Origin: Alistipes sp.
Lineage (GTDB): Bacteria > Bacteroidota > Bacteroidia > Bacteroidales > Rikenellaceae
Direction: 5' to 3'
NCBI GenBank assembly: GCA_017403125.1
Contig: JAFQOR010000024.1
Location: forward strand, 1-64,000
Length of the DNA stretch: 64,000 nucleotides
A program made the translations under genes and the position numbers. Positions 1 to 64,000 of the stretch are shown here, piece by piece. Within the stretch, counting starts at the first letter, position 1; the number at the start of each line of letters is the position of its first letter. Under the pieces are notes generated by a model. That model was given only the letters and a program-made list of their open reading frames with translations. It made no database searches and had not been told where the DNA came from.

Positions 1-1476
1 CTTGTTTGTGGCGTACTTTTCTATCTGATATACTGTGTTGTCGGGCGTATAACCCTCGTCGAGTGAGTCTAAGTAGTGAAGCATGGCATTGCGCACGCTA
101 ATGTTGGTTGGGCGTAATTGTTGAGCCGCTATATCTTTATCTATATAGCTCTTCTGAATGTAGCTACACATGGCAACACGATACATGTGTCCCTCCTCCA
201 ATGTGTCGAATATGACATCCGTTGCATCGGGCATCTCTGCCGGAGTGTCACCAACGATAATGGTGTAGGGTACATCCGAGCGGAAGTAGTTGTAGTGTGA
301 CTCCTTATCGTAGTTTGTTGCCGAACCGCTGTTGTACTTGTCGAGAATCATGGTGCGTAGCTGCTCGGTGCTCATCTCACCAACGTATATTGTTGATTTA
401 TAGGGGTCGTTGTTGTATATGTCCCCACGCGTGATGTCGCCCTTTGGAATGTTGGGCAGGCGTATTCCGCCATAGTGATATATCGAGATTTCGGGGACAA
501 AACCATCGTCGTAGGGGTAGTTTGCCAATGCAGCTATGGTGAGATTTGCAACACCGTCGCGATTGGCAAAGTCGTTGGCATGACCCTCGATAATATTCAG
601 TTCGGGCGAGAGGCTCTTGATGTAGGCCACTTGCTCGGCAATATCCTGCTTGGCGGCATACTCCTCGATGTTGATTTGATAATACTCTACGCTCCGAATT
701 TCGCCTTCGCACACTTCGATGTCGGCAATCGTAGCATACGCTATGTCGCGATTATTTTGTGAGATTTGTATGTCGTTTAATGTTGTATTTGTAGTGTCAT
801 GGCTGTGACCCCCGGCTATCCAATCGTAGGTGGGATTGCGCTCGGCAAGGAGTCTATCAACCTCGTAGCCCATGTGTGACAGCAGTACGCTAAAATCGCT
901 CTTGCTTGCAACAGCGTCTGCTATCTCAAATGCGGTGTTAATATCACTTGTAAATGAGAAACTTGCAAGTTTCTCGGCATCTCCCAGAGGGGTGCCGTTC
1001 TGGTCGGTATCAACTACTCCTACAAAGGCTATGTCGATGCCGCCAATCGGGATTATGATATAGGGCTCGATGCTCTCCATCTCGACGTTGGGCGTGACGT
1101 TTGCGCATACGTATCGGAAGTCCGATGCCTCCATCATTCGATTCAGTGCCTCGTGGCCGTTGTCGAACTCGTGGTTGCCCAGTGTAACGACGTCGTAGCC
1201 CACGCTATTCATCAGTTCGATCATTGGTACCCCCGGCTCCACATAGTCATCGACAAAGGCGTTGCCCGAGACTCTATCTCCGGAGTCCACAACCAAAACC
1301 TCGCCAAGCGCCTCATACTCCTCGACAAGCGAGGCGAGCTGTGGCATAAGGTTGATGTTGGCGTGCATATCGTTGGTCGAAATGATGTAGATATGTTCGC
1401 TATCGACGGCGTTATCTTGGGCGCACGAAGTGGCAAAAAGAGGTATAATTGCCGATAAAAGTAGAAATTTTTTCAT
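1..1476 (-). CDS. 5'-nucleotidase-family metallophosphatase lipoprotein (3' end cut by window)
   Basis: This frame is open from the ATG at 1474-1476 to the first base of the window, giving at least 492 residues with no stop, so the C-terminus lies outside. The N-terminus (MKKFLLLSAIIPLFATSC) is a lipoprotein signal with lipobox Cys. A calcineurin-like phosphoesterase domain follows, with metal-site motifs TNDMH near residue 35, GNHEFDNG near residue 95 and GGHSHD in the middle. The C-terminal half resembles the 5_nucleotid_C substrate domain (GDITRGDIYNNDPY, then GEMSTEQLR). UshA/YfkN-type enzymes remove phosphate from nucleotides outside the cytoplasm; the exact substrate cannot be read here. 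It is divergent from the nucleoside kinase at 1561, which would suit a nucleoside-scavenging pair. Confidence 0.85.
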   Translation of the reverse strand, partial: MKKFLLLSAIIPLFATSCAQDNAVDSEHIYIISTNDMHANINLMPQLASLVEEYEALGEVLVVDSGDRVSGNAFVDDYVEPGVPMIELMNSVGYDVVTLGNHEFDNGHEALNRMMEASDFRYVCANVTPNVEMESIEPYIIIPIGGIDIAFVGVVDTDQNGTPLGDAEKLASFSFTSDINTAFEIADAVASKSDFSVLLSHMGYEVDRLLAERNPTYDWIAGGHSHDTTNTTLNDIQISQNNRDIAYATIADIEVCEGEIRSVEYYQINIEEYAAKQDIAEQVAYIKSLSPELNIIEGHANDFANRDGVANLTIAALANYPYDDGFVPEISIYHYGGIRLPNIPKGDITRGDIYNNDPYKSTIYVGEMSTEQLRTMILDKYNSGSATNYDKESHYNYFRSDVPYTIIVGDTPAEMPDATDVIFDTLEEGHMYRVAMCSYIQKSYIDKDIAAQQLRPTNISVRNAMLHYLDSLDEGYTPDNTVYQIEKYATNK

Positions 1477-1497
1477 ATCATGTAATTTTATGTGGTA

Positions 1498-1524
1498 CAA
1501 ATATATAAAAAATTACTATCTTTA
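1498..1524. promoter_or_regulatory. Divergent promoter region between nucleotidase and nucleoside kinase
   Basis: CAAATATA at 1498-1505 reads TATATTTG on the minus strand, a match to the Bacteroidetes -7 element TAnnTTTG and well placed for the nucleotidase start at 1476. On the plus strand TATCTTTA at 1517-1524 is a one-mismatch -7 for the gene at 1561. Convincing -33 elements were not found for either. Confidence 0.45.
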
Positions 1525-1560
1525 CACGTTGTTTAATACAAAAATAGAGTAAACCGAGAT

Positions 1561-3228
1561 ATGCAGATGATAGAGGTGATATGCTTAAACAATGGTGAAC
1601 GCCGCAGTGTGGCGTTGGGTACGACGCTTGCCGATATTCTTGACATGGTGAGGTTGGAGAGTGAGTTGCCGATACTCGTGGCTCGCGTGAATAACCGCTA
1701 CAAGGAGCTCCGTTATCGTGTCTATAAGCCTATTACGGTGGAGTTTTTGGATATGACGAGCTTCGAGGGCTACCGCACCTATCAGCGTACCATCTCATTT
1801 GTTATGCAGCGTGCATCGTTGGAGCTCTTCCCCGATAGGAAGCTCCGCATACGTCATACGCTGGGCAGTGGCTTCTACTGTGAGTTCGACGAGAGCGCAA
1901 AGTGCGACGAGCGCGAGTTGAAAGAGTTGGAGCAGCGCATGCGGGATATTGTGGCCGCCGACATCCCTATTCTGCGTCGCAAGTGTCTTACCGATGAGCT
2001 GCGTAGTGAGTATGCAAAGTATGGAATGGAAGATAGCATCGAACTCCTCAATACCCGTCCTCGACTATATAGCTCTGTGAACTACATGGAGCATATGCCC
2101 GGTTACTTCTATGGAACGTTAGCGCCCTCGACCTCGTATGTCGAGCGATTCAGCCTCGCGCCATACTACAACGGATTCTATGTCGCTTTGCCACAGCGAA
2201 ACAATCCCGAGAAGATTACGTCTAACATCAAGCTCGACAAGATGTTCGACATCTTCCACGAGTATCAAATGTGGATAGATATTATGGGAGTCCCAACGGT
2301 AGGCGACCTGAATCGTCGTGTTATGGAGGGCGATGCGAGCGAGTTGATTAAGATTGCCGAGGCGTTCCACGAGAATAAGATAGCCTCGATAGCACGTTCG
2401 GTGGCGAGCGCAAATGTCGAGCATGGTGTGCGCATGGTGCTTATCTCGGGGCCCTCGTCGAGTGGCAAGACCACATTCTCGAAGCGCTTAGGTGTACAGC
2501 TTCGCGTCTTGGGCTTCGAGCCGGTGCTTATAGCCTTGGATGACTACTTCGTCGAGCGCGATAAAACGCCATTGGGTGAGGATGGTAAGCCCGACTTCGA
2601 GGCGTTGGAGGCGATAGATTTGGCTACGCTCAACGACCATTTGGAGCGTTTGTCGCGTGGCGAGAGCGTAGATATTCCGCGCTACAACTTCCTCACGGGC
2701 AAGCGTCAGTGGCACGAGCAGCCACTGCAACTTACCGAGCGTTCGATACTTATCATGGAGGGTATTCACGCGCTGAACCCGCGCCTGACACCTGGTGTGG
2801 TCGATGAACATAAGTTCAAGATCTACATCTCGTGTTTCACGTCGGTGGCTATGGATAACTTCTCGCGCATACCGACAACCGACAACCGTATGTTGCGTCG
2901 CATGATACGCGACAACGCCACACGAGGCAACGACGCTATGCGCACGTTGCAGATGTGGCCCAAGGTGCGTCGTGGCGAGGAGCGACACATATTCCCCTAT
3001 CAGGAGAATGCCGATGTTATGTTTAACTCGTCGCTCTTCTACGAGATTTCGGTGTTGCGAGCTATCGCAGAGCCGCTGTTGCGTAGTGTGCCGGATACGG
3101 CGCCCGAGTATGCCGAAGCACATCGCATGCTTCACTTCTTGGATAACTTCACACCCATCGAACCCGACGAGATACCGCCAACATCGCTTTTGAGGGAGTT
3201 TATCGGCGGCAGCTCGTTCAAATATTAA
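1561..3228 (+). CDS. Nucleoside (uridine-type) kinase with ThrRS-like N-terminal region
   Basis: The protein has 555 residues. Residues 1-60 resemble a TGS/ubiquitin-like domain. Residues 60-190 resemble the second additional domain of threonyl-tRNA synthetase (FPDRKLRIRHTLGSGFYCEF), but the editing-site His pairs are not evident. The C-terminal half is a P-loop kinase of the uridine kinase/phosphoribulokinase family: Walker A GPSSSGKT at residues 297-304, then DDYFVERDKTP and the substrate stretch IPRYNFLTGKR. Family knowledge: such proteins are common in Bacteroidetes and Clostridia and are annotated as nucleoside kinases that phosphorylate uridine/cytidine for salvage. The role of the ThrRS-like part is unknown. 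The gene stands alone, 92 bp before gcvP. Confidence 0.88.
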   Translation: MQMIEVICLNNGERRSVALGTTLADILDMVRLESELPILVARVNNRYKELRYRVYKPITVEFLDMTSFEGYRTYQRTISFVMQRASLELFPDRKLRIRHTLGSGFYCEFDESAKCDERELKELEQRMRDIVAADIPILRRKCLTDELRSEYAKYGMEDSIELLNTRPRLYSSVNYMEHMPGYFYGTLAPSTSYVERFSLAPYYNGFYVALPQRNNPEKITSNIKLDKMFDIFHEYQMWIDIMGVPTVGDLNRRVMEGDASELIKIAEAFHENKIASIARSVASANVEHGVRMVLISGPSSSGKTTFSKRLGVQLRVLGFEPVLIALDDYFVERDKTPLGEDGKPDFEALEAIDLATLNDHLERLSRGESVDIPRYNFLTGKRQWHEQPLQLTERSILIMEGIHALNPRLTPGVVDEHKFKIYISCFTSVAMDNFSRIPTTDNRMLRRMIRDNATRGNDAMRTLQMWPKVRRGEERHIFPYQENADVMFNSSLFYEISVLRAIAEPLLRSVPDTAPEYAEAHRMLHFLDNFTPIEPDEIPPTSLLREFIGGSSFKY

Positions 3229-3320
3229 GCAATTGAGAGAAGAGAAGTTAGTGATAAAGAAAAAGAGATAGACTTTTTAATTAGGTAAAACTAAAATTTA
3301 ACAACTAATAACAATCAACA

Positions 3321-6155
3321 ATGAAAACCTTTGACAGTTTTGTGGACCGTCACACCGGTCTTAATTCATCAGAAGATTTGTCGCAGATGCTCGCAACAAT
3401 TGGCGTAGCTTCGGTTGAGGAGCTCTTGCAGCAGGTTATCCCGCAGAATATCCGTTTGAAGAGGGAGCTGGACCTTCCGGAGGCTATGAGCGAGTATGAG
3501 TATGCAGCACATATCGCAGCTTTGGCAGCCAAGAACCGTACACTCCGTTCGTTCATCGGTATGGGCTACTATCCGAATGTTGTGCCCGCCGTGGTATCTC
3601 GCAACGTATTCGAGAACCCCGCATGGTACACCTCATATACCCCCTATCAGGCGGAGATTTCGCAGGGTCGTTTGGAGGCACTGCTCAACTATCAGACTGC
3701 AATCCTCTCGCTCACGGGCATGGAGGTTGCCAACTGCTCGTTGCTCGACGAGGCAACAGCTACTGCCGAGGCTATGCTCATGATGTATGCTATGCGTTCG
3801 CGCGAGGCTGTAAAGCAGGGCCGTAATCAGCTCTTTGTGGATGAGAACATCTTCCCGCAGACGCTCGACGTGTTGCTTACACGCTCCGAGCCCTTCGGCA
3901 TCGAGATTATTCGCGACGACTATGCTACCTATAAGTTCACGGGCAAGGAGTTTGGTGCTGTTGTTCAGTATCCCGCAGCCAATGGCGAGGTGCGCGACTA
4001 CGCCGCCTTTGCAGCTGCTGCACACGAGGCAGGTGCAGCCGTGACGGCTGTTGCCGACCTCTTGGCTTTGGCACTCTTGAAGTCGCCCGCAGAGTGGGGC
4101 GCCGACATTGCGGTAGGTACATCACAGCGTTTGGGTTGTCCCATGGGCTTTGGTGGCCCGAGCGCAGGTTACATGGCTACGCGCGATAGCTACAAGCGTC
4201 AGATGCCGGGTCGTATCATCGGCGTGTCGGTAGATCGCTTGGGCAACAAGGCGTTGCGTATGTCGTTGCAGATGCGCGAGCAGCACATCAAGCGCGAGAA
4301 GGCTACATCGAATATCTGTACTGCACAGGCGTTGATGGCATCGATGGTTGGTTTCTACTGTATCTATAACGGTAAGGAGGGCTTGCAGCGTGCCGCTATG
4401 ACGGCTCACACGGCAGCTCTTACCGTGAAGGAGGCATTGGAGGCTATGGGCTATGTGGTACGCACCAAGGCTCTGTTCGATACATTGGAGGTCGAGGCAG
4501 AGGCTTCGGTAATTCAGGACATCGCTCTTGCTCGCGAGATTAACTTCTTCTATCCTGCCGATGACTGCGTGCGTATCTCGTTCGACGAGGTTACTACCGA
4601 CAAGGAGTTGCAGAGCGTCGTAGATATCTTCGCAGAGGCTCGTGGCAAGAAGTCGAAGAGCGTGAAGCGTGTGGAGTGCGCCGCTATTGCCGACGATGTT
4701 AAGCGTAATACGGAGTTCTTCGCCGAGAGTATCTTCAACAAGTACCGCACCGAGACCGAGATGATGCGTTACATCAAGCGTTTGGAGTTGCGCGATATCT
4801 CGTTGATGAACTCAATGATTTCGCTTGGTTCATGTACAATGAAGCTCAATGCAGCACAGCTCATGCAGCCGCTGTCGTTGTCGGGCTTCCAGAATATGCA
4901 CCCCTTTGCTCCTGCCGATCAGGCGGAGGGCTACAGGCAGCTTATCTCGGAGTTGGAGGGCTATTTGGCAACTATCACCGGCTTTGCAGGTTGTACGTTG
5001 CAGCCCAATTCGGGTGCTGCGGGTGAGTACACCGGTTTGATGATGATTCGCGCCTACCACCAGAGTCGCGGTCAGGGCTATCGTAATGTTATCCTCATCC
5101 CCTCGTCGGCACATGGTACTAACCCTGCGTCGGCAGCTATGGCAGGTATGAAGATTGTTACCGTGGCGTGCGACCAGAACGGTAATATCGATGTTGAGGA
5201 CTTGAAGAAGAAGGCCGAGGAGCACAGCTCGGAGTTGTGTGGTTTGATGGTTACCTATCCCTCGACACACGGCGTATTCGAGAGTCGCATCCGCGACATC
5301 GTAGATGCGGTACACGATGCTGGTGGTCAGGTATATATGGATGGTGCCAATATGAATGCACAGGTTGGTCTTACCAACCCCGGATATATCGGTGCCGACG
5401 TATGTCACCTCAATCTTCACAAGACCTTTGCTATGCCTCACGGTGGCGGTGGCCCCGGCGTAGGTCCTGTTTGCGTTGCAGAGCACTTGGTTAAGTTCCT
5501 TCCCACGCACTCGCTCATGGAGACAGGTGGTGAGGAGGGTATCACTGCCGTATCGGCATCACCTTGGGGCTCGGCGATGTTGTTGCCCATCACCTATGGT
5601 TACATCCGTATGCTCGGCTTCGAGGGCTTGCGTCGCTCGACCGAGATGGCTATCGTAAATGCTAACTACATGTCATCGGCATTGAAGGATGAGTATCGTA
5701 CCTACTACTCTGGTGAAACAGGACGTGTAGGCCACGAGATGATTCTCGACCTCACCCGCTTCAAGCACGACTACAATATCGATTGTGGCGACATTGCACA
5801 CCGTCTTATGGATTATGGTTACCACGCGCCTACGCTCTCGTTCCCCGTACACGAGACATTGATGGTCGAGCCTACCGAGAGTGAGTCGAAGGCGGAGATG
5901 GATCGCTTTATCGAGGCACTTATCAAGATTAAGCGTGAGTGTGAGCAGGCGGCACGCGAGGGTAATGCCGACAACGTTGTTGTCAATGCTCCTCACACCG
6001 CACGCGAGCTTGCTGGTGAGTGGTCGCACCCCTATTCACGCGAGGAGGCAGCATTCCCCTTGGAGTGGATTGTTGAGGGTAAGTTCTTCCCCTACGTAAC
6101 CAAGATCGACAATGGTTATGGCGACCGTAACCTCATTTGCCGTTGCATGGAGTAG
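3321..6155 (+). CDS. gcvP: Glycine dehydrogenase (decarboxylating), P-protein of glycine cleavage
   Basis: At 944 residues this is a full-length single-chain P-protein, with both the N-terminal (GcvPA-like) and C-terminal (GcvPB-like) halves fused. It decarboxylates glycine with PLP and passes aminomethyl to lipoylated GcvH. The PLP lysine is K701 in LNLHKTFAMPHGGGGPG, followed by the Gly-rich loop. N-terminal features include GMGYYPNVVPAV and QRLGCPMGFGGPSAGY. No gcvT, gcvH or lpd lies nearby, so the other subunits are encoded elsewhere. The 92-bp leader is AT-rich and shows no glycine riboswitch. A strong terminator follows the stop codon, so this is probably monocistronic. Confidence 0.96.
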   Translation: MKTFDSFVDRHTGLNSSEDLSQMLATIGVASVEELLQQVIPQNIRLKRELDLPEAMSEYEYAAHIAALAAKNRTLRSFIGMGYYPNVVPAVVSRNVFENPAWYTSYTPYQAEISQGRLEALLNYQTAILSLTGMEVANCSLLDEATATAEAMLMMYAMRSREAVKQGRNQLFVDENIFPQTLDVLLTRSEPFGIEIIRDDYATYKFTGKEFGAVVQYPAANGEVRDYAAFAAAAHEAGAAVTAVADLLALALLKSPAEWGADIAVGTSQRLGCPMGFGGPSAGYMATRDSYKRQMPGRIIGVSVDRLGNKALRMSLQMREQHIKREKATSNICTAQALMASMVGFYCIYNGKEGLQRAAMTAHTAALTVKEALEAMGYVVRTKALFDTLEVEAEASVIQDIALAREINFFYPADDCVRISFDEVTTDKELQSVVDIFAEARGKKSKSVKRVECAAIADDVKRNTEFFAESIFNKYRTETEMMRYIKRLELRDISLMNSMISLGSCTMKLNAAQLMQPLSLSGFQNMHPFAPADQAEGYRQLISELEGYLATITGFAGCTLQPNSGAAGEYTGLMMIRAYHQSRGQGYRNVILIPSSAHGTNPASAAMAGMKIVTVACDQNGNIDVEDLKKKAEEHSSELCGLMVTYPSTHGVFESRIRDIVDAVHDAGGQVYMDGANMNAQVGLTNPGYIGADVCHLNLHKTFAMPHGGGGPGVGPVCVAEHLVKFLPTHSLMETGGEEGITAVSASPWGSAMLLPITYGYIRMLGFEGLRRSTEMAIVNANYMSSALKDEYRTYYSGETGRVGHEMILDLTRFKHDYNIDCGDIAHRLMDYGYHAPTLSFPVHETLMVEPTESESKAEMDRFIEALIKIKRECEQAAREGNADNVVVNAPHTARELAGEWSHPYSREEAAFPLEWIVEGKFFPYVTKIDNGYGDRNLICRCME

Positions 6156-6174
6156 TGGTATAGGTTGATAATTT

Positions 6175-6216
6175 TTGGAGTCGGCTGAAATTGTTTTTGG
6201 CCGACTCCAAATTTTT
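6175..6216 (+). terminator. Rho-independent terminator of gcvP
   Basis: The 11-bp perfect stem TTGGAGTCGGC (6175-6185) / GCCGACTCCAA (6200-6210) is followed by ATTTTTAT. Confidence 0.9.
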
Positions 6217-6268
6217 ATGATGTGACCATTATTGGATGCAGAGTATGGCTTTATTGAAATAAATGTGT

Positions 6269-6276
6269 TATATTTG
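6269..6276 (+). promoter_or_regulatory. -7 element for BACON lipoprotein gene
   Basis: TATATTTG matches TAnnTTTG and lies 38 bp before the chosen ATG. No clear -33 element at 19-20 bp was seen. Because it lies inside the longer possible reading frame that begins at 6263, it argues that translation starts at the downstream ATG (6314). Confidence 0.55.
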
Positions 6277-6313
6277 CGCACTCTTTTTACCGGAAAATTC
6301 AAAAATCAAGATA

Positions 6314-7873
6314 ATGAAACGACTATTTATGTTGGCTATTGCGAGTATGGTAATGCTCAATGTAGCGTGTGATGACAAGCAGGAGACGTTGCCTGTTGTG
6401 ATGACACTCACTTCGTCATCGGTGATGGATATCGACGACAAGGGTGGCGAATTGGTTATTACATACGAGCTTACGAATGTGTCATCTACCGATAATTTGC
6501 AGATTATTACAGCTGCCGATTGGATCGATGTAAAAGATAAGTCGGCTGTGGGAAGAATTGAGCTCACGATTGATGCTAACCACGAGGAGAGTAACCGTAT
6601 GGCTCCCGTTATCGTGACATATGCCGATCAGCGTTTCGATGTAGAGGTGCGTCAGAGTGCAAAGCAGTCGCAGGGTGTGGGCTTTGTTCTAACCTCTTCC
6701 GATACGGTTGAAGTGAATCGTGCCGGAGGTATCGTTGAGGTGAATTATACCATCGAAAATGCTCTTATTGGAGAGGAGGTAAGTGTCGAAACCGACGCAG
6801 ATTGGATTAGTGTCTATGACCGCATGAGCTATCAGAAGGTTGTCCTCTCGGTAGCAATCAATACCGAGAACGTTGAGCGTTCGGCCGATGTTGATTTCTT
6901 CTATGGTGGCGAGTCGTTCACGGTGACTATTCAGCAGACGGGTGACGGCCAGATTATCTTCAATGCCGCCAAGATTCATGGTTACTATTATGGCGAGCAG
7001 TTTTCGCCCGGTGCAGGTAACTATTGGATTATTTTTACCGATAACGGTTACGATGAGAATGGCGCAACTATCCCATACTCGACGTATTATCGAATCGATG
7101 CCTACGGTGAGATCTATGATGGAGATGCTACCGAGGTAGAGGTCCCCGTGGGTACCTATGAGTTCGACATTGAGAATACGGGTGACAAGGGTACTTTTGC
7201 TGACGATAACAGTAGCTACTATGTGACTGATGCCGATGGTAGGAGTCGAGACCCTCGTCACTATCAGTCGGGTAAGTTGGTTGTTGAGCAGAATCGTATG
7301 ACGCTTACGGTCATAATCGACGGTGTGGAGCATAGTGTTGTGTATGAAGGTCGAGGTAAATTGAAGAATGTGTCGGATGAGCGAATGGTAACTACTACAC
7401 TTGTCGATGATTATGCTGCTGATTTGAGTGACCACCATCTTCTCTTCGAGAACTTTGGCGACTACTACGATTTTGGCTTCCAGAATTGGCTGGTCGTAAT
7501 TCGCCCTAATGCAACGGTTGGTGACAACTTCAATTTCGATATTATCACTGCCTATCAGAAGGTGGAGCAGGGCTTCCTTGGCGACTATGTTGGTGCCGAC
7601 GTGCTAAAAGCGAGTTCGTATATCTACGGATTCCTATTCGAGGGCTATATGCAGGCAAGTTGGTTCTATACCACCGATGCACAAGGCACGCCTGTGGATG
7701 TAGCGCCGTTACGCGAGGGCAATGTAAGCATGTATGATAATGGTAATGGCACGATAACCATCGACATCGACGTGCGTGACGAGATTCGTAATAAGATTAC
7801 CGGAAAGTGGGTTGGTGAGTTGCCCGAGGCATCGCCAGCTACCGTTTCGCGCAGCATCGTTGTTATGCAGTAG
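6314..7873 (+). CDS. BACON-domain surface lipoprotein
   Basis: The start is placed at 6314, not at the in-frame ATG at 6263, because it gives a clean lipoprotein signal (MKRLFMLAIASMVMLNVAC) and a -7 element lies just upstream. The mature protein starts at Cys19. Two tandem BACON-type modules follow at about residues 30-120 and 125-220, each with the aromatic core motif (ADWIDV; ADWISV) and an ending like FTVTIQQTG. Residues 220-519 are acidic and Asn/Asp/Tyr-rich with no family I recognise. BACON domains are beta-sandwich modules in Bacteroidetes glycan- or mucin-related surface proteins; function is inferred only from this. No SusC/SusD pair or glycoside hydrolase is adjacent. Confidence 0.8.
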   Translation: MKRLFMLAIASMVMLNVACDDKQETLPVVMTLTSSSVMDIDDKGGELVITYELTNVSSTDNLQIITAADWIDVKDKSAVGRIELTIDANHEESNRMAPVIVTYADQRFDVEVRQSAKQSQGVGFVLTSSDTVEVNRAGGIVEVNYTIENALIGEEVSVETDADWISVYDRMSYQKVVLSVAINTENVERSADVDFFYGGESFTVTIQQTGDGQIIFNAAKIHGYYYGEQFSPGAGNYWIIFTDNGYDENGATIPYSTYYRIDAYGEIYDGDATEVEVPVGTYEFDIENTGDKGTFADDNSSYYVTDADGRSRDPRHYQSGKLVVEQNRMTLTVIIDGVEHSVVYEGRGKLKNVSDERMVTTTLVDDYAADLSDHHLLFENFGDYYDFGFQNWLVVIRPNATVGDNFNFDIITAYQKVEQGFLGDYVGADVLKASSYIYGFLFEGYMQASWFYTTDAQGTPVDVAPLREGNVSMYDNGNGTITIDIDVRDEIRNKITGKWVGELPEASPATVSRSIVVMQ

Positions 7874-7922
7874 GATTTGTAGCATGTGGAGCAGTCGGCA
7901 CCGATGTTCCAAAGATATGGTG

Positions 7923-7970
7923 GAGAGAAGCTATTCCGCATGGTCGGGGTAGCTTTTCTCTATTTTATTT
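7923..7970 (+). terminator. Terminator after BACON lipoprotein gene
   Basis: GAGAGAAGCTA (7923-7933) pairs with TAGCTTTTCTC (7950-7960) with one G-U wobble, followed by TATTTTATTT. Confidence 0.75.
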
Positions 7971-7978
7971 GCGAAAAA

Positions 7979-8010
7979 TTTGGCAACTCGGGGTTAAGTT
8001 TCTATCTTTG
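7979..8010 (+). promoter_or_regulatory. Promoter of FKBP-type isomerase gene
   Basis: TTTG (7979-7982), a 20-bp spacer, then TATCTTTG (8003-8010): a full match to the Bacteroidetes housekeeping promoter, leaving a short leader before the ATG at 8059. Confidence 0.75.
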
Positions 8011-8058
8011 TCCGCCCGATATATATGCGGAAAATAAAAAATTAAAAATATAGAGATT

Positions 8059-8601
8059 ATGAAAGTAGCAGAGAACAAGATGGTGAGCGTAGATTACAAG
8101 CTCACCGTAGATGGTCAGATTGCAGATCAGTCACAGCCCGGTCAGCCTTTGCAGTTTATCTGTGGCTTCGGCATGTTGCTCCCCAAGTTCGAGGAGGCGG
8201 TTATGGGCAAGGAGCCCGGAGAGTCGGTATCGTTCACGTTGGAGGCAAAGGATGGCTATGGAGAGGTTATCCCCGAGGCTATCGTCGAGCTCCCCAAGAG
8301 CGTATTTATGATGGACGGTAAGGTTGCCGATGAGATATTGTTCGTTGGTAGCCAGATTCCTATGGCTACTGCCGAGGGTCAGCACATGATGGGTGTTGTC
8401 AAGGAGGTTAAGGAGGAGAGTGTTATGATGGACTTCAACCACCCTATGGCAGGCAAGACTCTTAACTTCGACGTTACTGTTGTTGATGTTCGCGATACTA
8501 CTCCCGAGGATCTTGCACAGCTCACAGGTGGTGGCTGCGGTTGCGGCGACTGTGGCGGCGGTGAGTGCGGCGAGGGTTGCGACTGCGGTGGCTGCCACTA
8601 A
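8059..8601 (+). CDS. FKBP/SlyD-type peptidyl-prolyl isomerase with Cys-rich C-terminal tail
   Basis: The 180-residue protein begins with an FKBP strand (VSVDYKLTVDGQIADQS), has the FKBP core FGMLLPKFEEAVMGKEPGE, and an inserted-in-flap domain around residues 70-125 as in SlyD. It is a cytoplasmic prolyl isomerase and chaperone by family. The C-terminus (about residues 157-180) is Gly-rich and carries seven cysteines and a terminal His (CGCGDC, then EC, GC, DC, GC). E. coli SlyD has a His-rich nickel-binding tail in the same place, so this tail probably also binds metal, but through thiols. Monocistronic: its own promoter upstream and a shared terminator downstream. Confidence 0.9.
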   Translation: MKVAENKMVSVDYKLTVDGQIADQSQPGQPLQFICGFGMLLPKFEEAVMGKEPGESVSFTLEAKDGYGEVIPEAIVELPKSVFMMDGKVADEILFVGSQIPMATAEGQHMMGVVKEVKEESVMMDFNHPMAGKTLNFDVTVVDVRDTTPEDLAQLTGGGCGCGDCGGGECGEGCDCGGCH

Positions 8602-8638
8602 TAGGTGGGTGATATAGACCAATCAAATATGTAGAATA

Positions 8639-8676
8639 GGGGGCATCCGACACGCGGATGCCCCCTATTGCTTTTA
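8639..8676. terminator. Terminator between convergent slyD-like and natB-like genes
   Basis: Perfect 11-bp GC-rich stem GGGGGCATCCG (8639-8649) / CGGATGCCCCC (8655-8665), followed on the plus strand by TATTGCTTTT. It sits between two convergent genes. The T-tract is clearer for the plus strand. Confidence 0.8.
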
Positions 8677-8695
8677 GTGTAAATATCGACGGCTA

Positions 8696-9982
8696 TTACA
8701 TGCGTAACCAGCGACCAAGCTCGCGCCACGAGGGGCGCTTGCCGTGCATGAAGATACCTATACGATAAATCTTTGCTGCAACCCACGCTACTACTACGAA
8801 TGAGAGATAGAGTGTTACGAGCGAGACGATAATCTCCCACGTAGGTATGCCAAAGGGTATGCGTGCAATCATCACGATTGGTGATGTGAAGGGTATTATC
8901 GATGCCCAAAATGCTATTGGCGAGTTGGGGTCGTTGAATACCGACATCATGATTATGAGAGAGAGGATTATGGGCATCATGATGATGGTGTTGAACTGCT
9001 GTCCATCCTGCACTGAATCTACTGCCGAACCGGCAGCTGCATAGAGTGAGGCGTAGAGTAGGAAGCCTCCGAGGATGAAGAGTATGAGGTAGGCGAAGAG
9101 CGACGCTATGTAGCCCGTGTCGCCAAGTGTGCCTACCAATGCCTGCATCATCATGTCGTTCGAGGCTGCGACCTCTGCCGAGAAGAGTGCCGGTATGAGG
9201 AATTTCGAAGCGGATATGATCAACACTGCCCATACGGCAATCTGCGTAAGTGCAACAAGGGCGATACCCAGAATCTTGCCCATCATTATCTGGAATGGCG
9301 TGCAACTGGTCACCAAAACATCTATAACGCGGCTCGACTTCTCCTCTACGACCGACGTGAGCACCATTTGACCATAGAGGATAATCACCATATAGAGCAA
9401 CATGCCTAAAATCATGCCCAGCGCGTAGTTTATGCCCGATGACGATGACTCCATCGCCTCCATATCACCAGTGCCGTTGTTTATGCGGGTGCGGATATCA
9501 ATGTTGGTCTCTACGCTCTGCATCACACGCTCCAAACTATCAACGTCGTAGCCCAACTCTGCGAGCTTGTTACGCTTGACAATCTCGTTCAGTTGTTTGG
9601 AGATGCTCTCCTCGATGACGGGTGTCGATGAGCTGTTCGAGATGAGTGTCACCGAGTCGCGTGCCTCGATGTCGCTACCTATGTAGAGTATGCCGAATAC
9701 ACCACTCTGCTCGCCATATATGCGACATGCATCCTGTATCGAGAGGTCGTTGTGCTCGATATATTGAACTTCGGGCGTAGGTGTAAGATTCTCGGCAACA
9801 ACGCCCGTACGGTCGATGACGACAATCTGTTTCTGCTCCCCACCACCATACATCATCATAAGTGAGGGAGCTACCATCAGCCCTATCATCAGCAGAGGCA
9901 TGAGCAGCGTGGTGATGATGAATGACTTTTTGCGAACACGCTCCGAAAATTCGCGAACTATAATAAGTTTGGTCTTATTCAT
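8696..9982 (-). CDS. ABC-2 family exporter permease (NatB-like)
   Basis: The 428-residue membrane protein begins MNKTKLIIVREFSERVRKKSF, which is typical of NatB/YhaP-type permeases. It has one N-terminal membrane segment, a large extracytoplasmic domain (about residues 45-185), then five or so membrane segments including GMLLYMVIILYGQMVLTSVVEEKSSRVIDVL, the conserved coupling-helix region. It pairs with the ATPase encoded 27 bp upstream. NatAB exports sodium in Bacillus, but the family also exports other substrates, so the cargo is open. Confidence 0.88.
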   Translation of the reverse strand: MNKTKLIIVREFSERVRKKSFIITTLLMPLLMIGLMVAPSLMMMYGGGEQKQIVVIDRTGVVAENLTPTPEVQYIEHNDLSIQDACRIYGEQSGVFGILYIGSDIEARDSVTLISNSSSTPVIEESISKQLNEIVKRNKLAELGYDVDSLERVMQSVETNIDIRTRINNGTGDMEAMESSSSGINYALGMILGMLLYMVIILYGQMVLTSVVEEKSSRVIDVLVTSCTPFQIMMGKILGIALVALTQIAVWAVLIISASKFLIPALFSAEVAASNDMMMQALVGTLGDTGYIASLFAYLILFILGGFLLYASLYAAAGSAVDSVQDGQQFNTIIMMPIILSLIIMMSVFNDPNSPIAFWASIIPFTSPIVMIARIPFGIPTWEIIVSLVTLYLSFVVVAWVAAKIYRIGIFMHGKRPSWRELGRWLRM

Positions 9983-10009
9983 GGTCTCTAATTATTTATA
10001 GAACATCCC

Positions 10010-10939
10010 TTAAAGTGTCCCGTTTACGGCACGAATGAAGATGTCGTTCATCGATGGCATAACTTCGTTTATCGAGCGCAGCCCGCAGTGGTCGTTTAGA
10101 CGGGCTATCACCTCGCGTACGTCTTCGTCCTTGGGTATGTGAATCTTGCTTCGTGTGTACCCTCCCACGATGCCCTCGCTCTGCCCAAGCAATTGTGCTA
10201 TGGGGGTAATGGCCTCTGCCAAGGTTTGCGAGTTGCTGCGATGAATAACCTCGAAGACATTGCCTCCGGCGGTACGGCGTATCTCCTCGACCGAGCCCGA
10301 AAGAATGTTGCGCGACTTGTTTATAAGTGTCATGTGGTCGCAAATCTCCTCTACGGATGCCATGTTGTGTGTCGAGAGTATGATTGTGGCACCTCTGTCG
10401 TGCAGACCCAGAATCTCATCTTTTAGCAGGTTGGCGTTTATGGGGTCGAAGCCCGAGAAGGGCTCGTCGAAAATCAGTAGTTTTGGCTCGTGTACCACCG
10501 TTGATATGAACTGCACCTTCTGCGCCATGCCCTTCGACAAATCTTCAACCTTGCGTCCCCACCACTCATCGAGTCCGAGTCGTAAGAACCAATTATGGAG
10601 CCGCCTCTCTGCCTCGCGTCGAGACATGCCTTTTAGGCGCGCAAAAAATATGGCTTGTTCGCCCACGCGCATCTTCTTATAGAGTCCACGCTCCTCGGGC
10701 ATATAACCTATGTGGAAGATATCTTCGGCCTGCATAGGCTTGCCATCGAGTAGCACCGAGCCACTATCGGCAAGTGTAATGCGATTTATGATGCGAATGA
10801 GCGTGGTTTTGCCAGCGCCATTAGGTCCGAGCAATCCATACACCGCACCGCGAGGTACCGATAGCGATACATCGTCCAACGCCCTATGTCCGGTGTAACT
10901 CTTCGAGATGTGCTCGACTTGTAGAATGTTGTCCACCAT
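10010..10939 (-). CDS. ABC transporter ATP-binding protein (NatA-like)
   Basis: Walker A is GPNGAGKTTLIRI, the signature-like motif is DLSKGMAQK, and Walker B is LLIFDEPFSGFDP followed by the H-loop ILSTHNM. The C-terminal 75 residues form the extra domain usual in this subfamily. I start it at the ATG at 10937-10939 (MVDNILQVEHISKSY). A frame extension to 10966 would need a TTG start and adds nine residues that do not look like the family. It forms a two-gene operon with the downstream permease; the signature has LSKGM where LSGGQ is the consensus, which is common for this group. Confidence 0.9.
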   Translation of the reverse strand: MVDNILQVEHISKSYTGHRALDDVSLSVPRGAVYGLLGPNGAGKTTLIRIINRITLADSGSVLLDGKPMQAEDIFHIGYMPEERGLYKKMRVGEQAIFFARLKGMSRREAERRLHNWFLRLGLDEWWGRKVEDLSKGMAQKVQFISTVVHEPKLLIFDEPFSGFDPINANLLKDEILGLHDRGATIILSTHNMASVEEICDHMTLINKSRNILSGSVEEIRRTAGGNVFEVIHRSNSQTLAEAITPIAQLLGQSEGIVGGYTRSKIHIPKDEDVREVIARLNDHCGLRSINEVMPSMNDIFIRAVNGTL

Positions 10940-11265
10940 CTGTTTCGTTGTTGAGGAATATTTCAAAAATTAGTAAACAAGTTGTTTGTTGTCAAGAGGC
11001 TATATTTCAGCTGATTGGGGAATGTTTTTCTTGATGTGTTTCTTGTTTTTGCTCCGTTACAAAGCCGGCATCGAGTCCTCGTAAATAATAATAGATCTAA
11101 CCAGACTAATGCTCCAACCCAATTCGACCTAATTTATAGAACCTCTCCTGACTACATACATGTTAAAACCTATTGCAAATATACTATTTTTTCAGGATTA
11201 TTCTCCTCTGCGGATTATTTTTTTGTCTATATTTGGATTTAGTATAAAAAAATTGAAAAACTTTT

Positions 11266-11296
11266 TTTGTTTTTCGAGTTTTCTTGCCTATATTTG
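11266..11296 (+). promoter_or_regulatory. Promoter of tetR-RND operon; rest of 10940-11322 has no gene
   Basis: TTTG (11266-11269), a 19-bp spacer and TATATTTG (11289-11296) form a near-perfect promoter about 27 bp before the TetR start at 11323. The rest of the 383-bp gap is AT-rich and holds no convincing gene. CAAATATA at 11176-11183 is a possible minus-strand -7 for the ABC exporter operon, but it lacks a good -33. Confidence 0.7.
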
Positions 11297-11322
11297 TGGC
11301 GTTAAAATGTGTTAAAAGTGCC

Positions 11323-11970
11323 ATGACTCAACGTGAAGTAATAATTGAACAGGCGATGAAGATGTTCGTGTCGCAAGGTGTCAAAGCTGTGCGTATGGAT
11401 GATATAGCGCAGTCATTGAGCGTATCGAAGAGAACGTTGTATGAGCTGTTCGGAGATAAGGAGGAGTTATTGTACCAAAGTATCAAGTTCTACATCGACA
11501 AGTGCAATAACCATCGCAAGCATCAGGTGAAGGAACTCAATAATGGCCTGGAGCTGATAATGATAAGTTTGCGTGATATGGTGTCCGAAGCCCCCGTATC
11601 GGGCAGGTTGCGTCGTAATCTGCGTCGCTTCTATCCGCAGGTACACCAGCGTCTCGACAGCGAGTCGCACGGTGAGATAAAGGAGGGACTACGTAGGTTG
11701 TTGGCGCAGTGTGTCGAAGATGGGTTTATGATGCCGACGTCGAATTGCGATTTCGTGGTAAACATACTCTACGATAGTGTGCAGGGAGCAATCGTCTTTG
11801 ATGGTAGAAACGAGGCACGTGACTCGATGGAGCATATCTCGCTGCTATCGTATGCCATCGTAATCTTTATCAGAGGTTTGTGTACAAAGAAGGGTGTTGA
11901 GATTATCGACAAGTGTTTTGTGAAGTACTTTGGCAATATTCCGGCACCGGATACGTTATCAAAGGCGTAA
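11323..11970 (+). CDS. TetR-family transcriptional regulator
   Basis: The start is at 11323 (MTQREVIIEQAMKMF) because the promoter -7 element lies at 11289-11296; the longer frame opening at 11284 would start inside it. The 215-residue protein has a TetR helix-turn-helix at about residues 5-50 (GVKAVRMDDIAQSLSVSKRTLYELF) and a divergent ligand-binding C-terminal domain. It lies 54 bp before the TolC-like gene on the same strand with no terminator between, so it likely controls the efflux operon that it begins. TetR proteins in this position are normally ligand-released repressors; the inducer is unknown. Confidence 0.9.
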   Translation: MTQREVIIEQAMKMFVSQGVKAVRMDDIAQSLSVSKRTLYELFGDKEELLYQSIKFYIDKCNNHRKHQVKELNNGLELIMISLRDMVSEAPVSGRLRRNLRRFYPQVHQRLDSESHGEIKEGLRRLLAQCVEDGFMMPTSNCDFVVNILYDSVQGAIVFDGRNEARDSMEHISLLSYAIVIFIRGLCTKKGVEIIDKCFVKYFGNIPAPDTLSKA

Positions 11971-12024
11971 AGTGCCTTATTATAAATAGGTGTAGCATAT
12001 ACAAATAACAATACAATAAATAAG

Positions 12025-13401
12025 ATGAAAAAGTTTTTGATGTTAATTTCTCTGGGCATGGTGTCGATAGGCGTGGCATCGGCTCAAACAGAGGTTCGTT
12101 TGGACGACGGTTTGTCGTTGGACGAGGCAATCGAGATTGCCCTAACCGACAACCCCACGGTAGTTGTGGCGGACAAGGAGGTTGAGCGTTATGACTACGT
12201 CTATAATCAGGTAAAATCTTCACTCTATCCCCAAATCGATGCTTCGGCACAATATGCCTTGTCGATTCGTCGTCAGGAGATGGCCGAGGGTCTGTCGTTT
12301 GGTGGTAAGAATACCTTTAATCTTGCCGGCAATGTATCGTTGCCGCTCTTTGTTCCTTCGGTATATCGTCAGATGAAGATGACGCGCACGCAGATGGCTA
12401 CGGCTGTTGAGAGTGCACGCGCAAGCCGTATCGATATGGTGGCTGCTGTGAGGGCTGCCTACTACAATGTGTTGCTTGCCCAGCAGTCGCTCGAAGTGTT
12501 GCTCGAAGCAAAACTCACAACGCAGCGCGTGGTGGATAATACCGAGGACCTCTATGAGAATGGTCTTGCTTCGGAGTACGACTACCTGACAGCCAAGGTG
12601 CAGTTGAGCAATCTCGAGCCCCAGATTTTGCAGGCACGTAACGGTATCGAGATTACCAAGTTGCAACTTAAAATGTATCTCTCGTTGCCCGAGGAGGTTG
12701 AGTTCGATGTTGAGGGCTCGCTCGATGATTTCAAGCAGCAGGTGTTGCTTGGTGGCGATTACAACGAGGCGGCAGATTTGGAGAACAATACCACGTTGAA
12801 GACTTTGGATTTGCAGCTCGATTTGCTCGACCATCAGGAGAAGTTGATTCAGACAACGCGCATGCCGACAATTGCTGCATTTGGCCAGATATCATATATT
12901 GGTCAGGAGCGCATCGATTTGAGTAAATTTATGGGTGGTGGCGCAGGTGCAGGCACAGCTGCGGCTGTCGAGCAGTCGAAGTTCTGGTGGCAGTATCCCA
13001 TCTCTGTCGGTGCACAGATTTCGATACCCATTTTTGCGGGCTTGAAGAAGACAAACCAGTTGCGTGAGGTGCGCAACCAGCGTGCGCAGCTCGAGATACA
13101 GCGCGGCTACGCCGAGGATGGCATCCGTTTGCAGATTCAGCAGTCGGTAAACACATTGCTCACAGCGCGTGAGACGATGCTTGCCAACGAGCTTACCGTA
13201 GCGCAGGCGGAGAAGGCATACCAGATTTCATATACACGCTATGATGCGGGAGCAGGTACCATTCTGGAACTTAACAGCGCACAGCTTTCGCTGACACAGG
13301 CACAGCTCAACTATTCGCAGTCGATTTACGACTACCTTTCGGCTTACGCAGAGTACAAGAAGGTACTTGGCAACGAGAACGAGTTGTACGATGTTGAGTA
13401 A
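12025..13401 (+). CDS. TolC-family outer-membrane efflux channel
   Basis: The 458-residue protein has a signal peptide (MKKFLMLISLGMVSIGVASA) and two internally similar helical halves with long coiled-coil segments, as in OEP/TolC proteins (LSLDEAIEIALTDNPTV near the mature N-terminus; AQLSLTQAQLNYSQSIYDYL near the C-terminus). A Gly/Ala-rich insert lies near residue 300 (MGGGAGAGTAAAVEQ). It is the outer-membrane exit duct for the RND pump encoded two genes downstream. Confidence 0.92.
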   Translation: MKKFLMLISLGMVSIGVASAQTEVRLDDGLSLDEAIEIALTDNPTVVVADKEVERYDYVYNQVKSSLYPQIDASAQYALSIRRQEMAEGLSFGGKNTFNLAGNVSLPLFVPSVYRQMKMTRTQMATAVESARASRIDMVAAVRAAYYNVLLAQQSLEVLLEAKLTTQRVVDNTEDLYENGLASEYDYLTAKVQLSNLEPQILQARNGIEITKLQLKMYLSLPEEVEFDVEGSLDDFKQQVLLGGDYNEAADLENNTTLKTLDLQLDLLDHQEKLIQTTRMPTIAAFGQISYIGQERIDLSKFMGGGAGAGTAAAVEQSKFWWQYPISVGAQISIPIFAGLKKTNQLREVRNQRAQLEIQRGYAEDGIRLQIQQSVNTLLTARETMLANELTVAQAEKAYQISYTRYDAGAGTILELNSAQLSLTQAQLNYSQSIYDYLSAYAEYKKVLGNENELYDVE

Positions 13402-13449
13402 GCGGAGTCACAAACATGTAGGTAAAGAAAATAAAACATATAAAAGTTT

Positions 13450-14463
13450 ATGAAGAAGAGTTTAATGTTGATTGCTGTGGCTGCTATGATGGTAGCGTGC
13501 AGCTCAAAGCCCGAGGCAAAGAGTGCCGCAGGGGATGTAAACACGGTGGTAGAGGTTAAAACTGCGAAAACGGTAGTCGAGAACATCGAGCTTGTCGAGA
13601 CCTACACTGCCGAGATTAAGGCATTCAAGGAGAACGATGTAACACCCGCAGCACAGGGTCTGCATATCGACCAAATTAAGGTTGATGTTGGTGACCGTGT
13701 GAAAGAGGGTGAGGTTATCGTAACCCTTGATCAGACTACGCTCAAACAGCAGGAGTTGAATCTTGCAACGTTGCAGGATAGCTACGACCGTATGAAGCCT
13801 GTTCACGATGCAGGTGGCGTATCGGATCAGCAGATGATAGAGTTGGAAAATACGCTTAACTTGCAGAAGGAGGTTGTTGATCAGCTTCGTAAGAACTCTA
13901 CAATCGAGTCTCCTATCTCGGGTGTGGTTACCGCACGTAACTTCGAGGAGGGCGACTTGTTTGCAGCTATGCCTATCTTGCACATCATGCAGATTGACAA
14001 GTTGAAGGTTATGGCCTATGTCTCGGAGCAGTTCTATCCCAACGTTAAAGTGGGTCAGAAGGTTATCATTGAGGTAGATATCTTCCCCGGTGAGCAGTTC
14101 GAGGGTCATGTATCGCGCATCAATCCCGCATTGGATGCTGCTACGCGTACCTTTGGTGTGGAGGTTACGATTCCCAACAGCAACGAGCGTCTTCGCCCCG
14201 GTATGTATGCACGTACAACCTTTGTCATGGGTGAGCGCCAGAGCATTATGGTTGATGATGTAGCCGTACAGAAGCAGTCGGGCTCATCGGAGCGTTTTGT
14301 GTATGTTGTAAAGGATGGTGTTGCCGAGTACCGTTTTGTTAAGGATGGTCGCCGCTTGGGTAACAAGGTAGAGATTCTCGATGGCTTGAAGGCCGGTGAG
14401 GAGGTTGCTATCACCTCGTTTGCACGTCTTATGGATGGACGCAAGGTTGAGGTTGTAAAATAG
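13450..14463 (+). CDS. RND efflux periplasmic adaptor (membrane fusion protein), lipoprotein
   Basis: The 337-residue protein carries a lipoprotein signal (MKKSLMLIAVAAMMVAC, then SSK). It has the MFP order: biotinyl-lipoyl-like half (GLHIDQIKVDVGDRVKEGEVI), a short helical hairpin (residues 95-145), second lipoyl half (IESPISGVVTARNFEEGD), beta-barrel (VGQKVIIEVDIFPGEQFEGHV) and membrane-proximal domain. It bridges the inner-membrane pump and the TolC-like channel. It lies 48 bp after the channel gene and 34 bp before the pump. Confidence 0.93.
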   Translation: MKKSLMLIAVAAMMVACSSKPEAKSAAGDVNTVVEVKTAKTVVENIELVETYTAEIKAFKENDVTPAAQGLHIDQIKVDVGDRVKEGEVIVTLDQTTLKQQELNLATLQDSYDRMKPVHDAGGVSDQQMIELENTLNLQKEVVDQLRKNSTIESPISGVVTARNFEEGDLFAAMPILHIMQIDKLKVMAYVSEQFYPNVKVGQKVIIEVDIFPGEQFEGHVSRINPALDAATRTFGVEVTIPNSNERLRPGMYARTTFVMGERQSIMVDDVAVQKQSGSSERFVYVVKDGVAEYRFVKDGRRLGNKVEILDGLKAGEEVAITSFARLMDGRKVEVVK

Positions 14464-14497
14464 TTCCATAGCATTTAACGCAAAAAATCGTTTAGAG

Positions 14498-17400
14498 ATG
14501 AAAATATACGAAACCGCGGTGCGAAAACCGATTTCGGTTGCACTAATATTTATTGGCATCGTATTCTTCGGCCTCTACTCGCTGACTAAACTTGGTATCG
14601 ACCAATATCCCGATATCGAGGTTCCCTACATCAGCGTTATTACTACCTATCCTGGTGGTAATGCCGAGGATATCGAGACCAACATTACGCGTGTGTTGGA
14701 GGATCAGCTTAACTCTGTTGATAACCTCGAAAAGATTACTTCGAAGTCATCGGATAATGTCTCGATGGTTACGTTGGAGTTTGAGTACGGATGTGACCTT
14801 ACCGAGGCTGCGAATGATGTGCGTGACGTTGTGAGCCGTACGCAGTCGCTTTTGCCGGATGATGTGGACTATCCTACGGTTATGAAGTTCTCGTCATCGA
14901 TGATTCCAATCATGATGCTTTCGGTAACTGCCGACGAGAGCTATGCCGCACTCTACAAGATTCTGGATGATAAGCTCGTGAATGAGCTAAACCGTATCAA
15001 CGGTATCGGTTCGGTGGCTATCATCGGTGCGCAGGAGCGTGAGGTGCAGGTCAATGTCGATCCCAAGAAGATGGAGGCGTATGGCCTTACGGTTGAGTCG
15101 CTTGGTGGTATTATCGCTGCCGAGAATATCAATGTACCTGCGGGTACTCTCGACCTTGGCGACCAGACCTTCAACCTCAAAGCCGATTTGGAGTTTGACG
15201 ATAGCCGTGAGCTCCATGATATAGTAGTATCGAACCAGGGTGGTCGCACTGTGATGCTCTCGGATGTAGCAACCATCATCGATACGTTGGAGAAGGCTAC
15301 TATGGATGAGCGTATCAACGGCCGTAAGGGTGTGCGTATCATCGTGCAGAAGCAGTCGGGTGCTAACTCGGTGCAGATTATCAACGATATTCAGGAGAAA
15401 CTTACCGAGATTATTCCTACACTTCCGCCCGATTGTAAGGTAGAGACTATCTTCGAGTCGTCGCAGGAGATTAAGGATGCTATCAGCTCACTCACCGACA
15501 CCATCATGTACGCCTTTATCTTTGTGATTTTGGTGGTGATGTTCTTCCTCGGACGTTGGCGTGCTACGTTCATCATCTGTTTGACCATCCCGATATCGCT
15601 TATATGCGCCTTTATCTATCTGTTTGCCACAGGCTCTACGCTTAATATCATATCGCTTTCGGCACTTTCGATTGCTATTGGTATGGTTGTGGATGATGCT
15701 ATTGTGGTATTGGAGAATATTACTACGCACATCGAGCGAGGCTCGAAGCCGAAGGAGGCAGCTATCTATGCAACCAATGAGGTGTGGTTGTCGGTTATTG
15801 CCACAACACTTGTGGTTGTTGCCGTGTTCTTGCCCTTGACCATGAGTCCGGGTCTTTCGGGTATCTTGTTCAAGGAGTTGGGTTGGATTGTGACTATCGT
15901 GGTCTGTGTATCTACGGCTGCGGCAATCACGCTTACCCCTATGCTCTCGTCTTTGCTGCTAAAGCTCGATGGTGGTGTTCATACCTACAAGGGCATCGGC
16001 ATTATCTACAAGCCTATCGATAAGTTCTTGGCATGGTTGGACCGTGTATATGAGCGTATGTTGCGCTTTGTGGTAAAGTGGCGTAAGAGTACGTTGTTGG
16101 TGCTTATGGCATTCTTTGCTGTGTCGTTGATGCTCGTGAGTCAGGTGCCTACGGAGTTCTTCCCGCCTGCCGATAATGCTCGTATCTCGATGATGGTCAA
16201 GATGCCGCAGAACGTGCATGTGGACTATACAAAGACGATTGCGCGACAGATAGACTCGCTCATTGCGGAGAAGTATCCCTACATCTATATGGTATCAACC
16301 TCGGCTGGTGAGAACTCATCGGATAACGCCTTTGCAGCTATGCAGACTACGGGCTCGCACATCATCAACTACACGATGCGTATGCCTCGTAAGTCGGAGA
16401 TAGCTCGTCCTACAATCTTCGAGATTTCGGATGAGTTGCGTAAGGACCTTGCGGCTATCCCCGAGATTAAGGAGTTTACTGTTACGCCCGGTGGTCAGCA
16501 GGGTGGTATGTCGGGATCAAGTACCGTCGATGTAAAGGTCTTCGGCCACGATATGGTCAAGGCTATGGAGACGGCAAAAGATTTGCAGGTTAAACTTTCG
16601 GAGCTCAGCACATTGCGTGATGTCCAGCTCTCGCGTGAGGACCTCGAACCCGAGTACAACGTGGTATTCGACCGTGAGAAGCTTGCTTACTACGGTATGA
16701 ACTCGGCAACGGCAGCGCAGTTTATCCGTAACCGTATCTATGGTTACGAGTGTACGAAGTATCGCGAGGATGGTGATGAGTACAATATTGTAGTACGCTA
16801 TGCCGAGCCCTTCCGCGAGTCTATCGAGGAGGTTGAGAATATCACACTCTATACGTCAGCGGGACGCCCCATCAAACTTAAAGAGGTAGCGCGTGTCGAG
16901 GAGAGCTTCTCATCTCCCGAGATTGAGCGTGAGAATCGTCAGCGTATCATCACGGTGAAGGGTAGTGTTGGTGCCGGTGTAGCTCTTGGTGACGCTGTTG
17001 CCGAGGTTAATGCTCTGATGGCAGAGTACGAGACTCCGGCAGGTCTTACCTTGGAGCTTGGTGGTACCATCGAGGATCAGGGTGATGCGTTTAGCGATAT
17101 TGGTATGTTGCTCGTGCTTATCGTCGTGTTGGTTTATATCGTGATGGCTACGCAGTTCGAGTCGCTTACCTACCCCTTCATCATCATGTTTACGCTGCCC
17201 TTTGCGCTCTCGGGTGTCTTCATCGCTCTGTGGATGACCAACACTCCGTTGTCGATTATCGCTCTTATTGGTGGTATCATGCTTGTGGGTATCGTTACGA
17301 AGAATGGTATCGTGCTTGTCGATTACATGAACCTCTTGGTTGAGCGTGGCTCTAACGTAGCAGATGCGGTTATCGCCGGTGGTAAGAGCCGTCTGCGCCC

Positions 17401-17683
17401 TGTGCTTATGACATCATTGACCACAATCTTGGGTATGGTGCCTATGGCAATGGGTATCGGTGAGGGCTCGGAGACGTGGCAGCCTATGGGTATTGCCGTT
17501 GTAGGTGGTTTGTTGGTATCGACACTGCTTACGTTGTTTGTTGTGCCCGCACTCTATTCTATGTTGGAGGGCCACAACCAGCGTAAGGCAGCTCGTAAGG
17601 CTCGTCTTGAGCAGCAGCAGGAGGCGTTCATACGTGAGCAGAATCGACAGAAGGAGCTCGCCGAGGCGCAGAACAATAAGTAG
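14498..17683 (+). CDS. RND multidrug efflux permease (HAE1 type)
   Basis: This 1061-residue protein has AcrB/MexB architecture: TM1, a large periplasmic loop, TM2-7, a second loop and TM8-12. The proton-relay acids are both present as D399 and D400 in GMVVDDAIVVLEN (TM4), and the TM10 lysine is in GIVTKNGIVLVDYMN. The double Asp marks the HAE1 drug-efflux class and argues against the heavy-metal class, whose CusA members have a single Asp. The N-terminal motif DQYPDIEVPYISV is typical. The short basic, Gln-rich C-terminal tail is cytoplasmic. Likely substrates are hydrophobic toxins, bile salts or drugs; this cannot be read from sequence. Confidence 0.95.
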   Translation: MKIYETAVRKPISVALIFIGIVFFGLYSLTKLGIDQYPDIEVPYISVITTYPGGNAEDIETNITRVLEDQLNSVDNLEKITSKSSDNVSMVTLEFEYGCDLTEAANDVRDVVSRTQSLLPDDVDYPTVMKFSSSMIPIMMLSVTADESYAALYKILDDKLVNELNRINGIGSVAIIGAQEREVQVNVDPKKMEAYGLTVESLGGIIAAENINVPAGTLDLGDQTFNLKADLEFDDSRELHDIVVSNQGGRTVMLSDVATIIDTLEKATMDERINGRKGVRIIVQKQSGANSVQIINDIQEKLTEIIPTLPPDCKVETIFESSQEIKDAISSLTDTIMYAFIFVILVVMFFLGRWRATFIICLTIPISLICAFIYLFATGSTLNIISLSALSIAIGMVVDDAIVVLENITTHIERGSKPKEAAIYATNEVWLSVIATTLVVVAVFLPLTMSPGLSGILFKELGWIVTIVVCVSTAAAITLTPMLSSLLLKLDGGVHTYKGIGIIYKPIDKFLAWLDRVYERMLRFVVKWRKSTLLVLMAFFAVSLMLVSQVPTEFFPPADNARISMMVKMPQNVHVDYTKTIARQIDSLIAEKYPYIYMVSTSAGENSSDNAFAAMQTTGSHIINYTMRMPRKSEIARPTIFEISDELRKDLAAIPEIKEFTVTPGGQQGGMSGSSTVDVKVFGHDMVKAMETAKDLQVKLSELSTLRDVQLSREDLEPEYNVVFDREKLAYYGMNSATAAQFIRNRIYGYECTKYREDGDEYNIVVRYAEPFRESIEEVENITLYTSAGRPIKLKEVARVEESFSSPEIERENRQRIITVKGSVGAGVALGDAVAEVNALMAEYETPAGLTLELGGTIEDQGDAFSDIGMLLVLIVVLVYIVMATQFESLTYPFIIMFTLPFALSGVFIALWMTNTPLSIIALIGGIMLVGIVTKNGIVLVDYMNLLVERGSNVADAVIAGGKSRLRPVLMTSLTTILGMVPMAMGIGEGSETWQPMGIAVVGGLLVSTLLTLFVVPALYSMLEGHNQRKAARKARLEQQQEAFIREQNRQKELAEAQNNK

Positions 17684-17702
17684 AGTAATAATCGTGTTGG
17701 TG

Positions 17703-17722
17703 GGGGTGGTGCAGCCCACCCC
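17703..17722 (+). other. Hairpin without T-tract between RND permease and PII-like gene
   Basis: GGGGTGG (17703-17709) pairs with CCACCCC (17716-17722). No T-run follows, so it is more likely a processing, stabilising or partial attenuation element than a full terminator; the downstream gene may still be in the operon. Confidence 0.4.
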
Positions 17723-17748
17723 AGCCAATGTAAAACAGTAAAATAGGA

Positions 17749-18042
17749 ATGAAAGCATTTTTTGTATCATATAATCAGGCGCTAACAGACCGTATCAACA
17801 AGATGTGGGATGACCATGGCGTGCGAGGCTTTACGCGTTGGGCTTTGACCGAGGGTCGTGGTAGCGTCGATGGCGAGCCTCACTACGGTACCCACGCATG
17901 GCCTTCGATGAACACTTCGGTTTTGGCCATTGTCGAGGATGAGAAGGTGCCCGAGCTTATGGAGGCGTTGCGCGAGATTGACTCTACAACCAAGATGCAG
18001 GGTTCGCGGGCCTTTGTATGGGATATTACGGAGTGTATGTAG
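17749..18042 (+). CDS. Small PII-like (GlnB-superfamily) protein linked to RND efflux
   Basis: The 97-residue protein can be aligned by eye with PII proteins: an N-terminal strand (MKAFFVSYNQALTDRI), then WALTEGRGSVDGEPHYGTH in place of the T-loop region (PII: GRGxxxG...G), then SVLAIVEDEKVPELMEALREI (PII: IEIVVDDE.V..V..AI) and GSRAFVWDITE (PII: GDGKIFV). The canonical uridylylation Tyr context is not kept. Genes of a divergent PII group have been described beside RND-type efflux genes, and this one lies 65 bp after an RND permease and before a strong terminator. A sensing or regulatory role for the pump is inferred; ligand unknown. Confidence 0.72.
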   Translation: MKAFFVSYNQALTDRINKMWDDHGVRGFTRWALTEGRGSVDGEPHYGTHAWPSMNTSVLAIVEDEKVPELMEALREIDSTTKMQGSRAFVWDITECM

Positions 18043-18098
18043 TCTTTTAGGCTGGGGAGCGCGAGGAGTTTCAGCTCTCGAAGTCACACATGTTTTAT

Positions 18099-18140
18099 GG
18101 GACAGACCGAAACGAATGTTTCGGTCTGTCCCTTTTTTTC
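18099..18140 (+). terminator. Strong terminator closing the RND operon
   Basis: A perfect 15-bp stem, GGGACAGACCGAAAC (18099-18113) / GTTTCGGTCTGTCCC (18118-18132), with a 4-nt loop and seven Ts. Confidence 0.95.
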
Positions 18141-18162
18141 GGCGCCATCCTCTCGCCAAAGG

Positions 18163-18194
18163 TTTGGAGAGAACCTAAATTTTTTCTACTTTTG
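18163..18194 (+). promoter_or_regulatory. Promoter of PhnP-like hydrolase gene, nearly leaderless
   Basis: TTTG (18163-18166), 20-bp spacer, TACTTTTG (18187-18194). The ATG follows only four bases after the -7 element, so the transcript is predicted to begin at or within a base or two of the start codon. Confidence 0.7.
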
Positions 18195-18198
18195 TGGT

Positions 18199-18981
18199 AT
18201 GAAACTCACATTCTTGGGTACGGGAACATCGCAAGGAGTGCCGGTTATCGGTTGTCGATGCGAAGTGTGTCGTTCAGCGGATGAGCGCGATAGACGCCTG
18301 CGCACGTCGGCCATGGTCGAAGTTGCGGGTAGAACTTTCGTTATCGATGCCGGGCCCGACTTTCGCCAACAGATGTTGCGAGCGGGTGTCGAGCGCGTTG
18401 ATGCCATACTGCTAACGCATGAGCATAAGGACCATACGGCGGGTATCGATGATGTTAGGGCGTTTAACTTTGTGGATTATCCGACTATTCGTACCATGCA
18501 TATCTATGCCAATGAGCCTACGGCAACAACGCTACTCAAAGATTTTGACTATGCCTTTGCCGAGAATAGGTATCGTGGCGTCCCTGTTATCGAGCTTCAT
18601 ACCATTAGCGAACATGAGCCGTTCAGTGTCTGCGGAGTGGAGATTATGCCCATTGTAGGTGAGCACTCCGACAGATTTCGCTCGGTGGGATATCGAATAG
18701 GAGGCATGGCATACCTTACCGATTTTAGTGGTATTAAGCCGGCGGAGGAGCAAAAACTTTATGGCGTTGAGTATTTAGTGGTCAATGCCTTGCGGTGGAT
18801 GCCTCATGATTCGCATTTTTCGGTGGACGAGGCGTTGCAGCTCATTCATCGCGTACGCCCTCGATATGCCTATCTTACGCACATGTCGCACCACATTGGG
18901 CTTATGGCCGAAGTTCAATCTCAACTTCCGAAGGGTGTGATGTTTGCCTACGACGGCTTGACGGTTGATATTGATGATTAA
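18199..18981 (+). CDS. PhnP-like metallo-beta-lactamase-fold hydrolase
   Basis: The start is at 18199 (MKLTFLGTGTSQGVPVIGC), the family N-terminus. A longer frame from 18097 would begin inside the preceding terminator. The 260-residue protein has the structural zinc motif GCRCEVC near residue 20, the metal-binding THEHKDHTAG near residue 75, and later metal-ligand regions (GEHSDR; LTDFSG; LTHMSHH). PhnP-group enzymes are cyclic-phosphate phosphodiesterases, but most Bacteroidetes members are annotated only as MBL-fold hydrolases, and no phn genes are nearby. It is followed after 17 bp by the SDR gene, suggesting co-transcription. Confidence 0.85.
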   Translation: MKLTFLGTGTSQGVPVIGCRCEVCRSADERDRRLRTSAMVEVAGRTFVIDAGPDFRQQMLRAGVERVDAILLTHEHKDHTAGIDDVRAFNFVDYPTIRTMHIYANEPTATTLLKDFDYAFAENRYRGVPVIELHTISEHEPFSVCGVEIMPIVGEHSDRFRSVGYRIGGMAYLTDFSGIKPAEEQKLYGVEYLVVNALRWMPHDSHFSVDEALQLIHRVRPRYAYLTHMSHHIGLMAEVQSQLPKGVMFAYDGLTVDIDD

Positions 18982-18998
18982 AACAGAGAGTATAACTT

Positions 18999-19817
18999 AT
19001 GGGAAAGTTTCTTAATGGAAAGGTTGTTGTCGTGACGGGTGCTTCGTCGGGCATTGGCGAGGCCATGGCACGCGAGTATGCCAAGATGGGCGCAAAGGTT
19101 GTGATGGCCGCACGACGCGAAGATGAGTTGAAGCGTATTGCAGACCAGATACGCGAGGCGGGAGGTGAGGTTGCCTATGCTGCGTGTGATGTGGTCAAGG
19201 AGGAGGATTGCAAGCACCTTATGCAGGTGGCAGTTGATAGCTTCGGTGGCATCGATGTGCTGATTTGCAACGCCGGCATCTCGATGCGCGCACTCTTCGA
19301 TGATTGCGACTTGAAGGTGCTGCATCGACTTATGGATGTAAACTTCTGGGGAACGGTAAACTGTACGAAGTATGCGTTGCCGTGGTTGCAGAAGTCGCGT
19401 GGCTCGTTGGTGGGCATCTCGTCGGTGGCGGGTCTTCATGGCTTGCCCGGACGCACAGGCTATTCGGCATCGAAGTATGCTATGACCGGCTTCTTGGATA
19501 CGATTCGTATCGAGAACTTAAAGAAGGGTCTGCACGTAATGACTGCATGCCCCGGCTTCACGGCATCGAACGTTCGTTTCTCGGCATTGACGGCAGATGG
19601 CTCACAGCAGGGCGAGACGCCGCGTAACGAGGCGAAGATGATGACTCCGGAGCAGGTGGCTCATATCGTCGAGCGTGGCATACGTCGTCGCAAGCGACTC
19701 TGCCTTATGGAGTGGGAGGGTCGCGGTACGCACCTCCTTAAAAAGTTCTGCCCCTCACTTGTCGATAAACTCTTCTACAAGGTGATGGCAAAGGAGCCCG
19801 ATTCACCACTAAAATAG
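18999..19817 (+). CDS. Short-chain dehydrogenase/reductase (classical SDR)
   Basis: The 272-residue protein has the Rossmann nucleotide-binding motif TGASSGIG (residues 13-20), NAG at 91-93, the catalytic Ser around 141-142, and Tyr155-x3-Lys159 in YSASK. ARR near residue 38 hints at NADP(H) preference. The substrate is unknown. The C-terminal extension (LLKKFCPSLVDKLFYKVM) is basic and amphipathic and may touch the membrane, which is inference only. It probably shares the transcript of the PhnP-like gene 17 bp upstream. Confidence 0.85.
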   Translation: MGKFLNGKVVVVTGASSGIGEAMAREYAKMGAKVVMAARREDELKRIADQIREAGGEVAYAACDVVKEEDCKHLMQVAVDSFGGIDVLICNAGISMRALFDDCDLKVLHRLMDVNFWGTVNCTKYALPWLQKSRGSLVGISSVAGLHGLPGRTGYSASKYAMTGFLDTIRIENLKKGLHVMTACPGFTASNVRFSALTADGSQQGETPRNEAKMMTPEQVAHIVERGIRRRKRLCLMEWEGRGTHLLKKFCPSLVDKLFYKVMAKEPDSPLK

Positions 19818-19933
19818 TGGTGTAGCGGAGTTGGTTTTATCATTATTACCCACAAAGATGTAATGCCAGCAGATAACAGTGGCGTATGTAGTGATATTCA
19901 ATTCTCAATCCAGCACTATAATCTATTGCTCAT

Positions 19934-19970
19934 CAATAAAATCGGCGGTGAAGTTCAATTCACCGCCGAT
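19934..19970 (-). terminator. Terminator of tryptophanase gene (minus strand)
   Basis: Perfect 12-bp stem between 19941-19952 and 19959-19970 (ATCGGCGGTGAA on the plus strand). Read on the minus strand it is followed by TTTTATT. It lies about 75 bp past the tnaA stop codon and also ends the 228-bp gap after the SDR gene, which holds no other gene. Confidence 0.8.
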
Positions 19971-20045
19971 GACGCATAGTCCGAAAAATTTGGACAATCG
20001 ATATTTTTGTTATAGCCGTGGTCGAAGCCACTGCGCGTTACGTTA

Positions 20046-21419
20046 TTACAAGCGCTCGAGCTTAACGGTGAAGTGACGCAACAACTCGGTCTCCCAAACG
20101 ATCTTAACACCGCGAGTGATCTCGTGACGACGGTCATAAACGTTCTTCAACGCAGCTGCGATAACGTCCATGTGGTTGTTGGTGTAAGAGCGACGTGCGA
20201 TGCACAAACGCAACAAGTCAAGACCACCAAAGCGGTTCTCATGAGTTACGGGGTCACGGTCTGCAAGGATGTAACCAATCTCGCAACCACGAACACCTGC
20301 CTCCAAGTAGAGCTCGATAGCCAATGTCTGTGCGGGGAACTCCTCCTTGGGAATGTTGCTTAATACCTTGTCGGCATCAACGAAGAGGGCGTGACCACCA
20401 ACAGGGCGCTGGTAGGGAATACCATACTCGTCGAGCTTTGCTGCCAAGTACTGTACCTGCTTGATACGAGTCTCGATAGTCTCCAACTCGGTGTTCTCGT
20501 CCAAACCAACAGCCAAGGCTGCCATATCACGACCGTTCATACCACCGTATGTGAGGAAGCCCTCGAAGGGGATACAGAAACGCTTTGCGCCCTCGAACCA
20601 ATCCTCGTGGCGTGTAGCGATGAAACCACCCATGTTTACAAGACCATCCTTCTTTGATGACATTGTCATACCATCAGCATAAGAGAACATCTCCTTGCAG
20701 ATCTCCTTGATAGTCTTATCGGCATAACCCTCCTCACGAGTCTTGATGAAGTATGCGTTCTCAACGAAACGAGCAGAGTCGAATACAACACGCTTACCAT
20801 ACTTGTCGGCGATAGCACGTACATCGCGCAAGTTCTTCATTGATACAGGCTGACCACCGGCAGTGTTGTTAGTAATGGTAACGATGATGAAGGGAATCTT
20901 CTCGGCGTTCTCTGCCAAAGCCTTCTCAAGCTTTGCGCAATCTACCTCACCCTTGAAGGGAATCTCCAACTGCGTATCCTTCGCTGCATCGATAGTGCAG
21001 TCCAAAGCGGTAGCCTTACGAAATTCGATGTGACCCTTGGTAGTGTCGAAGTGTGAGTTGCCGGGGATGATGTCACCAGCCTTTACAAGGTGTGAGAACA
21101 ATACGTTCTCGGCAGCACGACCCTGGTGAGTAGGGATAACATACTCAAAGCCGGTGATGTTGTAGATAGTCTCCTTGAGCTGGAAGAATGACTTTGAGCC
21201 GGCATAAGCCTCGTCACCTGTCATCATAGCTGCCCACTGGCGGTCACTCATCGCGCCGGTACCCGAGTCAGTAAGACAGTCGATGTAAACCTGCTCTGAC
21301 TTCAAGCCGAAAAGGTTGTAGTGAGCCTCTTTGAGCCACTGCTCACGCTCTGCACGAGTGCTCTTCTTCAGGGGCTCTACCATCTTAATTCGATACGCTT
21401 CTGCAAATGGAATTTCCAT
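20046..21419 (-). CDS. tnaA: Tryptophanase
   Basis: This 457-residue PLP enzyme splits tryptophan into indole, pyruvate and ammonia, and is near the usual length (E. coli 471). The PLP lysine is K257 in SSKKDGLVNMGGF, matching K270 of the E. coli enzyme. Other landmarks are VIPTHQGRAAENVLFS (phosphate-binding loop), NNTAGGQPVSMKN and FDSARFVENAYFI. Tyrosine phenol-lyase is a close relative, so substrate preference is not fully fixed by sequence, but tryptophanase is the better fit. No tnaB permease is next to it and no tnaC-like leader peptide is seen. It is likely its own transcript, with a promoter around 21519-21549. Confidence 0.9.
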   Translation of the reverse strand: MEIPFAEAYRIKMVEPLKKSTRAEREQWLKEAHYNLFGLKSEQVYIDCLTDSGTGAMSDRQWAAMMTGDEAYAGSKSFFQLKETIYNITGFEYVIPTHQGRAAENVLFSHLVKAGDIIPGNSHFDTTKGHIEFRKATALDCTIDAAKDTQLEIPFKGEVDCAKLEKALAENAEKIPFIIVTITNNTAGGQPVSMKNLRDVRAIADKYGKRVVFDSARFVENAYFIKTREEGYADKTIKEICKEMFSYADGMTMSSKKDGLVNMGGFIATRHEDWFEGAKRFCIPFEGFLTYGGMNGRDMAALAVGLDENTELETIETRIKQVQYLAAKLDEYGIPYQRPVGGHALFVDADKVLSNIPKEEFPAQTLAIELYLEAGVRGCEIGYILADRDPVTHENRFGGLDLLRLCIARRSYTNNHMDVIAAALKNVYDRRHEITRGVKIVWETELLRHFTVKLERL

Positions 21420-21518
21420 AGTTGTGTAGTTTTTTTTAGGTTATTTATTAGTTTAATAATATATTCTTTTTCTGTGTAGCAATAGCTTATAATTCGCTAA
21501 TATATGCACAATCAGTGA

Positions 21519-21549
21519 CAAAGGTATGCAAAAATATAGTCAAATGCAA
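21519..21549 (-). promoter_or_regulatory. Probable promoter of tnaA
   Basis: CAAAGGTA at 21519-21526 reads TACCTTTG on the minus strand (-7), with TTG at about 21547-21549 as a -33 core 20 bp away. This predicts a leader of about 90 nt, AT-rich and with no Trp-containing small ORF. Confidence 0.55.
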
Positions 21550-21624
21550 GCCTTGTGCAAAATATTTTTTTGTAGTATTAACCACCTATTGTTAGGCTGT
21601 TTTGGGCTTGTGTATGTTGTTCGA

Positions 21625-22626
21625 CTACTGTTTTGCTACGAGAAGTTCCAATATCTGTATGGCATTCAGGGCTGCACCCTTGCGAATCTGGTCGGCTACA
21701 CACCAAAATGTTATGCCATAATCGTTGCTTATATCCTTGCGGATGCGTCCTACATATACCGGATCGCTGCCCTGTACAAATAGGGGCATGGGATATCGTT
21801 TCTCATGGGGCTCATCGACGAGTACTATGCCCTTGGTATTTGCAAATGCCTCGCGTACATCCTCCACATTCAGTGGCTCCTCGGTCTCTACCCATATTGC
21901 CTCTGAATGAGCTCGCATCACAGGCACACGAACGCACGTTGCCGAGGTGCGAATATCAGAGTGCATGATTTTGCGTGTCTCGTAGAACATCTTCATCTCC
22001 TCTTTGGTGTAGTCATTCTCTTGGAACACGTCGATGTGAGGTATTAGGTTGTAAGCCAGCTGATATGCAAACTTCTCGACCTTGGGATCCTCGCCCTCGG
22101 CTATCGCCTTCTGCTGCTCGTAGAGCTCCTGCATGCCCGTGGCTCCGGCGCCACTTGCCGATTGGTATGTGGCGACATGAACGCGAGTGATATGCGATAG
22201 ACGCTCTATGGCGCCCAATGCTACTACCATCTGTATGGTTGTGCAGTTGGGATTGGCAATAATGCGACGCGGAGCATTAAAGGCATCTTCGCCATTTACT
22301 TCGGGCACGACCAGAGGAATATCGTCATCCATGCGGAAGGCGCTCGAATTGTCAATCATAAATGCACCATACTTGGTGATAGTCTCGGCAAACTCGCGCG
22401 AGGTGGATGCTCCGGCAGATGTCAAAGCAACGTCAATATCTTTGAAGTCGTCGTTGTGTTGTAGCTCGCGCACTACGATATCCTCGCCGCGAAAGCGGTA
22501 GGTGGTGCCTGCGCTACGTTTCGAACCGAATAATCGAAGCTCCTCGATGGGCATGGGATGGTTCTCCAAGATTGAGAGAAACTCCTGACCTACGGCGCCA
22601 CTTGCGCCAACAATTGCAATCTTCAT
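21625..22626 (-). CDS. asd: Aspartate-semialdehyde dehydrogenase
   Basis: The 333-residue enzyme reduces aspartyl phosphate to aspartate semialdehyde with NADPH, feeding lysine/diaminopimelate, threonine and methionine synthesis. Motifs are the nucleotide loop GASGAVGQE (residues 7-15), catalytic Cys128 in NPNCTT, and the active-site His region [11 protein letters not shown]. It lies 80 bp downstream of the PBP1A gene on the same strand, an arrangement that links a diaminopimelate precursor enzyme to a peptidoglycan synthase, though the two may have separate promoters. Confidence 0.95.
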
Positions 22627-22706
22627 AATATTAGCTATTTATCGGTTAAACATTACTTTTATGTGGGCTATACTTAAAGGGTTGTTTGGGTTCTATGTGT
22701 TGCGTA

Positions 22707-25142
22707 TTAGTTAAAGAAGTCATCGCTTCCGTCGTCATAGTAGGTGCTGCTTCCGGTCGTATCCTCCATCTCTATTGGGCAACTGTAATCGGGTACGTTG
22801 GCCGATGGGATGAACTTATCCGAGCGCTCGATGCCGAATGTCCCGTCGTCGTATATCTTTGTTAGGAACTTTCCGGCAATGGGGAGTGCAAGGCGTGAGC
22901 CGTCTGCCGATGACGTGAGGTGAATATCGCTCTCGTCGCCACCTACCCACGAGCCCATAACGAGGTTGGGCAATACGCACATAAACCACGCATCGACATT
23001 GTCGTTCGTAGTACCCGTCTTGGCGGCCATCTCCACGTCGTTGAATTTGAATTCGTAGAGCATGCGTCGTGCCGTACCCATGGATACCACGCGCTGCATC
23101 ATCGTCACGATGGTATATGCCACATCTTCGCTGAAAACATCCTTTGTCTTGCTGTCGAACTCGGCAAGTACGTTACCCTGATTATCCTCGATACGTGTGA
23201 TGAAGATGGGGTCCACCCTAATACCCTGATTAGCATACGACGTATATACCGATGTCATCTCAAAGACATTACTCTCGTACGACCCCAGGCATAGTGCCGG
23301 CACGGGCTCGATATGGCTCTTTATACCTATGTTATGTATGTAATCGACCATGGTCTGCGGGTCGAGTACCTGCTTCATAATCCACGCCGAGTAGTTGTTG
23401 CGACTATTTGCAAGACCCCAATATAGTGGGTGAGTGCCAACATACTCCACCTTATTGCTCTCGCGGGGCGACCATATGCCCGCCGGCGTCTCGATTGATA
23501 CGGGGCGGTTGGGGACGGGGTGGCAAGGCTCGTATTGGAGTTGTTCGATAGCAAACGAGTAGATGAAGGGCTTTGCCGTTGAGCCCACCTGGCGCTTTCC
23601 CTGTGTTGCTGCATCGAACTTGAAGAAGCGGTAGTTGGGACCTCCGACATAGGTCTTGACATATCCCGTATGGGGGTCCATAGCCACAAACGCACCACGC
23701 ATAATCGACTTGTGATGGATGAGTGAGTCGCGCGGTGTCATCACCGTATCGCGTATGCCGTCGTAGGTAAACACCTCCATGCGTATTGGTTGATCGAATG
23801 AGGCGTAGATGGTTTCCTCGTCGTAGCCGTCACGTTTCATGACGCGCCATCTCTCGGATTGACGTATTGCCGAGTTAATCTTGCGCTCAATCTCCTTATC
23901 GCTCAAATCGACATATATCGACTTGTTCGAGCGACGATTCATCTGCTCCACGAAGCGGGGCTGTACCACCTCCGACATATGCTCCTGCATAGCCTCCTCG
24001 GCAAACTGCTGCATGCGGCTATCGAGTGATGTGTATATCTTCAAGCCGTCGCGATAGATGTCGTAGCCATTCTTAACGCACCATCCGATGGCGGGATTTT
24101 CGTGATACTCCTTCAATGCCATCTCATACTCGTAGTTCGAGGCATAGCTTGCGCGCACGGGCTCTTTTGCCATAAGCGTGCGGCGCACCATCTCGCGGAA
24201 GTAGGTTGCCGAGCCCTCGTTGTGTGCATCGGCAGCGCGACGGAACGATAGCTCGATATCGGTCTGTTGTAGGCGGTGGGCCTCCTCTTGTGATATCATC
24301 CCGGCCTCTGCCATGCGGCTCAACACAAGGTTACGACGCTCCTTGGCCTTGGGGTTGGGCTTGCCACCACGCAACGGAGCATAGGTCGTAGGGGCCTTAA
24401 CCTGACCTACGATGACTGCCGCCTCCTCGATGTTTAAGTCGCGAGGCTCCTTGCCAAAGAAGTTGTTCGCAGCCGACTTTATACCGAAGTTGTTGTTCGA
24501 GAACTCAACAGTATTCAGATACATCGATACAATCTCCTCCTTGGTATAGTTGTATTCGAGCTGTGTGGCTATGACATACTCCTGGGCCTTGGCCGCTATT
24601 GTGCCACTCTTGCCCTTGATTCCCTTGTGGCTTGCACGTGTCTTGTATAGGTTCTTTGCCAACTGCTGGGTGATTGTACTACCGCCGCCCTGCTCACTTT
24701 GGCTCATGAGTATGGTTTTGATGCCGGCACGTGCCGTGGCGGTAAAGTCTATTCCCGAGTGGTCGAAGAAGCGCGAGTCCTCCGTAGCCAATAGGGCTGC
24801 CACGACGGGGGGGAGCTGATGACCATCCAACGTGAGCCATTTCGACCTATCTTCGGGGAAGAGATCTTCGTAGGCAAGGTATGTTCTGTTTTCGATGAAG
24901 TAGTTACCCAGTAGCTTGCCATCGGCGGAATAGACCTCCGTGGCGAGGTTGGTCTTGGGATTCTCCAACTCCTCGAAAGAGGGCATGGGGCCCAATCTGC
25001 CCTCCTTTGCAAGTATGAAGAGTGTGGCTACGGCAGTGATGCCTATGACCGTTATAGCCCACATGACGATAACTGCCCATTGTTGCCATCGGAGGTTAAA
25101 CCATCCGCTCTTTGCGCCCTTCTTTGCGCTCTTCTTTGCCAT
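22707..25142 (-). CDS. mrcA: Bifunctional class A penicillin-binding protein (PBP1A)
   Basis: The 811-residue protein has a Lys-rich cytoplasmic N-terminus, one membrane segment (about residues 18-48), a GT51 glycosyltransferase domain with catalytic Glu121 in ATEDSRFFDHSGID and QGGGSTITQQLAKN, and a penicillin-binding transpeptidase domain with Ser521 in the GSTAKPF box, the SRN motif (ANSRNNYSAW) and KTGTTN. It polymerises and crosslinks peptidoglycan. An acidic, Ser/Asp-rich C-terminal tail follows. It lies between the gluzincin/outer-membrane gene (76 bp upstream) and asd. Confidence 0.95.
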   Translation of the reverse strand: MAKKSAKKGAKSGWFNLRWQQWAVIVMWAITVIGITAVATLFILAKEGRLGPMPSFEELENPKTNLATEVYSADGKLLGNYFIENRTYLAYEDLFPEDRSKWLTLDGHQLPPVVAALLATEDSRFFDHSGIDFTATARAGIKTILMSQSEQGGGSTITQQLAKNLYKTRASHKGIKGKSGTIAAKAQEYVIATQLEYNYTKEEIVSMYLNTVEFSNNNFGIKSAANNFFGKEPRDLNIEEAAVIVGQVKAPTTYAPLRGGKPNPKAKERRNLVLSRMAEAGMISQEEAHRLQQTDIELSFRRAADAHNEGSATYFREMVRRTLMAKEPVRASYASNYEYEMALKEYHENPAIGWCVKNGYDIYRDGLKIYTSLDSRMQQFAEEAMQEHMSEVVQPRFVEQMNRRSNKSIYVDLSDKEIERKINSAIRQSERWRVMKRDGYDEETIYASFDQPIRMEVFTYDGIRDTVMTPRDSLIHHKSIMRGAFVAMDPHTGYVKTYVGGPNYRFFKFDAATQGKRQVGSTAKPFIYSFAIEQLQYEPCHPVPNRPVSIETPAGIWSPRESNKVEYVGTHPLYWGLANSRNNYSAWIMKQVLDPQTMVDYIHNIGIKSHIEPVPALCLGSYESNVFEMTSVYTSYANQGIRVDPIFITRIEDNQGNVLAEFDSKTKDVFSEDVAYTIVTMMQRVVSMGTARRMLYEFKFNDVEMAAKTGTTNDNVDAWFMCVLPNLVMGSWVGGDESDIHLTSSADGSRLALPIAGKFLTKIYDDGTFGIERSDKFIPSANVPDYSCPIEMEDTTGSSTYYDDGSDDFFN

Positions 25143-25218
25143 ATCTGTTTGGTTTTAGTGTTTCGTGTAAATATCTATTTCGGTTGTCAATATCTCTATC
25201 CTATGTTGCCTATCCATA

Positions 25219-28203
25219 TTAGAACGGTAAACCTAATCCAAATGATACATAGGGTCTGTTATTTAAGTTGTAGTTGTTCGTTGCACCCCTCATATAGAAC
25301 GATATTGTTGCCGACATCGTCGCCGCATTCGGCATACCGAAGATGTTAAAGTCTGCGGTAAGGTCGCAACCGTAGGACCAAATGTGGTGGCGTGGCTCAA
25401 CAACGTTTCCTAAACTGTTAAATGTCCCGGAGTTGAATGAGGCGTAATCTGCACCTATGTTGAGCCTCAAACGTTTGAAAAATATCACACCGCGCCATCC
25501 TCCGTCGGGATACCAGATAGGTAGCTGGTAGTTAAGCGATGTAGCGACATAGTTGTCGTTAGTAATGTCGTACGACGAGAAGCCGCGAGGCAGAAGGCGA
25601 GCCATCTTGTAGGTTAGGTCCGAGAGTATCATCGACCTATCGTAGCCGCCAATCGTTGTCTGGTATGCCGCAGCAAGCGACAGCGAGTGGTGTTTTGCAA
25701 ACCCCGGTGTGTATAACTTGCCGTAGAGCATTGCTAAATGTCCAAAATCTTGTGTCGTGGGATTCATGGCGTAGTTTGCTGCAATGGCATAGCCCCATGG
25801 TGGCAGGAAGTCGCGGTGAGCCTGTCGTACGTTGTCCTGGAACGATGCTCCAAAGAGTAGCGTATGAACGCCCTCGCTATACCCGATAGTTCGGATGTTT
25901 GCAACCTTCCCACCATCGAATATTATGTTATTCACATTTGCCACCTTGCCGTTGGTAAACTGCCACGATACCGATGCGGTGAGCTGGCGTATGTGGTAGC
26001 CGCGCTCGAAGAGCAACGGCAGTGTTGCGCCAGCACTTATGGAGTAGAATCTGCCTATTCTGGGCTCGTCGGGGAACTCCAACTCTTGTGTCTTGGGGTT
26101 GTAGGCATAGACTGTGTGTAGCTTCTGGCGACCACCATACGTGCCACTTGCCCATAGCGTTACGCCAAGACCATAGTAGCGCAACGTACCACTAAATACC
26201 GATCCCTCGCTGCGATTCCAGCCCCATGTTATAAAGCCCTCGGTGTTCGAGAGTATGTTTTGTGACATGATTGTTGCTCCGAGGTTAAAGGCGATCCTTG
26301 ACTCCTCAATGATGGAGTAGGGGTTGTAGGATGCCGGAGCCCAACTATGTATGTTGAATGCGTGGCGTAGGCGTCGGAAGCGTCGTGGTTTTGTCTCCGC
26401 CACCACTCTCTCTCCATCGCTCTCCTCGAAGCGTACTGTATCCAGATTTACTACATTCCACTTGCGGCTCTTGGGGAGTAGTAGCTGCGGCGGATGCGGG
26501 GCATACTCCACCTCTATCATGCTGTCGAGGCTTTGGCGTACGGGCATGTAGCCACGTTTGTCGTAGCTTGTGGCAATGACACATGTACTGTCGAAGGGAG
26601 TTGGCGAGAACGACCCATAGGTCGAAGACGAGAGCCTATACTCCTGCCCTTGTGCAAGGTTGTAGCAGTGTAGTTCGTCGCGACCCGATGCTATCGAGCC
26701 GTAGTATAGCACGCCATCCTTTGCGCGCAGGTCGCTCAATGTCGTATATGCCGGACGTGTTACGCGAAGAAGCGTATCATCTTCAATTCGCGCTATGTGC
26801 ATGCCGTCGTCGTCGGTTATTATGGCATATAGGGCATCGGTCACATTATCCCATGCCAAGCCGTGTACCTCCTTGCCTTCGGGGATGTCGAAATTCGATA
26901 GAGAGTTGTCCGCATCCTCCACGACGATGTGATATTCGCCATTCATGGTGTATTCCACCCACGCTATGCCCTTCTCACCGATGGGGGTAGGGTATAGGGC
27001 ATTACGCTCACCGTGGTAGTATCGCGGACGCTCCTCTTCAAGGTCCATGTAGCATAGTTGCGAGCCGACCTTCTCGGCAAACAGCGTGCTTCGGCGATAC
27101 TCCGTCCACCACAGACGCCCCGAGGAACTCAATGCCGGACGTGTCGATAGCGTACCGGTAAAGGCTATGCGTCGTTCGTTCCCGAGAGAGTCAATCTCGA
27201 TAAATGCCGACGGCGTATCCAAGTCCTCCTTTATAGCTATTATTCTGCGCTTGCCGTCGGGTATTGGGTAGCGGTATGAGGTGTAGCGCTTCGGCTCGGG
27301 GACATCAATCGGTTCTGTCGTCTGCTCGATTTCGGGTAGCGACTCCCAATGGTTATTCAGCGCTTGGAACGTATCGTGAAATAGGCGTGGCGTGGATATG
27401 CCGTATAGCTTTTTAAGTACCCACGACGACGAGAGTATCATGTAGGGACGACGCGACGTGAGCCATGCCACATCGTCGCCGAGTACACGCCCGAAGGTGT
27501 TAAAGCCGTGGCGACACATCATATATCCAAGTGCGTAGTGGTCGGGGATAAAGTCTTTGTAGGAGCCGCAAAACCACTTGTCGATGTTCTTCGTCTCGTT
27601 TATCTCGGCACCGTAGGCTCGGTACGCCATCGAGAATGAGGGTTGCAAGCCGCGGCCGTAGCTCGACATCTCTGTTTCGGTCATCACGGCATCTCCCTCC
27701 ATCATCCATAGGGGCATAAAGACAAGACCTATTGTCGAACTCTGCTGGCCAATGACATAGCTCAACACCTTTACCACGCCGCGGTTGAGGTTGTTGTATT
27801 GTACGGCATGACGATACTCGTGTGCAATGAGCTGCTTGGTCCATGGCATAGAGTAGCTTGCTGTGGCGGGTGTCGATATGAACTCTACGCGACGTGGCAT
27901 CCACATAACAAGTCCGTTCGAGCGAAAGTTTGCGGGGTGAACGACAAAAGGTATCGACATTTGTGGGTGTCGGTATCCATAGTCTATGTCGGGACTTACG
28001 GCATCGAGATAGTACATCATGCGTGTTGCGATGTTTTGTGCCGTGTCGGGATATACTACGCGATAGAGCTGTGCTCGCATCTGTCGCCAACGAAACGTAG
28101 CAGGGTCGGTACCCCAGCTGTAATATTGAGCCGAGCTACTCTCCGGGAGGATGATTCCTGCAAGGAGCAGAATACCCGCTATGAGCCATCGTTTCATTCG
28201 CAT
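25219..28203 (-). CDS. Large secreted gluzincin-like protein with beta-propeller and outer-membrane barrel
   Basis: Start taken at 28203 (MRMKRWLIAGILLLAG), just after a -7 element; ATG at 28197 is equally possible. The longer frame to 28263 would span the promoter. The protein has about 994 residues. After a signal peptide, residues 30-190 look like a peptidase_MA-type gluzincin: HEYRH at 128-132 (HExxH zinc site) and WMMEGDA with Glu169 as likely third ligand. Residues about 270-620 show repeated strand patterns like a TolB/PD40 propeller. The last 350 residues are rich in alternating aromatic strands and end in a Phe (SFGLGLPF), as for outer-membrane barrels. A surface metalloprotease or assembly role is inferred. 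Next gene downstream is PBP1A. Confidence 0.7.
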   Translation of the reverse strand: MRMKRWLIAGILLLAGIILPESSSAQYYSWGTDPATFRWRQMRAQLYRVVYPDTAQNIATRMMYYLDAVSPDIDYGYRHPQMSIPFVVHPANFRSNGLVMWMPRRVEFISTPATASYSMPWTKQLIAHEYRHAVQYNNLNRGVVKVLSYVIGQQSSTIGLVFMPLWMMEGDAVMTETEMSSYGRGLQPSFSMAYRAYGAEINETKNIDKWFCGSYKDFIPDHYALGYMMCRHGFNTFGRVLGDDVAWLTSRRPYMILSSSWVLKKLYGISTPRLFHDTFQALNNHWESLPEIEQTTEPIDVPEPKRYTSYRYPIPDGKRRIIAIKEDLDTPSAFIEIDSLGNERRIAFTGTLSTRPALSSSGRLWWTEYRRSTLFAEKVGSQLCYMDLEEERPRYYHGERNALYPTPIGEKGIAWVEYTMNGEYHIVVEDADNSLSNFDIPEGKEVHGLAWDNVTDALYAIITDDDGMHIARIEDDTLLRVTRPAYTTLSDLRAKDGVLYYGSIASGRDELHCYNLAQGQEYRLSSSTYGSFSPTPFDSTCVIATSYDKRGYMPVRQSLDSMIEVEYAPHPPQLLLPKSRKWNVVNLDTVRFEESDGERVVAETKPRRFRRLRHAFNIHSWAPASYNPYSIIEESRIAFNLGATIMSQNILSNTEGFITWGWNRSEGSVFSGTLRYYGLGVTLWASGTYGGRQKLHTVYAYNPKTQELEFPDEPRIGRFYSISAGATLPLLFERGYHIRQLTASVSWQFTNGKVANVNNIIFDGGKVANIRTIGYSEGVHTLLFGASFQDNVRQAHRDFLPPWGYAIAANYAMNPTTQDFGHLAMLYGKLYTPGFAKHHSLSLAAAYQTTIGGYDRSMILSDLTYKMARLLPRGFSSYDITNDNYVATSLNYQLPIWYPDGGWRGVIFFKRLRLNIGADYASFNSGTFNSLGNVVEPRHHIWSYGCDLTADFNIFGMPNAATMSATISFYMRGATNNYNLNNRPYVSFGLGLPF

Positions 28204-28225
28204 TTTTGCATGTAAATATAACGTG

Positions 28226-28233
28226 CAAATATA
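28226..28233 (-). promoter_or_regulatory. -7 element for gluzincin/outer-membrane gene
   Basis: CAAATATA reads TATATTTG on the minus strand, 22 bp upstream of the chosen start, which supports starting at 28203 and not at 28263. Confidence 0.55.
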
Positions 28234-28391
28234 CGAAAAAAATGGAGAATGAGCAAAGCTCATAGTATAAAGAGCGGGTGATGATGCGTATTTGTTATCT
28301 GTTTAGCTCTATGGAAACATATATGGTGTTGGTTTATTGGTTGTTTTGAGGATTAAAGAGTTTATAGTTTTTCATTTTTTTTGATAAAAAG

Positions 28392-28422
28392 TTTGCAGAT
28401 TCAAAAATCTTGTGTACTTTTG
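28392..28422 (+). promoter_or_regulatory. Promoter of tRNA-Thr gene
   Basis: TTTG (28392-28395), exactly 19 bp, TACTTTTG (28415-28422), placed 22 bp before the tRNA 5' end. This is one of the cleanest promoter matches in the window. Confidence 0.8.
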
Positions 28423-28443
28423 CGTCGCAAATGCGAAGTGAAT

Positions 28444-28515
<72 letters not shown>

Positions 28516-28523
28516 CAATTTAA

Positions 28524-28558
28524 GAGGTGTCATCGGACAGGTGACACCTCTTGTTTTG
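28524..28558 (+). terminator. Terminator of tRNA-Thr gene
   Basis: GAGGTGTCA (28524-28532) pairs perfectly with TGACACCTC (28542-28550), followed by TTGTTTT. Confidence 0.85.
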
Positions 28559-28571
28559 TATTGTCGCGGCT

Positions 28572-28675
28572 ATTGCGAGTGACCTCTTGAATTAAGCCCT
28601 CCTTTGTCAAAGGAGGGCTTGGGAGGAATGTGAATATTGGGTGCTATCCAAAATTAGGTAGTCGCCTCTCGCAAT
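28572..28675. repeat. 104-bp inverted-repeat element with internal perfect hairpin
   Basis: The ends are an 8-bp inverted repeat, ATTGCGAG (28572-28579) and CTCGCAAT (28668-28675). Inside lies a perfect 12-bp palindrome, AAGCCCTCCTTT (28594-28605) / AAAGGAGGGCTT (28609-28620), with a 3-nt loop, followed by GGGAGG. It has no coding capacity. This could be a small MITE-like or REP-like element placed after a tRNA gene; whether it is dispersed in the genome cannot be told here. Confidence 0.45.
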
Positions 28676-28685
28676 CTTAAACTTC

Positions 28686-28720
28686 AAACGAAAGCCGACC
28701 GAAAGTGATTTCGGTCGGCT
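28686..28720 (-). terminator. Terminator of argR (minus strand)
   Basis: Perfect 12-bp stem AGCCGACCGAAA (28693-28704) / TTTCGGTCGGCT (28709-28720), 17 bp past the argR stop, followed on the minus strand by TTCGTTTG. Confidence 0.8.
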
Positions 28721-28737
28721 GTCGATGTTTGTCTATC

Positions 28738-29229
28738 TCATCTTGGTGTGGTTCTCTCCCTGTGGTATAGACTACGCAACGAGGGGAAGAGCATAAAGAG
28801 CTGTTCGATAAGTGAGTCCATGTCGAAGCCTTCGCACATAATCAGCAATATGGTATTGTCGCCCGCAACCGTGCCGAGTACTTCGGGTATGCACTTGTTG
28901 TCGATATGTCCGGCTATGGCATTGGCATATCCGGGTTTGGTTGTTATCACACATAGGTTGCCCGAAAAGGCGATATCCGTAATATTGTCTGTGATGTTTG
29001 TAGATATATTAAGGTCGCTGCGCGTGTTGTTTGGGAGTACGTAGATGTAGCCCTTCTCCTTGTGGGGAATCTTGGCTACGTGCATAAATTTTAGGTCGCG
29101 CGATAAGGTTGATTGTGTTATCTGTACGCCGTTGGCTTCGAGACGCGCTATGAGCTCCTCTTGTGACGAGATATATTCCGAGCGAATAATCTTTCGGATG
29201 ATTGAAAGGCGATGTGTCTTTTGATTCAT
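28738..29229 (-). CDS. argR: Arginine repressor, ArgR/AhrC family
   Basis: The 163-residue protein has an N-terminal winged helix (RLSIIRKIIRSEYISSQEELIARLEANGVQITQSTLSRDLKFM), where SxxTxSRDL is the recognition helix, and a C-terminal arginine-binding/oligomerisation domain with GTVAGDNTILLI. ArgR hexamers bind ARG boxes when arginine is present and control arginine synthesis and breakdown. No arg genes flank it, so its targets lie elsewhere; autoregulation is common but I could not identify a clear ARG box in 29230-29500. Confidence 0.92.
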   Translation of the reverse strand: MNQKTHRLSIIRKIIRSEYISSQEELIARLEANGVQITQSTLSRDLKFMHVAKIPHKEKGYIYVLPNNTRSDLNISTNITDNITDIAFSGNLCVITTKPGYANAIAGHIDNKCIPEVLGTVAGDNTILLIMCEGFDMDSLIEQLFMLFPSLRSLYHRERTTPR

Positions 29230-29500
29230 AATCGTTCTGATATTTTATTGTGAACCATTGCTACTGCGTGCAAAAAAATAACCTTATGCCACTGCCAAAA
29301 GGAGCAATGTCTATCTATTTCTACGTTGCTAATACGTCTCTAATGTGCGCTGTATTCGTACCTACTAACTTTAACGAAACTTTTTGCAGCTTATTTCATT
29401 TTCCTACTGCGAAGATACAAGAAAAACTCCAAATATCCAAATTTCTCGGGCAGTTTTATTTACGTATAAATATTTTTTTTTGGTTTATTTTATTAAGAAA

Positions 29501-29532
29501 TTTGACATTCTAAAAATATTGGGTTATATTTG
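29501..29532 (+). promoter_or_regulatory. Promoter of lipoprotein gene at 29616; rest of 29230-29615 is non-coding
   Basis: TTTG (29501-29504), 20-bp spacer, TATATTTG (29525-29532). The gap 29230-29615 is AT-rich and divergent (argR to the left). No other gene or RNA was recognised in it. Confidence 0.7.
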
Positions 29533-29615
29533 CGACGATATTGCTATTGATGGGTAAATGGCAATATCTTATGGTTACAAAACATAAAAACATAATTAAA
29601 TATAATACCGATAAT

Positions 29616-31127
29616 ATGAAGAAAATTTTTTCGTTGATGACGCTATTATCTCTATTATCCATTAGTTCATGTGATAAGGAGGAGAATCCTGTATCTGTTG
29701 AATCAGGGGTAACATTCTCGTTTTCCGATGTTAATGTTACAGCCTCTTCGTTTGATATTACTATCACTCCGTCGGATTTGGAGACTAACTACTTCGTCTA
29801 TATTGCAGAGAGCTCGGAGTTTGCCGGCAAGGATGGTGAAACTATTATTTCGGAGATGCTTGGTGCGCACGGAACGAAGATGTATAGTGGCGTTCAGACT
29901 ATCTCTAAACAGAATTTGAAGGCAGAAACTAACTACTCTATTGCCGCGTTTGCCTATGGCGAAAAAAAGAACGTGTCGTTTTTTCACTTGGCAACGCGTG
30001 AGAAGGGCGAGGTAGATTTCTCTGTCTCTATCAACGTTAGCGGAATAACCGCAAAGAGTGCTACGGTAAAGATTGTGCCGAGTGACGATTCGGTGAATTA
30101 TTTCGCTCGTGTGATTACCAAGATGGAGATACAAACAACCGATGGCTCGGACCTTGATATAGCTAAATATTGCCTTGAAAACCCCTATTTTGAGGAGTAT
30201 ATTCGTACCGGAAGTGTCGAGTATGATTATACTGTTTCACCCAAGATGGACTATGTTGTCGTAGCCTTCAATTATGATAATATCGATGATGTTGCCAATG
30301 GTTTAATCCCTATCGAACTCTTCAAATATGAGTTTTCAACCCCTGATACACAACAGGTTGATCCCGACACCATGTTCACGTTTAGCAATTTGGAGGTGGG
30401 ATACACCGATTTTTCGGTTGATGTAACTCCTGTATATGGTGAGGATTCATTTTGGTCATACTATATCTTCACAAAGGCGTCTTATCAGGAGGAGTTGAAT
30501 AGAAACTATAATCAGGTTGTAAGACATGCCTACTATGGCTTGCAGGGCTTGTTGAACGAGTATAATGTTGCCAATGAGCCTAATATCGACTTCTCTACGT
30601 TTATCCAGGACTATATGGGTATTACCGGAGCAGCAACGCTGACGTCGTACGAAACACTACGCCCTGATACTGATTACGTTTTGGTTTTGTTCTACATGGA
30701 TCCGAATGTCATAGATCCTACTGTGGTTTATGATTATGCATATGTGCCCATTGAGTTTAGAACGCTGACGTCCGACGAGAAACCCTATCTTGCGGTGGAC
30801 GGCCCCTATATTGAAGATGAAACTATCCTATTCAATATAAAGATTGATGAGACGGCGGTAAAATTGGTATATGGCCCTGCGGCGTGGTCAGATACTGTTG
30901 CCATATACTATGATGAGAACGACCCCTACAATGGTGATGCTATACGTGCATTTGTGAACCGTGTGACTGCAAATGACGAGGTCTTTGCCAAGGCCCAGAG
31001 TGCCGAGGGTGTTACTATCTCATTTGATGCCACAGGCGGTTTTGATGGTCTCTTCCTCTTTGAGGCGGAGAACGCTTATGGTAGAAGATCCCAGTATGTG
31101 GTGCGTGTAACGCCTGATATGTTTTAG
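29616..31127 (+). CDS. Surface lipoprotein with three Ig/FN3-like repeats
   Basis: Start moved from 29541 to 29616, which gives a lipoprotein signal (MKKIFSLMTLLSLLSISSC, lipobox Cys19) and a leader consistent with the promoter at 29501-29532. The 503-residue protein has three diverged beta-sandwich repeats of about 110-130 residues, recognised by shared openings: FSFSDVNVTASSFDITITP, then SVSINVSGITAKSATVKIVP, then FTFSNLEVGYTDFSVDVTP. Each continues with a Tyr-rich strand. No enzyme motif is seen. Family function is unknown; it is probably surface-displayed. It is followed 45 bp later by another lipoprotein gene, likely one operon. Confidence 0.72.
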   Translation: MKKIFSLMTLLSLLSISSCDKEENPVSVESGVTFSFSDVNVTASSFDITITPSDLETNYFVYIAESSEFAGKDGETIISEMLGAHGTKMYSGVQTISKQNLKAETNYSIAAFAYGEKKNVSFFHLATREKGEVDFSVSINVSGITAKSATVKIVPSDDSVNYFARVITKMEIQTTDGSDLDIAKYCLENPYFEEYIRTGSVEYDYTVSPKMDYVVVAFNYDNIDDVANGLIPIELFKYEFSTPDTQQVDPDTMFTFSNLEVGYTDFSVDVTPVYGEDSFWSYYIFTKASYQEELNRNYNQVVRHAYYGLQGLLNEYNVANEPNIDFSTFIQDYMGITGAATLTSYETLRPDTDYVLVLFYMDPNVIDPTVVYDYAYVPIEFRTLTSDEKPYLAVDGPYIEDETILFNIKIDETAVKLVYGPAAWSDTVAIYYDENDPYNGDAIRAFVNRVTANDEVFAKAQSAEGVTISFDATGGFDGLFLFEAENAYGRRSQYVVRVTPDMF

Positions 31128-31172
31128 TATTGTAAGCCTAATTTTAATGAGATTATAAAATATCGTGTTTGT

Positions 31173-32288
31173 ATGAGTCGTATATTAAAGTCTTTTGCGC
31201 TTATAGCTGTTGTTTTGGCTTTTGTTGCTTGTGAGGAGAAGGAGAGTCTGCAGGATTCACCCACTCCGGAAGTTAAGATTGAGTTGTCATCGGACAAACT
31301 GACAATTGTCGCAGATGGTAGTGATGTTGCGAATTTTACGGTAGAAGTGGATGGCGTTGAAACTAACGAGGGGTGTAAGATAGTGCACACCTCAAACTAC
31401 GCTGAACTTGAAACATTTAGTTTCTCTACCACAACGCCCGGCAGCTATACGTTTGTCGCGCTTTATGGCAATGCTCCCTCAAACGAGGTTACAATCGTAG
31501 CAACGCCCGTGGGTGAGGAGCCGCAAGTGGATGTTGAGCTTTCGGCGGATGTTTCTGAGATTGTGGCTGATGGAGAGAGTTGTGCAACATTTACGGTTAA
31601 GGTTGATGGTGTAGATGTCGAGAGTGGCTACACAATCCAGAATATCGAGAGTGGCGAGATGCTTTCGGAGCCGAAGTTTGTTACCGAGGTTGCCGGAACC
31701 TACACGTTTAAGGCTCTCTTCGGTGACTACGAGTCGAATATTGTTACTATTACTGCGAAAGAGGTAGGCGAGGAGCCCGAGCCTACGCCCGGAGGTAAGT
31801 ATAAGCCGGGCGACCTCTATGATGTTGATGGCGTTAAGGGCGTTGTCTTCTACGTAGATGAGAGTGGCGAGAGCGGACTCATCATGTCTATGGATCAGGC
31901 ATCATTGGCGTGGTCAACCGAGAATGTGTGGGTTGGATGTGTATCGCGCGGTGAGTATAACACCGAGGATATGTTGAAGCTCGGCGAGGATAAGTATCCC
32001 GCAGCCAAGTGGTGTGTTGATCATGGTGAGGGTTGGTATATGCCTAACTCGGATGAGATGCATAAGATGTGGAGTGCAGTAAGTAATGGTAAATACGTCT
32101 TCGATGCAGAGTTCGTAAAGCTGTATAACGATAAACTTGACGACCCCATTTTAGAGGATTACTATTGGTCTTCGAATGAGATTGATGAGAATAATGCGGA
32201 GGTAGTTGTTTTTATCGACGAGAGCGTAATTTGCTTGGAACCATTCAAGTATAAACTGTTTAATGTGCGCGCTGTTCATAGATTTTAG
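31173..32288 (+). CDS. Lipoprotein with two Ig-like repeats and a DUF1566/FISUMP-like C-terminal domain
   Basis: The 371-residue protein has a lipoprotein signal (MSRILKSFALIAVVLAFVAC). Two tandem Ig-like repeats follow at about residues 34-115 and 120-202, with matched phrases (VKIELSSDKLTIVADGSDVANFTVEVDGV; VELSADVSEIVADGESCATFTVKVDGV shortened here) and each ending in a VGEEP linker. The C-terminal domain (from about residue 212) has GVVFYVDESGESGLIMS, then WYMPNSDEM, YYWSSNEID and a closing NVRAVHRF, typical of the DUF1566/Fibrobacter major-paralogous fold related to C-type-lectin-like domains. Ligand unknown. A terminator follows. Confidence 0.75.
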   Translation: MSRILKSFALIAVVLAFVACEEKESLQDSPTPEVKIELSSDKLTIVADGSDVANFTVEVDGVETNEGCKIVHTSNYAELETFSFSTTTPGSYTFVALYGNAPSNEVTIVATPVGEEPQVDVELSADVSEIVADGESCATFTVKVDGVDVESGYTIQNIESGEMLSEPKFVTEVAGTYTFKALFGDYESNIVTITAKEVGEEPEPTPGGKYKPGDLYDVDGVKGVVFYVDESGESGLIMSMDQASLAWSTENVWVGCVSRGEYNTEDMLKLGEDKYPAAKWCVDHGEGWYMPNSDEMHKMWSAVSNGKYVFDAEFVKLYNDKLDDPILEDYYWSSNEIDENNAEVVVFIDESVICLEPFKYKLFNVRAVHRF

Positions 32289-32309
32289 CTGTTGAACGGC
32301 ATAGTGAAT

Positions 32310-32352
32310 CGAGACCGACTGATGTTAGTAATCAGTCGGTCTCGCGTTATTT
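32310..32352 (+). terminator. Terminator after lipoprotein pair
   Basis: Perfect 14-bp stem CGAGACCGACTGAT (32310-32323) / ATCAGTCGGTCTCG (32331-32344), followed by CGTTATTTT. Confidence 0.85.
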
Positions 32353-32381
32353 TGTGGACAACACTTTTTTTCATATCTTTG
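32351..32381 (+). promoter_or_regulatory. Promoter of thiL, predicted leaderless
   Basis: TTTG (32351-32354), 19-bp spacer, TATCTTTG (32374-32381). The thiL ATG starts at 32386, four bases after the -7 element, so the mRNA should begin almost at the start codon. The -33 overlaps the tail of the preceding terminator. Confidence 0.72.
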
Positions 32382-32385
32382 TGCT

Positions 32386-33324
32386 ATGAAGCGAGGCGAA
32401 TTTACACTCATAGATAGCATAGCGGCACTCTTTGCTGCTGTTCCGCATAATGGTTTCGAGCCAATTGGTGACGATTGTACAGTTTTAGACGTCGGCAACG
32501 ATGAAGTGTTGGTAATATCGACAGATATGCTTGTCGAGGATGTACACTTTCTGCGTTCGGCGTCGTCGGCAGAGGAGGTGGGACATAAGAGCCTGATGGT
32601 AAATTTGAGCGATGTGGCAGCTATGGGGGCATTGCCCGTTGCGACGTTGTTGAGTATCGCTCTGCCCCACGATGCGCAGGGCGAGTGGGTTGATGGTTTT
32701 ATGCGTAGCTATGCCGATGCGAGCCGAAGCTATGGTGTTGCCCTCGTTGGCGGCGATACAACGGCAGCGAAGGATAAGATAGCTATAAATGTTGTTGCCA
32801 TAGGTCGCATGCAACGAAAAAATGTTAAGCGACGTAGTGCCGCAAGGGTAGGCGATGTGGTATGTGTAACCGGAATGCTCGGTATTTCGTCGAAGGGGCT
32901 TGTCGATATTATGTTTGGGGACCTCGAAACCGAGGCTGCAAAAGCGCATCGTTTGGCACAGGCGCGTGTTGATGAGGGGCAGTGGCTTGGTATGCGTAGT
33001 GAGGTACATGCCATGATGGATATTTCGGACGGCGTGGCTTCGGATATCCGTCATATCATGGCGCAGTCGAGGGTAGGTGCCGAGTTGGATATATCTCTCA
33101 TCCCCACAGATTTCGATTTGCGTTATGCCCTGTCGGGAGGCGAGGATTATGAGCTATTGCTAACTGTTGAAGAGAGCTCTGTGGAGGCTCTTATCGAGGA
33201 TTTTAGTGCTCGCTTTGGCGCTAAACTCACGCCTATTGGACGAATCATCGAGGGCAATGCTCTGCGTTGGGTGGAGCGAGGTGCGCCCATAGAGTTGGAC
33301 TTGCAGGGCTTCCGTCACTTCTGA
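32386..33324 (+). CDS. thiL: Thiamine-monophosphate kinase
   Basis: The 312-residue enzyme phosphorylates thiamine monophosphate to thiamine diphosphate. ThiL/PurM-fold landmarks are GDDCTVLD (Mg-ATP site, near residue 28), STDMLVEDVHF near residue 45, MVNLSDVAAMGALP near residue 70, GGDTTAAKD near residue 121, MDISDGVASDIRHI near residue 211 and SGGEDYELLLTV near residue 252. It is a single-gene unit in front of a convergent operon. No thi gene or TPP riboswitch is adjacent. The leader is too short to hold one. Confidence 0.95.
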   Translation: MKRGEFTLIDSIAALFAAVPHNGFEPIGDDCTVLDVGNDEVLVISTDMLVEDVHFLRSASSAEEVGHKSLMVNLSDVAAMGALPVATLLSIALPHDAQGEWVDGFMRSYADASRSYGVALVGGDTTAAKDKIAINVVAIGRMQRKNVKRRSAARVGDVVCVTGMLGISSKGLVDIMFGDLETEAAKAHRLAQARVDEGQWLGMRSEVHAMMDISDGVASDIRHIMAQSRVGAELDISLIPTDFDLRYALSGGEDYELLLTVEESSVEALIEDFSARFGAKLTPIGRIIEGNALRWVERGAPIELDLQGFRHF

Positions 33325-33423
33325 TAAAAGGATATTTCCGCGCTCATGATGTTCGCACGAAGTACCCATTTAAGCGTAACAGACCTTAAATATAGGATGG
33401 TGTCGATAGTTTTGGCGACACGC

Positions 33424-34884
33424 TTAATCTCGGCTCTTTATCACTCTACGTAGTAGCGATATGCTATCGTTGAGTGCCGGAAGGCGCATGACCCACGAGA
33501 GGAGTAGATAGATAGCTGCGCCCGTTGCAACCTTCGCCATAAGCCTTATGCCGAGCGTTAGATCCGTGAAGTAGGGGCTGATAAGGTAGAGTGTACCAAA
33601 CATGGCACCCGCAGCAAGCAGATGGGGGAGTATGGCCATTGCCAACTCTGCGTAGCTGCATGCGACGTAGCGGCGTGCTGCCACAATATTCATTACCAGC
33701 TCTATGAGCGCCATCGCAGTCATGCCCCATGCTACTGACTCGATGCCTTGCGGTATGCAGAGTATGAGTACAAGGGTCATAATCACACGTTTAAGCAGCT
33801 CTAACCTAAATATTATGCGTCCATCACTACGCACTTTGAGAATGTTGTAGGCAATGACCGCAAGAGGGTAGAATAGACCGGCGAGTGCCAGAATTTCGAA
33901 AAAAGGTACCGTGGGCATCCACTTATCACCCAATAGCAGCGCAAACATCTCGGGCGCGATTGCTACAAGACCCAACATCACGGGAGATATAACGAACGAT
34001 ACAAGCATCAATATACGTCGGTAGCTCGATGCGAGGGTCTCTTCGCCCTCTGCCATCTTCGATAGCGCAGGGTAAGTTACGCCCTGTACCGCCTGTACTG
34101 TGGATGTCACAGGAAGGTCTTTGAGCTTCTGCGCCTGCGAATAGTAGCCCAAAGCTGTTGTAGAGTATATCTTGCCAATGAAGAGTTGAGCTACATTGTT
34201 ATATATGGATGCAAGCAGGTCCGTAGCCAAAAGACGCAGACTAAATGGTGCCATGCTTCGTAGGCTCTGTATGTTGAATTTTGCCGTCGTGCGCCAGCGT
34301 CTAATCCACCAAAATGCAGCCGCCTTGATGCCCATCGCTACGAGGCGTTGTGCCACAAGGCTCCATATACCGCACCCCGCAACAGCCATTGCAATAGCTA
34401 TAATGCCACTGATAAGTGACGAGGCAAGTACAATCTTCGAAAGCAATGCAAATCTAAACTCACGTGTGAACATCACCGTCTGCACTACACACAACGAATT
34501 TATGGGTAGTATGAGTAGCAGTACGGGAGAGATTTCGGCTATGGCGTCATGACCATAGAGGTGTGCCAGAGGTGTAGATATTGCAACCAATACGACATAT
34601 AGCACTATCGAGACAATGACATTGAAACCCAATACCGAGCGATACTCCTCGTCCGTGGGTTGAGCTTTGCGTATGAGTGTTTGTGAGAAGCCGCTATCGA
34701 CTATTGTCAAAGCGACCGACGTGAAGAAGGTCATGATTGCCATTACGCCGAAATCCTCGGGCATGAGCTGTCGAGCAACAATGATGCTCACGACCATCTG
34801 CACAAGCATCGTTAGGAACTTCTCCATGAAGCTCCACGCCACGCCGCCTGCAACTTTACGCTCCATGCTTCGCTCCGACGTCAT
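33424..34884 (-). CDS. Wzx-type polysaccharide flippase (MVF/MOP superfamily)
   Basis: The 486-residue integral membrane protein has about 12-14 hydrophobic segments and the Polysacc_synt N-terminus (GVAWSFMEKFLTMLVQMVVSIIVARQLMPEDFGVMA). It most likely flips lipid-linked oligosaccharide across the inner membrane. It is the last gene of a minus-strand run, 15 bp after aroQ, and is far from the glycan locus at 54-64 kb. Whether it serves that locus is unknown. Confidence 0.85.
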   Translation of the reverse strand: MTSERSMERKVAGGVAWSFMEKFLTMLVQMVVSIIVARQLMPEDFGVMAIMTFFTSVALTIVDSGFSQTLIRKAQPTDEEYRSVLGFNVIVSIVLYVVLVAISTPLAHLYGHDAIAEISPVLLLILPINSLCVVQTVMFTREFRFALLSKIVLASSLISGIIAIAMAVAGCGIWSLVAQRLVAMGIKAAAFWWIRRWRTTAKFNIQSLRSMAPFSLRLLATDLLASIYNNVAQLFIGKIYSTTALGYYSQAQKLKDLPVTSTVQAVQGVTYPALSKMAEGEETLASSYRRILMLVSFVISPVMLGLVAIAPEMFALLLGDKWMPTVPFFEILALAGLFYPLAVIAYNILKVRSDGRIIFRLELLKRVIMTLVLILCIPQGIESVAWGMTAMALIELVMNIVAARRYVACSYAELAMAILPHLLAAGAMFGTLYLISPYFTDLTLGIRLMAKVATGAAIYLLLSWVMRLPALNDSISLLRRVIKSRD

Positions 34885-34899
34885 AACCTAATTCTTCTG

Positions 34900-35319
34900 T
34901 TATCTGTTTGTTAGATGCTCTATCGCAAGACGATAGCCATCGAGCCCAAAGCCCATTATTGAGCCGCAAGCAACAGGTGCTATCAGCGATATGTGGCGAA
35001 ACTCCTCGCGCGCCAAAATAGATGAGATGTGTACCTCTACTACGGGTGTTGTGATGGCCGATATAGCATCGCGTATTACTACCGAAGTGTGCGTATAGCC
35101 CCCGGCATTGAGAATGATACCATCGTATGCCCTATCGCCACGCTGCAAGGCATCGACCAACTCGCCCTCAATATTCGACTGGTATAGCTCTATTTCATGT
35201 CCCGGATAACGTGCGCGAAGAGCTTCGAGGTACTCCTCGAAGCTCCTGTTGCCGTATATCTCCGGTTCGCGAGAGCCCAAAAGATTGAGATTCGCGCCAT
35301 TGATAATTAGAATTTTCAT
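34900..35319 (-). CDS. aroQ: 3-dehydroquinate dehydratase, type II
   Basis: The 139-residue enzyme performs the third shikimate-pathway step. It has the type II N-terminus MKILIINGANLNLLGSREP, with active-site Tyr in EIYG (about residue 22), the flexible lid loop just before it, LNAGGYTHTSVVIRDAI and VEVHISSILAREEFRH (catalytic His). It lies between buk (63 bp) and the flippase gene (15 bp) on the same strand. Confidence 0.95.
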   Translation of the reverse strand: MKILIINGANLNLLGSREPEIYGNRSFEEYLEALRARYPGHEIELYQSNIEGELVDALQRGDRAYDGIILNAGGYTHTSVVIRDAISAITTPVVEVHISSILAREEFRHISLIAPVACGSIMGFGLDGYRLAIEHLTNR

Positions 35320-35382
35320 GCTCTGTATGTACCTTAATTAGTACTACAATACATCCATCGTATGATGTATCGCAACGAGTTA

Positions 35383-36450
35383 TTAGTACTCCTTGGCAGT
35401 GGTCTCGCCACGCAATACGCGAAGCGCATTCTCTGCCAATGACTCCAACTCGTTCTCGCCGGGATAGATCTTGATGGGAGCAAGGAACTTACAGTAATCA
35501 ACAATGATGTCGTTTACACAGTCGTTCCAAGCGATGCCACCCGTAAGAAGAATAGCATCAACCTTGCCTTTGAGCACTACTGCCATCTCGCCAATCCACT
35601 TCGAGATAGAGTATGACATGGTGTCAAGCATGAAGCGTGCCTCCTTGTCGCCGGCAGCAGCACGTACCTCGTTGAGCTCCTGTACATTGTTGCAGTTTAC
35701 GTGGTCCACCAAGCCGCCCTTGCCTGCCAACAGCTTCTTGATGTCGCCCTTCTCGTACTTGCCCGAGAAGCACAAATCTACCAAGTCGCCTGCGGGCAGA
35801 GTGCCTGCACGCTCGGGTGCGATAGGTCCGTCACCGTCGAGTGCGTTGTTGGTGTCGATAACACGTCCCTGACAGTGTGCCGATACCGATATGCCACCAC
35901 CCATGTGCACAACAACGAGGTTGAGCTCCTCGTAGGGGCGACCTACCTCCGCAGCATAGCGGCGTGCAATAGCCTTCTGATTCAGAGCGTGGAATATCGA
36001 GCGACGAGGCAACTCCTTGATGCCGCTTACTCGTGCCATATCCTGCAACTCATCCACAACTACGGGGTCGGCGATATATGCCTCCACGCCTGCGGCGTCG
36101 GCTATGCGGCGTGCGATGAGTGCACCGAGGTTGCTGGCGTGCTGACGTTTGGGCGCTGTAAGGTCGGCAATCATCTGTTCGCCAACGCGATAGACGCCAC
36201 CCTCGATGGGACGCATCAAACCTCCACGACCAATGACAGCGTCCAACTCCTCGATCTTAATACCATCAGCTTTAAGAGCGTCGAGGATAATCTCCAAGCG
36301 CCACTCCAACTGGTCGGCAACCGATGCAAAGCGAGCAATCTCCTCTGCCGAGTGGCTCAACTTCAAGGTCTGCACCTGCTCCATATCGTGGAACAGGGCA
36401 ACCTTGGTGCTCGTTGAGCCGGGGTTGATTGTTAAAATCTTATATGCCAT
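35383..36450 (-). CDS. buk: Butyrate kinase
   Basis: The 355-residue protein belongs to the acetate/butyrate kinase family and has butyrate-kinase features: INPGSTSTKVALF at the N-terminus, IGRGGLMRPIEGGVYRV, HMGGGISVSAHCQGRVID and LTGGIAWN. It converts acyl phosphate plus ADP to acid plus ATP. With the phosphotransacylase gene 42 bp upstream it forms a ptb-buk pair. Branched-chain acyl phosphates are possible alternative substrates. Confidence 0.92.
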   Translation of the reverse strand: MAYKILTINPGSTSTKVALFHDMEQVQTLKLSHSAEEIARFASVADQLEWRLEIILDALKADGIKIEELDAVIGRGGLMRPIEGGVYRVGEQMIADLTAPKRQHASNLGALIARRIADAAGVEAYIADPVVVDELQDMARVSGIKELPRRSIFHALNQKAIARRYAAEVGRPYEELNLVVVHMGGGISVSAHCQGRVIDTNNALDGDGPIAPERAGTLPAGDLVDLCFSGKYEKGDIKKLLAGKGGLVDHVNCNNVQELNEVRAAAGDKEARFMLDTMSYSISKWIGEMAVVLKGKVDAILLTGGIAWNDCVNDIIVDYCKFLAPIKIYPGENELESLAENALRVLRGETTAKEY

Positions 36451-36492
36451 TTCTTAACCTCCTCTTTTTTTTAGATTGTCTCTTATGCCCGA

Positions 36493-37395
36493 TTATTTTG
36501 CCGACAAGCAAGCCAAAGCGATAGAGTAGAGCTTGGTCTTGGTTGAGTCACCACGTGAGGTCAATACGCAAGGAGCAGTAGGACCTGCAACCATAGCTGC
36601 CAACTCGGCACCACCAAACTTCGAGCAAGCCTTGAAGAATACGTTACCACTCTCGAGGTTGGGGAACAACAAGCAGTCGGCATCACCGGCAACGGGACCA
36701 GTGAGCTTCTTAATCTTAACGCTCTCCTCGTCGATAGCTACGTCGAGTGCCAAAGGACCCTGGAACAAGCCCTTGCCGAGCTCGCCATTCTGACCCATCT
36801 CGCCCAAATCGCGTGCCTCAACCGAGCTCACAACCTTGGGAAGGAGCTGCTCCGAGGGGGCAATAAATGCCATCTTGGGCTCCTCGATACCGAGGTTGTT
36901 GGCTGTCTGCAACAAGTACTTCGCAATCTGCTTCTTCTGCTCGATAGTGGGGCAGGGCAGAACTGCAACATCGCTCACCACGAGAAGCTTGTGGTATGCA
37001 GGAATCTCCAACACTGTAACATGGCTCAAAGTAGTGCCTGCGGGAAGCAAACCCCACTCCTTGTTCAAGATGCCACGCATGTACTTGTCGGTGGGTACAA
37101 CGCCCTTCATCAATACGTCGTACTCGCCGTTGTGCACAGCCTTAACGGCAATCTCAACAGCCTTTACATCCTCCGACTCGGGGATGATGGTGTACTGATT
37201 CATATCAACGCCCTCTGCCTCGCATGACTTCTTAATCTCTTCGGGGTCACCAACCAAAGTAACCTCTGCTAAACCGGCCTTGATAGCCATATCGGTAGCG
37301 CCGATTGAGTGAGTATCCTGGCCATATGCCACAATCATCTTCTTCTTGCCACGAGCAACAGCAGCAGCAACAATCTCATCCAAATGCTTAATCAT
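36493..37395 (-). CDS. ptb: Phosphate butyryl/acetyltransferase
   Basis: The 300-residue protein belongs to the PTA_PTB family at the length typical of Ptb, without the N-terminal DRTGG/P-loop extension of long Pta. Landmarks are VAYGQDTHSIGATDMAIKAG, MKGVVPTDKYMRGIL, ESGNVFFKAC and VLTSRGDSTKTKL. It exchanges CoA for phosphate on butyryl-CoA or a related acyl-CoA. It sits between ackA and buk, so it may feed both kinases; acetyl-CoA activity cannot be excluded. Confidence 0.85.
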   Translation of the reverse strand: MIKHLDEIVAAAVARGKKKMIVAYGQDTHSIGATDMAIKAGLAEVTLVGDPEEIKKSCEAEGVDMNQYTIIPESEDVKAVEIAVKAVHNGEYDVLMKGVVPTDKYMRGILNKEWGLLPAGTTLSHVTVLEIPAYHKLLVVSDVAVLPCPTIEQKKQIAKYLLQTANNLGIEEPKMAFIAPSEQLLPKVVSSVEARDLGEMGQNGELGKGLFQGPLALDVAIDEESVKIKKLTGPVAGDADCLLFPNLESGNVFFKACSKFGGAELAAMVAGPTAPCVLTSRGDSTKTKLYSIALACLSAK

Positions 37396-37465
37396 AGTAG
37401 TTTTAGGTTTTTATTTAGTTATTCAAATTTTTCTTTGTCGTTTCGGCGTATCGTTCTCACCGTTG

Positions 37466-38668
37466 TTACTTCGTAAGACGATATGTATCCATCGCAATTA
37501 CAAGCTCCTCGTCGGTGCAGATAACCGCAGCCTTAACCTTTGACTGGGGCGTTGTAATCTCGTAGTCTGTGCCACGCTTGCCGCGGTTCTTGACCTCGTC
37601 GAACTCGATGCCCATGAACTCCATGTTGCGCAACACATACTCGCGAAGCTCGGGAGAGTTCTCTCCAACACCACCTGTAAAGACGATAAGATCCACGCCA
37701 CCCATCTCGGCAGCATACTCGCCTACAAACTTCTTGATGCGGTTGAAGTACATGTCACGAGCCATGATGGCGCGCTCGTTACCCTCGTCGTAAGCTGCGT
37801 CGATATCACGCATGTCGCTTGATATGCCGGTTAATCCCTGCACACCCGACTTCTTGTTGAGCATTGCATCGAGCTCCTTGTATGTCATGCCCTCTTTCTC
37901 GGCAATGTAGGTAGCGGCGCTTACGTCCATCTGACCGGCACGTGTTCCCATCACCAAACCATCCAGCGGAGTGAAGCCCATAGATGTATCGAACGACTTG
38001 CCGTTGAGAACAGCAGTCACGGATGCACCATTACCGATATGGCAGGTGACAATCTTCGAATTGGCAAAGTCCAATCCAAACATCTCGGCGCCTACGCGTG
38101 CTACGAATTTGTGGCTTGTGCCATGGAAGCCATACTTGCGAACGCGATACTTCTCGTAGTATTCGTAGGGTATGGCGTACATGTAGTTGATGGCGGGAAT
38201 AGTGTGGTGGAACGATGTGTCAAATACGGCAACCTGCTTGATGCCGGGCAACACCTTCTCCATCGAGAGGATACCCTCCAAGTTTGCGGGGTTGTGTAAC
38301 GGAGCAATCGAATAGAGAGACTCGATCTTCGCCTTAACCTCGTCATCTACAAGACAACTGTCGTGGAAGAACTCGCCGCCGTGTGCTACACGGTGGCCGG
38401 CAGCCTTCAACTCATTGAGCGACTTGATAACGCCGTGCTCGGGGTGCGTAAGAGCATCCAATACCAGGCGAATACCTGTTGTGTGGTCGGGGATGGGGCA
38501 GCAAAGTTCGAACTTCTCCTTGCCTTGGGGTTTGTGTGTAAGATCGCCTTCGGGAAGACCAATACGCTCAACAAGACCCTTTGCCAAGAGCGTGTTCGAT
38601 GACTCGTTTACGTCAAGTACCTGATACTTGATTGACGAGCTGCCACAATTTAGTACAAGAATTACCAT
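37466..38668 (-). CDS. ackA: Acetate kinase
   Basis: The 400-residue protein has the acetate kinase signatures VLNCGSSSIKYQVLD at the N-terminus, FHGTSHKFVA near residue 180, CHIGNGASVTAV near residue 208 and FTGGVGENSPELR near residue 325. It makes ATP from acetyl phosphate in fermentation. It is the first gene of the ackA-ptb-buk-aroQ-wzx run. A long-form pta is not next to it. Confidence 0.97.
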   Translation of the reverse strand: MVILVLNCGSSSIKYQVLDVNESSNTLLAKGLVERIGLPEGDLTHKPQGKEKFELCCPIPDHTTGIRLVLDALTHPEHGVIKSLNELKAAGHRVAHGGEFFHDSCLVDDEVKAKIESLYSIAPLHNPANLEGILSMEKVLPGIKQVAVFDTSFHHTIPAINYMYAIPYEYYEKYRVRKYGFHGTSHKFVARVGAEMFGLDFANSKIVTCHIGNGASVTAVLNGKSFDTSMGFTPLDGLVMGTRAGQMDVSAATYIAEKEGMTYKELDAMLNKKSGVQGLTGISSDMRDIDAAYDEGNERAIMARDMYFNRIKKFVGEYAAEMGGVDLIVFTGGVGENSPELREYVLRNMEFMGIEFDEVKNRGKRGTDYEITTPQSKVKAAVICTDEELVIAMDTYRLTK

Positions 38669-38722
38669 TTCGAAAAGTTATTTATTGTTAATGATTTATG
38701 TCGGAGTATTTCAAAAACGTAA

Positions 38723-38753
38723 CAAAGTTAATAAAATTAGTGCGAGTTTCCAA
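38723..38753 (-). promoter_or_regulatory. Promoter of ackA operon
   Basis: CAAAGTTA at 38723-38730 reads TAACTTTG (-7) on the minus strand, with a TTG core at 38751-38753 20 bp away. It lies in the 350-bp divergent gap with the DUF349 gene, which contains no other gene. Confidence 0.55.
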
Positions 38754-38922
38754 TGTTTTTACAACTTTTTTTCGCACAGACCAATTTTAGAGTTTTTGTT
38801 GTCATCTTTTTTGTGGTTAATAGTCGTTCGTAAATGGTTAAAACTTAATTGGACTAATGGTTTAGTTTTGGTCTAAATGTTTATAGTTTAGGTAGTGCGG
38901 GTATAAAAAATGGGGTGAATGG

Positions 38923-38954
38923 TTGGGAAAATTGCAAAAGATTTCCTATCTTTG
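38923..38954 (+). promoter_or_regulatory. Promoter of DUF349-pyrG-yidC run
   Basis: TTG (38923-38925), 21-bp spacer, TATCTTTG (38947-38954), 65 bp before the DUF349 start. Confidence 0.6.
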
Positions 38955-39018
38955 CACGAATTACGTGCCTTGCGTAGGCGCGAGTTCTTCGGATTGTAAC
39001 TTAAAACTTTTGTAAGCG

Positions 39019-40977
39019 ATGGCTACTGAAAAAACCAATCTTGCGGCTCCTATCGAGCCTGTCGGCAATGTTGCCGAAGATGCGCAGATGACTACTGTAA
39101 ATGTTGCGGAGGAGGCTTCGATTGAAGCAGGCTCTGTTCAAAACGAACCTGTAAGTGCCATGGGTGAGGCATTCGCCGACGAGGAGGCCGCCCTTGCTGC
39201 CGATGAGGCGGGTTTGAGTATCGAAGACGAAATGCCCGAAGAGGAGGAGGGCGTTGCTGTCGAGAGGGATACGCTTTCGGGTCTTAATGAAGAGGAGCTT
39301 GTAGAGCTCTTTGCCCGCAAGATAGAGAGCGAGCCTGTACAGTTGTTGCGCCCTACGGTTGAGGCCATCAAGATAGCACTATACAAGCAGCATCGTGCCA
39401 AGGTAGATGCCGAGCGCAAGGCGTTTGTAGAGGCGGGTGGTGACGAGGCTGCTTTTACTCCATCGGAGGATGCTGCCGAGCAGCGTTTCAAGGAGCTATT
39501 TGCCATATATCGCGAGCAGCGTGATAGGTATATCGCGCAACTCGATGCCGACAAGGAGCAGAACCTCAAAATAAAGTTGCAGATTATTGAGGAACTCAAA
39601 GAGTTGGTTAATTCGGATGAGACCATGAATACAACTTTTGCACGCTTCCGCGAATTGCAACAGCAGTGGAAAGATACGGGCTTGGTACCCCAGCAGAATG
39701 TCAAGGATTTGTGGGAGACCTATAATCTGCATGTAGAGAACTTCTACAACTTTATCAAAATCAACAAGGAGTTGCGTGATCTCGACCTCAAAAAGAACTA
39801 TGAGATAAAGCTAAATTTGTGTGAGCAGGCAGAGGCTCTCTCTATCGATACACAGATTGTGGAGTCGTTCCGTAAGTTGCAGAAACTCCACGACGAGTGG
39901 CGTGAAACGGGTCCCGTTGCCATTGAGTTCAAGGAGGCGTTATGGGAGCGTTTCAAGGAGGCGTCGAGCCGTATCAACAAGCGTCATCAGGAGCATTTCG
40001 AGAGTTTGAAGGCGGAGCAGATGAAGAACTTGGCGTTGAAGCAGGAGTTGTGCGAGAAGACCGAGGCGTTGCTCTCGCAGCCCATGCTCTCGCGTAAGGA
40101 TTGGAATAAGGCAAGCGACGAGCTGTTGGAGATTCAGAAGGTGTGGCGTACGATAGGTTTTGCGCCCAAGAAGGATAATAACCGTATCTACGAGCGTTTC
40201 CGCACGGCGTGCGATAAGTTCTTTGAGCAGAAGCGAGAGTACTATTCGGGTGTCAAGGACGAGATGGAGCAGAACTTGGCATTGAAGCAGGAGTTGTGCG
40301 AGTTGGCGGAGTCGCTCGCTATGTCGGAGGATTGGAAGCATGCTACCGACGAGCTTATAGCATTGCAGAATCGCTGGAAGCAGGTTGGTCCCGTTGCACG
40401 TCGCCATTCGGATGTTGTTTGGAAGCGTTTCCGTGCTGCTTGCGACAAGTTCTTCGAGCGTAAGTCGGTTCACTTCTCGGCTATCGATTCGGAGTATGAG
40501 CAGAATTTGCAGCTTAAACGAGCTCTGTTGGTGGAGATGAAGGGCGCCGATGTCAAGGAGGGTGGCTTTGAAGCCATCAAGGAGTGGCAGCGTCGTTGGA
40601 GTCAGATTGGTTTTGTCCCCATCAAACACAAGGATGCATTGCAGAAGGAGTATAAGAGCATCGTTGATGCCATGTTCCAAACGTTGCGTTCGTCGGAGCA
40701 CGACCGCTCTATGAAGCGTTTCAAGGAGCGCGTGTCGGGTATGAAGGGTGGTAATCAACTCCGTTCGGAGCGTGAGCGCCTCTATAATAAAGTGCGTCAG
40801 ATGGAGCAGGATATAGCTCTTCTGGAGAATAACATCGGATTCTTCTCGAAGTCGAAGAACTCGGAGGCATTGATTGCCGACGTGCGAGAGAAGATCGAGC
40901 GCGCAAAGCGCGAGATGGCTGAGCTTGTAGAGAAGGTGCACCTGATCGATGCCGAGGAGGCAAAGACGGAGGCTTAA
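39019..40977 (+). CDS. DUF349-repeat protein
   Basis: The 652-residue protein has an acidic, low-complexity N-terminus of about 90 residues (Glu/Ala-rich), then at least five DUF349 repeats of about 70 residues from about residue 180 to 560. Each repeat contains a core like W.....P.....LW..F....F and a trailing LCE.AE.L. The C-terminus is a coiled coil. DUF349 is a helical repeat of unknown biochemical role, common in Bacteroidetes and actinobacteria. Cytoplasmic; no signal peptide. It is followed by pyrG and yidC on the same strand without a clear terminator. Confidence 0.85.
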   Translation: MATEKTNLAAPIEPVGNVAEDAQMTTVNVAEEASIEAGSVQNEPVSAMGEAFADEEAALAADEAGLSIEDEMPEEEEGVAVERDTLSGLNEEELVELFARKIESEPVQLLRPTVEAIKIALYKQHRAKVDAERKAFVEAGGDEAAFTPSEDAAEQRFKELFAIYREQRDRYIAQLDADKEQNLKIKLQIIEELKELVNSDETMNTTFARFRELQQQWKDTGLVPQQNVKDLWETYNLHVENFYNFIKINKELRDLDLKKNYEIKLNLCEQAEALSIDTQIVESFRKLQKLHDEWRETGPVAIEFKEALWERFKEASSRINKRHQEHFESLKAEQMKNLALKQELCEKTEALLSQPMLSRKDWNKASDELLEIQKVWRTIGFAPKKDNNRIYERFRTACDKFFEQKREYYSGVKDEMEQNLALKQELCELAESLAMSEDWKHATDELIALQNRWKQVGPVARRHSDVVWKRFRAACDKFFERKSVHFSAIDSEYEQNLQLKRALLVEMKGADVKEGGFEAIKEWQRRWSQIGFVPIKHKDALQKEYKSIVDAMFQTLRSSEHDRSMKRFKERVSGMKGGNQLRSERERLYNKVRQMEQDIALLENNIGFFSKSKNSEALIADVREKIERAKREMAELVEKVHLIDAEEAKTEA

Positions 40978-41073
40978 AAACCGTTGATACGAAGCAGAGG
41001 GACAAGCAGAGAGGACATAACAGGACAAACAGAGAAATAGACAATAGTCAGCTAACGACAAAACTTAATTACC

Positions 41074-42693
41074 ATGAAACTTTCGAAGCCAAAATATATC
41101 TTTGTGACGGGCGGTGTTGCCTCGTCGTTGGGTAAGGGTATCATCTCGGCATCTATTGCCCGTCTATTGCAGGCGCGTGGCTACTCGGTTACTATCCAGA
41201 AACTCGATCCCTATATCAATGTCGATCCCGGTACGTTGAACCCCTATGAGCATGGCGAGTGCTATGTTACGGAGGATGGAACGGAGACCGATTTGGATTT
41301 GGGTCACTATGAGCGTTTTACGTCGATACAGACGACGAAAAACAATAATGTAACTACGGGTAAGATCTATCAATGCGTTATCGATAAGGAGCGCAGTGGC
41401 GAGTTCTTGGGCAAGACCGTTCAGGTCATCCCCCATATCACCGATGAGATTAAGCGTCGCATACAACTTCTCGGCACAACCAAGAAGTATGACGTTATTA
41501 TCACCGAGATTGGCGGTACGGTTGGTGACATCGAGTCGTTGCCCTTTATCGAGTCTGTACGTCAGTTGCGTTATCAACTTGGCTACCAGAATACGGTGCT
41601 TGTGCACCTTACGCTTATTCCCTATATGGCGGCGTCGGGTGAGTTGAAGACCAAGCCTACGCAGCACTCGGTTAAGGAGTTGTTGTCTTATGGCTTGCAG
41701 CCCGATGTATTGGTGTTGCGTTCGGAGCATGTGTTGAGCGACGATATACGACGTAAGGTGGCGCTCTTCTGCAACGTCACTCCCGAGGCTGTTGTCGAGT
41801 CGATAGACGTACCTACCATCTATGAAGTACCTTTGCGCATGCACGCCCAGAATCTCGATGGTGTGTTGCTATCGAAATTGGGCTTGGAGTCGGAGCAGGA
41901 GCCCGATATGACCGAGTGGGAGGCATTTGTCGAGCGCGTTAAGAATCCGAAGAGCATTGTCAATATAGCTCTCGTTGGTAAATACACCGAGCTTCCCGAT
42001 GCCTACAAATCAATCAGCGAGTCGTTCATTCATGCGGGTGCTGTAAATGAGTGTAAGGTTAAGCTACACTACGTAAATTCCGAGCGTTTGACTATCGACA
42101 ACGTTGCCGACCAGCTTGGCAACATGTCGGCCATCATGGTGGCTCCGGGCTTTGGTAACCGCGGTATCGAGGGTAAGTTGGTTGCTGTGCGTTATGCTCG
42201 CGAGAACAATGTGCCGTTCTTTGGTATCTGTCTTGGTATGCAGTGCGCCGTAATAGAGTTTGCACGTAATGTCCTCGGCTGGCACGATGCCAATTCGAGC
42301 GAGATGGTGCAGACGAAATATCCCGTTATCGACCTTATGGAGGAGCAGAAGGGTATCACTGCCAAGGGCGGTACGATGCGCCTTGGTGGCTACCCCTGCC
42401 ACTTGTCAAAGGGCTCACGCGTAGCCGAGGCCTATGGTACGCAGAATATTGTCGAGCGTCACCGTCATCGCTACGAGTTCAACAACTCGTTCCTCGCAGA
42501 CTTCGAGGCTGCGGGCATGAAGGCTGTGGGTCAGAACCCCGATACAGGCCTTGTTGAGGTTGTTGAAATAGCATCGCACCGTTGGTTTGTGGGTACACAG
42601 TACCACCCCGAGTATCACTCTACGGCGGCAAATCCTCATCCGTTGTTTGTGGCGTTCGTGCGTGAGGCGTTGAAGTTTAGAGACGAAAAATAG
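41074..42693 (+). CDS. pyrG: CTP synthase
   Basis: The 539-residue enzyme makes CTP from UTP, ATP and glutamine. The N-terminal synthetase domain starts FVTGGVASSLGKGIISAS and has DPYINVDPGTLNPYEHGE and EIGGTVGDIES. The C-terminal class I glutamine amidotransferase has nucleophile Cys386 in GICLGMQ and the His/Glu pair in QYHPEY. Length and motifs are standard. It probably shares the upstream promoter with the DUF349 gene. Confidence 0.98.
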   Translation: MKLSKPKYIFVTGGVASSLGKGIISASIARLLQARGYSVTIQKLDPYINVDPGTLNPYEHGECYVTEDGTETDLDLGHYERFTSIQTTKNNNVTTGKIYQCVIDKERSGEFLGKTVQVIPHITDEIKRRIQLLGTTKKYDVIITEIGGTVGDIESLPFIESVRQLRYQLGYQNTVLVHLTLIPYMAASGELKTKPTQHSVKELLSYGLQPDVLVLRSEHVLSDDIRRKVALFCNVTPEAVVESIDVPTIYEVPLRMHAQNLDGVLLSKLGLESEQEPDMTEWEAFVERVKNPKSIVNIALVGKYTELPDAYKSISESFIHAGAVNECKVKLHYVNSERLTIDNVADQLGNMSAIMVAPGFGNRGIEGKLVAVRYARENNVPFFGICLGMQCAVIEFARNVLGWHDANSSEMVQTKYPVIDLMEEQKGITAKGGTMRLGGYPCHLSKGSRVAEAYGTQNIVERHRHRYEFNNSFLADFEAAGMKAVGQNPDTGLVEVVEIASHRWFVGTQYHPEYHSTAANPHPLFVAFVREALKFRDEK

Positions 42694-42781
42694 AGGACGT
42701 AGGAGAGTTAGTGTAGATGAATTTGAGGCGGTTTAGTGAGTGTGCTATGCTGCCGGAGAGATAAAAAAGAGATTTTTTGAA

Positions 42782-44722
42782 ATGGACAAGAAAACGATTA
42801 TTGGTTTAGTGTTGATGATTGCCGTCTTCATTGGCTTCTCGATGTATCAGAGTGGTGAGGCAGAGAAGTATCAGAAGTGGCAGCATGAGCAGAAGGTTCA
42901 GGCGCAGAAGAGAGCCGAAGCGGAGCGTCTTGCAAAAATGGCAGAGCAGCAGAAGTATGATGCTATGTCCGAGGAGGAGAAGGAGGCGTTGAGAGTGCAG
43001 CAGGAGTGGGAGCGAGCTAACAAGGAGCTTGTGAAGTATGGTGAAACGCTCCATGAGGCATTGAACCGAGGTGCAGGTTCCAACTTTACGGTCACAAACG
43101 ATGTTTTGGCTGTTGAGTTCTCGCCTCGCGGTGGTAAGATTGTGGGCGTAACGCTTCTCGACGAGAAATACACGCGCTACGAGAAGGATGTGCGTGACGA
43201 GCAAGTGCAGCTCATCTATCCCGGAACATCGTATTTTGGCGTTGAGTTGCGCAATGGCGACAACCTGTTCGACACCGACAGCTTTGTCTTCGATAGCAGT
43301 GTGACAGAGGTCGAGGGTGCAACGGTCGTTACGATGTCATTGGTTGTTGATAAAGCCACAGGTGCCCGTTTGGACTACGTCTATACAATCCATAATACGG
43401 GTAATTTGAGTCGCGACTACCTTGTTGATTTCGATGTTAAGCAGCACAACTTGCAGCCTTACATTACCAAGGAGGATGAGATGATGATATTGTGGCGCAA
43501 CCAGACGATGCAGAATGAGCACAATCGCGAGACGGAGGATATGGCTACGACCATCATCTACTACGATGCCTACGAGGACGAGATGAACGAACTTGATAGC
43601 CAGGGCAAGCATTGGGGTAATCACAATGTTCGCTGGTTTGCCTACAAGCAGCAGTACTTCACTTCGGCATTCTTCACAGGCGGCTCGATTCACGTCGATA
43701 TGCACGTCCAGAAGGGTAATACGGGTAATGCTTTGAAGAACTTTGCTTCGGAGATTTTCGTGCCATTCAGCGCCGAGCAGCCCGAATATAACTTTGCGTT
43801 CTACTTTGGTCCCAACGACTTCCGCGTTATGGAGAATGTTGTGTTCAATGGCATGGCTACCGGCATCGAGGAGATTATCCCGATGGGTGGATGGTTGGTA
43901 GGCTGGTTCAACCGTTGGATTACAATTCCTATCTTCACATGGCTCAGCGAGAATGGTTTGGGCTTCGGACTTATCATTCTTATCCTCACTATCATCGTTA
44001 AGCTTATTATCTTGCCGCTCACCTATAAGAGCTATATGTCAACGGCGAAGATGCGTGCTGTGCGTCCCGAGATGGAGGAGATTAACAAGAAGTATCCCAA
44101 GAAGGAGGATGCTATGAAGAAGCAGCAGGCGACGATGGAGCTCTATCGTAAGGCTGGTATAAGCCCAATGGGTGGATGTTTGCCGTTGCTTATTCAGATG
44201 CCTATCTTGTGGGCTATGTTCCGTTTCTTCCCTGCAAGTATCGAGCTTCGTGGCGAGAGTTTCTTGTGGGCCGACGACCTTTCGTCGTACGATAGCATCA
44301 TCGACCTTCCGTTCAACATCCCGTTCTATGGTGACCACATCAGCTTGTTTGCACTGTTGATGGCTGCGTCGTTGTTCGGCTACTCATACTTCACATATAA
44401 GCAGCAGTCGGCAGCTACGGCTGGTCAGCCTGGTGGTGGTGTCATGAAGTTCATGATGGTATATTTCATGCCCGTCATGATGCTCTTCTTCTTCAATAGC
44501 TACTCTTCGGGTCTCTGCTACTACTACTTCTTGTCGCAGATGCTCACGATGCTTATCATGTACATCATTCGTCGTTCGGTTGATGACGAGAAGGTGCGTG
44601 CCAAGCTCTTGGCACATGCTGCGAAGCCCCGCAAGAAGTCGAAGTTCCAGGAACGCTACGAGGAGATGCTACGTCAGCAGCAGGAGCAGATGAATCGCGA
44701 GCAGCGTCGTCAGAGACATTAG
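42782..44722 (+). CDS. yidC: Membrane protein insertase YidC
   Basis: The start is at 42782 (MDKKTIIGLVLMIAVFIGF), which places TM1 at the N-terminus as in the family; the frame from 42740 adds 14 unlikely residues. The 646-residue protein has TM1, a large periplasmic domain (about residues 60-350) and the conserved five-helix insertase core from about residue 370 (LGFGLIILILTIIVKLIILPLTYKSYMS shortened). A basic, Gln-rich tail (KPRKKSKFQERYEEM onward) can bind ribosomes. It inserts membrane proteins with or without SecYEG. A terminator follows. Confidence 0.95.
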   Translation: MDKKTIIGLVLMIAVFIGFSMYQSGEAEKYQKWQHEQKVQAQKRAEAERLAKMAEQQKYDAMSEEEKEALRVQQEWERANKELVKYGETLHEALNRGAGSNFTVTNDVLAVEFSPRGGKIVGVTLLDEKYTRYEKDVRDEQVQLIYPGTSYFGVELRNGDNLFDTDSFVFDSSVTEVEGATVVTMSLVVDKATGARLDYVYTIHNTGNLSRDYLVDFDVKQHNLQPYITKEDEMMILWRNQTMQNEHNRETEDMATTIIYYDAYEDEMNELDSQGKHWGNHNVRWFAYKQQYFTSAFFTGGSIHVDMHVQKGNTGNALKNFASEIFVPFSAEQPEYNFAFYFGPNDFRVMENVVFNGMATGIEEIIPMGGWLVGWFNRWITIPIFTWLSENGLGFGLIILILTIIVKLIILPLTYKSYMSTAKMRAVRPEMEEINKKYPKKEDAMKKQQATMELYRKAGISPMGGCLPLLIQMPILWAMFRFFPASIELRGESFLWADDLSSYDSIIDLPFNIPFYGDHISLFALLMAASLFGYSYFTYKQQSAATAGQPGGGVMKFMMVYFMPVMMLFFFNSYSSGLCYYYFLSQMLTMLIMYIIRRSVDDEKVRAKLLAHAAKPRKKSKFQERYEEMLRQQQEQMNREQRRQRH

Positions 44723-44772
44723 TCTTGGATGCTGTAAGATAGGGCGAATGTAGAGTGTCGTCCGATATAAAC

Positions 44773-44813
44773 AAATAACCCAATGCAAGAGATTTTGCGT
44801 TGGGTTATTTCGT
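44773..44813. terminator. Bidirectional terminator between yidC and MATE gene
   Basis: A 16-bp stem, AAATAACCCAATGCAA (44773-44788) / TTGCGTTGGGTTATTT (44795-44810), with one G-U pair. The A/T-rich arms supply T-tracts on both strands, fitting two convergent genes. Confidence 0.85.
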
Positions 44814-44893
44814 ATCTGAAAGATTCGCTATTTTAATCTGTGGCGAGAAGATACTCTGTTTGTTTGTTGCGGCAACCTCGATTTGCCGAAGGG

Positions 44894-46255
44894 TTATGAC
44901 CTATTTGCACCTCTTCTGCGGTCGAAGAGTAGCAGTGTAACGATTACGAGAAGTGTTGCCGCTTCGGTTGCGGGCATTGCAAACCATATCGCCTTGCCTC
45001 CGAACATTGCAGGTAGGAGCATGAACGCCGGAATGAGAAATACCAAGCCACGTAAAACGACGAAGAGTGTAGCACGTTGTATGCGCTCTATGCTCTGGTA
45101 GTATCCTATGATGGCGACGTTAAGTATGAAGAATACTATGCCCGTGGCATAGATGGGAAAGCCCTCGATAGCTATCTTGGCGGCAGGTGATGCGCTGTCG
45201 ATAAAGAGCCCGACAAGTAGCGTGGGGGCAAAGAGGAACATCAATGCCACTGCGGCACCACAAACAAATGATGTGTATAGAAGCAGACGTCGTACGTGCG
45301 CTACGTTCTTCCATCGTTGTATGCCGTAGTTGTAGCTTATGATGGGCTGCGCCGATTGTGCTATGGCATTACCCACCATAAAGAAGAAGGGTGTGTAGTA
45401 GCATGCGATTCCGAAGGCTCCTACACCGTCGTTGCCGAGGTAGCGCATAAAGATAACGTTACCCATATATATGAGTATGGCAAGCGATAACTCTCCCATA
45501 AGCGACGATACGCCTATGCGGCACTGATAGCCAATGTTTCGTAGCGATAGACGTAGGCTTTTTTGGCTGAATTTAGGCATCTCGATGCGCAGCGTTTGCG
45601 CGCGCGAAAGGATGTAGTATAGAGCCATGATGCCGCCCAATACCATGCACATCGATGTAGCTATGGCAGCACCCTTAACACCCATACCAAACGGGAAGAT
45701 GAAGACGTAGTCGAGTATGGCATTGAGTACGGCGGGTATGATGTTGCACCACATGGCATAGCGAGGAGCTCCGTCGAGACGTATTACAAAGAGTCCTATC
45801 ATGCTGAACATCTCGAATATAAATCCGGGGATAAGCCACAACATGTAATCCACTACGTCGTCCATAAGTTCTGGCGATGAGCCCAGCGCTTTGGCGGTGA
45901 GGTGAGGAAATAGTAGCATCCATAGGCATATCATTGAGGCTACGATGGTTGCAAAACATAGCGACTGTGTGATGTTCAAACGTGCAACCTTCGGTTTGTG
46001 TTGGGCGAGGTGTATCGATGCTACTACCGAACAACCAATGCCGAGCATAAGTCCCAAGCCCGACATAATCTGATATATGGGCACTACGATGTTTACTGCC
46101 GCCACTCCGTATGGCCCTACGCCATGACCCACGATGATTCCGTCGATAGCCGTCATAGCCGACATCGATAGTGTGCCAAGGAGTGTCGGTATGAGCATTT
46201 GACGGAAGAGTTTAGCTACGTTGCCATTTTCAAAATCTATCTTATCGCGTTGCAT
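44894..46255 (-). CDS. MATE-family efflux transporter
   Basis: The start is placed at 46255 (MQRDKIDFENGNVAKLFRQML), not 46378, because the -7 element at 46293-46300 lies inside the longer frame and the family starts here. The 453-residue protein has two sets of six membrane segments (MATE repeats), each with the family loop pattern (MTAIDGIIVGHGVGPYGVAAVN in the first, shortened). It exports cationic drugs or metabolites by Na+ or H+ antiport; substrate unknown. Confidence 0.88.
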   Translation of the reverse strand: MQRDKIDFENGNVAKLFRQMLIPTLLGTLSMSAMTAIDGIIVGHGVGPYGVAAVNIVVPIYQIMSGLGLMLGIGCSVVASIHLAQHKPKVARLNITQSLCFATIVASMICLWMLLFPHLTAKALGSSPELMDDVVDYMLWLIPGFIFEMFSMIGLFVIRLDGAPRYAMWCNIIPAVLNAILDYVFIFPFGMGVKGAAIATSMCMVLGGIMALYYILSRAQTLRIEMPKFSQKSLRLSLRNIGYQCRIGVSSLMGELSLAILIYMGNVIFMRYLGNDGVGAFGIACYYTPFFFMVGNAIAQSAQPIISYNYGIQRWKNVAHVRRLLLYTSFVCGAAVALMFLFAPTLLVGLFIDSASPAAKIAIEGFPIYATGIVFFILNVAIIGYYQSIERIQRATLFVVLRGLVFLIPAFMLLPAMFGGKAIWFAMPATEAATLLVIVTLLLFDRRRGANRS

Positions 46256-46292
46256 GTAAAACCTATTGTTGGTATAGCGTCTAATTTCTGCA

Positions 46293-46300
46293 CAAAGATA
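46293..46300 (-). promoter_or_regulatory. -7 element of MATE gene
   Basis: CAAAGATA reads TATCTTTG on the minus strand, 37 bp upstream of the MATE start. No good -33 at the right distance. Confidence 0.5.
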
Positions 46301-46353
46301 GGAATAATACCTAATAATAGTATGTTGGGATGTGAGGTTACGATAATTTTCGT

Positions 46354-46361
46354 TATCTTTG
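46354..46361 (+). promoter_or_regulatory. -7 element of maf-dpp unit
   Basis: TATCTTTG, 33 bp before the maf ATG and divergent from the MATE promoter. No -33 element could be assigned. Confidence 0.5.
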
Positions 46362-46394
46362 TAGGGTGAACATACCAATCTACGAGGACTACAT

Positions 46395-47012
46395 ATGTTG
46401 TTACACGAAAAGTTGCGAAGTTTTGATATAATTCTTGCCTCGGCATCGCCACGTCGTCGCGAGTTATTGCGCGAGGCGGGTATAGAGTATCGTTTAGCTC
46501 CTAAATTCGAGTGCGACGAGATATATCCCCCAACGCTTTCGTGTGAGGATGTCGCCCTCTTCCTCTCGGCATTGAAGAGCCATGCCTATCCCTATGCACT
46601 TGCCCCCGGCGAGCTGCTTATCACGGCAGATACTACGGTACTCCTCGATGGTGAGGTGCTGGGTAAGCCCCACGATGAGGCGGAGGCGTGTGAGATGTTG
46701 CGTCGTCTATCGGGACGCGAACATAGCGTTATTACGGGTGTTACGCTGCGTAGCTTCGAGCGCGAGAGGTCATTCGCGGCGGGAAGCAAGGTGCGTTTTG
46801 CGGCATTGACCGACGAGCAGATAGAGCACTACGTATCGCATTTCAAGCCTATGGATAAGGCGGGAGCCTACGGCATACAGGAGTGGATAGGCTATGTGGG
46901 TATCGAGTCTATCGAGGGGTCGTTCTACAATGTTATGGGTCTGCCTGTGCAGCGTCTGTGTCGTGAGTTGGAGTGTTTTGTTGAAGCACTGCCCGAGTGT
47001 AGGTTGGGATAA
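46395..47012 (+). CDS. maf: Maf-family nucleotide pyrophosphatase
   Basis: The 205-residue protein has the Maf motifs ILASASPRRRELLREAGI (residues 13-30), the conserved Asp in ITADTTVLLDGEVLGKP, SGREHSVITGV, and DKAGAYGIQEW. Maf proteins hydrolyse non-canonical or modified nucleoside triphosphates (dTTP/UTP class or m7GTP class) and affect septation when overproduced. It is 31 bp before the S46 peptidase gene and likely co-transcribed. Confidence 0.94.
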   Translation: MLLHEKLRSFDIILASASPRRRELLREAGIEYRLAPKFECDEIYPPTLSCEDVALFLSALKSHAYPYALAPGELLITADTTVLLDGEVLGKPHDEAEACEMLRRLSGREHSVITGVTLRSFERERSFAAGSKVRFAALTDEQIEHYVSHFKPMDKAGAYGIQEWIGYVGIESIEGSFYNVMGLPVQRLCRELECFVEALPECRLG

Positions 47013-47043
47013 GAGTATAATAAAGATAACCTAAAACTGATTT

Positions 47044-49071
47044 ATGAAAAGGAGTTTACTTATTGTCGCTCTGCTCTTTGCAACGACATTCTCGGCTGTT
47101 GCCGACAAGGGTATGTGGCTGCCCTCGTTAATATCGTCACGCATCAAGGATATGAAGTCGAAGGGATTCAAGCTTTCGGCAGAGGATATCTACTCTATCA
47201 ATAAGGCGTCGTTGAAGGATGCCGTTGTGCTCTTCGATGGCGGATGCACCGGCGAGATTGTCTCTAATCGTGGTCTGCTTCTTACGAACCATCACTGTGG
47301 TTACGATGCTATACAGGCATTGTCGAGTGTCGAGCACGACTATCTTACCGATGGTTTCTGGGCTATGTCAAATGACGAGGAGCTCTACTGCCCCGGCCTG
47401 AAGGTCCATATTTTGGTGCGCATGGAGGATGTTACTGCGCGTCTTGCCGCGGGTGAGACCAAAGCCGACATCATCGCCAAGGCCGAGAGTGAAGGTGTAG
47501 GCTTCCACGCTACGGTTGAGTCGATGTATTATGGCAATGAGGCATATCTCTTTATCTATCGTGAGTTTCAGGACGTACGTCTCGTAGGCACACCGCCCTC
47601 GGCTATCGGTAAGTTTGGCTCCGATAATGACAACTGGATTTGGCCTCGTCACACAGGCGACTTCTCGGTGTTCCGTATCTACGCTAATGCCAACAACGAG
47701 CCTGCGGAGTATAGTGCCGATAATCGTCCCTATACTCCGGCACGTCACTTCAAAATTTCGACAAAGGGTGTTAAAGAGGGTGACTTTACCATGATTTATG
47801 GTTTCCCCGGCAATACGCAGGAGTATATTACCTCCGACGCTGTGGCGTATGTTGCCAAGGTTTCGGATCCTGCGAAGATCGATCTGCGTACCCAGCGCCT
47901 CAATATCATTGGTGCGGCACAGGCGACATCACCCCAGATTCGTTTGCAGTATGCAGCCAAGCATGCCAACATAGCCAACGCATGGAAGAAGTGGCAAGGT
48001 GAGGTGCTTGGTATAAATCGCTTGGGAACGTTCGAAAAGAAACTCGACTACGAGCGTCGCTTCCGCGAGGAGAACCCCGATAAGGCGTATATCCTTGACT
48101 CGTTGGAGGCTGCCTATGGTGTGAATATCGAGCACTACTTCAACTACGAGCTCTACAACGAGACACTACGCGGCATAGAGTTGCAACAACCCGTTAAGTT
48201 GCTACTAAACGCAAAACTCGACGACGAGAGTCGTCAGGCAGCCGCCGAACTCTTCTACAAGGATTTCAATAAGGAGGTTGATAGAGAACTTGCGCACGTG
48301 CTTCTCGACGCATTCATCAAGTACAGCACACTGCCTGCCAAGGAGCTTCGTGCTTTGGTTGAGAGGCATGGCGGTGTTGAGACTTACGTAGATTGGCTCT
48401 ATGACAACAGTCGCTTTACATCACTCGATGGCTTCACGCTCTCTGGCTGGGAAGAGGATCCGTTGGTAGAGTTTGTTGGACTTGTGCAGAACGAGGTAGA
48501 GAGCAATGTCCGTGGCTATGCCTATCGTAATTTGAGCAATATTCCCGATATCGAGCGCTGGTATCGCCCCTATGTTAAGGCGTTGATGGAGTGGGATAAG
48601 CAGCGCGCCTTCTTCCCCGATGCTAATCTCACGTTGCGCGTTGCTTATGGCAAGGTTGCGGGTTATGAGTATGCCGATGGTGAATACCACTTGCCGCAGA
48701 CTACCATCGAGGGTATTATGGAGAAGGATAACCCCGAAATCTATGATTACAACATCCCGCAGCGTCTGCGCGATGTATATGCCGCGAAGGATTATGGTCG
48801 TTGGGGTATTACTATGAATGGCAAGGTGACTGTTCCCGTGTGCTTTATCGCCACGAACCACACTACGGGTGGTAACTCCGGGTCGCCCGTGCTTAATGGA
48901 CGTGGTGAGCTTATCGGTATCAACTTTGACCGTACATGGCTCTCTACCATGAGCGACATCGAATTTGACGAGACTCTCTGTCGCAACATCATCTGCGATA
49001 TTCGCTATGTCTTGTTTGTTATCGACAAGGTTGGTGGGGCGTCGTGGTTATTTGAGGAGATGAGTCTCTAA
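47044..49071 (+). CDS. S46-family dipeptidyl peptidase, DPP11-like (Asp/Glu-specific)
   Basis: The 675-residue secreted serine peptidase has signal peptide MKRSLLIVALLFATTFSAVA. The catalytic triad of the chymotrypsin-like fold is visible as His84 (LLTNHHCGYDAI), Asp206 (PRHTGDFSVF) and Ser612 (TGGNSGSPVLN). Arg630 in GINFDRTW corresponds to Arg673 of Porphyromonas DPP11, the residue that selects Asp/Glu at P1; DPP7 has Gly there. The serine-to-specificity-residue spacing (18) agrees with that alignment. It would cut dipeptides from peptides in the periplasm, feeding amino-acid fermentation. Confidence 0.9.
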   Translation: MKRSLLIVALLFATTFSAVADKGMWLPSLISSRIKDMKSKGFKLSAEDIYSINKASLKDAVVLFDGGCTGEIVSNRGLLLTNHHCGYDAIQALSSVEHDYLTDGFWAMSNDEELYCPGLKVHILVRMEDVTARLAAGETKADIIAKAESEGVGFHATVESMYYGNEAYLFIYREFQDVRLVGTPPSAIGKFGSDNDNWIWPRHTGDFSVFRIYANANNEPAEYSADNRPYTPARHFKISTKGVKEGDFTMIYGFPGNTQEYITSDAVAYVAKVSDPAKIDLRTQRLNIIGAAQATSPQIRLQYAAKHANIANAWKKWQGEVLGINRLGTFEKKLDYERRFREENPDKAYILDSLEAAYGVNIEHYFNYELYNETLRGIELQQPVKLLLNAKLDDESRQAAAELFYKDFNKEVDRELAHVLLDAFIKYSTLPAKELRALVERHGGVETYVDWLYDNSRFTSLDGFTLSGWEEDPLVEFVGLVQNEVESNVRGYAYRNLSNIPDIERWYRPYVKALMEWDKQRAFFPDANLTLRVAYGKVAGYEYADGEYHLPQTTIEGIMEKDNPEIYDYNIPQRLRDVYAAKDYGRWGITMNGKVTVPVCFIATNHTTGGNSGSPVLNGRGELIGINFDRTWLSTMSDIEFDETLCRNIICDIRYVLFVIDKVGGASWLFEEMSL

Positions 49072-49073
49072 AT

Positions 49074-49197
49074 AATAAGTGACTATAAAGGTGAACTGCT
49101 GCGTTACGCTCGTTCTCGAAATCCTCATTTACATCAAGTAAACTGCGGTTTCTCGAACTTCGCAAGCCTTGCATTTCATCCTTTATAGTCACTTATT
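49074..49197. repeat. Palindromic repeat unit, copy 1 (124 bp, 18-bp terminal inverted repeats)
   Basis: AATAAGTGACTATAAAGG (49074-49091) is exactly repeated in inverse at 49180-49197. The interior (49098-49170) is itself an imperfect palindrome centred near 49134, so the whole unit can fold into one long hairpin. It begins 3 bp after the peptidase stop codon and is non-coding. Confidence 0.85.
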
Positions 49198-49204
49198 TTT
49201 TTCG

Positions 49205-49321
49205 AGGCATAAAGGAGAACTGCTGCGTTATGCTCGTTCTCGAAATCCTCATTTACGCCAAGTAAACTGCGGTTTCTCGAACTTCGCAAGCCTTGCATTT
49301 CATCCTTTATAGTCACTTATT
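49205..49321. repeat. Palindromic repeat unit, copy 2 (tandem to copy 1)
   Basis: The interior and right end match copy 1 with few changes. The right inverted-repeat arm at 49304-49321 is identical and lies exactly 124 bp after that of copy 1. The left arm is worn down to ATAAAGG-like sequence. A third, partial left end (GTCGAGGCATAAGGGCAAAC) follows at 49326-49357. Confidence 0.85.
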
Positions 49322-49368
49322 TTTTGTCGAGGCATAAGGGCAAACTGTTGCGTTAGGCCTCTCTATTT

Positions 49369-49452
49369 GAGAGTTTAATGAGTATAGGGAGATTAGGGAA
49401 TTTAGTGAACAATGCACACTATCCCTAATCTCCCTAACTTATTTAACCTCTC
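49369..49452. repeat. 31-bp inverted repeat around an 22-bp loop, next to a C9 tract
   Basis: The arm at 49369-49399 pairs with 49422-49452: the inner 14 bp (AGGGAGATTAGGGA / TCCCTAATCTCCCT) are perfect and the outer part is imperfect. A run of nine C lies just beyond at 49460-49468. With the tandem repeats to its left it fills the 418-bp gap between the peptidase and fRMsr genes; no gene is seen there. It may serve as a terminator-like structure for both convergent genes. Confidence 0.65.
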
Positions 49453-49489
49453 AACTTTACCCCCCCCCGCTCGACCTAAAAGCTTTATT

Positions 49490-49960
49490 CTACGACATGA
49501 GTGCTGCAATATGTTCGAGCCACTCACGGTCAATGTCATCGAACGTGGCGAGGTTATCGCTATCGATATCCAGCACGCCGATAATCTCGTTGTTGCGCCA
49601 TACAGGAACAACAATCTCGCTACGTGACAGGCTGCTGCATGCTATATGTCCCTCGAACTGCTCGACGTCGGCGACTACCTGTGTGCATCTTTCGCGCCAC
49701 GCCGTGCCGCAAACACCCTTGCCATAGCCTATGCGGCAGCATGCGGGAGGCCCTTGGAATGGACCGAGGACAAGCTCTTCGCCTTTGACACGATAGAATC
49801 CCGTCCACCAAAAGCCAAATGTGTGGTGCAGCATTGACGATATGTTTGCCATGTTGGCAATGTCGTCTCTCTCATCTTCTACAAGTGATGCTATCTGGCG
49901 ATACAGTAGCTCGTATCGTTCGCGTTTGGTTGTGGCGTTAATATCCTGATATTCAAACAT
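49490..49960 (-). CDS. msrC: Free methionine-(R)-sulfoxide reductase (GAF domain)
   Basis: The start is at 49960 (MFEYQDINATTKRERYELL); the frame to 50029 runs through the terminator of mutB. The 156-residue GAF protein has the three fRMsr cysteines at C74, C84 and C108 (PPACCRIGYGKGVCG; GHIACSS), each exactly ten less than C84, C94 and C118 of the E. coli enzyme, and SEIVVPV and GVLDIDS. It reduces free Met-R-sulfoxide. HIAC is followed by Ser where Asp is usual, and an extra Cys75 adjoins C74. Confidence 0.9.
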   Translation of the reverse strand: MFEYQDINATTKRERYELLYRQIASLVEDERDDIANMANISSMLHHTFGFWWTGFYRVKGEELVLGPFQGPPACCRIGYGKGVCGTAWRERCTQVVADVEQFEGHIACSSLSRSEIVVPVWRNNEIIGVLDIDSDNLATFDDIDREWLEHIAALMS

Positions 49961-49979
49961 AATACATTGCTGTTTATGT

Positions 49980-50022
49980 AATAAATAAGGGGATGTGCGG
50001 CAGTATAGCCGAACATCCCCTT
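49980..50022 (-). terminator. Terminator of mutAB operon
   Basis: On the minus strand AAGGGGATGT pairs with ACATCCCCTT, enclosing a second CGGC/GCCG stem (49987-50022), followed by TTATTTAT. It lies 28 bp after the mutB stop codon. Confidence 0.8.
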
Positions 50023-50049
50023 TGAACAAATTATCGCTCTATCAATAGA

Positions 50050-52179
50050 TTACTCCGAGATAATCTCCATAATCTTGATAGCGGCAGTTGCAACCGGAGT
50101 ACCGGGGCCGAAGATAGCCGCAGCACCATCCTGATACAACTCCTCGTAGTCCTGTGCGGGGATAACACCACCGACAACTACCACGATATCCTCTCTACCG
50201 AGCTTCTTCAACTCGGCGATAATCTGGGGAACAAGGGTGAGGTGACCGGCAGCAAGTGACGATACGCCTACAACGTGTACGTCGTTCTCGACAGCCTGCT
50301 TTGCAGCCTCCTCCGGAGTCTGGAACAAAGGACCCATATCCACGTCGAAGCCTATGTCGGCATAACCCGTAGCAACAACCTTGGCACCACGGTCGTGGCC
50401 GTCCTGACCCAACTTGGCAATCATGATACGGGGCTGACGGCCCTCCTTCTTTGCAAAGTCAGCACACATCTGCTTTGCCTTATCGAATGCTGAATCTGAT
50501 TTCACCTCTGCTGAATATACACCTGAATTCAAACGAATAACTGCCTTGTAGCGACCTACGATCTTCTCGCAGGCATCAGAGATTTCGCCCAACGATGCAC
50601 GTACCTTTGCGGCCTCAACAGCCAATGCGAGAAGGTTACCCTCGCCGGTGCGTACGCACTCGGTGATAGCATCCAATGCACGCTGTACGGCAGCGTTGTC
50701 GCGGTTGGCGCGGAGCTCCTGCAAACGCTTAACCTGGCTCTCGCGAACTGCGGTGTTGTCCACTGCGAGGATGTCGATAGGAGCCTCTTTCTCCAAACGG
50801 TAGCGGTTTACGCCGATGATAGTTTCAACACCAGAGTCGATGCGAGCCTGCTTACGTGCAGCTGCCTCCTCGATGCGGAGCTTGGGAATACCTGTCTCGA
50901 TAGCCTTTGCCATACCGCCCAACTCCTCAATCTCCTGGATGTGCTCCCATGCCTTGTGAGCAATCTCGTTGGTCAATGACTCAACGTAGTATGAGCCTGC
51001 CCATGGATCTGCCGAACGGCATACGTTGGTCTCCTCCTGAATATAGATCTGGGTGTTACGTGCGATACGTGCCGAGAAGTCGGTAGGAAGCGCAATGGCC
51101 TCATCCAGTGCGTTGGTGTGCAACGACTGTGTGTGACCCAAAGCTGCACCCATAGCCTCGATAGCCGTACGTGCTACGTTATTAAACGGATCCTGCTCGG
51201 TAAGTGACCAACCAGAGGTCTGTGAGTGGGTACGTAGTGCCAACGACTTGGGGTTCTTGGGCTCGAACTGCTTAACAATCTTTGCCCAAAGCAGACGTGC
51301 GGCACGCATCTTGGCAATCTCCATGAAGTGGTTCATGCCGATAGCCCAGAAGAATGACAAGCGAGGTGCAAAGGCATCAATCGACATGCCGGCATTGATA
51401 CCTGCACGCAGATACTCCAAACCATCTGCCAAGGTGTAAGCCAACTCGATGTCGGCGGTGGCACCAGCCTCCTGCATGTGGTATCCCGAGATAGAGATAG
51501 AGTTGAACTTGGGCATGTTCTTCGAGGTGTACTCAAAGATGTCGGCGATAATCTTCATCGAGAACTCGGGCGGATAGATATAGGTGTTACGCACCATGAA
51601 CTCCTTCAAGATATCGTTCTGGATGGTACCTGCCAACTGGTCAAGTGTACAACCCTGCTCCAAGCCGGCAACAATGTAGAATGCCAATACGGGAAGTACG
51701 GCACCATTCATTGTCATAGATACCGACATCTGGTCCAACGGAATACCGTTGAACAGCACCTTCATATCCTCAACCGAGCATATAGATACACCCGCCTTAC
51801 CTACGTCACCAACTACACGGGGGTGGTCGGCGTCGTAGCCACGGTGTGTTGCAAGGTCGAAGGCAACAGAAAGGCCCTTCTGACCGGCTGCAAGGTTACG
51901 GCGATAGAATGCGTTAGACTCCTCGGCAGTAGAGAAACCTGCATACTGACGAATGGTCCAGGGACGCATTACATACATTGTTGAGTAGGGACCGCGCAAG
52001 AAGGGAGCGATACCTGCTGCATAGTTAAGATGCTCCATGCCTTCGAGGTCGGCTGCGGTGTAGTTCTCCTTAACGGGAATGCGCTCGGCAGTCAACCAAT
52101 CCTCTTTGGGAGCGGTCTTCGTGGCGCAGCACTCTGCGGCTGCTGCCTTATATTCTAAGTCTGAAAATTTTGCTCTCAT
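50050..52179 (-). CDS. mutB: Methylmalonyl-CoA mutase, large (catalytic) subunit
   Basis: The 709-residue subunit has the TIM-barrel substrate domain ([31 protein letters not shown]) and a C-terminal cobalamin-binding domain with axial His595 in [11 protein letters not shown]. It interconverts succinyl-CoA and methylmalonyl-CoA, the key step of propionate production by the succinate route in Bacteroidales. It starts 12 bp after mutA and is translated from the same mRNA. No epimerase, decarboxylase or MeaB chaperone gene is adjacent. Confidence 0.97.
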
Positions 52180-52191
52180 TGTCGTAACTGA

Positions 52192-54042
52192 TTAGATGCC
52201 TAACTTCTTTAAGTAATCCTTCAATGTCTCCAAAACATTGCTCTTCACATTGATGAAGTTGCTAATGCCCTGTGCCTCCAACTCGGGAGCGCATGCGGGA
52301 GCACCTGCAACAACCAAGATAGCCTTGTCGCCGAGCAACTCCTTAACCTTGGGAGCTACGGTTGCGTAGTCATCGTCAGATGCACATACAACAACTATCT
52401 CTGCCTTCGATGCCACAGCTGCCTCTACGCCCTCCTCAACCGACTTGAAGAATGTGTTATCCTCAACGCGGATACCGGCGCATGCGAAGAAGTTACATGA
52501 GAACTGTGCGCGAGCACGTGCCATACCCAAAGTGCCACATGTGAGCATGAATGCCTTGGGCGTCTTGCCCGAACGATCAACCTTCAAGCGCATATCCTCG
52601 AATGCCATAGCGCCACGGTAGGGTACCAATACGTTACCCTCCTGTGCCTTGCGTGTAACGGCACACTCGCAGATATTCTTGTCGGCAACCTCCGTAAAGT
52701 TGGGATACTGGTTAGCACCCAAGAGAATAAGACGACGTGTTGCGATGCTCTTATCTTTTGCTGCTGCCGAAGCCTTAACGCGCTCTACGATGAAGCCCTC
52801 GCGGAAAGCAGCGATGTAACCGCCCTTATCCTCAATCTCGCGGAAGAGGGCCCATGCCTCCGATGCGATGCTCTTCGTGAGCGACTCGATGTAGTATGCA
52901 CCACCGGCAGGGTCGATAACCTGGTCGAAATGTGACTCATGCTTCAAGAGAAGCTGTGCATTGCGAGCGATGCGCTTCGAGAACTCGGTGGGAGCCTCAA
53001 ATGCGTAGTCGAAGGGCAATACCTCCAATGAGTGTACGCCGGCAATAGCTGCCGACATAGCCTCGGTTGTGCCACGCAACATGTTCACATAGGGATCGTA
53101 AACTGTCTGGTTCCATGTCGATGTTACTGCGTGTGCAATCATCTTGCATGAGCAGTTCTTCTCGGGGTTGTAGGCCTTAACGATGTTTGCCCAAAGCATA
53201 CGTGCTGCACGGAACTTTGCCATTTCGAGGAAGTAGTTCGACGTTACGGCAAAAGTGAAGCGTACTTTGCGAGCAACCTCGTCAATTGTAAGACCACGCT
53301 CCATGAGCTTTACGAGATACTCGTGAGCTGCGGCAAGCGTGAAACCGAGCTCCTCGACGATAGTCGAGCCTGCGTTCGAGAATGTAGCACCCGATACGTT
53401 TACCATCTTAACACGCTTGTAGTCTGCCGTAGCTTTGATGAGCTTCGCTATAGTATCGAAGCACTCGTCACCGGTCTTGCAGCAGAAGTCACCCTCGGTC
53501 GAGAGATCCTTGATGATGGGGTCGATGCAGAAGTTAAGACGGAGCTCATCCTTGGGCTGGTCGGCATACTTTGCCAAAACCTTCTCTGCCAAGGCTGCCA
53601 AGCCCTTAACGCTCGAACCACAGAATGTAAGTTCAACGGCTGTGGGCACGATGTCCTTCAACAACGCATCAACATCAACCTCGCAAGCGCATGACTTGCA
53701 GAAGCAGAAGCCGAGAGAATCTACGCCCGAGTTGAGCAACTTCAATGCCTCCTCGTTAGCGCTCTTTGCGCACTCTACGGCGATAGTCTGGTGAACGCGC
53801 CATGTGTTATCCTTCGAGATACCGCGTACGAAGGGGAATTCACCGGCCTCGGAACCGAGGAAATCAACCTCTGCGAGGTTCTCGGCACGATAGTAGGGAC
53901 GTACGTTAAATCCCTCTCCGGTCTTCCATACCAACTTGCGCTCGTAGTCGGCGCCTTTAAGGTCAGTTGTGATGACGGCCTCCCACTGCTCGGTTGTAAC
54001 CGGTGGGAACTCCGTAAACAACTTTTCTTTGGTATTAGCCAT
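52192..54042 (-). CDS. mutA: Methylmalonyl-CoA mutase, small subunit
   Basis: The 616-residue partner of MutB has a matching TIM-barrel region (GATFSNAGSTIVEELGFTLAAA; AFEAPTEFSKRIARNAQLLLKHESH shortened) and a C-terminal flavodoxin-like domain lacking the DxHxxG cobalamin motif, as expected of the non-catalytic subunit. It heads the operon. The predicted transcript start leaves a leader of roughly 145 nt without a recognisable cobalamin riboswitch. Confidence 0.95.
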   Translation of the reverse strand: MANTKEKLFTEFPPVTTEQWEAVITTDLKGADYERKLVWKTGEGFNVRPYYRAENLAEVDFLGSEAGEFPFVRGISKDNTWRVHQTIAVECAKSANEEALKLLNSGVDSLGFCFCKSCACEVDVDALLKDIVPTAVELTFCGSSVKGLAALAEKVLAKYADQPKDELRLNFCIDPIIKDLSTEGDFCCKTGDECFDTIAKLIKATADYKRVKMVNVSGATFSNAGSTIVEELGFTLAAAHEYLVKLMERGLTIDEVARKVRFTFAVTSNYFLEMAKFRAARMLWANIVKAYNPEKNCSCKMIAHAVTSTWNQTVYDPYVNMLRGTTEAMSAAIAGVHSLEVLPFDYAFEAPTEFSKRIARNAQLLLKHESHFDQVIDPAGGAYYIESLTKSIASEAWALFREIEDKGGYIAAFREGFIVERVKASAAAKDKSIATRRLILLGANQYPNFTEVADKNICECAVTRKAQEGNVLVPYRGAMAFEDMRLKVDRSGKTPKAFMLTCGTLGMARARAQFSCNFFACAGIRVEDNTFFKSVEEGVEAAVASKAEIVVVCASDDDYATVAPKVKELLGDKAILVVAGAPACAPELEAQGISNFINVKSNVLETLKDYLKKLGI

Positions 54043-54194
54043 AATTGTTTAGAGTTTAAGTGTTTTTAAGTGTTTTAAGTATATGATATTCAATATCTTG
54101 TTTGCTGCTGTCTGCTCTATTATGCCGATGCGCCAAATGTCTCTGCGGACGTCCAACATGCTCATGTGCGCGCGCAATGCATACTAAAACTCAA

Positions 54195-54226
54195 CAAAGT
54201 TACGAATTTACCCCGCGAAAAGCAAA
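54195..54226 (-). promoter_or_regulatory. Promoter of mutAB; remainder of 54043-54348 non-coding
   Basis: CAAAGTTA (54195-54202) reads TAACTTTG and CAAA (54223-54226) reads TTTG on the minus strand, 20 bp apart: a full promoter. The leader contains three TTTAAGT-type words at about 10-bp spacing (54054-54080) and a small palindrome GATATTCAATATC (54085-54097). No gene or known RNA is seen in this 306-bp gap. Confidence 0.65.
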
Positions 54227-54348
54227 TTTTTTCAAGGCTTTTTCCCACATGAAGCGAGCGCAGGTGATTTTTTTGCAAGCTTTGCATCGCAACTACCACC
54301 CTAACCCTAAATTTTACGAATCAACTGTTTTTAGCAATTTGCGATACA

Positions 54349-55329
54349 TTACAACTCAATATTACACTCATCGCGGTCGTGCCAATCGGTAATCTGCGTA
54401 CCATTGTAATCGAATAGTGCCCATTGATTGTTGTTGCGCACCCACGAGTTTCCACTCTCGCAGTCATACTCTACAACCTCGTATATCACGGGGATGAGTA
54501 TATTTCCATCTCTGTCGATAAGACCCATCATGTGCCTATTATCGGCGACCATTGCGCGATTCTCGGCGAAGTCGCTAACGTAGCTATATTGTGCTCTTAT
54601 GACTTCGTTGCCCGCCTCATCTTCGAAACCCCAAAGCGACTCTCTGCTAATTGCTCGGCGACCCTCGATCACGGCTCGTAAACGAGGACTTGTGGTATAG
54701 CTACTGTTATTGTCGCATACGGTATTGTTCGATGCCAACTCTTTGGAGAATAGATCGTCGGGAGTCTCGCTTCGAATAATCTCGCGAATTTTGTCCAGAG
54801 CGACGTTGTCACCGCCAAAGCCCCTTGTTGTGTAGTATTGTCGTATTGGATGCAGATGTCCCTTATTATCTATTGTGAGGTTTTGTGGTGTTAGATTGTT
54901 GTGACTTATGTCGAGTGCTTTGAGTCGAGATTCCAAATCGTCGATGGCTTGCAATAGGCGTTGGCGACTGCCAAAGGGGATGACGTCGTGTAGCGTGGTC
55001 ACGGATTGCAGATACTCGATGGCAATTAGACACGAACTGTTGTTGATGGCCGATATCTCGATTTCGTCATGGAGTATCTTCATGCGTGTGCTGTTTGTAT
55101 CGATTTTGCCATTCAGCGCGAGGCTTGCATGGTGTAGCAGCGCCGTGGCGTCGATGCTTATTGGTGCATAGAGTATGACGGGAGTGTTGTTAAGCATCGC
55201 ATGACACTCGGCAAAGTGGGTTGTGCGATAGATACTCTCCATGTCTGCCTTGATGTCGTGTAGTCGGTGAAATTTCGTGCGCGGAGAGCTTAAAGCATCA
55301 CGAAAGCTTGAAATATTGCAGATATTCAT
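54349..55329 (-). CDS. Degenerate protein-kinase-like domain fused to WG repeats
   Basis: I do not know a named family for the whole 326-residue protein. Residues about 35-185 follow the order of a kinase fold: a hinge-like LIAIEYLQSVTTLHDVI (101-117), a helix, then ISHNNLTPQN (141-150) in place of the catalytic loop HRDLKPxN. The catalytic Asp is Asn144/145 and there is no DFG (PIRQ instead), so it should be inactive as a kinase. Residues 232-318 hold three WG-type beta repeats (LWGFEDEAGNEVI; MGLIDRDGNILIP; WALFDYNGTQI). No signal peptide. It is 6 bp after the vWA gene and is the last gene of the run. Confidence 0.6.
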   Translation of the reverse strand: MNICNISSFRDALSSPRTKFHRLHDIKADMESIYRTTHFAECHAMLNNTPVILYAPISIDATALLHHASLALNGKIDTNSTRMKILHDEIEISAINNSSCLIAIEYLQSVTTLHDVIPFGSRQRLLQAIDDLESRLKALDISHNNLTPQNLTIDNKGHLHPIRQYYTTRGFGGDNVALDKIREIIRSETPDDLFSKELASNNTVCDNNSSYTTSPRLRAVIEGRRAISRESLWGFEDEAGNEVIRAQYSYVSDFAENRAMVADNRHMMGLIDRDGNILIPVIYEVVEYDCESGNSWVRNNNQWALFDYNGTQITDWHDRDECNIEL

Positions 55330-55335
55330 CAGACG

Positions 55336-56199
55336 TTATAAATTGCAAAAGATGCTTTGCGACCCAATGTTAAGTACCATCATAAGCTCGCAAATAGAGC
55401 TATTGAAGGCTACGCCGCGATACGGCCCAACATACTTGGTGTTTGTTGCTTCGCGAATTAGAGGCTCCATGGATTTGGGCATGATGCTCGACATGTTGAA
55501 GAGCATGAGTTTGAAGCGATCGGGCGAGGTAAACTCCCTGTCTGGCGGAAAGAGTGTGTAGGTTGGTGATTGGTCGGTTGATAGATGTATATTAACAAAT
55601 AGCACATTGCCGTTTGCAGTGCCGAGCGACTTGATGCGGTCGCTGATAGTCAGGATATCATCCATGCTGCCGTCAGAGTAGCAACCGTCGGTGATGTGGA
55701 AGATTATGGGTGGGAAACTTTCACAATTTTCGGGACGTGCACACCACTTCTCGACAATGTCATATACGTGGTGTAGCGCCTCATACATCGGTGTTCTGCC
55801 GTGTGCTGTGGGCGTTATCCACTCGCCAATGTGATACTTTATGGTGGTCATATACTCTTCACACTCCGGATCGGTGAGGAAGCAGTATAGTTTCTGTGGA
55901 GGTTGATACTTGGCGAGTATGTCTATGGGTGTTAAGCCATCAATGGCATCGGGGAGTATATCTACAATGCCATCACCAGAGTATTGGACGACACCTATGT
56001 CGTAGTAGTTACGTACCTTGTCGTTGCGTGTAGCGCGAGCCAATAACTCATCGAGAATATAGTTGCAGACTATTGCTACGGCATCGGCCTTGCTCATCTG
56101 CAAGTGGTTGAACTTGATGCGCATCTGCATCGATGTTGAACAATCGATGGCTATAATAAAGGCCGTACGATGAAGATGGGTTATGGGTGTATCATACAT
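55336..56199 (-). CDS. vWA-domain protein (TerY-like) with intact MIDAS
   Basis: The 287-residue cytoplasmic protein is almost entirely one von Willebrand A domain. The metal-ion-dependent adhesion site is complete: D19-x-S21-x-S23 in IDCSTSM, Thr136 in GRTPMYEAL and Asp171 in HITDGCYSDGS. It resembles TerY-type vWA proteins, which in other bacteria are encoded with a PP2C phosphatase and a Ser/Thr kinase. Here the neighbour is a pseudokinase-WG protein (6 bp downstream) and no phosphatase is seen. Upstream, 3 bp away, is the nucleotidyltransferase gene. Role unknown. Confidence 0.8.
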   Translation of the reverse strand: MYDTPITHLHRTAFIIAIDCSTSMQMRIKFNHLQMSKADAVAIVCNYILDELLARATRNDKVRNYYDIGVVQYSGDGIVDILPDAIDGLTPIDILAKYQPPQKLYCFLTDPECEEYMTTIKYHIGEWITPTAHGRTPMYEALHHVYDIVEKWCARPENCESFPPIIFHITDGCYSDGSMDDILTISDRIKSLGTANGNVLFVNIHLSTDQSPTYTLFPPDREFTSPDRFKLMLFNMSSIMPKSMEPLIREATNTKYVGPYRGVAFNSSICELMMVLNIGSQSIFCNL

Positions 56200-56202
56200 A
56201 GG

Positions 56203-57324
56203 TTAATGTTTTATACCTTTGGGTTTAAGGAGATGGCTCCATGCCTGTGTTACGAAGCTATGAAGCTGACCTTCGCTATATACCAACTTACGCTTCCAGC
56301 GGTTTGCCCACCAACGGCGTGTTTTGAACCATATAATACGCAGTAGTCCACGTTTGGGTCGTGGTAGCGAAAATTCGGGTTCGAGCGTATCGTTTAGAAT
56401 ACGTATTTCGATGTCGTTGTGACGTTCGAACGAGCCAAATAGCTCACTGTCAATGCCACAAAGTCTTATTGCCAATCCATTCATCGCGTATGCAAAGCGC
56501 TCCATCTTATGTTCGGAACATATGCCGTAGAGCCACTGCCAATCAATACGCTGGTGATGTGTTCGTACGAACATTGCCCAATCGAAGATATGACGCAACA
56601 CAATCTCGGCTCCGGCGAAGTGTGCCGCAGCATGGCGCAGTAGGAAGAGCGCATGGAGATTTGCATTGGGGAGTTGAATTGTGGCGTTACCCACCGAGAT
56701 TATGTCGCCACCTTGCGATGCTGCTTGTTTAAGCTCCTGTTCAATCTTTCGGCTCGAAGTGTGGGCGTGTACGTTGATAAAGTCGTAGTGGTTCTCGATC
56801 ATCACGCCATCTATGTAGAATACCGTATGGTGGTGTACATCTTCGCTAATCTCGATGCGATACTTTGTGCGCAAGATGTCGTCGGCACGCTGCTGTTCGC
56901 CAGCTAACCATATATCTATGTCGCTCGATGTTCGGTGTGGGGGTGTGGGATAGCAGAGACTCAAACCATAGCCTTTGAGGATAGTCATCGTGATGCCCTC
57001 TTTTTGGTACATCTCTGCCAACTTTTCGATGACTGCCCTTTGGCGTGCATACCTCTTCTCTGCACCCTCGACGCTTAATGCCCATTTCAGGCGAATATCG
57101 CGTTGTGGGAGCAATGAATTATCTATGATACCTTGCTTGTGCAGCAACATAAGCCCATCCCATGCTATTGCTAACACGCCTTGGCGGGCAGCCAGTCTTG
57201 CCACTGCCTCCCAATTGGTTGTGGGGCATATCACGTCTGCCGACTCGGTGTCGGGGGGTTGGGTTAGGGCTGTATGTGAGAGTAGTAGTACGACCTTTGC
57301 CTGCTCCGTTTCGTAAGGTTTCAT
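56203..57324 (-). CDS. NTP_transf_5-type nucleotidyltransferase-fold protein
   Basis: The 373-residue protein has the nucleotidyltransferase-like motif ILKGYGLSLCYPTPPHR (residues 115-131) followed by SSDIDIWL with Asp135 and Asp137, and a later helical half including HALFLLRHAAAHF. Proteins of this Pfam type are common in exopolysaccharide and capsule loci, but no reaction has been assigned to them with confidence. The gene is 2 bp from the aminotransferase gene and 3 bp from the vWA gene, so all are on one transcript. Confidence 0.75.
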   Translation of the reverse strand: MKPYETEQAKVVLLLSHTALTQPPDTESADVICPTTNWEAVARLAARQGVLAIAWDGLMLLHKQGIIDNSLLPQRDIRLKWALSVEGAEKRYARQRAVIEKLAEMYQKEGITMTILKGYGLSLCYPTPPHRTSSDIDIWLAGEQQRADDILRTKYRIEISEDVHHHTVFYIDGVMIENHYDFINVHAHTSSRKIEQELKQAASQGGDIISVGNATIQLPNANLHALFLLRHAAAHFAGAEIVLRHIFDWAMFVRTHHQRIDWQWLYGICSEHKMERFAYAMNGLAIRLCGIDSELFGSFERHNDIEIRILNDTLEPEFSLPRPKRGLLRIIWFKTRRWWANRWKRKLVYSEGQLHSFVTQAWSHLLKPKGIKH

Positions 57325-57326
57325 CT

Positions 57327-58577
57327 CTATCGATAGACTATATTTTGCTCTATCTGTTCGACTATGTAACGAACATCATCCTCGGTAACGCAGGGCCCGC
57401 TCGGTAGGCAGAGCCCGCAGCGGAAGAGTCTCTCGCTAACGCCGTTTAGGTATGCCGGTGAGCCTTGGAACACGGGTTGTAGATGCATGGGCTTCCATAG
57501 TGGACGAGCCTCGATACCGGCGCTATCGAGAGCCATGCGTAGTGCTTCAACGTTGTTGTTAGGCTCGCAATCGGTATGCAACCTATCGGTTAGATGAATT
57601 GCTCCACCTGCGCCACCAACTGCCTTGGTAACAGCACTTTCGTATGCGTGTTCCTCGCCTTTGATACGTAGTTTCGAATCGAGCAATATGGTGCAAAGCC
57701 AATAGTTACTATCGTAGTCCGTTGTAGGGTTTTTGTGGAGCGTTATGCCCTCCATATCTTTGAACAATTCGTCGTAGAGAGCACATAATCTCTGATGGTG
57801 CTTAACATGCTCCTTTACTACGAGCATCTGACCTCGACCTATGCCGGCACAGATGTTCGACATGCGGTAGTTGTAGCCTATCTTCTCATGCTGATAGTAG
57901 GGGTATGCCTCGCGAGCCTGTGTGGCGTAGAACATTATTTGTTGCTTGTGTGCAACATCTGTGCATATCAGTGCTCCGCCCCCCGATGTTGTTATCATCT
58001 TGTTGCCGTTGAACGACAACACACCATACTCTCCGATGGTGCCACACATCTTGCCCTTGTAGCGTGAGCCAAGAGCCTCGGCAGCATCCTCGATTACGGG
58101 GATGCCATAACGCTTGCCAATCTCGACAATCTCATCGATGCGTGCAGGCATGCCGTAGAGATAGACTACGACAATAGCCTTGGGAAGTGGGCGACCCTGT
58201 GCCTGACGCTCTTTGATTGCATGCTCCAAAAGTTCGGGGCACATATTCCAACTCTCGGCCTCCGAGTCGATAAATATGGGGGTTGCACCGAGGTATGTAA
58301 TTGGGTTTGCCGAGGCGCAGAACGTAAACGATTGACACAGCACCTCATCACCCTGACCTACGCCACATGCGATGAGTGCGAGGTGTAGCGCTGCTGTGCC
58401 CGACGATAGTGCCACAACGCTCTTGTTGCCACCGACATACTCTTCGAGGTCTGCCTCGAACCCATTGACATTCGGACCGAGAGGTACGACCCAATTTGTG
58501 TCGAACGCCTCTTGGATAAACTTCTGCTCCTCGCCCGACATGTGAGCCAAGCAGAGATATATGCGTCTGTTCTGCAT
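57327..58577 (-). CDS. DegT/DnrJ/EryC1 sugar aminotransferase (PglE-like)
   Basis: The 416-residue PLP enzyme has the internal aldimine lysine K193 in LSFNGNKMITTSGGG, N-terminal LSSGTAALHLAL and VIEDAAEALGSRYKGKMCG. The MSGEEQKFIQEAFDTNWV start and NGNKMIT motif are typical of PglE/WecE-like enzymes that aminate C4 of UDP-4-keto-6-deoxy sugars. With the PglD- and PglC-type genes upstream it suggests synthesis of a 4-amino- or diamino-sugar. The matching 4,6-dehydratase is not in the window and may lie beyond the right edge. Confidence 0.88.
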   Translation of the reverse strand: MQNRRIYLCLAHMSGEEQKFIQEAFDTNWVVPLGPNVNGFEADLEEYVGGNKSVVALSSGTAALHLALIACGVGQGDEVLCQSFTFCASANPITYLGATPIFIDSEAESWNMCPELLEHAIKERQAQGRPLPKAIVVVYLYGMPARIDEIVEIGKRYGIPVIEDAAEALGSRYKGKMCGTIGEYGVLSFNGNKMITTSGGGALICTDVAHKQQIMFYATQAREAYPYYQHEKIGYNYRMSNICAGIGRGQMLVVKEHVKHHQRLCALYDELFKDMEGITLHKNPTTDYDSNYWLCTILLDSKLRIKGEEHAYESAVTKAVGGAGGAIHLTDRLHTDCEPNNNVEALRMALDSAGIEARPLWKPMHLQPVFQGSPAYLNGVSERLFRCGLCLPSGPCVTEDDVRYIVEQIEQNIVYR

Positions 58578-58610
58578 AACTAAAATATATTGGCTATAAA
58601 CCTTTTATAG

Positions 58611-59669
58611 TTAAACTTCGACGATATTGCTAATTTTGCAATCAACAAAAGGAACTATTGCCGTTGCCCAAGCCATGCCTACGCCAAAGGCGCTCAACAT
58701 TAGACGATGCGAGCCATTCAGTCTGCCTTGTAGCTCGCTTACGATGGTCAATGGAACCGATACGGATGAGGTATTACCAAACTTGCTTATCGACGAGGGA
58801 ATCTTGTTGGGGTCAAGTTTTAGTTTCTTGCTCAAATAGCTGTTTATGAAGTTGTTGGCTTGATGGAATACATAGTAGTCCATATCGTTTATCTCCTCTT
58901 GAGCTATGCTAAATAGTCGCTTGATGTCTTTTGGAATCTCAACTATCACGAAATTGAATACATCGCCTCCCATCATGTATCCTTGTTCGTCGCTACGTAT
59001 GTTGCCATGTTCATCTACGACTCTCTCGGCAAGTGTCTCCGCAGAGCTCATTTTGCGATAGCCGCCTCCGGGTATCATGATTAGCTCTCCGCGTGAGCCA
59101 TCCGAGTTCAGCGAGAAGTGGCTGGTGCCAAAACTATCATTTCGTTCGATTAGGGCGGCGACGCCACCATCGCCGAAGATGAATGCCGAGGTGCGATCCT
59201 TCGGCGAATAGACCTTCGAGCGGGTTTCGCCATCGAGTAGCAGCGCACGTCGAATACCAGATTGTGACATAAAAGAATATACGATGCTCAATCCATATAT
59301 GAAGCCCGAGCAGCCGAGGTTCACATCAAATGCAATAGTCGATTTTGGTAGTCCCAGGCGCTCTTGCAGCAGTATGGATGTTGCAGGCATACGATAGTCC
59401 GGAGTCTGTGAGATAAATACTACGAGGTCAATCTCGTCGCGAGGTATATTGTTATCCTCGATGAGTCTGTTTGCAGCGGCATAGCAGAGATCCGAGGCAC
59501 AGGTATTCTCATCAGCGAATCTACGCTCATATACGCCTATCTTATCAACTACCTTGCGCACCTCTTCGCTATCGAAGTGTTCGGTATATTTATAGTTATC
59601 AATGACACGTTTTGGCACAGCTGCTGCCAAGGCCGTTATGCCTATGTTTGTAAAGGAGAGTGTTGCCAT
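58611..59669 (-). CDS. FabH-like 3-oxoacyl-ACP synthase III (KAS III) in glycan locus
   Basis: The 352-residue thiolase-fold enzyme has the KAS III triad Cys120 (DVNLGCSGF), His269 (YVFHQANNFI) and Asn299 (FGNTSSVSV). It condenses a short acyl-CoA with malonyl-ACP. It lies among sugar genes, 33 bp before the aminotransferase gene and 4 bp after the SDR gene, and is therefore more likely a dedicated enzyme for a glycan acyl substituent than the housekeeping FabH. Confidence 0.88.
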   Translation of the reverse strand: MATLSFTNIGITALAAAVPKRVIDNYKYTEHFDSEEVRKVVDKIGVYERRFADENTCASDLCYAAANRLIEDNNIPRDEIDLVVFISQTPDYRMPATSILLQERLGLPKSTIAFDVNLGCSGFIYGLSIVYSFMSQSGIRRALLLDGETRSKVYSPKDRTSAFIFGDGGVAALIERNDSFGTSHFSLNSDGSRGELIMIPGGGYRKMSSAETLAERVVDEHGNIRSDEQGYMMGGDVFNFVIVEIPKDIKRLFSIAQEEINDMDYYVFHQANNFINSYLSKKLKLDPNKIPSSISKFGNTSSVSVPLTIVSELQGRLNGSHRLMLSAFGVGMAWATAIVPFVDCKISNIVEV

Positions 59670-59673
59670 TGTC

Positions 59674-60426
59674 CTAATTTAGTGTACGTCCACCATCAAT
59701 TATAAGTTCTGTACCTGTCACCCATTCGCTCGCATCGCTCAACAGATAGACTGCTGCGTGTGCAACGTCTTCGGGACGACCAAAGCGTTTCAACGGATAG
59801 AGTTCGAGGTTCTTTTCCCACTGCTCTGTGGTTATTGCACTCTTATTCTGTTTGAGAGGGGTTTCAACCATTCCGGGTAGAATAGCATTGCATCGTATCT
59901 TTTTCGATGATAGCTCCAATGCCGCCTCTCGCATGAACGAGCATAGGGCACCTTTGGTTGCCGAGTATATTGAGTTACCCGGCGAACATACTTTATATCC
60001 GGCGATTGATGCCACGAAGACGAGTGATGAGGGTTTGTTCAGTCGCTTGCGTTTTACCAATAGGTGGGTAAGCATTATCGCCGCCTCGACATTTGTTCTA
60101 AACATCTCCTCAACCTCGCCATGCTTGATGAATGGTATGAGTTGCAGGGAGTTGTATCCGGCACAATGTACGCAGCCATCAATCGTGGGAAGTTCTGATA
60201 CAAGGTGTTCGATATGCTCTTGTTGCGTAAGGTCGGCAACAATATATTGGTGTCCATCGCCCTCCATCTCTTCTATCACCTTCGAGAGTCGCTCTTCGTT
60301 GCGTGCCGTAAGAATGACCTTTGCCCCCATCTTGGCGCAGACCAGCGCCGTCGCACGACCTATGCCCGATGATGCACCCGTGATTAGAATGTGCTTGCGG
60401 TTAAGTGAAAAAGGATTATACACCAT
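59674..60426 (-). CDS. FabG-like SDR (3-oxoacyl-ACP reductase type) in glycan locus
   Basis: The 250-residue classical SDR has TGASSGIGRA (residues 16-25), CAG at 88-90, catalytic Tyr154 and Lys158 in IYSATKG, and the C-terminal FabG-like ending WVTGTELIIDGGRTL. ARN near residue 41 suggests NADPH. It sits between the ACP and KAS III genes, so reduction of a 3-oxoacyl-ACP to 3-hydroxyacyl-ACP is the natural reading. A sugar-reductase role is the alternative. Confidence 0.85.
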   Translation of the reverse strand: MVYNPFSLNRKHILITGASSGIGRATALVCAKMGAKVILTARNEERLSKVIEEMEGDGHQYIVADLTQQEHIEHLVSELPTIDGCVHCAGYNSLQLIPFIKHGEVEEMFRTNVEAAIMLTHLLVKRKRLNKPSSLVFVASIAGYKVCSPGNSIYSATKGALCSFMREAALELSSKKIRCNAILPGMVETPLKQNKSAITTEQWEKNLELYPLKRFGRPEDVAHAAVYLLSDASEWVTGTELIIDGGRTLN

Positions 60427-60449
60427 ATGTCGTTCGAAACAAAAAGTTG

Positions 60450-60680
60450 TTATGATAGGCTCTTTACGGTATTAAAGAGATCCTCGATAGTGACGGCATT
60501 GCGAATGTCGTCGCCACGAAGCGCTACGTCGTACTCCTCATCTACCATTGCAATCACCGAGAGGGCGATAAGCGAGCTCCATTCATCCAAATCGTGGAAT
60601 TTGGTATCGGCGTTAAACATGCTTGCATCAGTCTCCTCAAAGAGGTATGACATGTTCTCAATGAATTTGTTTAGTTCCAT
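60450..60680 (-). CDS. Acyl carrier protein-like protein
   Basis: The start is at 60680 (MELNKFIENMSYLF), where ACP homology begins; the frame to 60707 adds nine Lys/Ile residues. The 76-residue acidic helical protein has the ACP core DEWSSLIALSVIAMVDEEYDV, with Ser36 as the likely phosphopantetheine site. The usual DSL is SSL here, so the Asp before the Ser is replaced; many stand-alone ACPs in specialised clusters vary at this point. It is 23 bp before the SDR gene. Confidence 0.8.
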   Translation of the reverse strand: MELNKFIENMSYLFEETDASMFNADTKFHDLDEWSSLIALSVIAMVDEEYDVALRGDDIRNAVTIEDLFNTVKSLS

Positions 60681-60716
60681 AATAGTTATTATCTTTTTGT
60701 TCTTCAATTGCTAAAT

Positions 60717-61361
60717 TTAGTAACGGAATATCTTTGCCGGGTTGCCCATGTAGAGCTCTCCCTCTTTGGGCTTGGTCATCAATACTGCTCCGGCGCCGAG
60801 TCTGGTGTTATTACCTATTTTTAGTTGTTGCAAAACTATTGAGCCAACTCCAAAGAAGTTGCAGTCGCCGATATGAACTTCGCCCGATATGCGAACTGCG
60901 GGCATAAACGTGTTGTATGACCCTACTACGTCATCATGTCCGAGACACACCGAACTGTTCAACAGATTAAAGTTGCCGATGCTGACATTGCATGTAGCAC
61001 TGCATCCCCCCTGAATGATGTTACCTTGACCTATGCTGAATGTTTTGCTGTCGCCAATCGTAAAGTTGGGGTGGATAAGGTTGGGAAACTCGATTCTCGG
61101 GTTTAGGATTTGTTGGCTGATTTTGTGTACCACACCGGGATTTCCGATGGCGATAACAACGCAGAGTGTTTCGTCCCATCTGTTCAAATCGTCCAGTCCT
61201 CCCAATATCGAGCCAAAGTGTGAAATAGCTTCGCCTCGCTCTTTGCCATCATCGAAAAAACCGATTAACTCCCATGTGGGGTTGGCTTCGTTGATGCGGT
61301 TTATGAGGCATGCTACTTCGCGCCCAAGGCCACCTCCACCATATATTGCAATACGTTTCAT
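60717..61361 (-). CDS. NeuD/PglD-family sugar acyltransferase (left-handed beta-helix)
   Basis: The start is at 61361 (MKRIAIYGGGGLGREVACL). The upstream start at 61385 would overlap the previous gene. The 214-residue protein has a Rossmann-like sugar-nucleotide domain (GGGGLGRE; FFDDG) followed by hexapeptide repeats forming a left-handed beta-helix from about residue 95 (IGQGNIIQGGCSATCNVSIG; SVCLGHDDVVG, with the catalytic-type His). Such enzymes N-acylate amino sugars, usually from acetyl-CoA. Here, with an ACP gene 36 bp downstream, an ACP-borne acyl donor is possible. Confidence 0.85.
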   Translation of the reverse strand: MKRIAIYGGGGLGREVACLINRINEANPTWELIGFFDDGKERGEAISHFGSILGGLDDLNRWDETLCVVIAIGNPGVVHKISQQILNPRIEFPNLIHPNFTIGDSKTFSIGQGNIIQGGCSATCNVSIGNFNLLNSSVCLGHDDVVGSYNTFMPAVRISGEVHIGDCNFFGVGSIVLQQLKIGNNTRLGAGAVLMTKPKEGELYMGNPAKIFRY

Positions 61362-61368
61362 GTCTATT

Positions 61369-61977
61369 TTAGTTATTTCCGTCAAATGCTTCGGTTGTTA
61401 CGGACGTTATTGATGTGATATCGGAGCGTCGTAACACCTTTTTTAAGGTTAGCCACACAATCTTGCAATCCACAACGAACGATACGTTACGCACGTACCA
61501 TACGTCCAACTCAAACTTCTTGCCCCACGATATAGCATTGCGACCGTTTACCTGTGCCCAGCCCGTGATGCCAGGGCGTATATCATGGCGGTGTGCCTGC
61601 TCCTCGCTATATAACGGCAGGTATCTTACGAGTAGCGGACGTGGTCCTATGAGCGACATATCGCCTTTGAGTACGTTTAGTAGCTGTGGCAACTCGTCAA
61701 TCGATGTTGAGCGTACGAAGCGTCCAGCCTTTGTCAGACGTTGGGCGTCGGACAGAAGATTGCCGTCGGCATCCCTCTCGTCGGTCATCGACTTAAACTT
61801 TATAAGACGAAAAACCTTTGCATCTTTTCCGGGGCGCTCCTGCCAAAATATGGCGCCGGCACCCTTGTTGGCAAACGTGAGCCATAGGGTAACGACGATA
61901 AGTAGCGGCGATAGCAGTAGCAGCATGCTCGCCGATACTACGATGTCGATAAGGCGCTTTATGAAGTGTTTGTACAT
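61369..61977 (-). CDS. Initiating sugar-phosphate transferase (PglC-like, monotopic)
   Basis: The 202-residue protein is a small phosphoglycosyl transferase of the bacterial sugar transferase family. It has one N-terminal membrane hairpin (about residues 8-35), FRLIKFKSMTDERDADG, the Asp-Glu dyad in STSIDELPQLLNVL, and SLIGPRPLLV. It moves a sugar-1-phosphate from a UDP-sugar to undecaprenyl phosphate, starting glycan assembly on the inner membrane. It is 2 bp after the GT4 gene. Confidence 0.92.
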   Translation of the reverse strand: MYKHFIKRLIDIVVSASMLLLLSPLLIVVTLWLTFANKGAGAIFWQERPGKDAKVFRLIKFKSMTDERDADGNLLSDAQRLTKAGRFVRSTSIDELPQLLNVLKGDMSLIGPRPLLVRYLPLYSEEQAHRHDIRPGITGWAQVNGRNAISWGKKFELDVWYVRNVSFVVDCKIVWLTLKKVLRRSDITSITSVTTEAFDGNN

Positions 61978-61979
61978 TG

Positions 61980-63197
61980 CTATTTTGTTATGGGGTTAAG
62001 GTGCTTTACAATAGCACTATATGTGTGCTCTGTCAGATAGTTGCCTACGAGGAATCTGTATCCTCGTTCGCCCATTTCTGCTATCTGTTCTGTCGAGGCG
62101 AGCATCTTGTCCAACATGGCACTAAACCTCTCCACATCGCAACTCTCGCACCACAATCCGTAGCCATTCTGCTCGGCTATCGTGCCTATGTCGCTGTTAG
62201 AATCGGTTGCTGCAACTATGGGCATGCGGTTTTCCAGATAGGATAGTAGTCGCGAGGGATAGTTAGGTATGGTGAAGCGATGGTCGAGAAATATCATCCC
62301 TACGTCGCAAGCAGCCACCAGCATGTCGTATTCGGCCTTGGGGAGTGCGCCGATGAGTGTTACGTTTTCGGGGTGCTGCTCCCTTGTCCAGCGCTCAACC
62401 TTGGCATACTCGGTGCCGCTACCTACGATGAGGAAGTGGCAGTCACGACGCTTGCTGTTTCGTTGCAATGCTCGGCACATGAAGTCTATGCCTTGGGGCT
62501 TGCCGATATTCCCTCCATATATAAATATAGGTCTGTCTGTGGGTAATCCATATTTTTGACGTATCGCTCGACGCTCTATTGTCACCTTATCCGTCGGTAG
62601 CTCGATGCTGTTTGGAGCAACTTCAATGCGTCGCACATCGAGCTTTGGATTGTGCTTGACAATAAAATCGACGTTTGCAGGCGACATACAGCCTATGTAG
62701 TCGCTCATGCGGTACAACATCCTCTCCTTATGTCGAAAGTAGCCATAGAGAGGTGACCACTTGGCAAACATCCCCAAATCAACGGCATTCTGCGGAAATA
62801 TATCTTTGAGCAGAAGGTAGCTTATGCAGTGTGGTGAGCGCTGTTTTATGGAGCGTATGACCGACGTAAAGGTTACCGGAGGTGTGGAGTAGAGCACAAG
62901 GTCGAACTCCACATCGTTCCAATATCGTTTGATTGCACGTCGAAACTGTCGTTCGATAAGTAGCGTTGCTATGCCCTTCTCTACAACGTTTGTCTTTTGC
63001 AGATTTAGCGTTTTAATGCTCAATATCCTGACTCCACAACGCTCCTCCTCGCATGTCGTCTGCCCATAACGTCGCTCGTTGGGGTGGGCGATATACACGT
63101 TGTGTCCCTCGTCGCGAAATTTGCGCATAAGGTCGGCATATATTCCGCGCGTTGAGATGTCGGTTAGTCGCGATATGGTAAGAAACAGAACGTTCAT
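61980..63197 (-). CDS. Glycosyltransferase family 4 protein
   Basis: The 405-residue GT-B protein has an N-terminal acceptor domain (MNVLFLTISRLTDISTRGIY) and a C-terminal nucleotide-sugar domain with FIYGGNIGKPQGID, LIVGSGTEYAKVE, IGALPKAEYDMLVAACDVGM and SRLLSYLENRMPIVA, the GT4 (WbuB/WbnG-like) pattern. It probably adds the second sugar, often N-acetyl-fucosamine in loci with WecB-type epimerases. Confidence 0.88.
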   Translation of the reverse strand: MNVLFLTISRLTDISTRGIYADLMRKFRDEGHNVYIAHPNERRYGQTTCEEERCGVRILSIKTLNLQKTNVVEKGIATLLIERQFRRAIKRYWNDVEFDLVLYSTPPVTFTSVIRSIKQRSPHCISYLLLKDIFPQNAVDLGMFAKWSPLYGYFRHKERMLYRMSDYIGCMSPANVDFIVKHNPKLDVRRIEVAPNSIELPTDKVTIERRAIRQKYGLPTDRPIFIYGGNIGKPQGIDFMCRALQRNSKRRDCHFLIVGSGTEYAKVERWTREQHPENVTLIGALPKAEYDMLVAACDVGMIFLDHRFTIPNYPSRLLSYLENRMPIVAATDSNSDIGTIAEQNGYGLWCESCDVERFSAMLDKMLASTEQIAEMGERGYRFLVGNYLTEHTYSAIVKHLNPITK

Positions 63198-63222
63198 GCC
63201 CCACTAATCGTGTGTTATATGG

Positions 63223-64000
63223 TTATTTACGCCACACCATCTTGTTTACTACACCCGTGTATGACTGAATGAGTTTTACGACCTTGGTCGATACATTCTC
63301 ATCGGTATAGGTAGGTACGGGTATGCCGTTATCGTCGTTACGTACCATCTCAACAGCCGTATCTACCGCCTGTAATAGCGAGTGTGTGTCGATGCCGGCG
63401 AGGATAAAACAACCCTTATCGAGTGCCTCGGGGCGCTCGGTCGAGGTGCGTATGCATACCGCAGGGAACGATTTGCCGATGCTGGTGAAGAACGAACTCT
63501 CCTCGGGCAATGTGCCGCTGTCGCTTACTACGGCAAAGGCATTCATCTGCAAACAGTTGTAGTCGTGGAAACCGAGAGGCTCGTGCTGTATTACACGTCT
63601 ATCGAGCTCGAAGCCGCTTGCAGCCAGACGATTTCTCGAACGCGGGTGGCACGAGTAGAGTATGGGCATATCATACTTCTCTGCCATCTTGTTTATAGCG
63701 GTAAAGAGTGATGTAAAGTTCTTCTCGGTGTCGATATTCTCCTCGCGATGTGCCGAGAGCAGAATGTATTTGCCTCTCTTCAAACCGAGGCGGGCGTGTA
63801 TGTCCGAGCCCTCTATTTCGGCGAGATTCTCGTGTAGCACCTCTGCCATTGGCGAGCCTGTAACGTAGGTGCGCTCCTTGGCAACGCCCGATGCGTTGAG
63901 ATAGCGACGTGCATGCTCCGAGTAGCAGAGGTTTACGTCTGAGATGATATCCACGATGCGTCGGTTAGTCTCCTCCGGAAGGCACTCGTCGAAGCATCTG
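63223..64000 (-). CDS. UDP-GlcNAc 2-epimerase family protein, WecB-like (5' end outside window)
   Basis: The frame stays open from the stop at 63223 to the right edge (259 codons). Edge residues RCFDECLPEETNRRIVDIIS correspond to the conserved family stretch RCFDxxxPEExNR, so about the first third of the protein is missing. Visible motifs are SAHREENIDTEKNF, CHPRSRNRL and SDSGTLPEESSFF, typical of the non-hydrolysing epimerases that make UDP-ManNAc or UDP-L-FucNAc-type sugars. The family Arg after Glu is Cys here. A GTG at 63952-63954 is internal, not a start. Confidence 0.88.
   Translation of the reverse strand, partial: RCFDECLPEETNRRIVDIISDVNLCYSEHARRYLNASGVAKERTYVTGSPMAEVLHENLAEIEGSDIHARLGLKRGKYILLSAHREENIDTEKNFTSLFTAINKMAEKYDMPILYSCHPRSRNRLAASGFELDRRVIQHEPLGFHDYNCLQMNAFAVVSDSGTLPEESSFFTSIGKSFPAVCIRTSTERPEALDKGCFILAGIDTHSLLQAVDTAVEMVRNDDNGIPVPTYTDENVSTKVVKLIQSYTGVVNKMVWRK

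Follow-up and report, generated by a model that had tools for sequence, protein, structure and literature searches.

Why does a surface-glycan locus in an Alistipes sp. genome hold an acyl carrier protein (ACP), an SDR and a KAS III between an acyltransferase and an aminotransferase of amino-sugar synthesis? The question arises from a 64,000-nucleotide stretch of DNA analyzed here as a whole (the window; contig JAFQOR010000024.1, positions 1 to 64,000), for which the initial annotation had proposed that the locus makes a custom N-acyl group, delivered from ACP, on a surface sugar. Gene content, the genome's other fab genes, and parallels in known systems support that proposal. Our best reading is that the module is dedicated to supplying acyl groups to a PglD-like N-acyltransferase, based on those other fab genes, on a PglF-like gene upstream that completes the sugar pathway, and on parallels in Pseudomonas syringae and Flavobacterium psychrophilum as far as the published descriptions go. 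We put the probability that an ACP-borne acyl group, whatever its length, is placed on the amino sugar at roughly 0.7.

Gene content and extent of the locus

The features on which the argument draws are the following.

56203-57324, minus strand: NTP_transf_5 gene (PF14907, 135.6 bits)
57327-58577, minus strand: PglE-like UDP-4-keto-sugar aminotransferase (DegT family, 305.6 bits)
58611-59669, minus strand: dedicated KAS III, group B1, with Cys120/His269/Asn299 present
59674-60426, minus strand: SDR, FabG-like ketoreductase (adh_short_C2, 175.2 bits; YxxxK motif in the sequence)
60450-60680, minus strand: stand-alone ACP with Ser36 (below the Pfam cut-off, supported by homologues)
60717-61361 (from ATG), minus strand: NeuD/PglD-type hexapeptide N-acyltransferase (TIGR03570 and PglD_N domain)
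61369-61977, minus strand: PglC-like initiating phosphoglycosyltransferase (PGT), a sugar-1-phosphate transferase (Bac_transf, 206.6 bits)
61980-63197, minus strand: glycosyltransferase (Glycos_transf_1), in the position of WfpA in F. psychrophilum
63223-64404, minus strand (the window ends at 64000, the gene at C22:64404): FnlC/WecB-like 2-epimerase (TIGR00236)
C22:64441-65469, within the locus: membrane acyltransferase (Acyl_transf_3)

As first described, nine consecutive minus-strand genes (56203-64404) are separated by 2-36 bp (successively 2, 33, 4, 23, 36, 7, 2, and 25 bp), and gene calls and family models confirm that NeuD/PglD-like and PglE-like genes flank the ACP, SDR, and KAS III. 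The span originally marked (57327-61977) does consist of real genes, but it holds only six of the nine, and the locus extends to 75112 on contig C22. Past the window it adds FnlC, FnlB-like and FnlA-like genes, glycosyltransferases, Wzy, Wzx, a PglF-like dehydratase, and UpxY, and it reads as a surface-polysaccharide locus of the Wzx/Wzy type. There were no rml genes among those annotated from 56203 to 75112. The NTP_transf_5 gene, 2 bp downstream of the PglE-like gene, probably shares its transcript. A UpxY family antiterminator heads the locus (NF033644, 130.5 bits; cut-off 100). UpxY-regulated capsule loci of Bacteroidales commonly, if not universally, have an invertible promoter between inverted repeats; no inverted repeats of at least 12 bp were found in the 701 bp running upstream from the first codons of UpxY.

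Family models and solved relatives together place PglC-, PglD-, PglE-, and PglF-like genes in this one locus. The PglE-like protein is below the cut-off of the LegC-family model (349.5 bits vs. 420), and its best solved-structure matches are 1o61/1o62/1o69 and 4ztc, which we take to be Campylobacter PglE; the sugar-1-phosphate transferase is likened to PglC by role and size. The PglD-like protein, a putative acyl-ACP:UDP-Qui2NAc4N acyltransferase, scores 162.0 bits against TIGR03570 (cut-off 160.8; scored on the ORF from 61385), and its nearest solved relatives are VioB 7txp, 4m9c, and 4m98. Its His142, presumably the catalytic histidine, is conserved in 79 of the 82 homologue rows in the alignment. 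The whole FnlC-like gene exceeds the TIGR00236 cut-off (216.4 bits vs. 210.15), and the best matches of the FnlA-like and FnlB-like proteins, to FnlA (563.7 bits; cut-off 730) and WbcJ (358.8 bits; cut-off 500), lie below theirs. The glycosyltransferase at 61980-63197 has 47% identity with its positional counterpart in a same-class genome (L101). Judged from sequence, the sugar genes look to be of the UDP-GlcNAc type, and we expect an acceptor other than dTDP-viosamine.

The acyl genes and general fatty acid synthesis

The ACP, whose listed ORF starts from TTG at 60707 and which has an ATG at 60680, scores 17.1 bits against PF00550 (cut-off 20.8; E 0.0067). Its positional counterpart in a same-genus genome (L096) is also below the cut-off (18.2), and another from the same genus, adjoining a KAS III (L100; 44% identical), is above it (29.9). 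Homologues support the assignment as a stand-alone ACP: all 128 aligned rows, which comprise 124 different sequences with that of the window counted twice, have Ser at the position of Ser36. The SDR is below the cut-off of all 25 NCBIfam models listed, FabG models included, and the KAS III is below that of TIGR00747 fabH (210.9 bits vs. 292.1). Its Cys120, His269, and Asn299, reported earlier as intact, are shared without exception by the eight close relatives aligned with the window's protein. In a KAS tree it is separate from the two other FabH-like proteins of this genome, which sit on long branches and are placed unsurely. It also lacks the Trp that the genome's own FabH has at the FabH CoA-loop position; we assume a role for this Trp in CoA binding, and the primer of the locus KAS III may consequently not be acetyl-CoA.

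The families of the trio belong to fatty acid synthesis, and its genes could in principle be housekeeping copies located here by chance. We rejected this explanation because contig C27 has FabH and FabF above their cut-offs, followed by an SDR, and contig C21 has an acpP-fabF pair with both proteins above theirs, which contradicts it unless those copies are inactive. The ACP is, moreover, present in only six of 200 family genomes, its own counted; in two of the other five (L099, L100) it has no PglD-like match near it. A housekeeping role accordingly retains next to no weight, and the objection raised at the outset, that the trio might be the sole fab copies in the genome, falls away.

Recurrence of the module in other genomes

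Relatives of the KAS III have an ACP (70/80) and an SDR (77/80) within 2.5 kb on the same strand, a layout too regular for chance, although the counts are not independent because the loci are mutually related and a few genomes occur twice (L088 = L191 and L084 = L192 are the same genomes in two sets, with identical KAS III; L151 and L152 also hold identical KAS III proteins). All 80 loci were kept, and 56 have 6 kb on both sides. A PglD-like gene lies nearby in 48 of the 80, and 29 of the 80 loci have one of the close type. ACP, SDR, PglD-like, PGT, and PglE genes are all near the KAS III in 12 of 80 loci, and the cassette of ACP, SDR, KAS III, PglD, and PglE, for which the initial annotation suggested a search, recurs in other genomes (L096, L098, L101). 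The order PGT-PglD-ACP-SDR-KAS III-PglE is common to L096 and a same-family locus (L098), and in the same-class L101 it reads FnlA-FnlB-FnlC-GT-PGT-PglD-ACP-SDR-KAS III-PglE-PglF. The 12 loci include those of Flavobacterium suaedae (L178), Chryseosolibacter histidini (L198), and Bacteroides faecichinchillae (L132), the last with its PglE-like gene in two frames in the record.

Partner genes differ with acyltransferase type. A PGT of at least 50% identity was found in 24 of 29 close-type vs. 7 of 29 distant-type PglD loci (Fisher 1.5e-5), and a PglE of at least 45% identity in 15 of 15 vs. 3 of 11 loci with a PglE-like match (Fisher 1.1e-4), both values being indicative only, since the loci are related. 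We rejected the idea that each KAS III group goes strictly with one type of acyltransferase, as group B1 is found alongside PglD-like genes of both the close and the distant type.

Searching with the PglD-like protein gave seven of nine matches at E<=1e-55 (window excluded; limit set after the matches were known) with ACP and KAS III within 6 kb on the same strand, and none of 11 weaker matches with both within 6 kb; one of the two close homologues without the module is on a 5.8 kb contig. The PglD-like enzyme might nevertheless only acetylate from acetyl-CoA, with the trio's acyl group going elsewhere, for example to another sugar via the Acyl_transf_3 gene that lies within the locus. Campylobacter PglD is described as an acetyltransferase (PMC6519341), and a PglD-like gene was undetected within 6 kb in 22 of 80 KAS III relatives, some at contig ends. 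Against this, the trio is sandwiched between the PglD-like and PglE-like genes, most of the close PglD homologues have ACP and KAS III genes nearby as just given, and both parallels, as published, put the acyl group on the 4-amino group (PMC6519341, PMC3927599). We regard acetylation alone as improbable.

Proposed pathway and comparison with known systems

If the acyl group is ACP-borne, as we prefer, the gene families suggest the following route. The PglF-like dehydratase and PglE-like aminotransferase would convert UDP-GlcNAc to UDP-Qui2NAc4N. The KAS III, working on the dedicated ACP, would condense malonyl-ACP and a primer, and reduction by the SDR would give a 3-hydroxyacyl-ACP, with 3-hydroxybutyryl as the likeliest acyl group. 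The PglD-like enzyme would transfer the acyl group from ACP to the 4-amino group, and the PglC-like transferase would put the sugar on undecaprenyl phosphate. A WfpA-like glycosyltransferase would add L-FucNAc from the FnlA-, FnlB-, and FnlC-like enzymes, other glycosyltransferases would finish the unit, and Wzx and Wzy would export and polymerize it.

Neither the acyl length nor the primer follows from the sequence. We hold a C4 chain, 3-hydroxybutyryl alone, at about even odds, because the window's locus has one KAS III rather than two different KAS genes (the wfp feature); P. syringae is described as making C4 with one KAS III (PMC3927599), whereas F. psychrophilum uses two KAS for C6 (PMC6519341). 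The one-KAS form is also the commoner among the KAS III relatives (59/80). A C6 chain keeps some weight, since the four nearest PglD-like relatives (L183, L180, L225, L124) are each in a two-KAS locus; at least two KAS genes occur in five of the seven module-bearing matches of the PglD-like search. The KAS III could act twice, or extend, for example, 3-hydroxybutyryl-ACP from general synthesis, to give 3,5-dihydroxyhexanoyl, which would still be an ACP-borne acyl group. The missing Trp and the adjacency of B1 KAS III to a B2 KAS in L084 and L086 are consistent with this, but given the single KAS III here and the two published cases, we consider the longer product rather unlikely.

More broadly, and with somewhat less than even confidence, we suggest that capsule loci of gut Bacteroidales carry a small, exchangeable type II synthase. 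One to three KAS genes would set acyl length, different PglD-type acyltransferases would match the acyl group to different amino sugars, and the acyl group would thereby become a combinatorial layer of capsule antigen diversity; the window would hold the one-KAS form, acting on Qui2NAc4N. Surface sugars with N-acyl groups other than acetyl present a different target to antibodies, and plausibly to phages and host lectins too. If KAS gene number sets acyl length, glycan chemistry would be readable from the genome.

The arrangement had been thought undescribed in Alistipes-like bacteria. For Bacteroides and Alistipes capsule loci, no paper on an ACP module was evident in the literature listings searched, but such a layout is in print for Flavobacterium (PMC6519341). 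The F. psychrophilum O-polysaccharide locus is described with wfpB, wfpC, wfpD, wfpE, wfpF, and wfpG together with pglE, pglF, and fnl genes; its Qui2NAc4N carries 3,5-dihydroxyhexanoyl, a C6 group demonstrated by NMR and by earlier chemical work, and its PglD homologue is proposed to receive the acyl group from ACP (PMC6519341). The LPS of strains with different R-group genes was antigenically different (PMC6519341). By published description rather than protein comparison with the Wfp proteins, the locus studied here shares with it PglC-, PglD-, PglE-, and PglF-like genes, ACP, KAS, ketoacyl-ACP reductase, and a WbuB-like glycosyltransferase, and probably also three FucNAc genes, of which only the FnlC-like one exceeds its model's cut-off here (PMC6519341). 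F. psychrophilum differs in having two KAS genes, a C6 acyl group, and two rml genes, where the window's locus has one KAS III and no rml.

In Acinetobacter baumannii, qhbCB/gdr modules are reported to make QuiNAc4NHb, the same as or similar to the sugar proposed here, Qui2NAc4N with 3-hydroxybutanoyl; unlike the window, the module is given there with no ACP or KAS gene named (PMC9676051, PMC3628348). The P. syringae viosamine island, invoked as a parallel from the start, does have a similar acyl module: vioS, vioB, vioR, and acp with vioA, for 3-hydroxybutyryl-viosamine (PMC3927599). A vioR mutant was without the modified sugar by MS, and vioS and acp are assigned their roles by homology (PMC3927599). 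Matched by gene content, not proteins, each of the two loci combines an aminotransferase gene with an acyltransferase gene and with single genes for KAS III, reductase, and ACP; the P. syringae sugar is dTDP-viosamine on flagellin (PMC3927599), whereas that proposed here is UDP-Qui2NAc4N in a Wzx/Wzy polysaccharide. As far as these descriptions go, the layout is already described in a fish pathogen, F. psychrophilum, and partly in a plant pathogen, P. syringae. The locus is another case of it, and its interest lies in a widespread, exchangeable acyl module in Bacteroidales.

Gene content of the locus

The initial annotation proves correct as to which genes are present, their strand and spacing, and the active-site residues, as judged from open reading frames, family models and a KAS III alignment. 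Nine minus-strand genes run from 56203 past the end of the window with gaps of 2–36 bp, given starts at the ATG at 60680 for the ACP and at 61361 for the PglD-like gene. The ACP falls below the Pfam cut-off (17.1 vs. 20.8 bits), as does its positional equivalent in L096, a locus of the same genus (18.2 bits); the ACP adjoining KAS III in another, L100, exceeds it (29.9 bits). Ser36 is conserved in all 128 aligned rows (124 different sequences), which a profile picked out of the retrieved loci. The locus extends beyond the window on the same contig (C22, numbered as the window), on the same strand throughout.

Genes of the locus beyond the window (C22)
ends 64404, minus: FnlC
64441-65469, minus: membrane acyltransferase
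65480-66688, minus: FnlB-like reductase
66711-67784, minus: FnlA-like
67798-69057 and 69045-70046, minus: two glycosyltransferases
70053-71237, minus: Wzy_C-domain protein
71243-72544, minus: Wzx-like flippase
72577-74493, minus: PglF-like dehydratase, 638 residues
74531-75112, minus: UpxY antiterminator

The PglF-like gene means that a dehydratase for the PglE-like enzyme is present in the locus, closing a gap invisible from the window. At the tail, 54349-56199 (minus) holds two more genes 3–6 bp apart; WG repeats (PF14903) are encoded by one, and the other specifies a 287-residue protein with no Pfam match. Adjoining the locus, 50050-54042 (minus) contains a pair of long ORFs, of 709 and 616 aa, that resemble, by eye, the two subunits of methylmalonyl-CoA mutase.

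Fatty acid synthesis genes elsewhere in the genome

The genome (88% complete) encodes three KAS III proteins at E<=0.001 to PF08541. The one on contig C27 scores 309.6 bits, above the fabH model cut-off of 292.1; after it come a fabF above its own model's cut-off and a putative SDR. The window copy scores 210.9 bits and the third 195.5. On contig C21, an ACP passing the acyl carrier models adjoins a second fabF. With these copies on C27 and C21, a housekeeping role for the window ACP, SDR and KAS III is very unlikely, and the possibility raised initially, that they are the genome's only fab genes, does not hold. A separate contig, C19, encodes a two-module nonribosomal peptide synthetase (L018:6655-13965; 2436 residues) with two condensation domains, two adenylation domains, two carrier stretches and, at its end, a reductase-like domain; the next gene encodes a MatE-type transporter.

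Recurrence of the acyl module

Counting the genome itself, the ACP is present in 6/200 family genomes (E<=1e-5) and 62/395 class genomes (E<=1e-7), and the KAS III in 45/393 order genomes (E<=1e-75), with 62–69% identity in seven other genomes. The 59 KAS III proteins placed in a tree fall into three groups (A, B1, B2); the window protein lies in B1, nearest to a same-genus copy (73% identity), and long branches make the position of this genome's two other, FabH-like proteins uncertain. KAS III proteins 66–72% identical to the window's also occur in L143, L161, L167, L184, L189, L190 and L196, records titled Opitutales, Fibrobacteraceae, Akkermansia, Chlorobiaceae, Chlorobium and Ignavibacteriaceae, which may reflect either wide transfer or mis-binned contigs.

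Neighbourhoods were examined at 40 other places, chiefly top-scoring: all 5 in the family, 22 out of 44 order genomes and 13 out of 61 class genomes. The proposed search for the cassette in relatives recovered PGT-PglD-ACP-SDR-KAS III-PglE in window order in L096 and, within the family, L098; L097, also of the family, has the same set but two KAS. In the class, L101 reads FnlA-FnlB-FnlC-GT-PGT-PglD-ACP-SDR-KAS III-PglE-PglF. ACP, SDR and KAS III are present in L099 and L100, with no PglD-like match in the neighbourhood. L096 is close to the window in PGT (72%), PglE (74%) and ACP (68%) but only 35% identical in KAS III and 23% in the PglD-like gene, a pattern that would fit an exchange of the acyl part. 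As a contrast set chosen by similarity rank, ten order-level loci with B2 KAS III (L104-L113) have an SDR in 10/10 and an ACP in 9/10, a PglD-like or PGT match nearby in 0/10, and a PglE-like match in 3/10 (26–33% identity); this B2 KAS III, SDR and usual ACP perhaps serve another acyl pathway.

A single scan, based on nine aligned B1 proteins, gave at least 305 confirmed loci. Among the best 80, KAS III has an ACP no more than 2.5 kb away in 70 and an SDR equally near in 77; a PglD-like gene lies within 5.5 kb in 48, or within 6 kb in 58 when profile matches are included. PGT (>=50% identity) is nearby in 30, PglE (>=45%) in 21, and all five in 12. Within 5 kb, 59 of these 80 loci have one KAS III copy, 20 have two and 1 has three. 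A close layout is L124 (uncultured Bacteroides): PGT-PglD-ACP-KAS (41%)-SDR-KAS (76%)-ATP-grasp gene-two ORFs-PglE, the two ORFs resembling the aldo/keto reductase of L125. By domain matches, L145:4142-7985 is an enlarged module, in which genes for an AMP-binding enzyme, an additional KAS and a transporter of citrate/sulfate type come ahead of the B1 KAS III; L135 is presumed similar from ORFs of like size and start.

In the reverse direction, the PglD-like protein has 20 matches apart from the window's own, 7 of them among 200 family genomes (E<=1e-15) and the other 13 among 393 order genomes (E<=1e-25). With a line at E<=1e-55, set once the matches were known, 7/9 strong matches have ACP and KAS III on the same strand and no more than 6 kb away (one of the other two is on a 5.8 kb contig), vs. 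0/11 weaker matches with both within 6 kb. Two of these eleven are on contigs below 9 kb; another carries an in-frame stop and sits at distances of 5.1 and 6.1 kb from a stronger match's module. The window-type acyltransferase therefore tends to occur together with the acyl module.

The proposed acyl group and published parallels

On the reading we favour, drawn from enzyme families and two published precedents and set on the observed gene content, order and recurrence, the private ACP would carry a newly made 3-hydroxyacyl group, which would be placed onto the 4-amino group of UDP-Qui2NAc4N; the product would then start the repeat unit. For the initially suggested 3-hydroxybutyryl (C4) we give roughly even odds. 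In the cited parts of PMC3927599, Pseudomonas syringae has 3-hydroxybutyryl-viosamine, a sugar lost in a vioR mutant, and with it a single KAS III together with a reductase, an ACP and an acyltransferase. The parts of PMC9676051 and PMC3628348 cited here include QuiNAc4N with 3-hydroxybutanoyl among Acinetobacter baumannii capsule types. A 3,5-dihydroxyhexanoyl (C6) chain appears less probable: the KAS count, on two published cases, favours C4. Pointing away from C4 are the acyltransferase's own relatives, since two or more KAS genes occur in 5/7 module-bearing strong matches, and the four closest overall (L183, L180, L225, L124) are all in loci with at least two.

The C6 precedent is Flavobacterium psychrophilum, where, in the cited parts of Cisar and colleagues (PMC6519341), wfpB (PglC homologue), wfpD (ACP), wfpC and wfpE (KAS), wfpF (reductase) and wfpG (PglD homologue) accompany pglE, pglF and three FucNAc genes; the acyl group is known from NMR and earlier chemistry cited there. 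Like the initial annotation, those authors infer acyl transfer from ACP by the PglD homologue; however, their locus has two KAS genes and the window's has one KAS III. The initial observation is real and well interpreted, and of a kind already in print for F. psychrophilum and, in part, for P. syringae; what makes it of interest is the wide spread of the acyl module across Bacteroidales and the module's exchangeability there.
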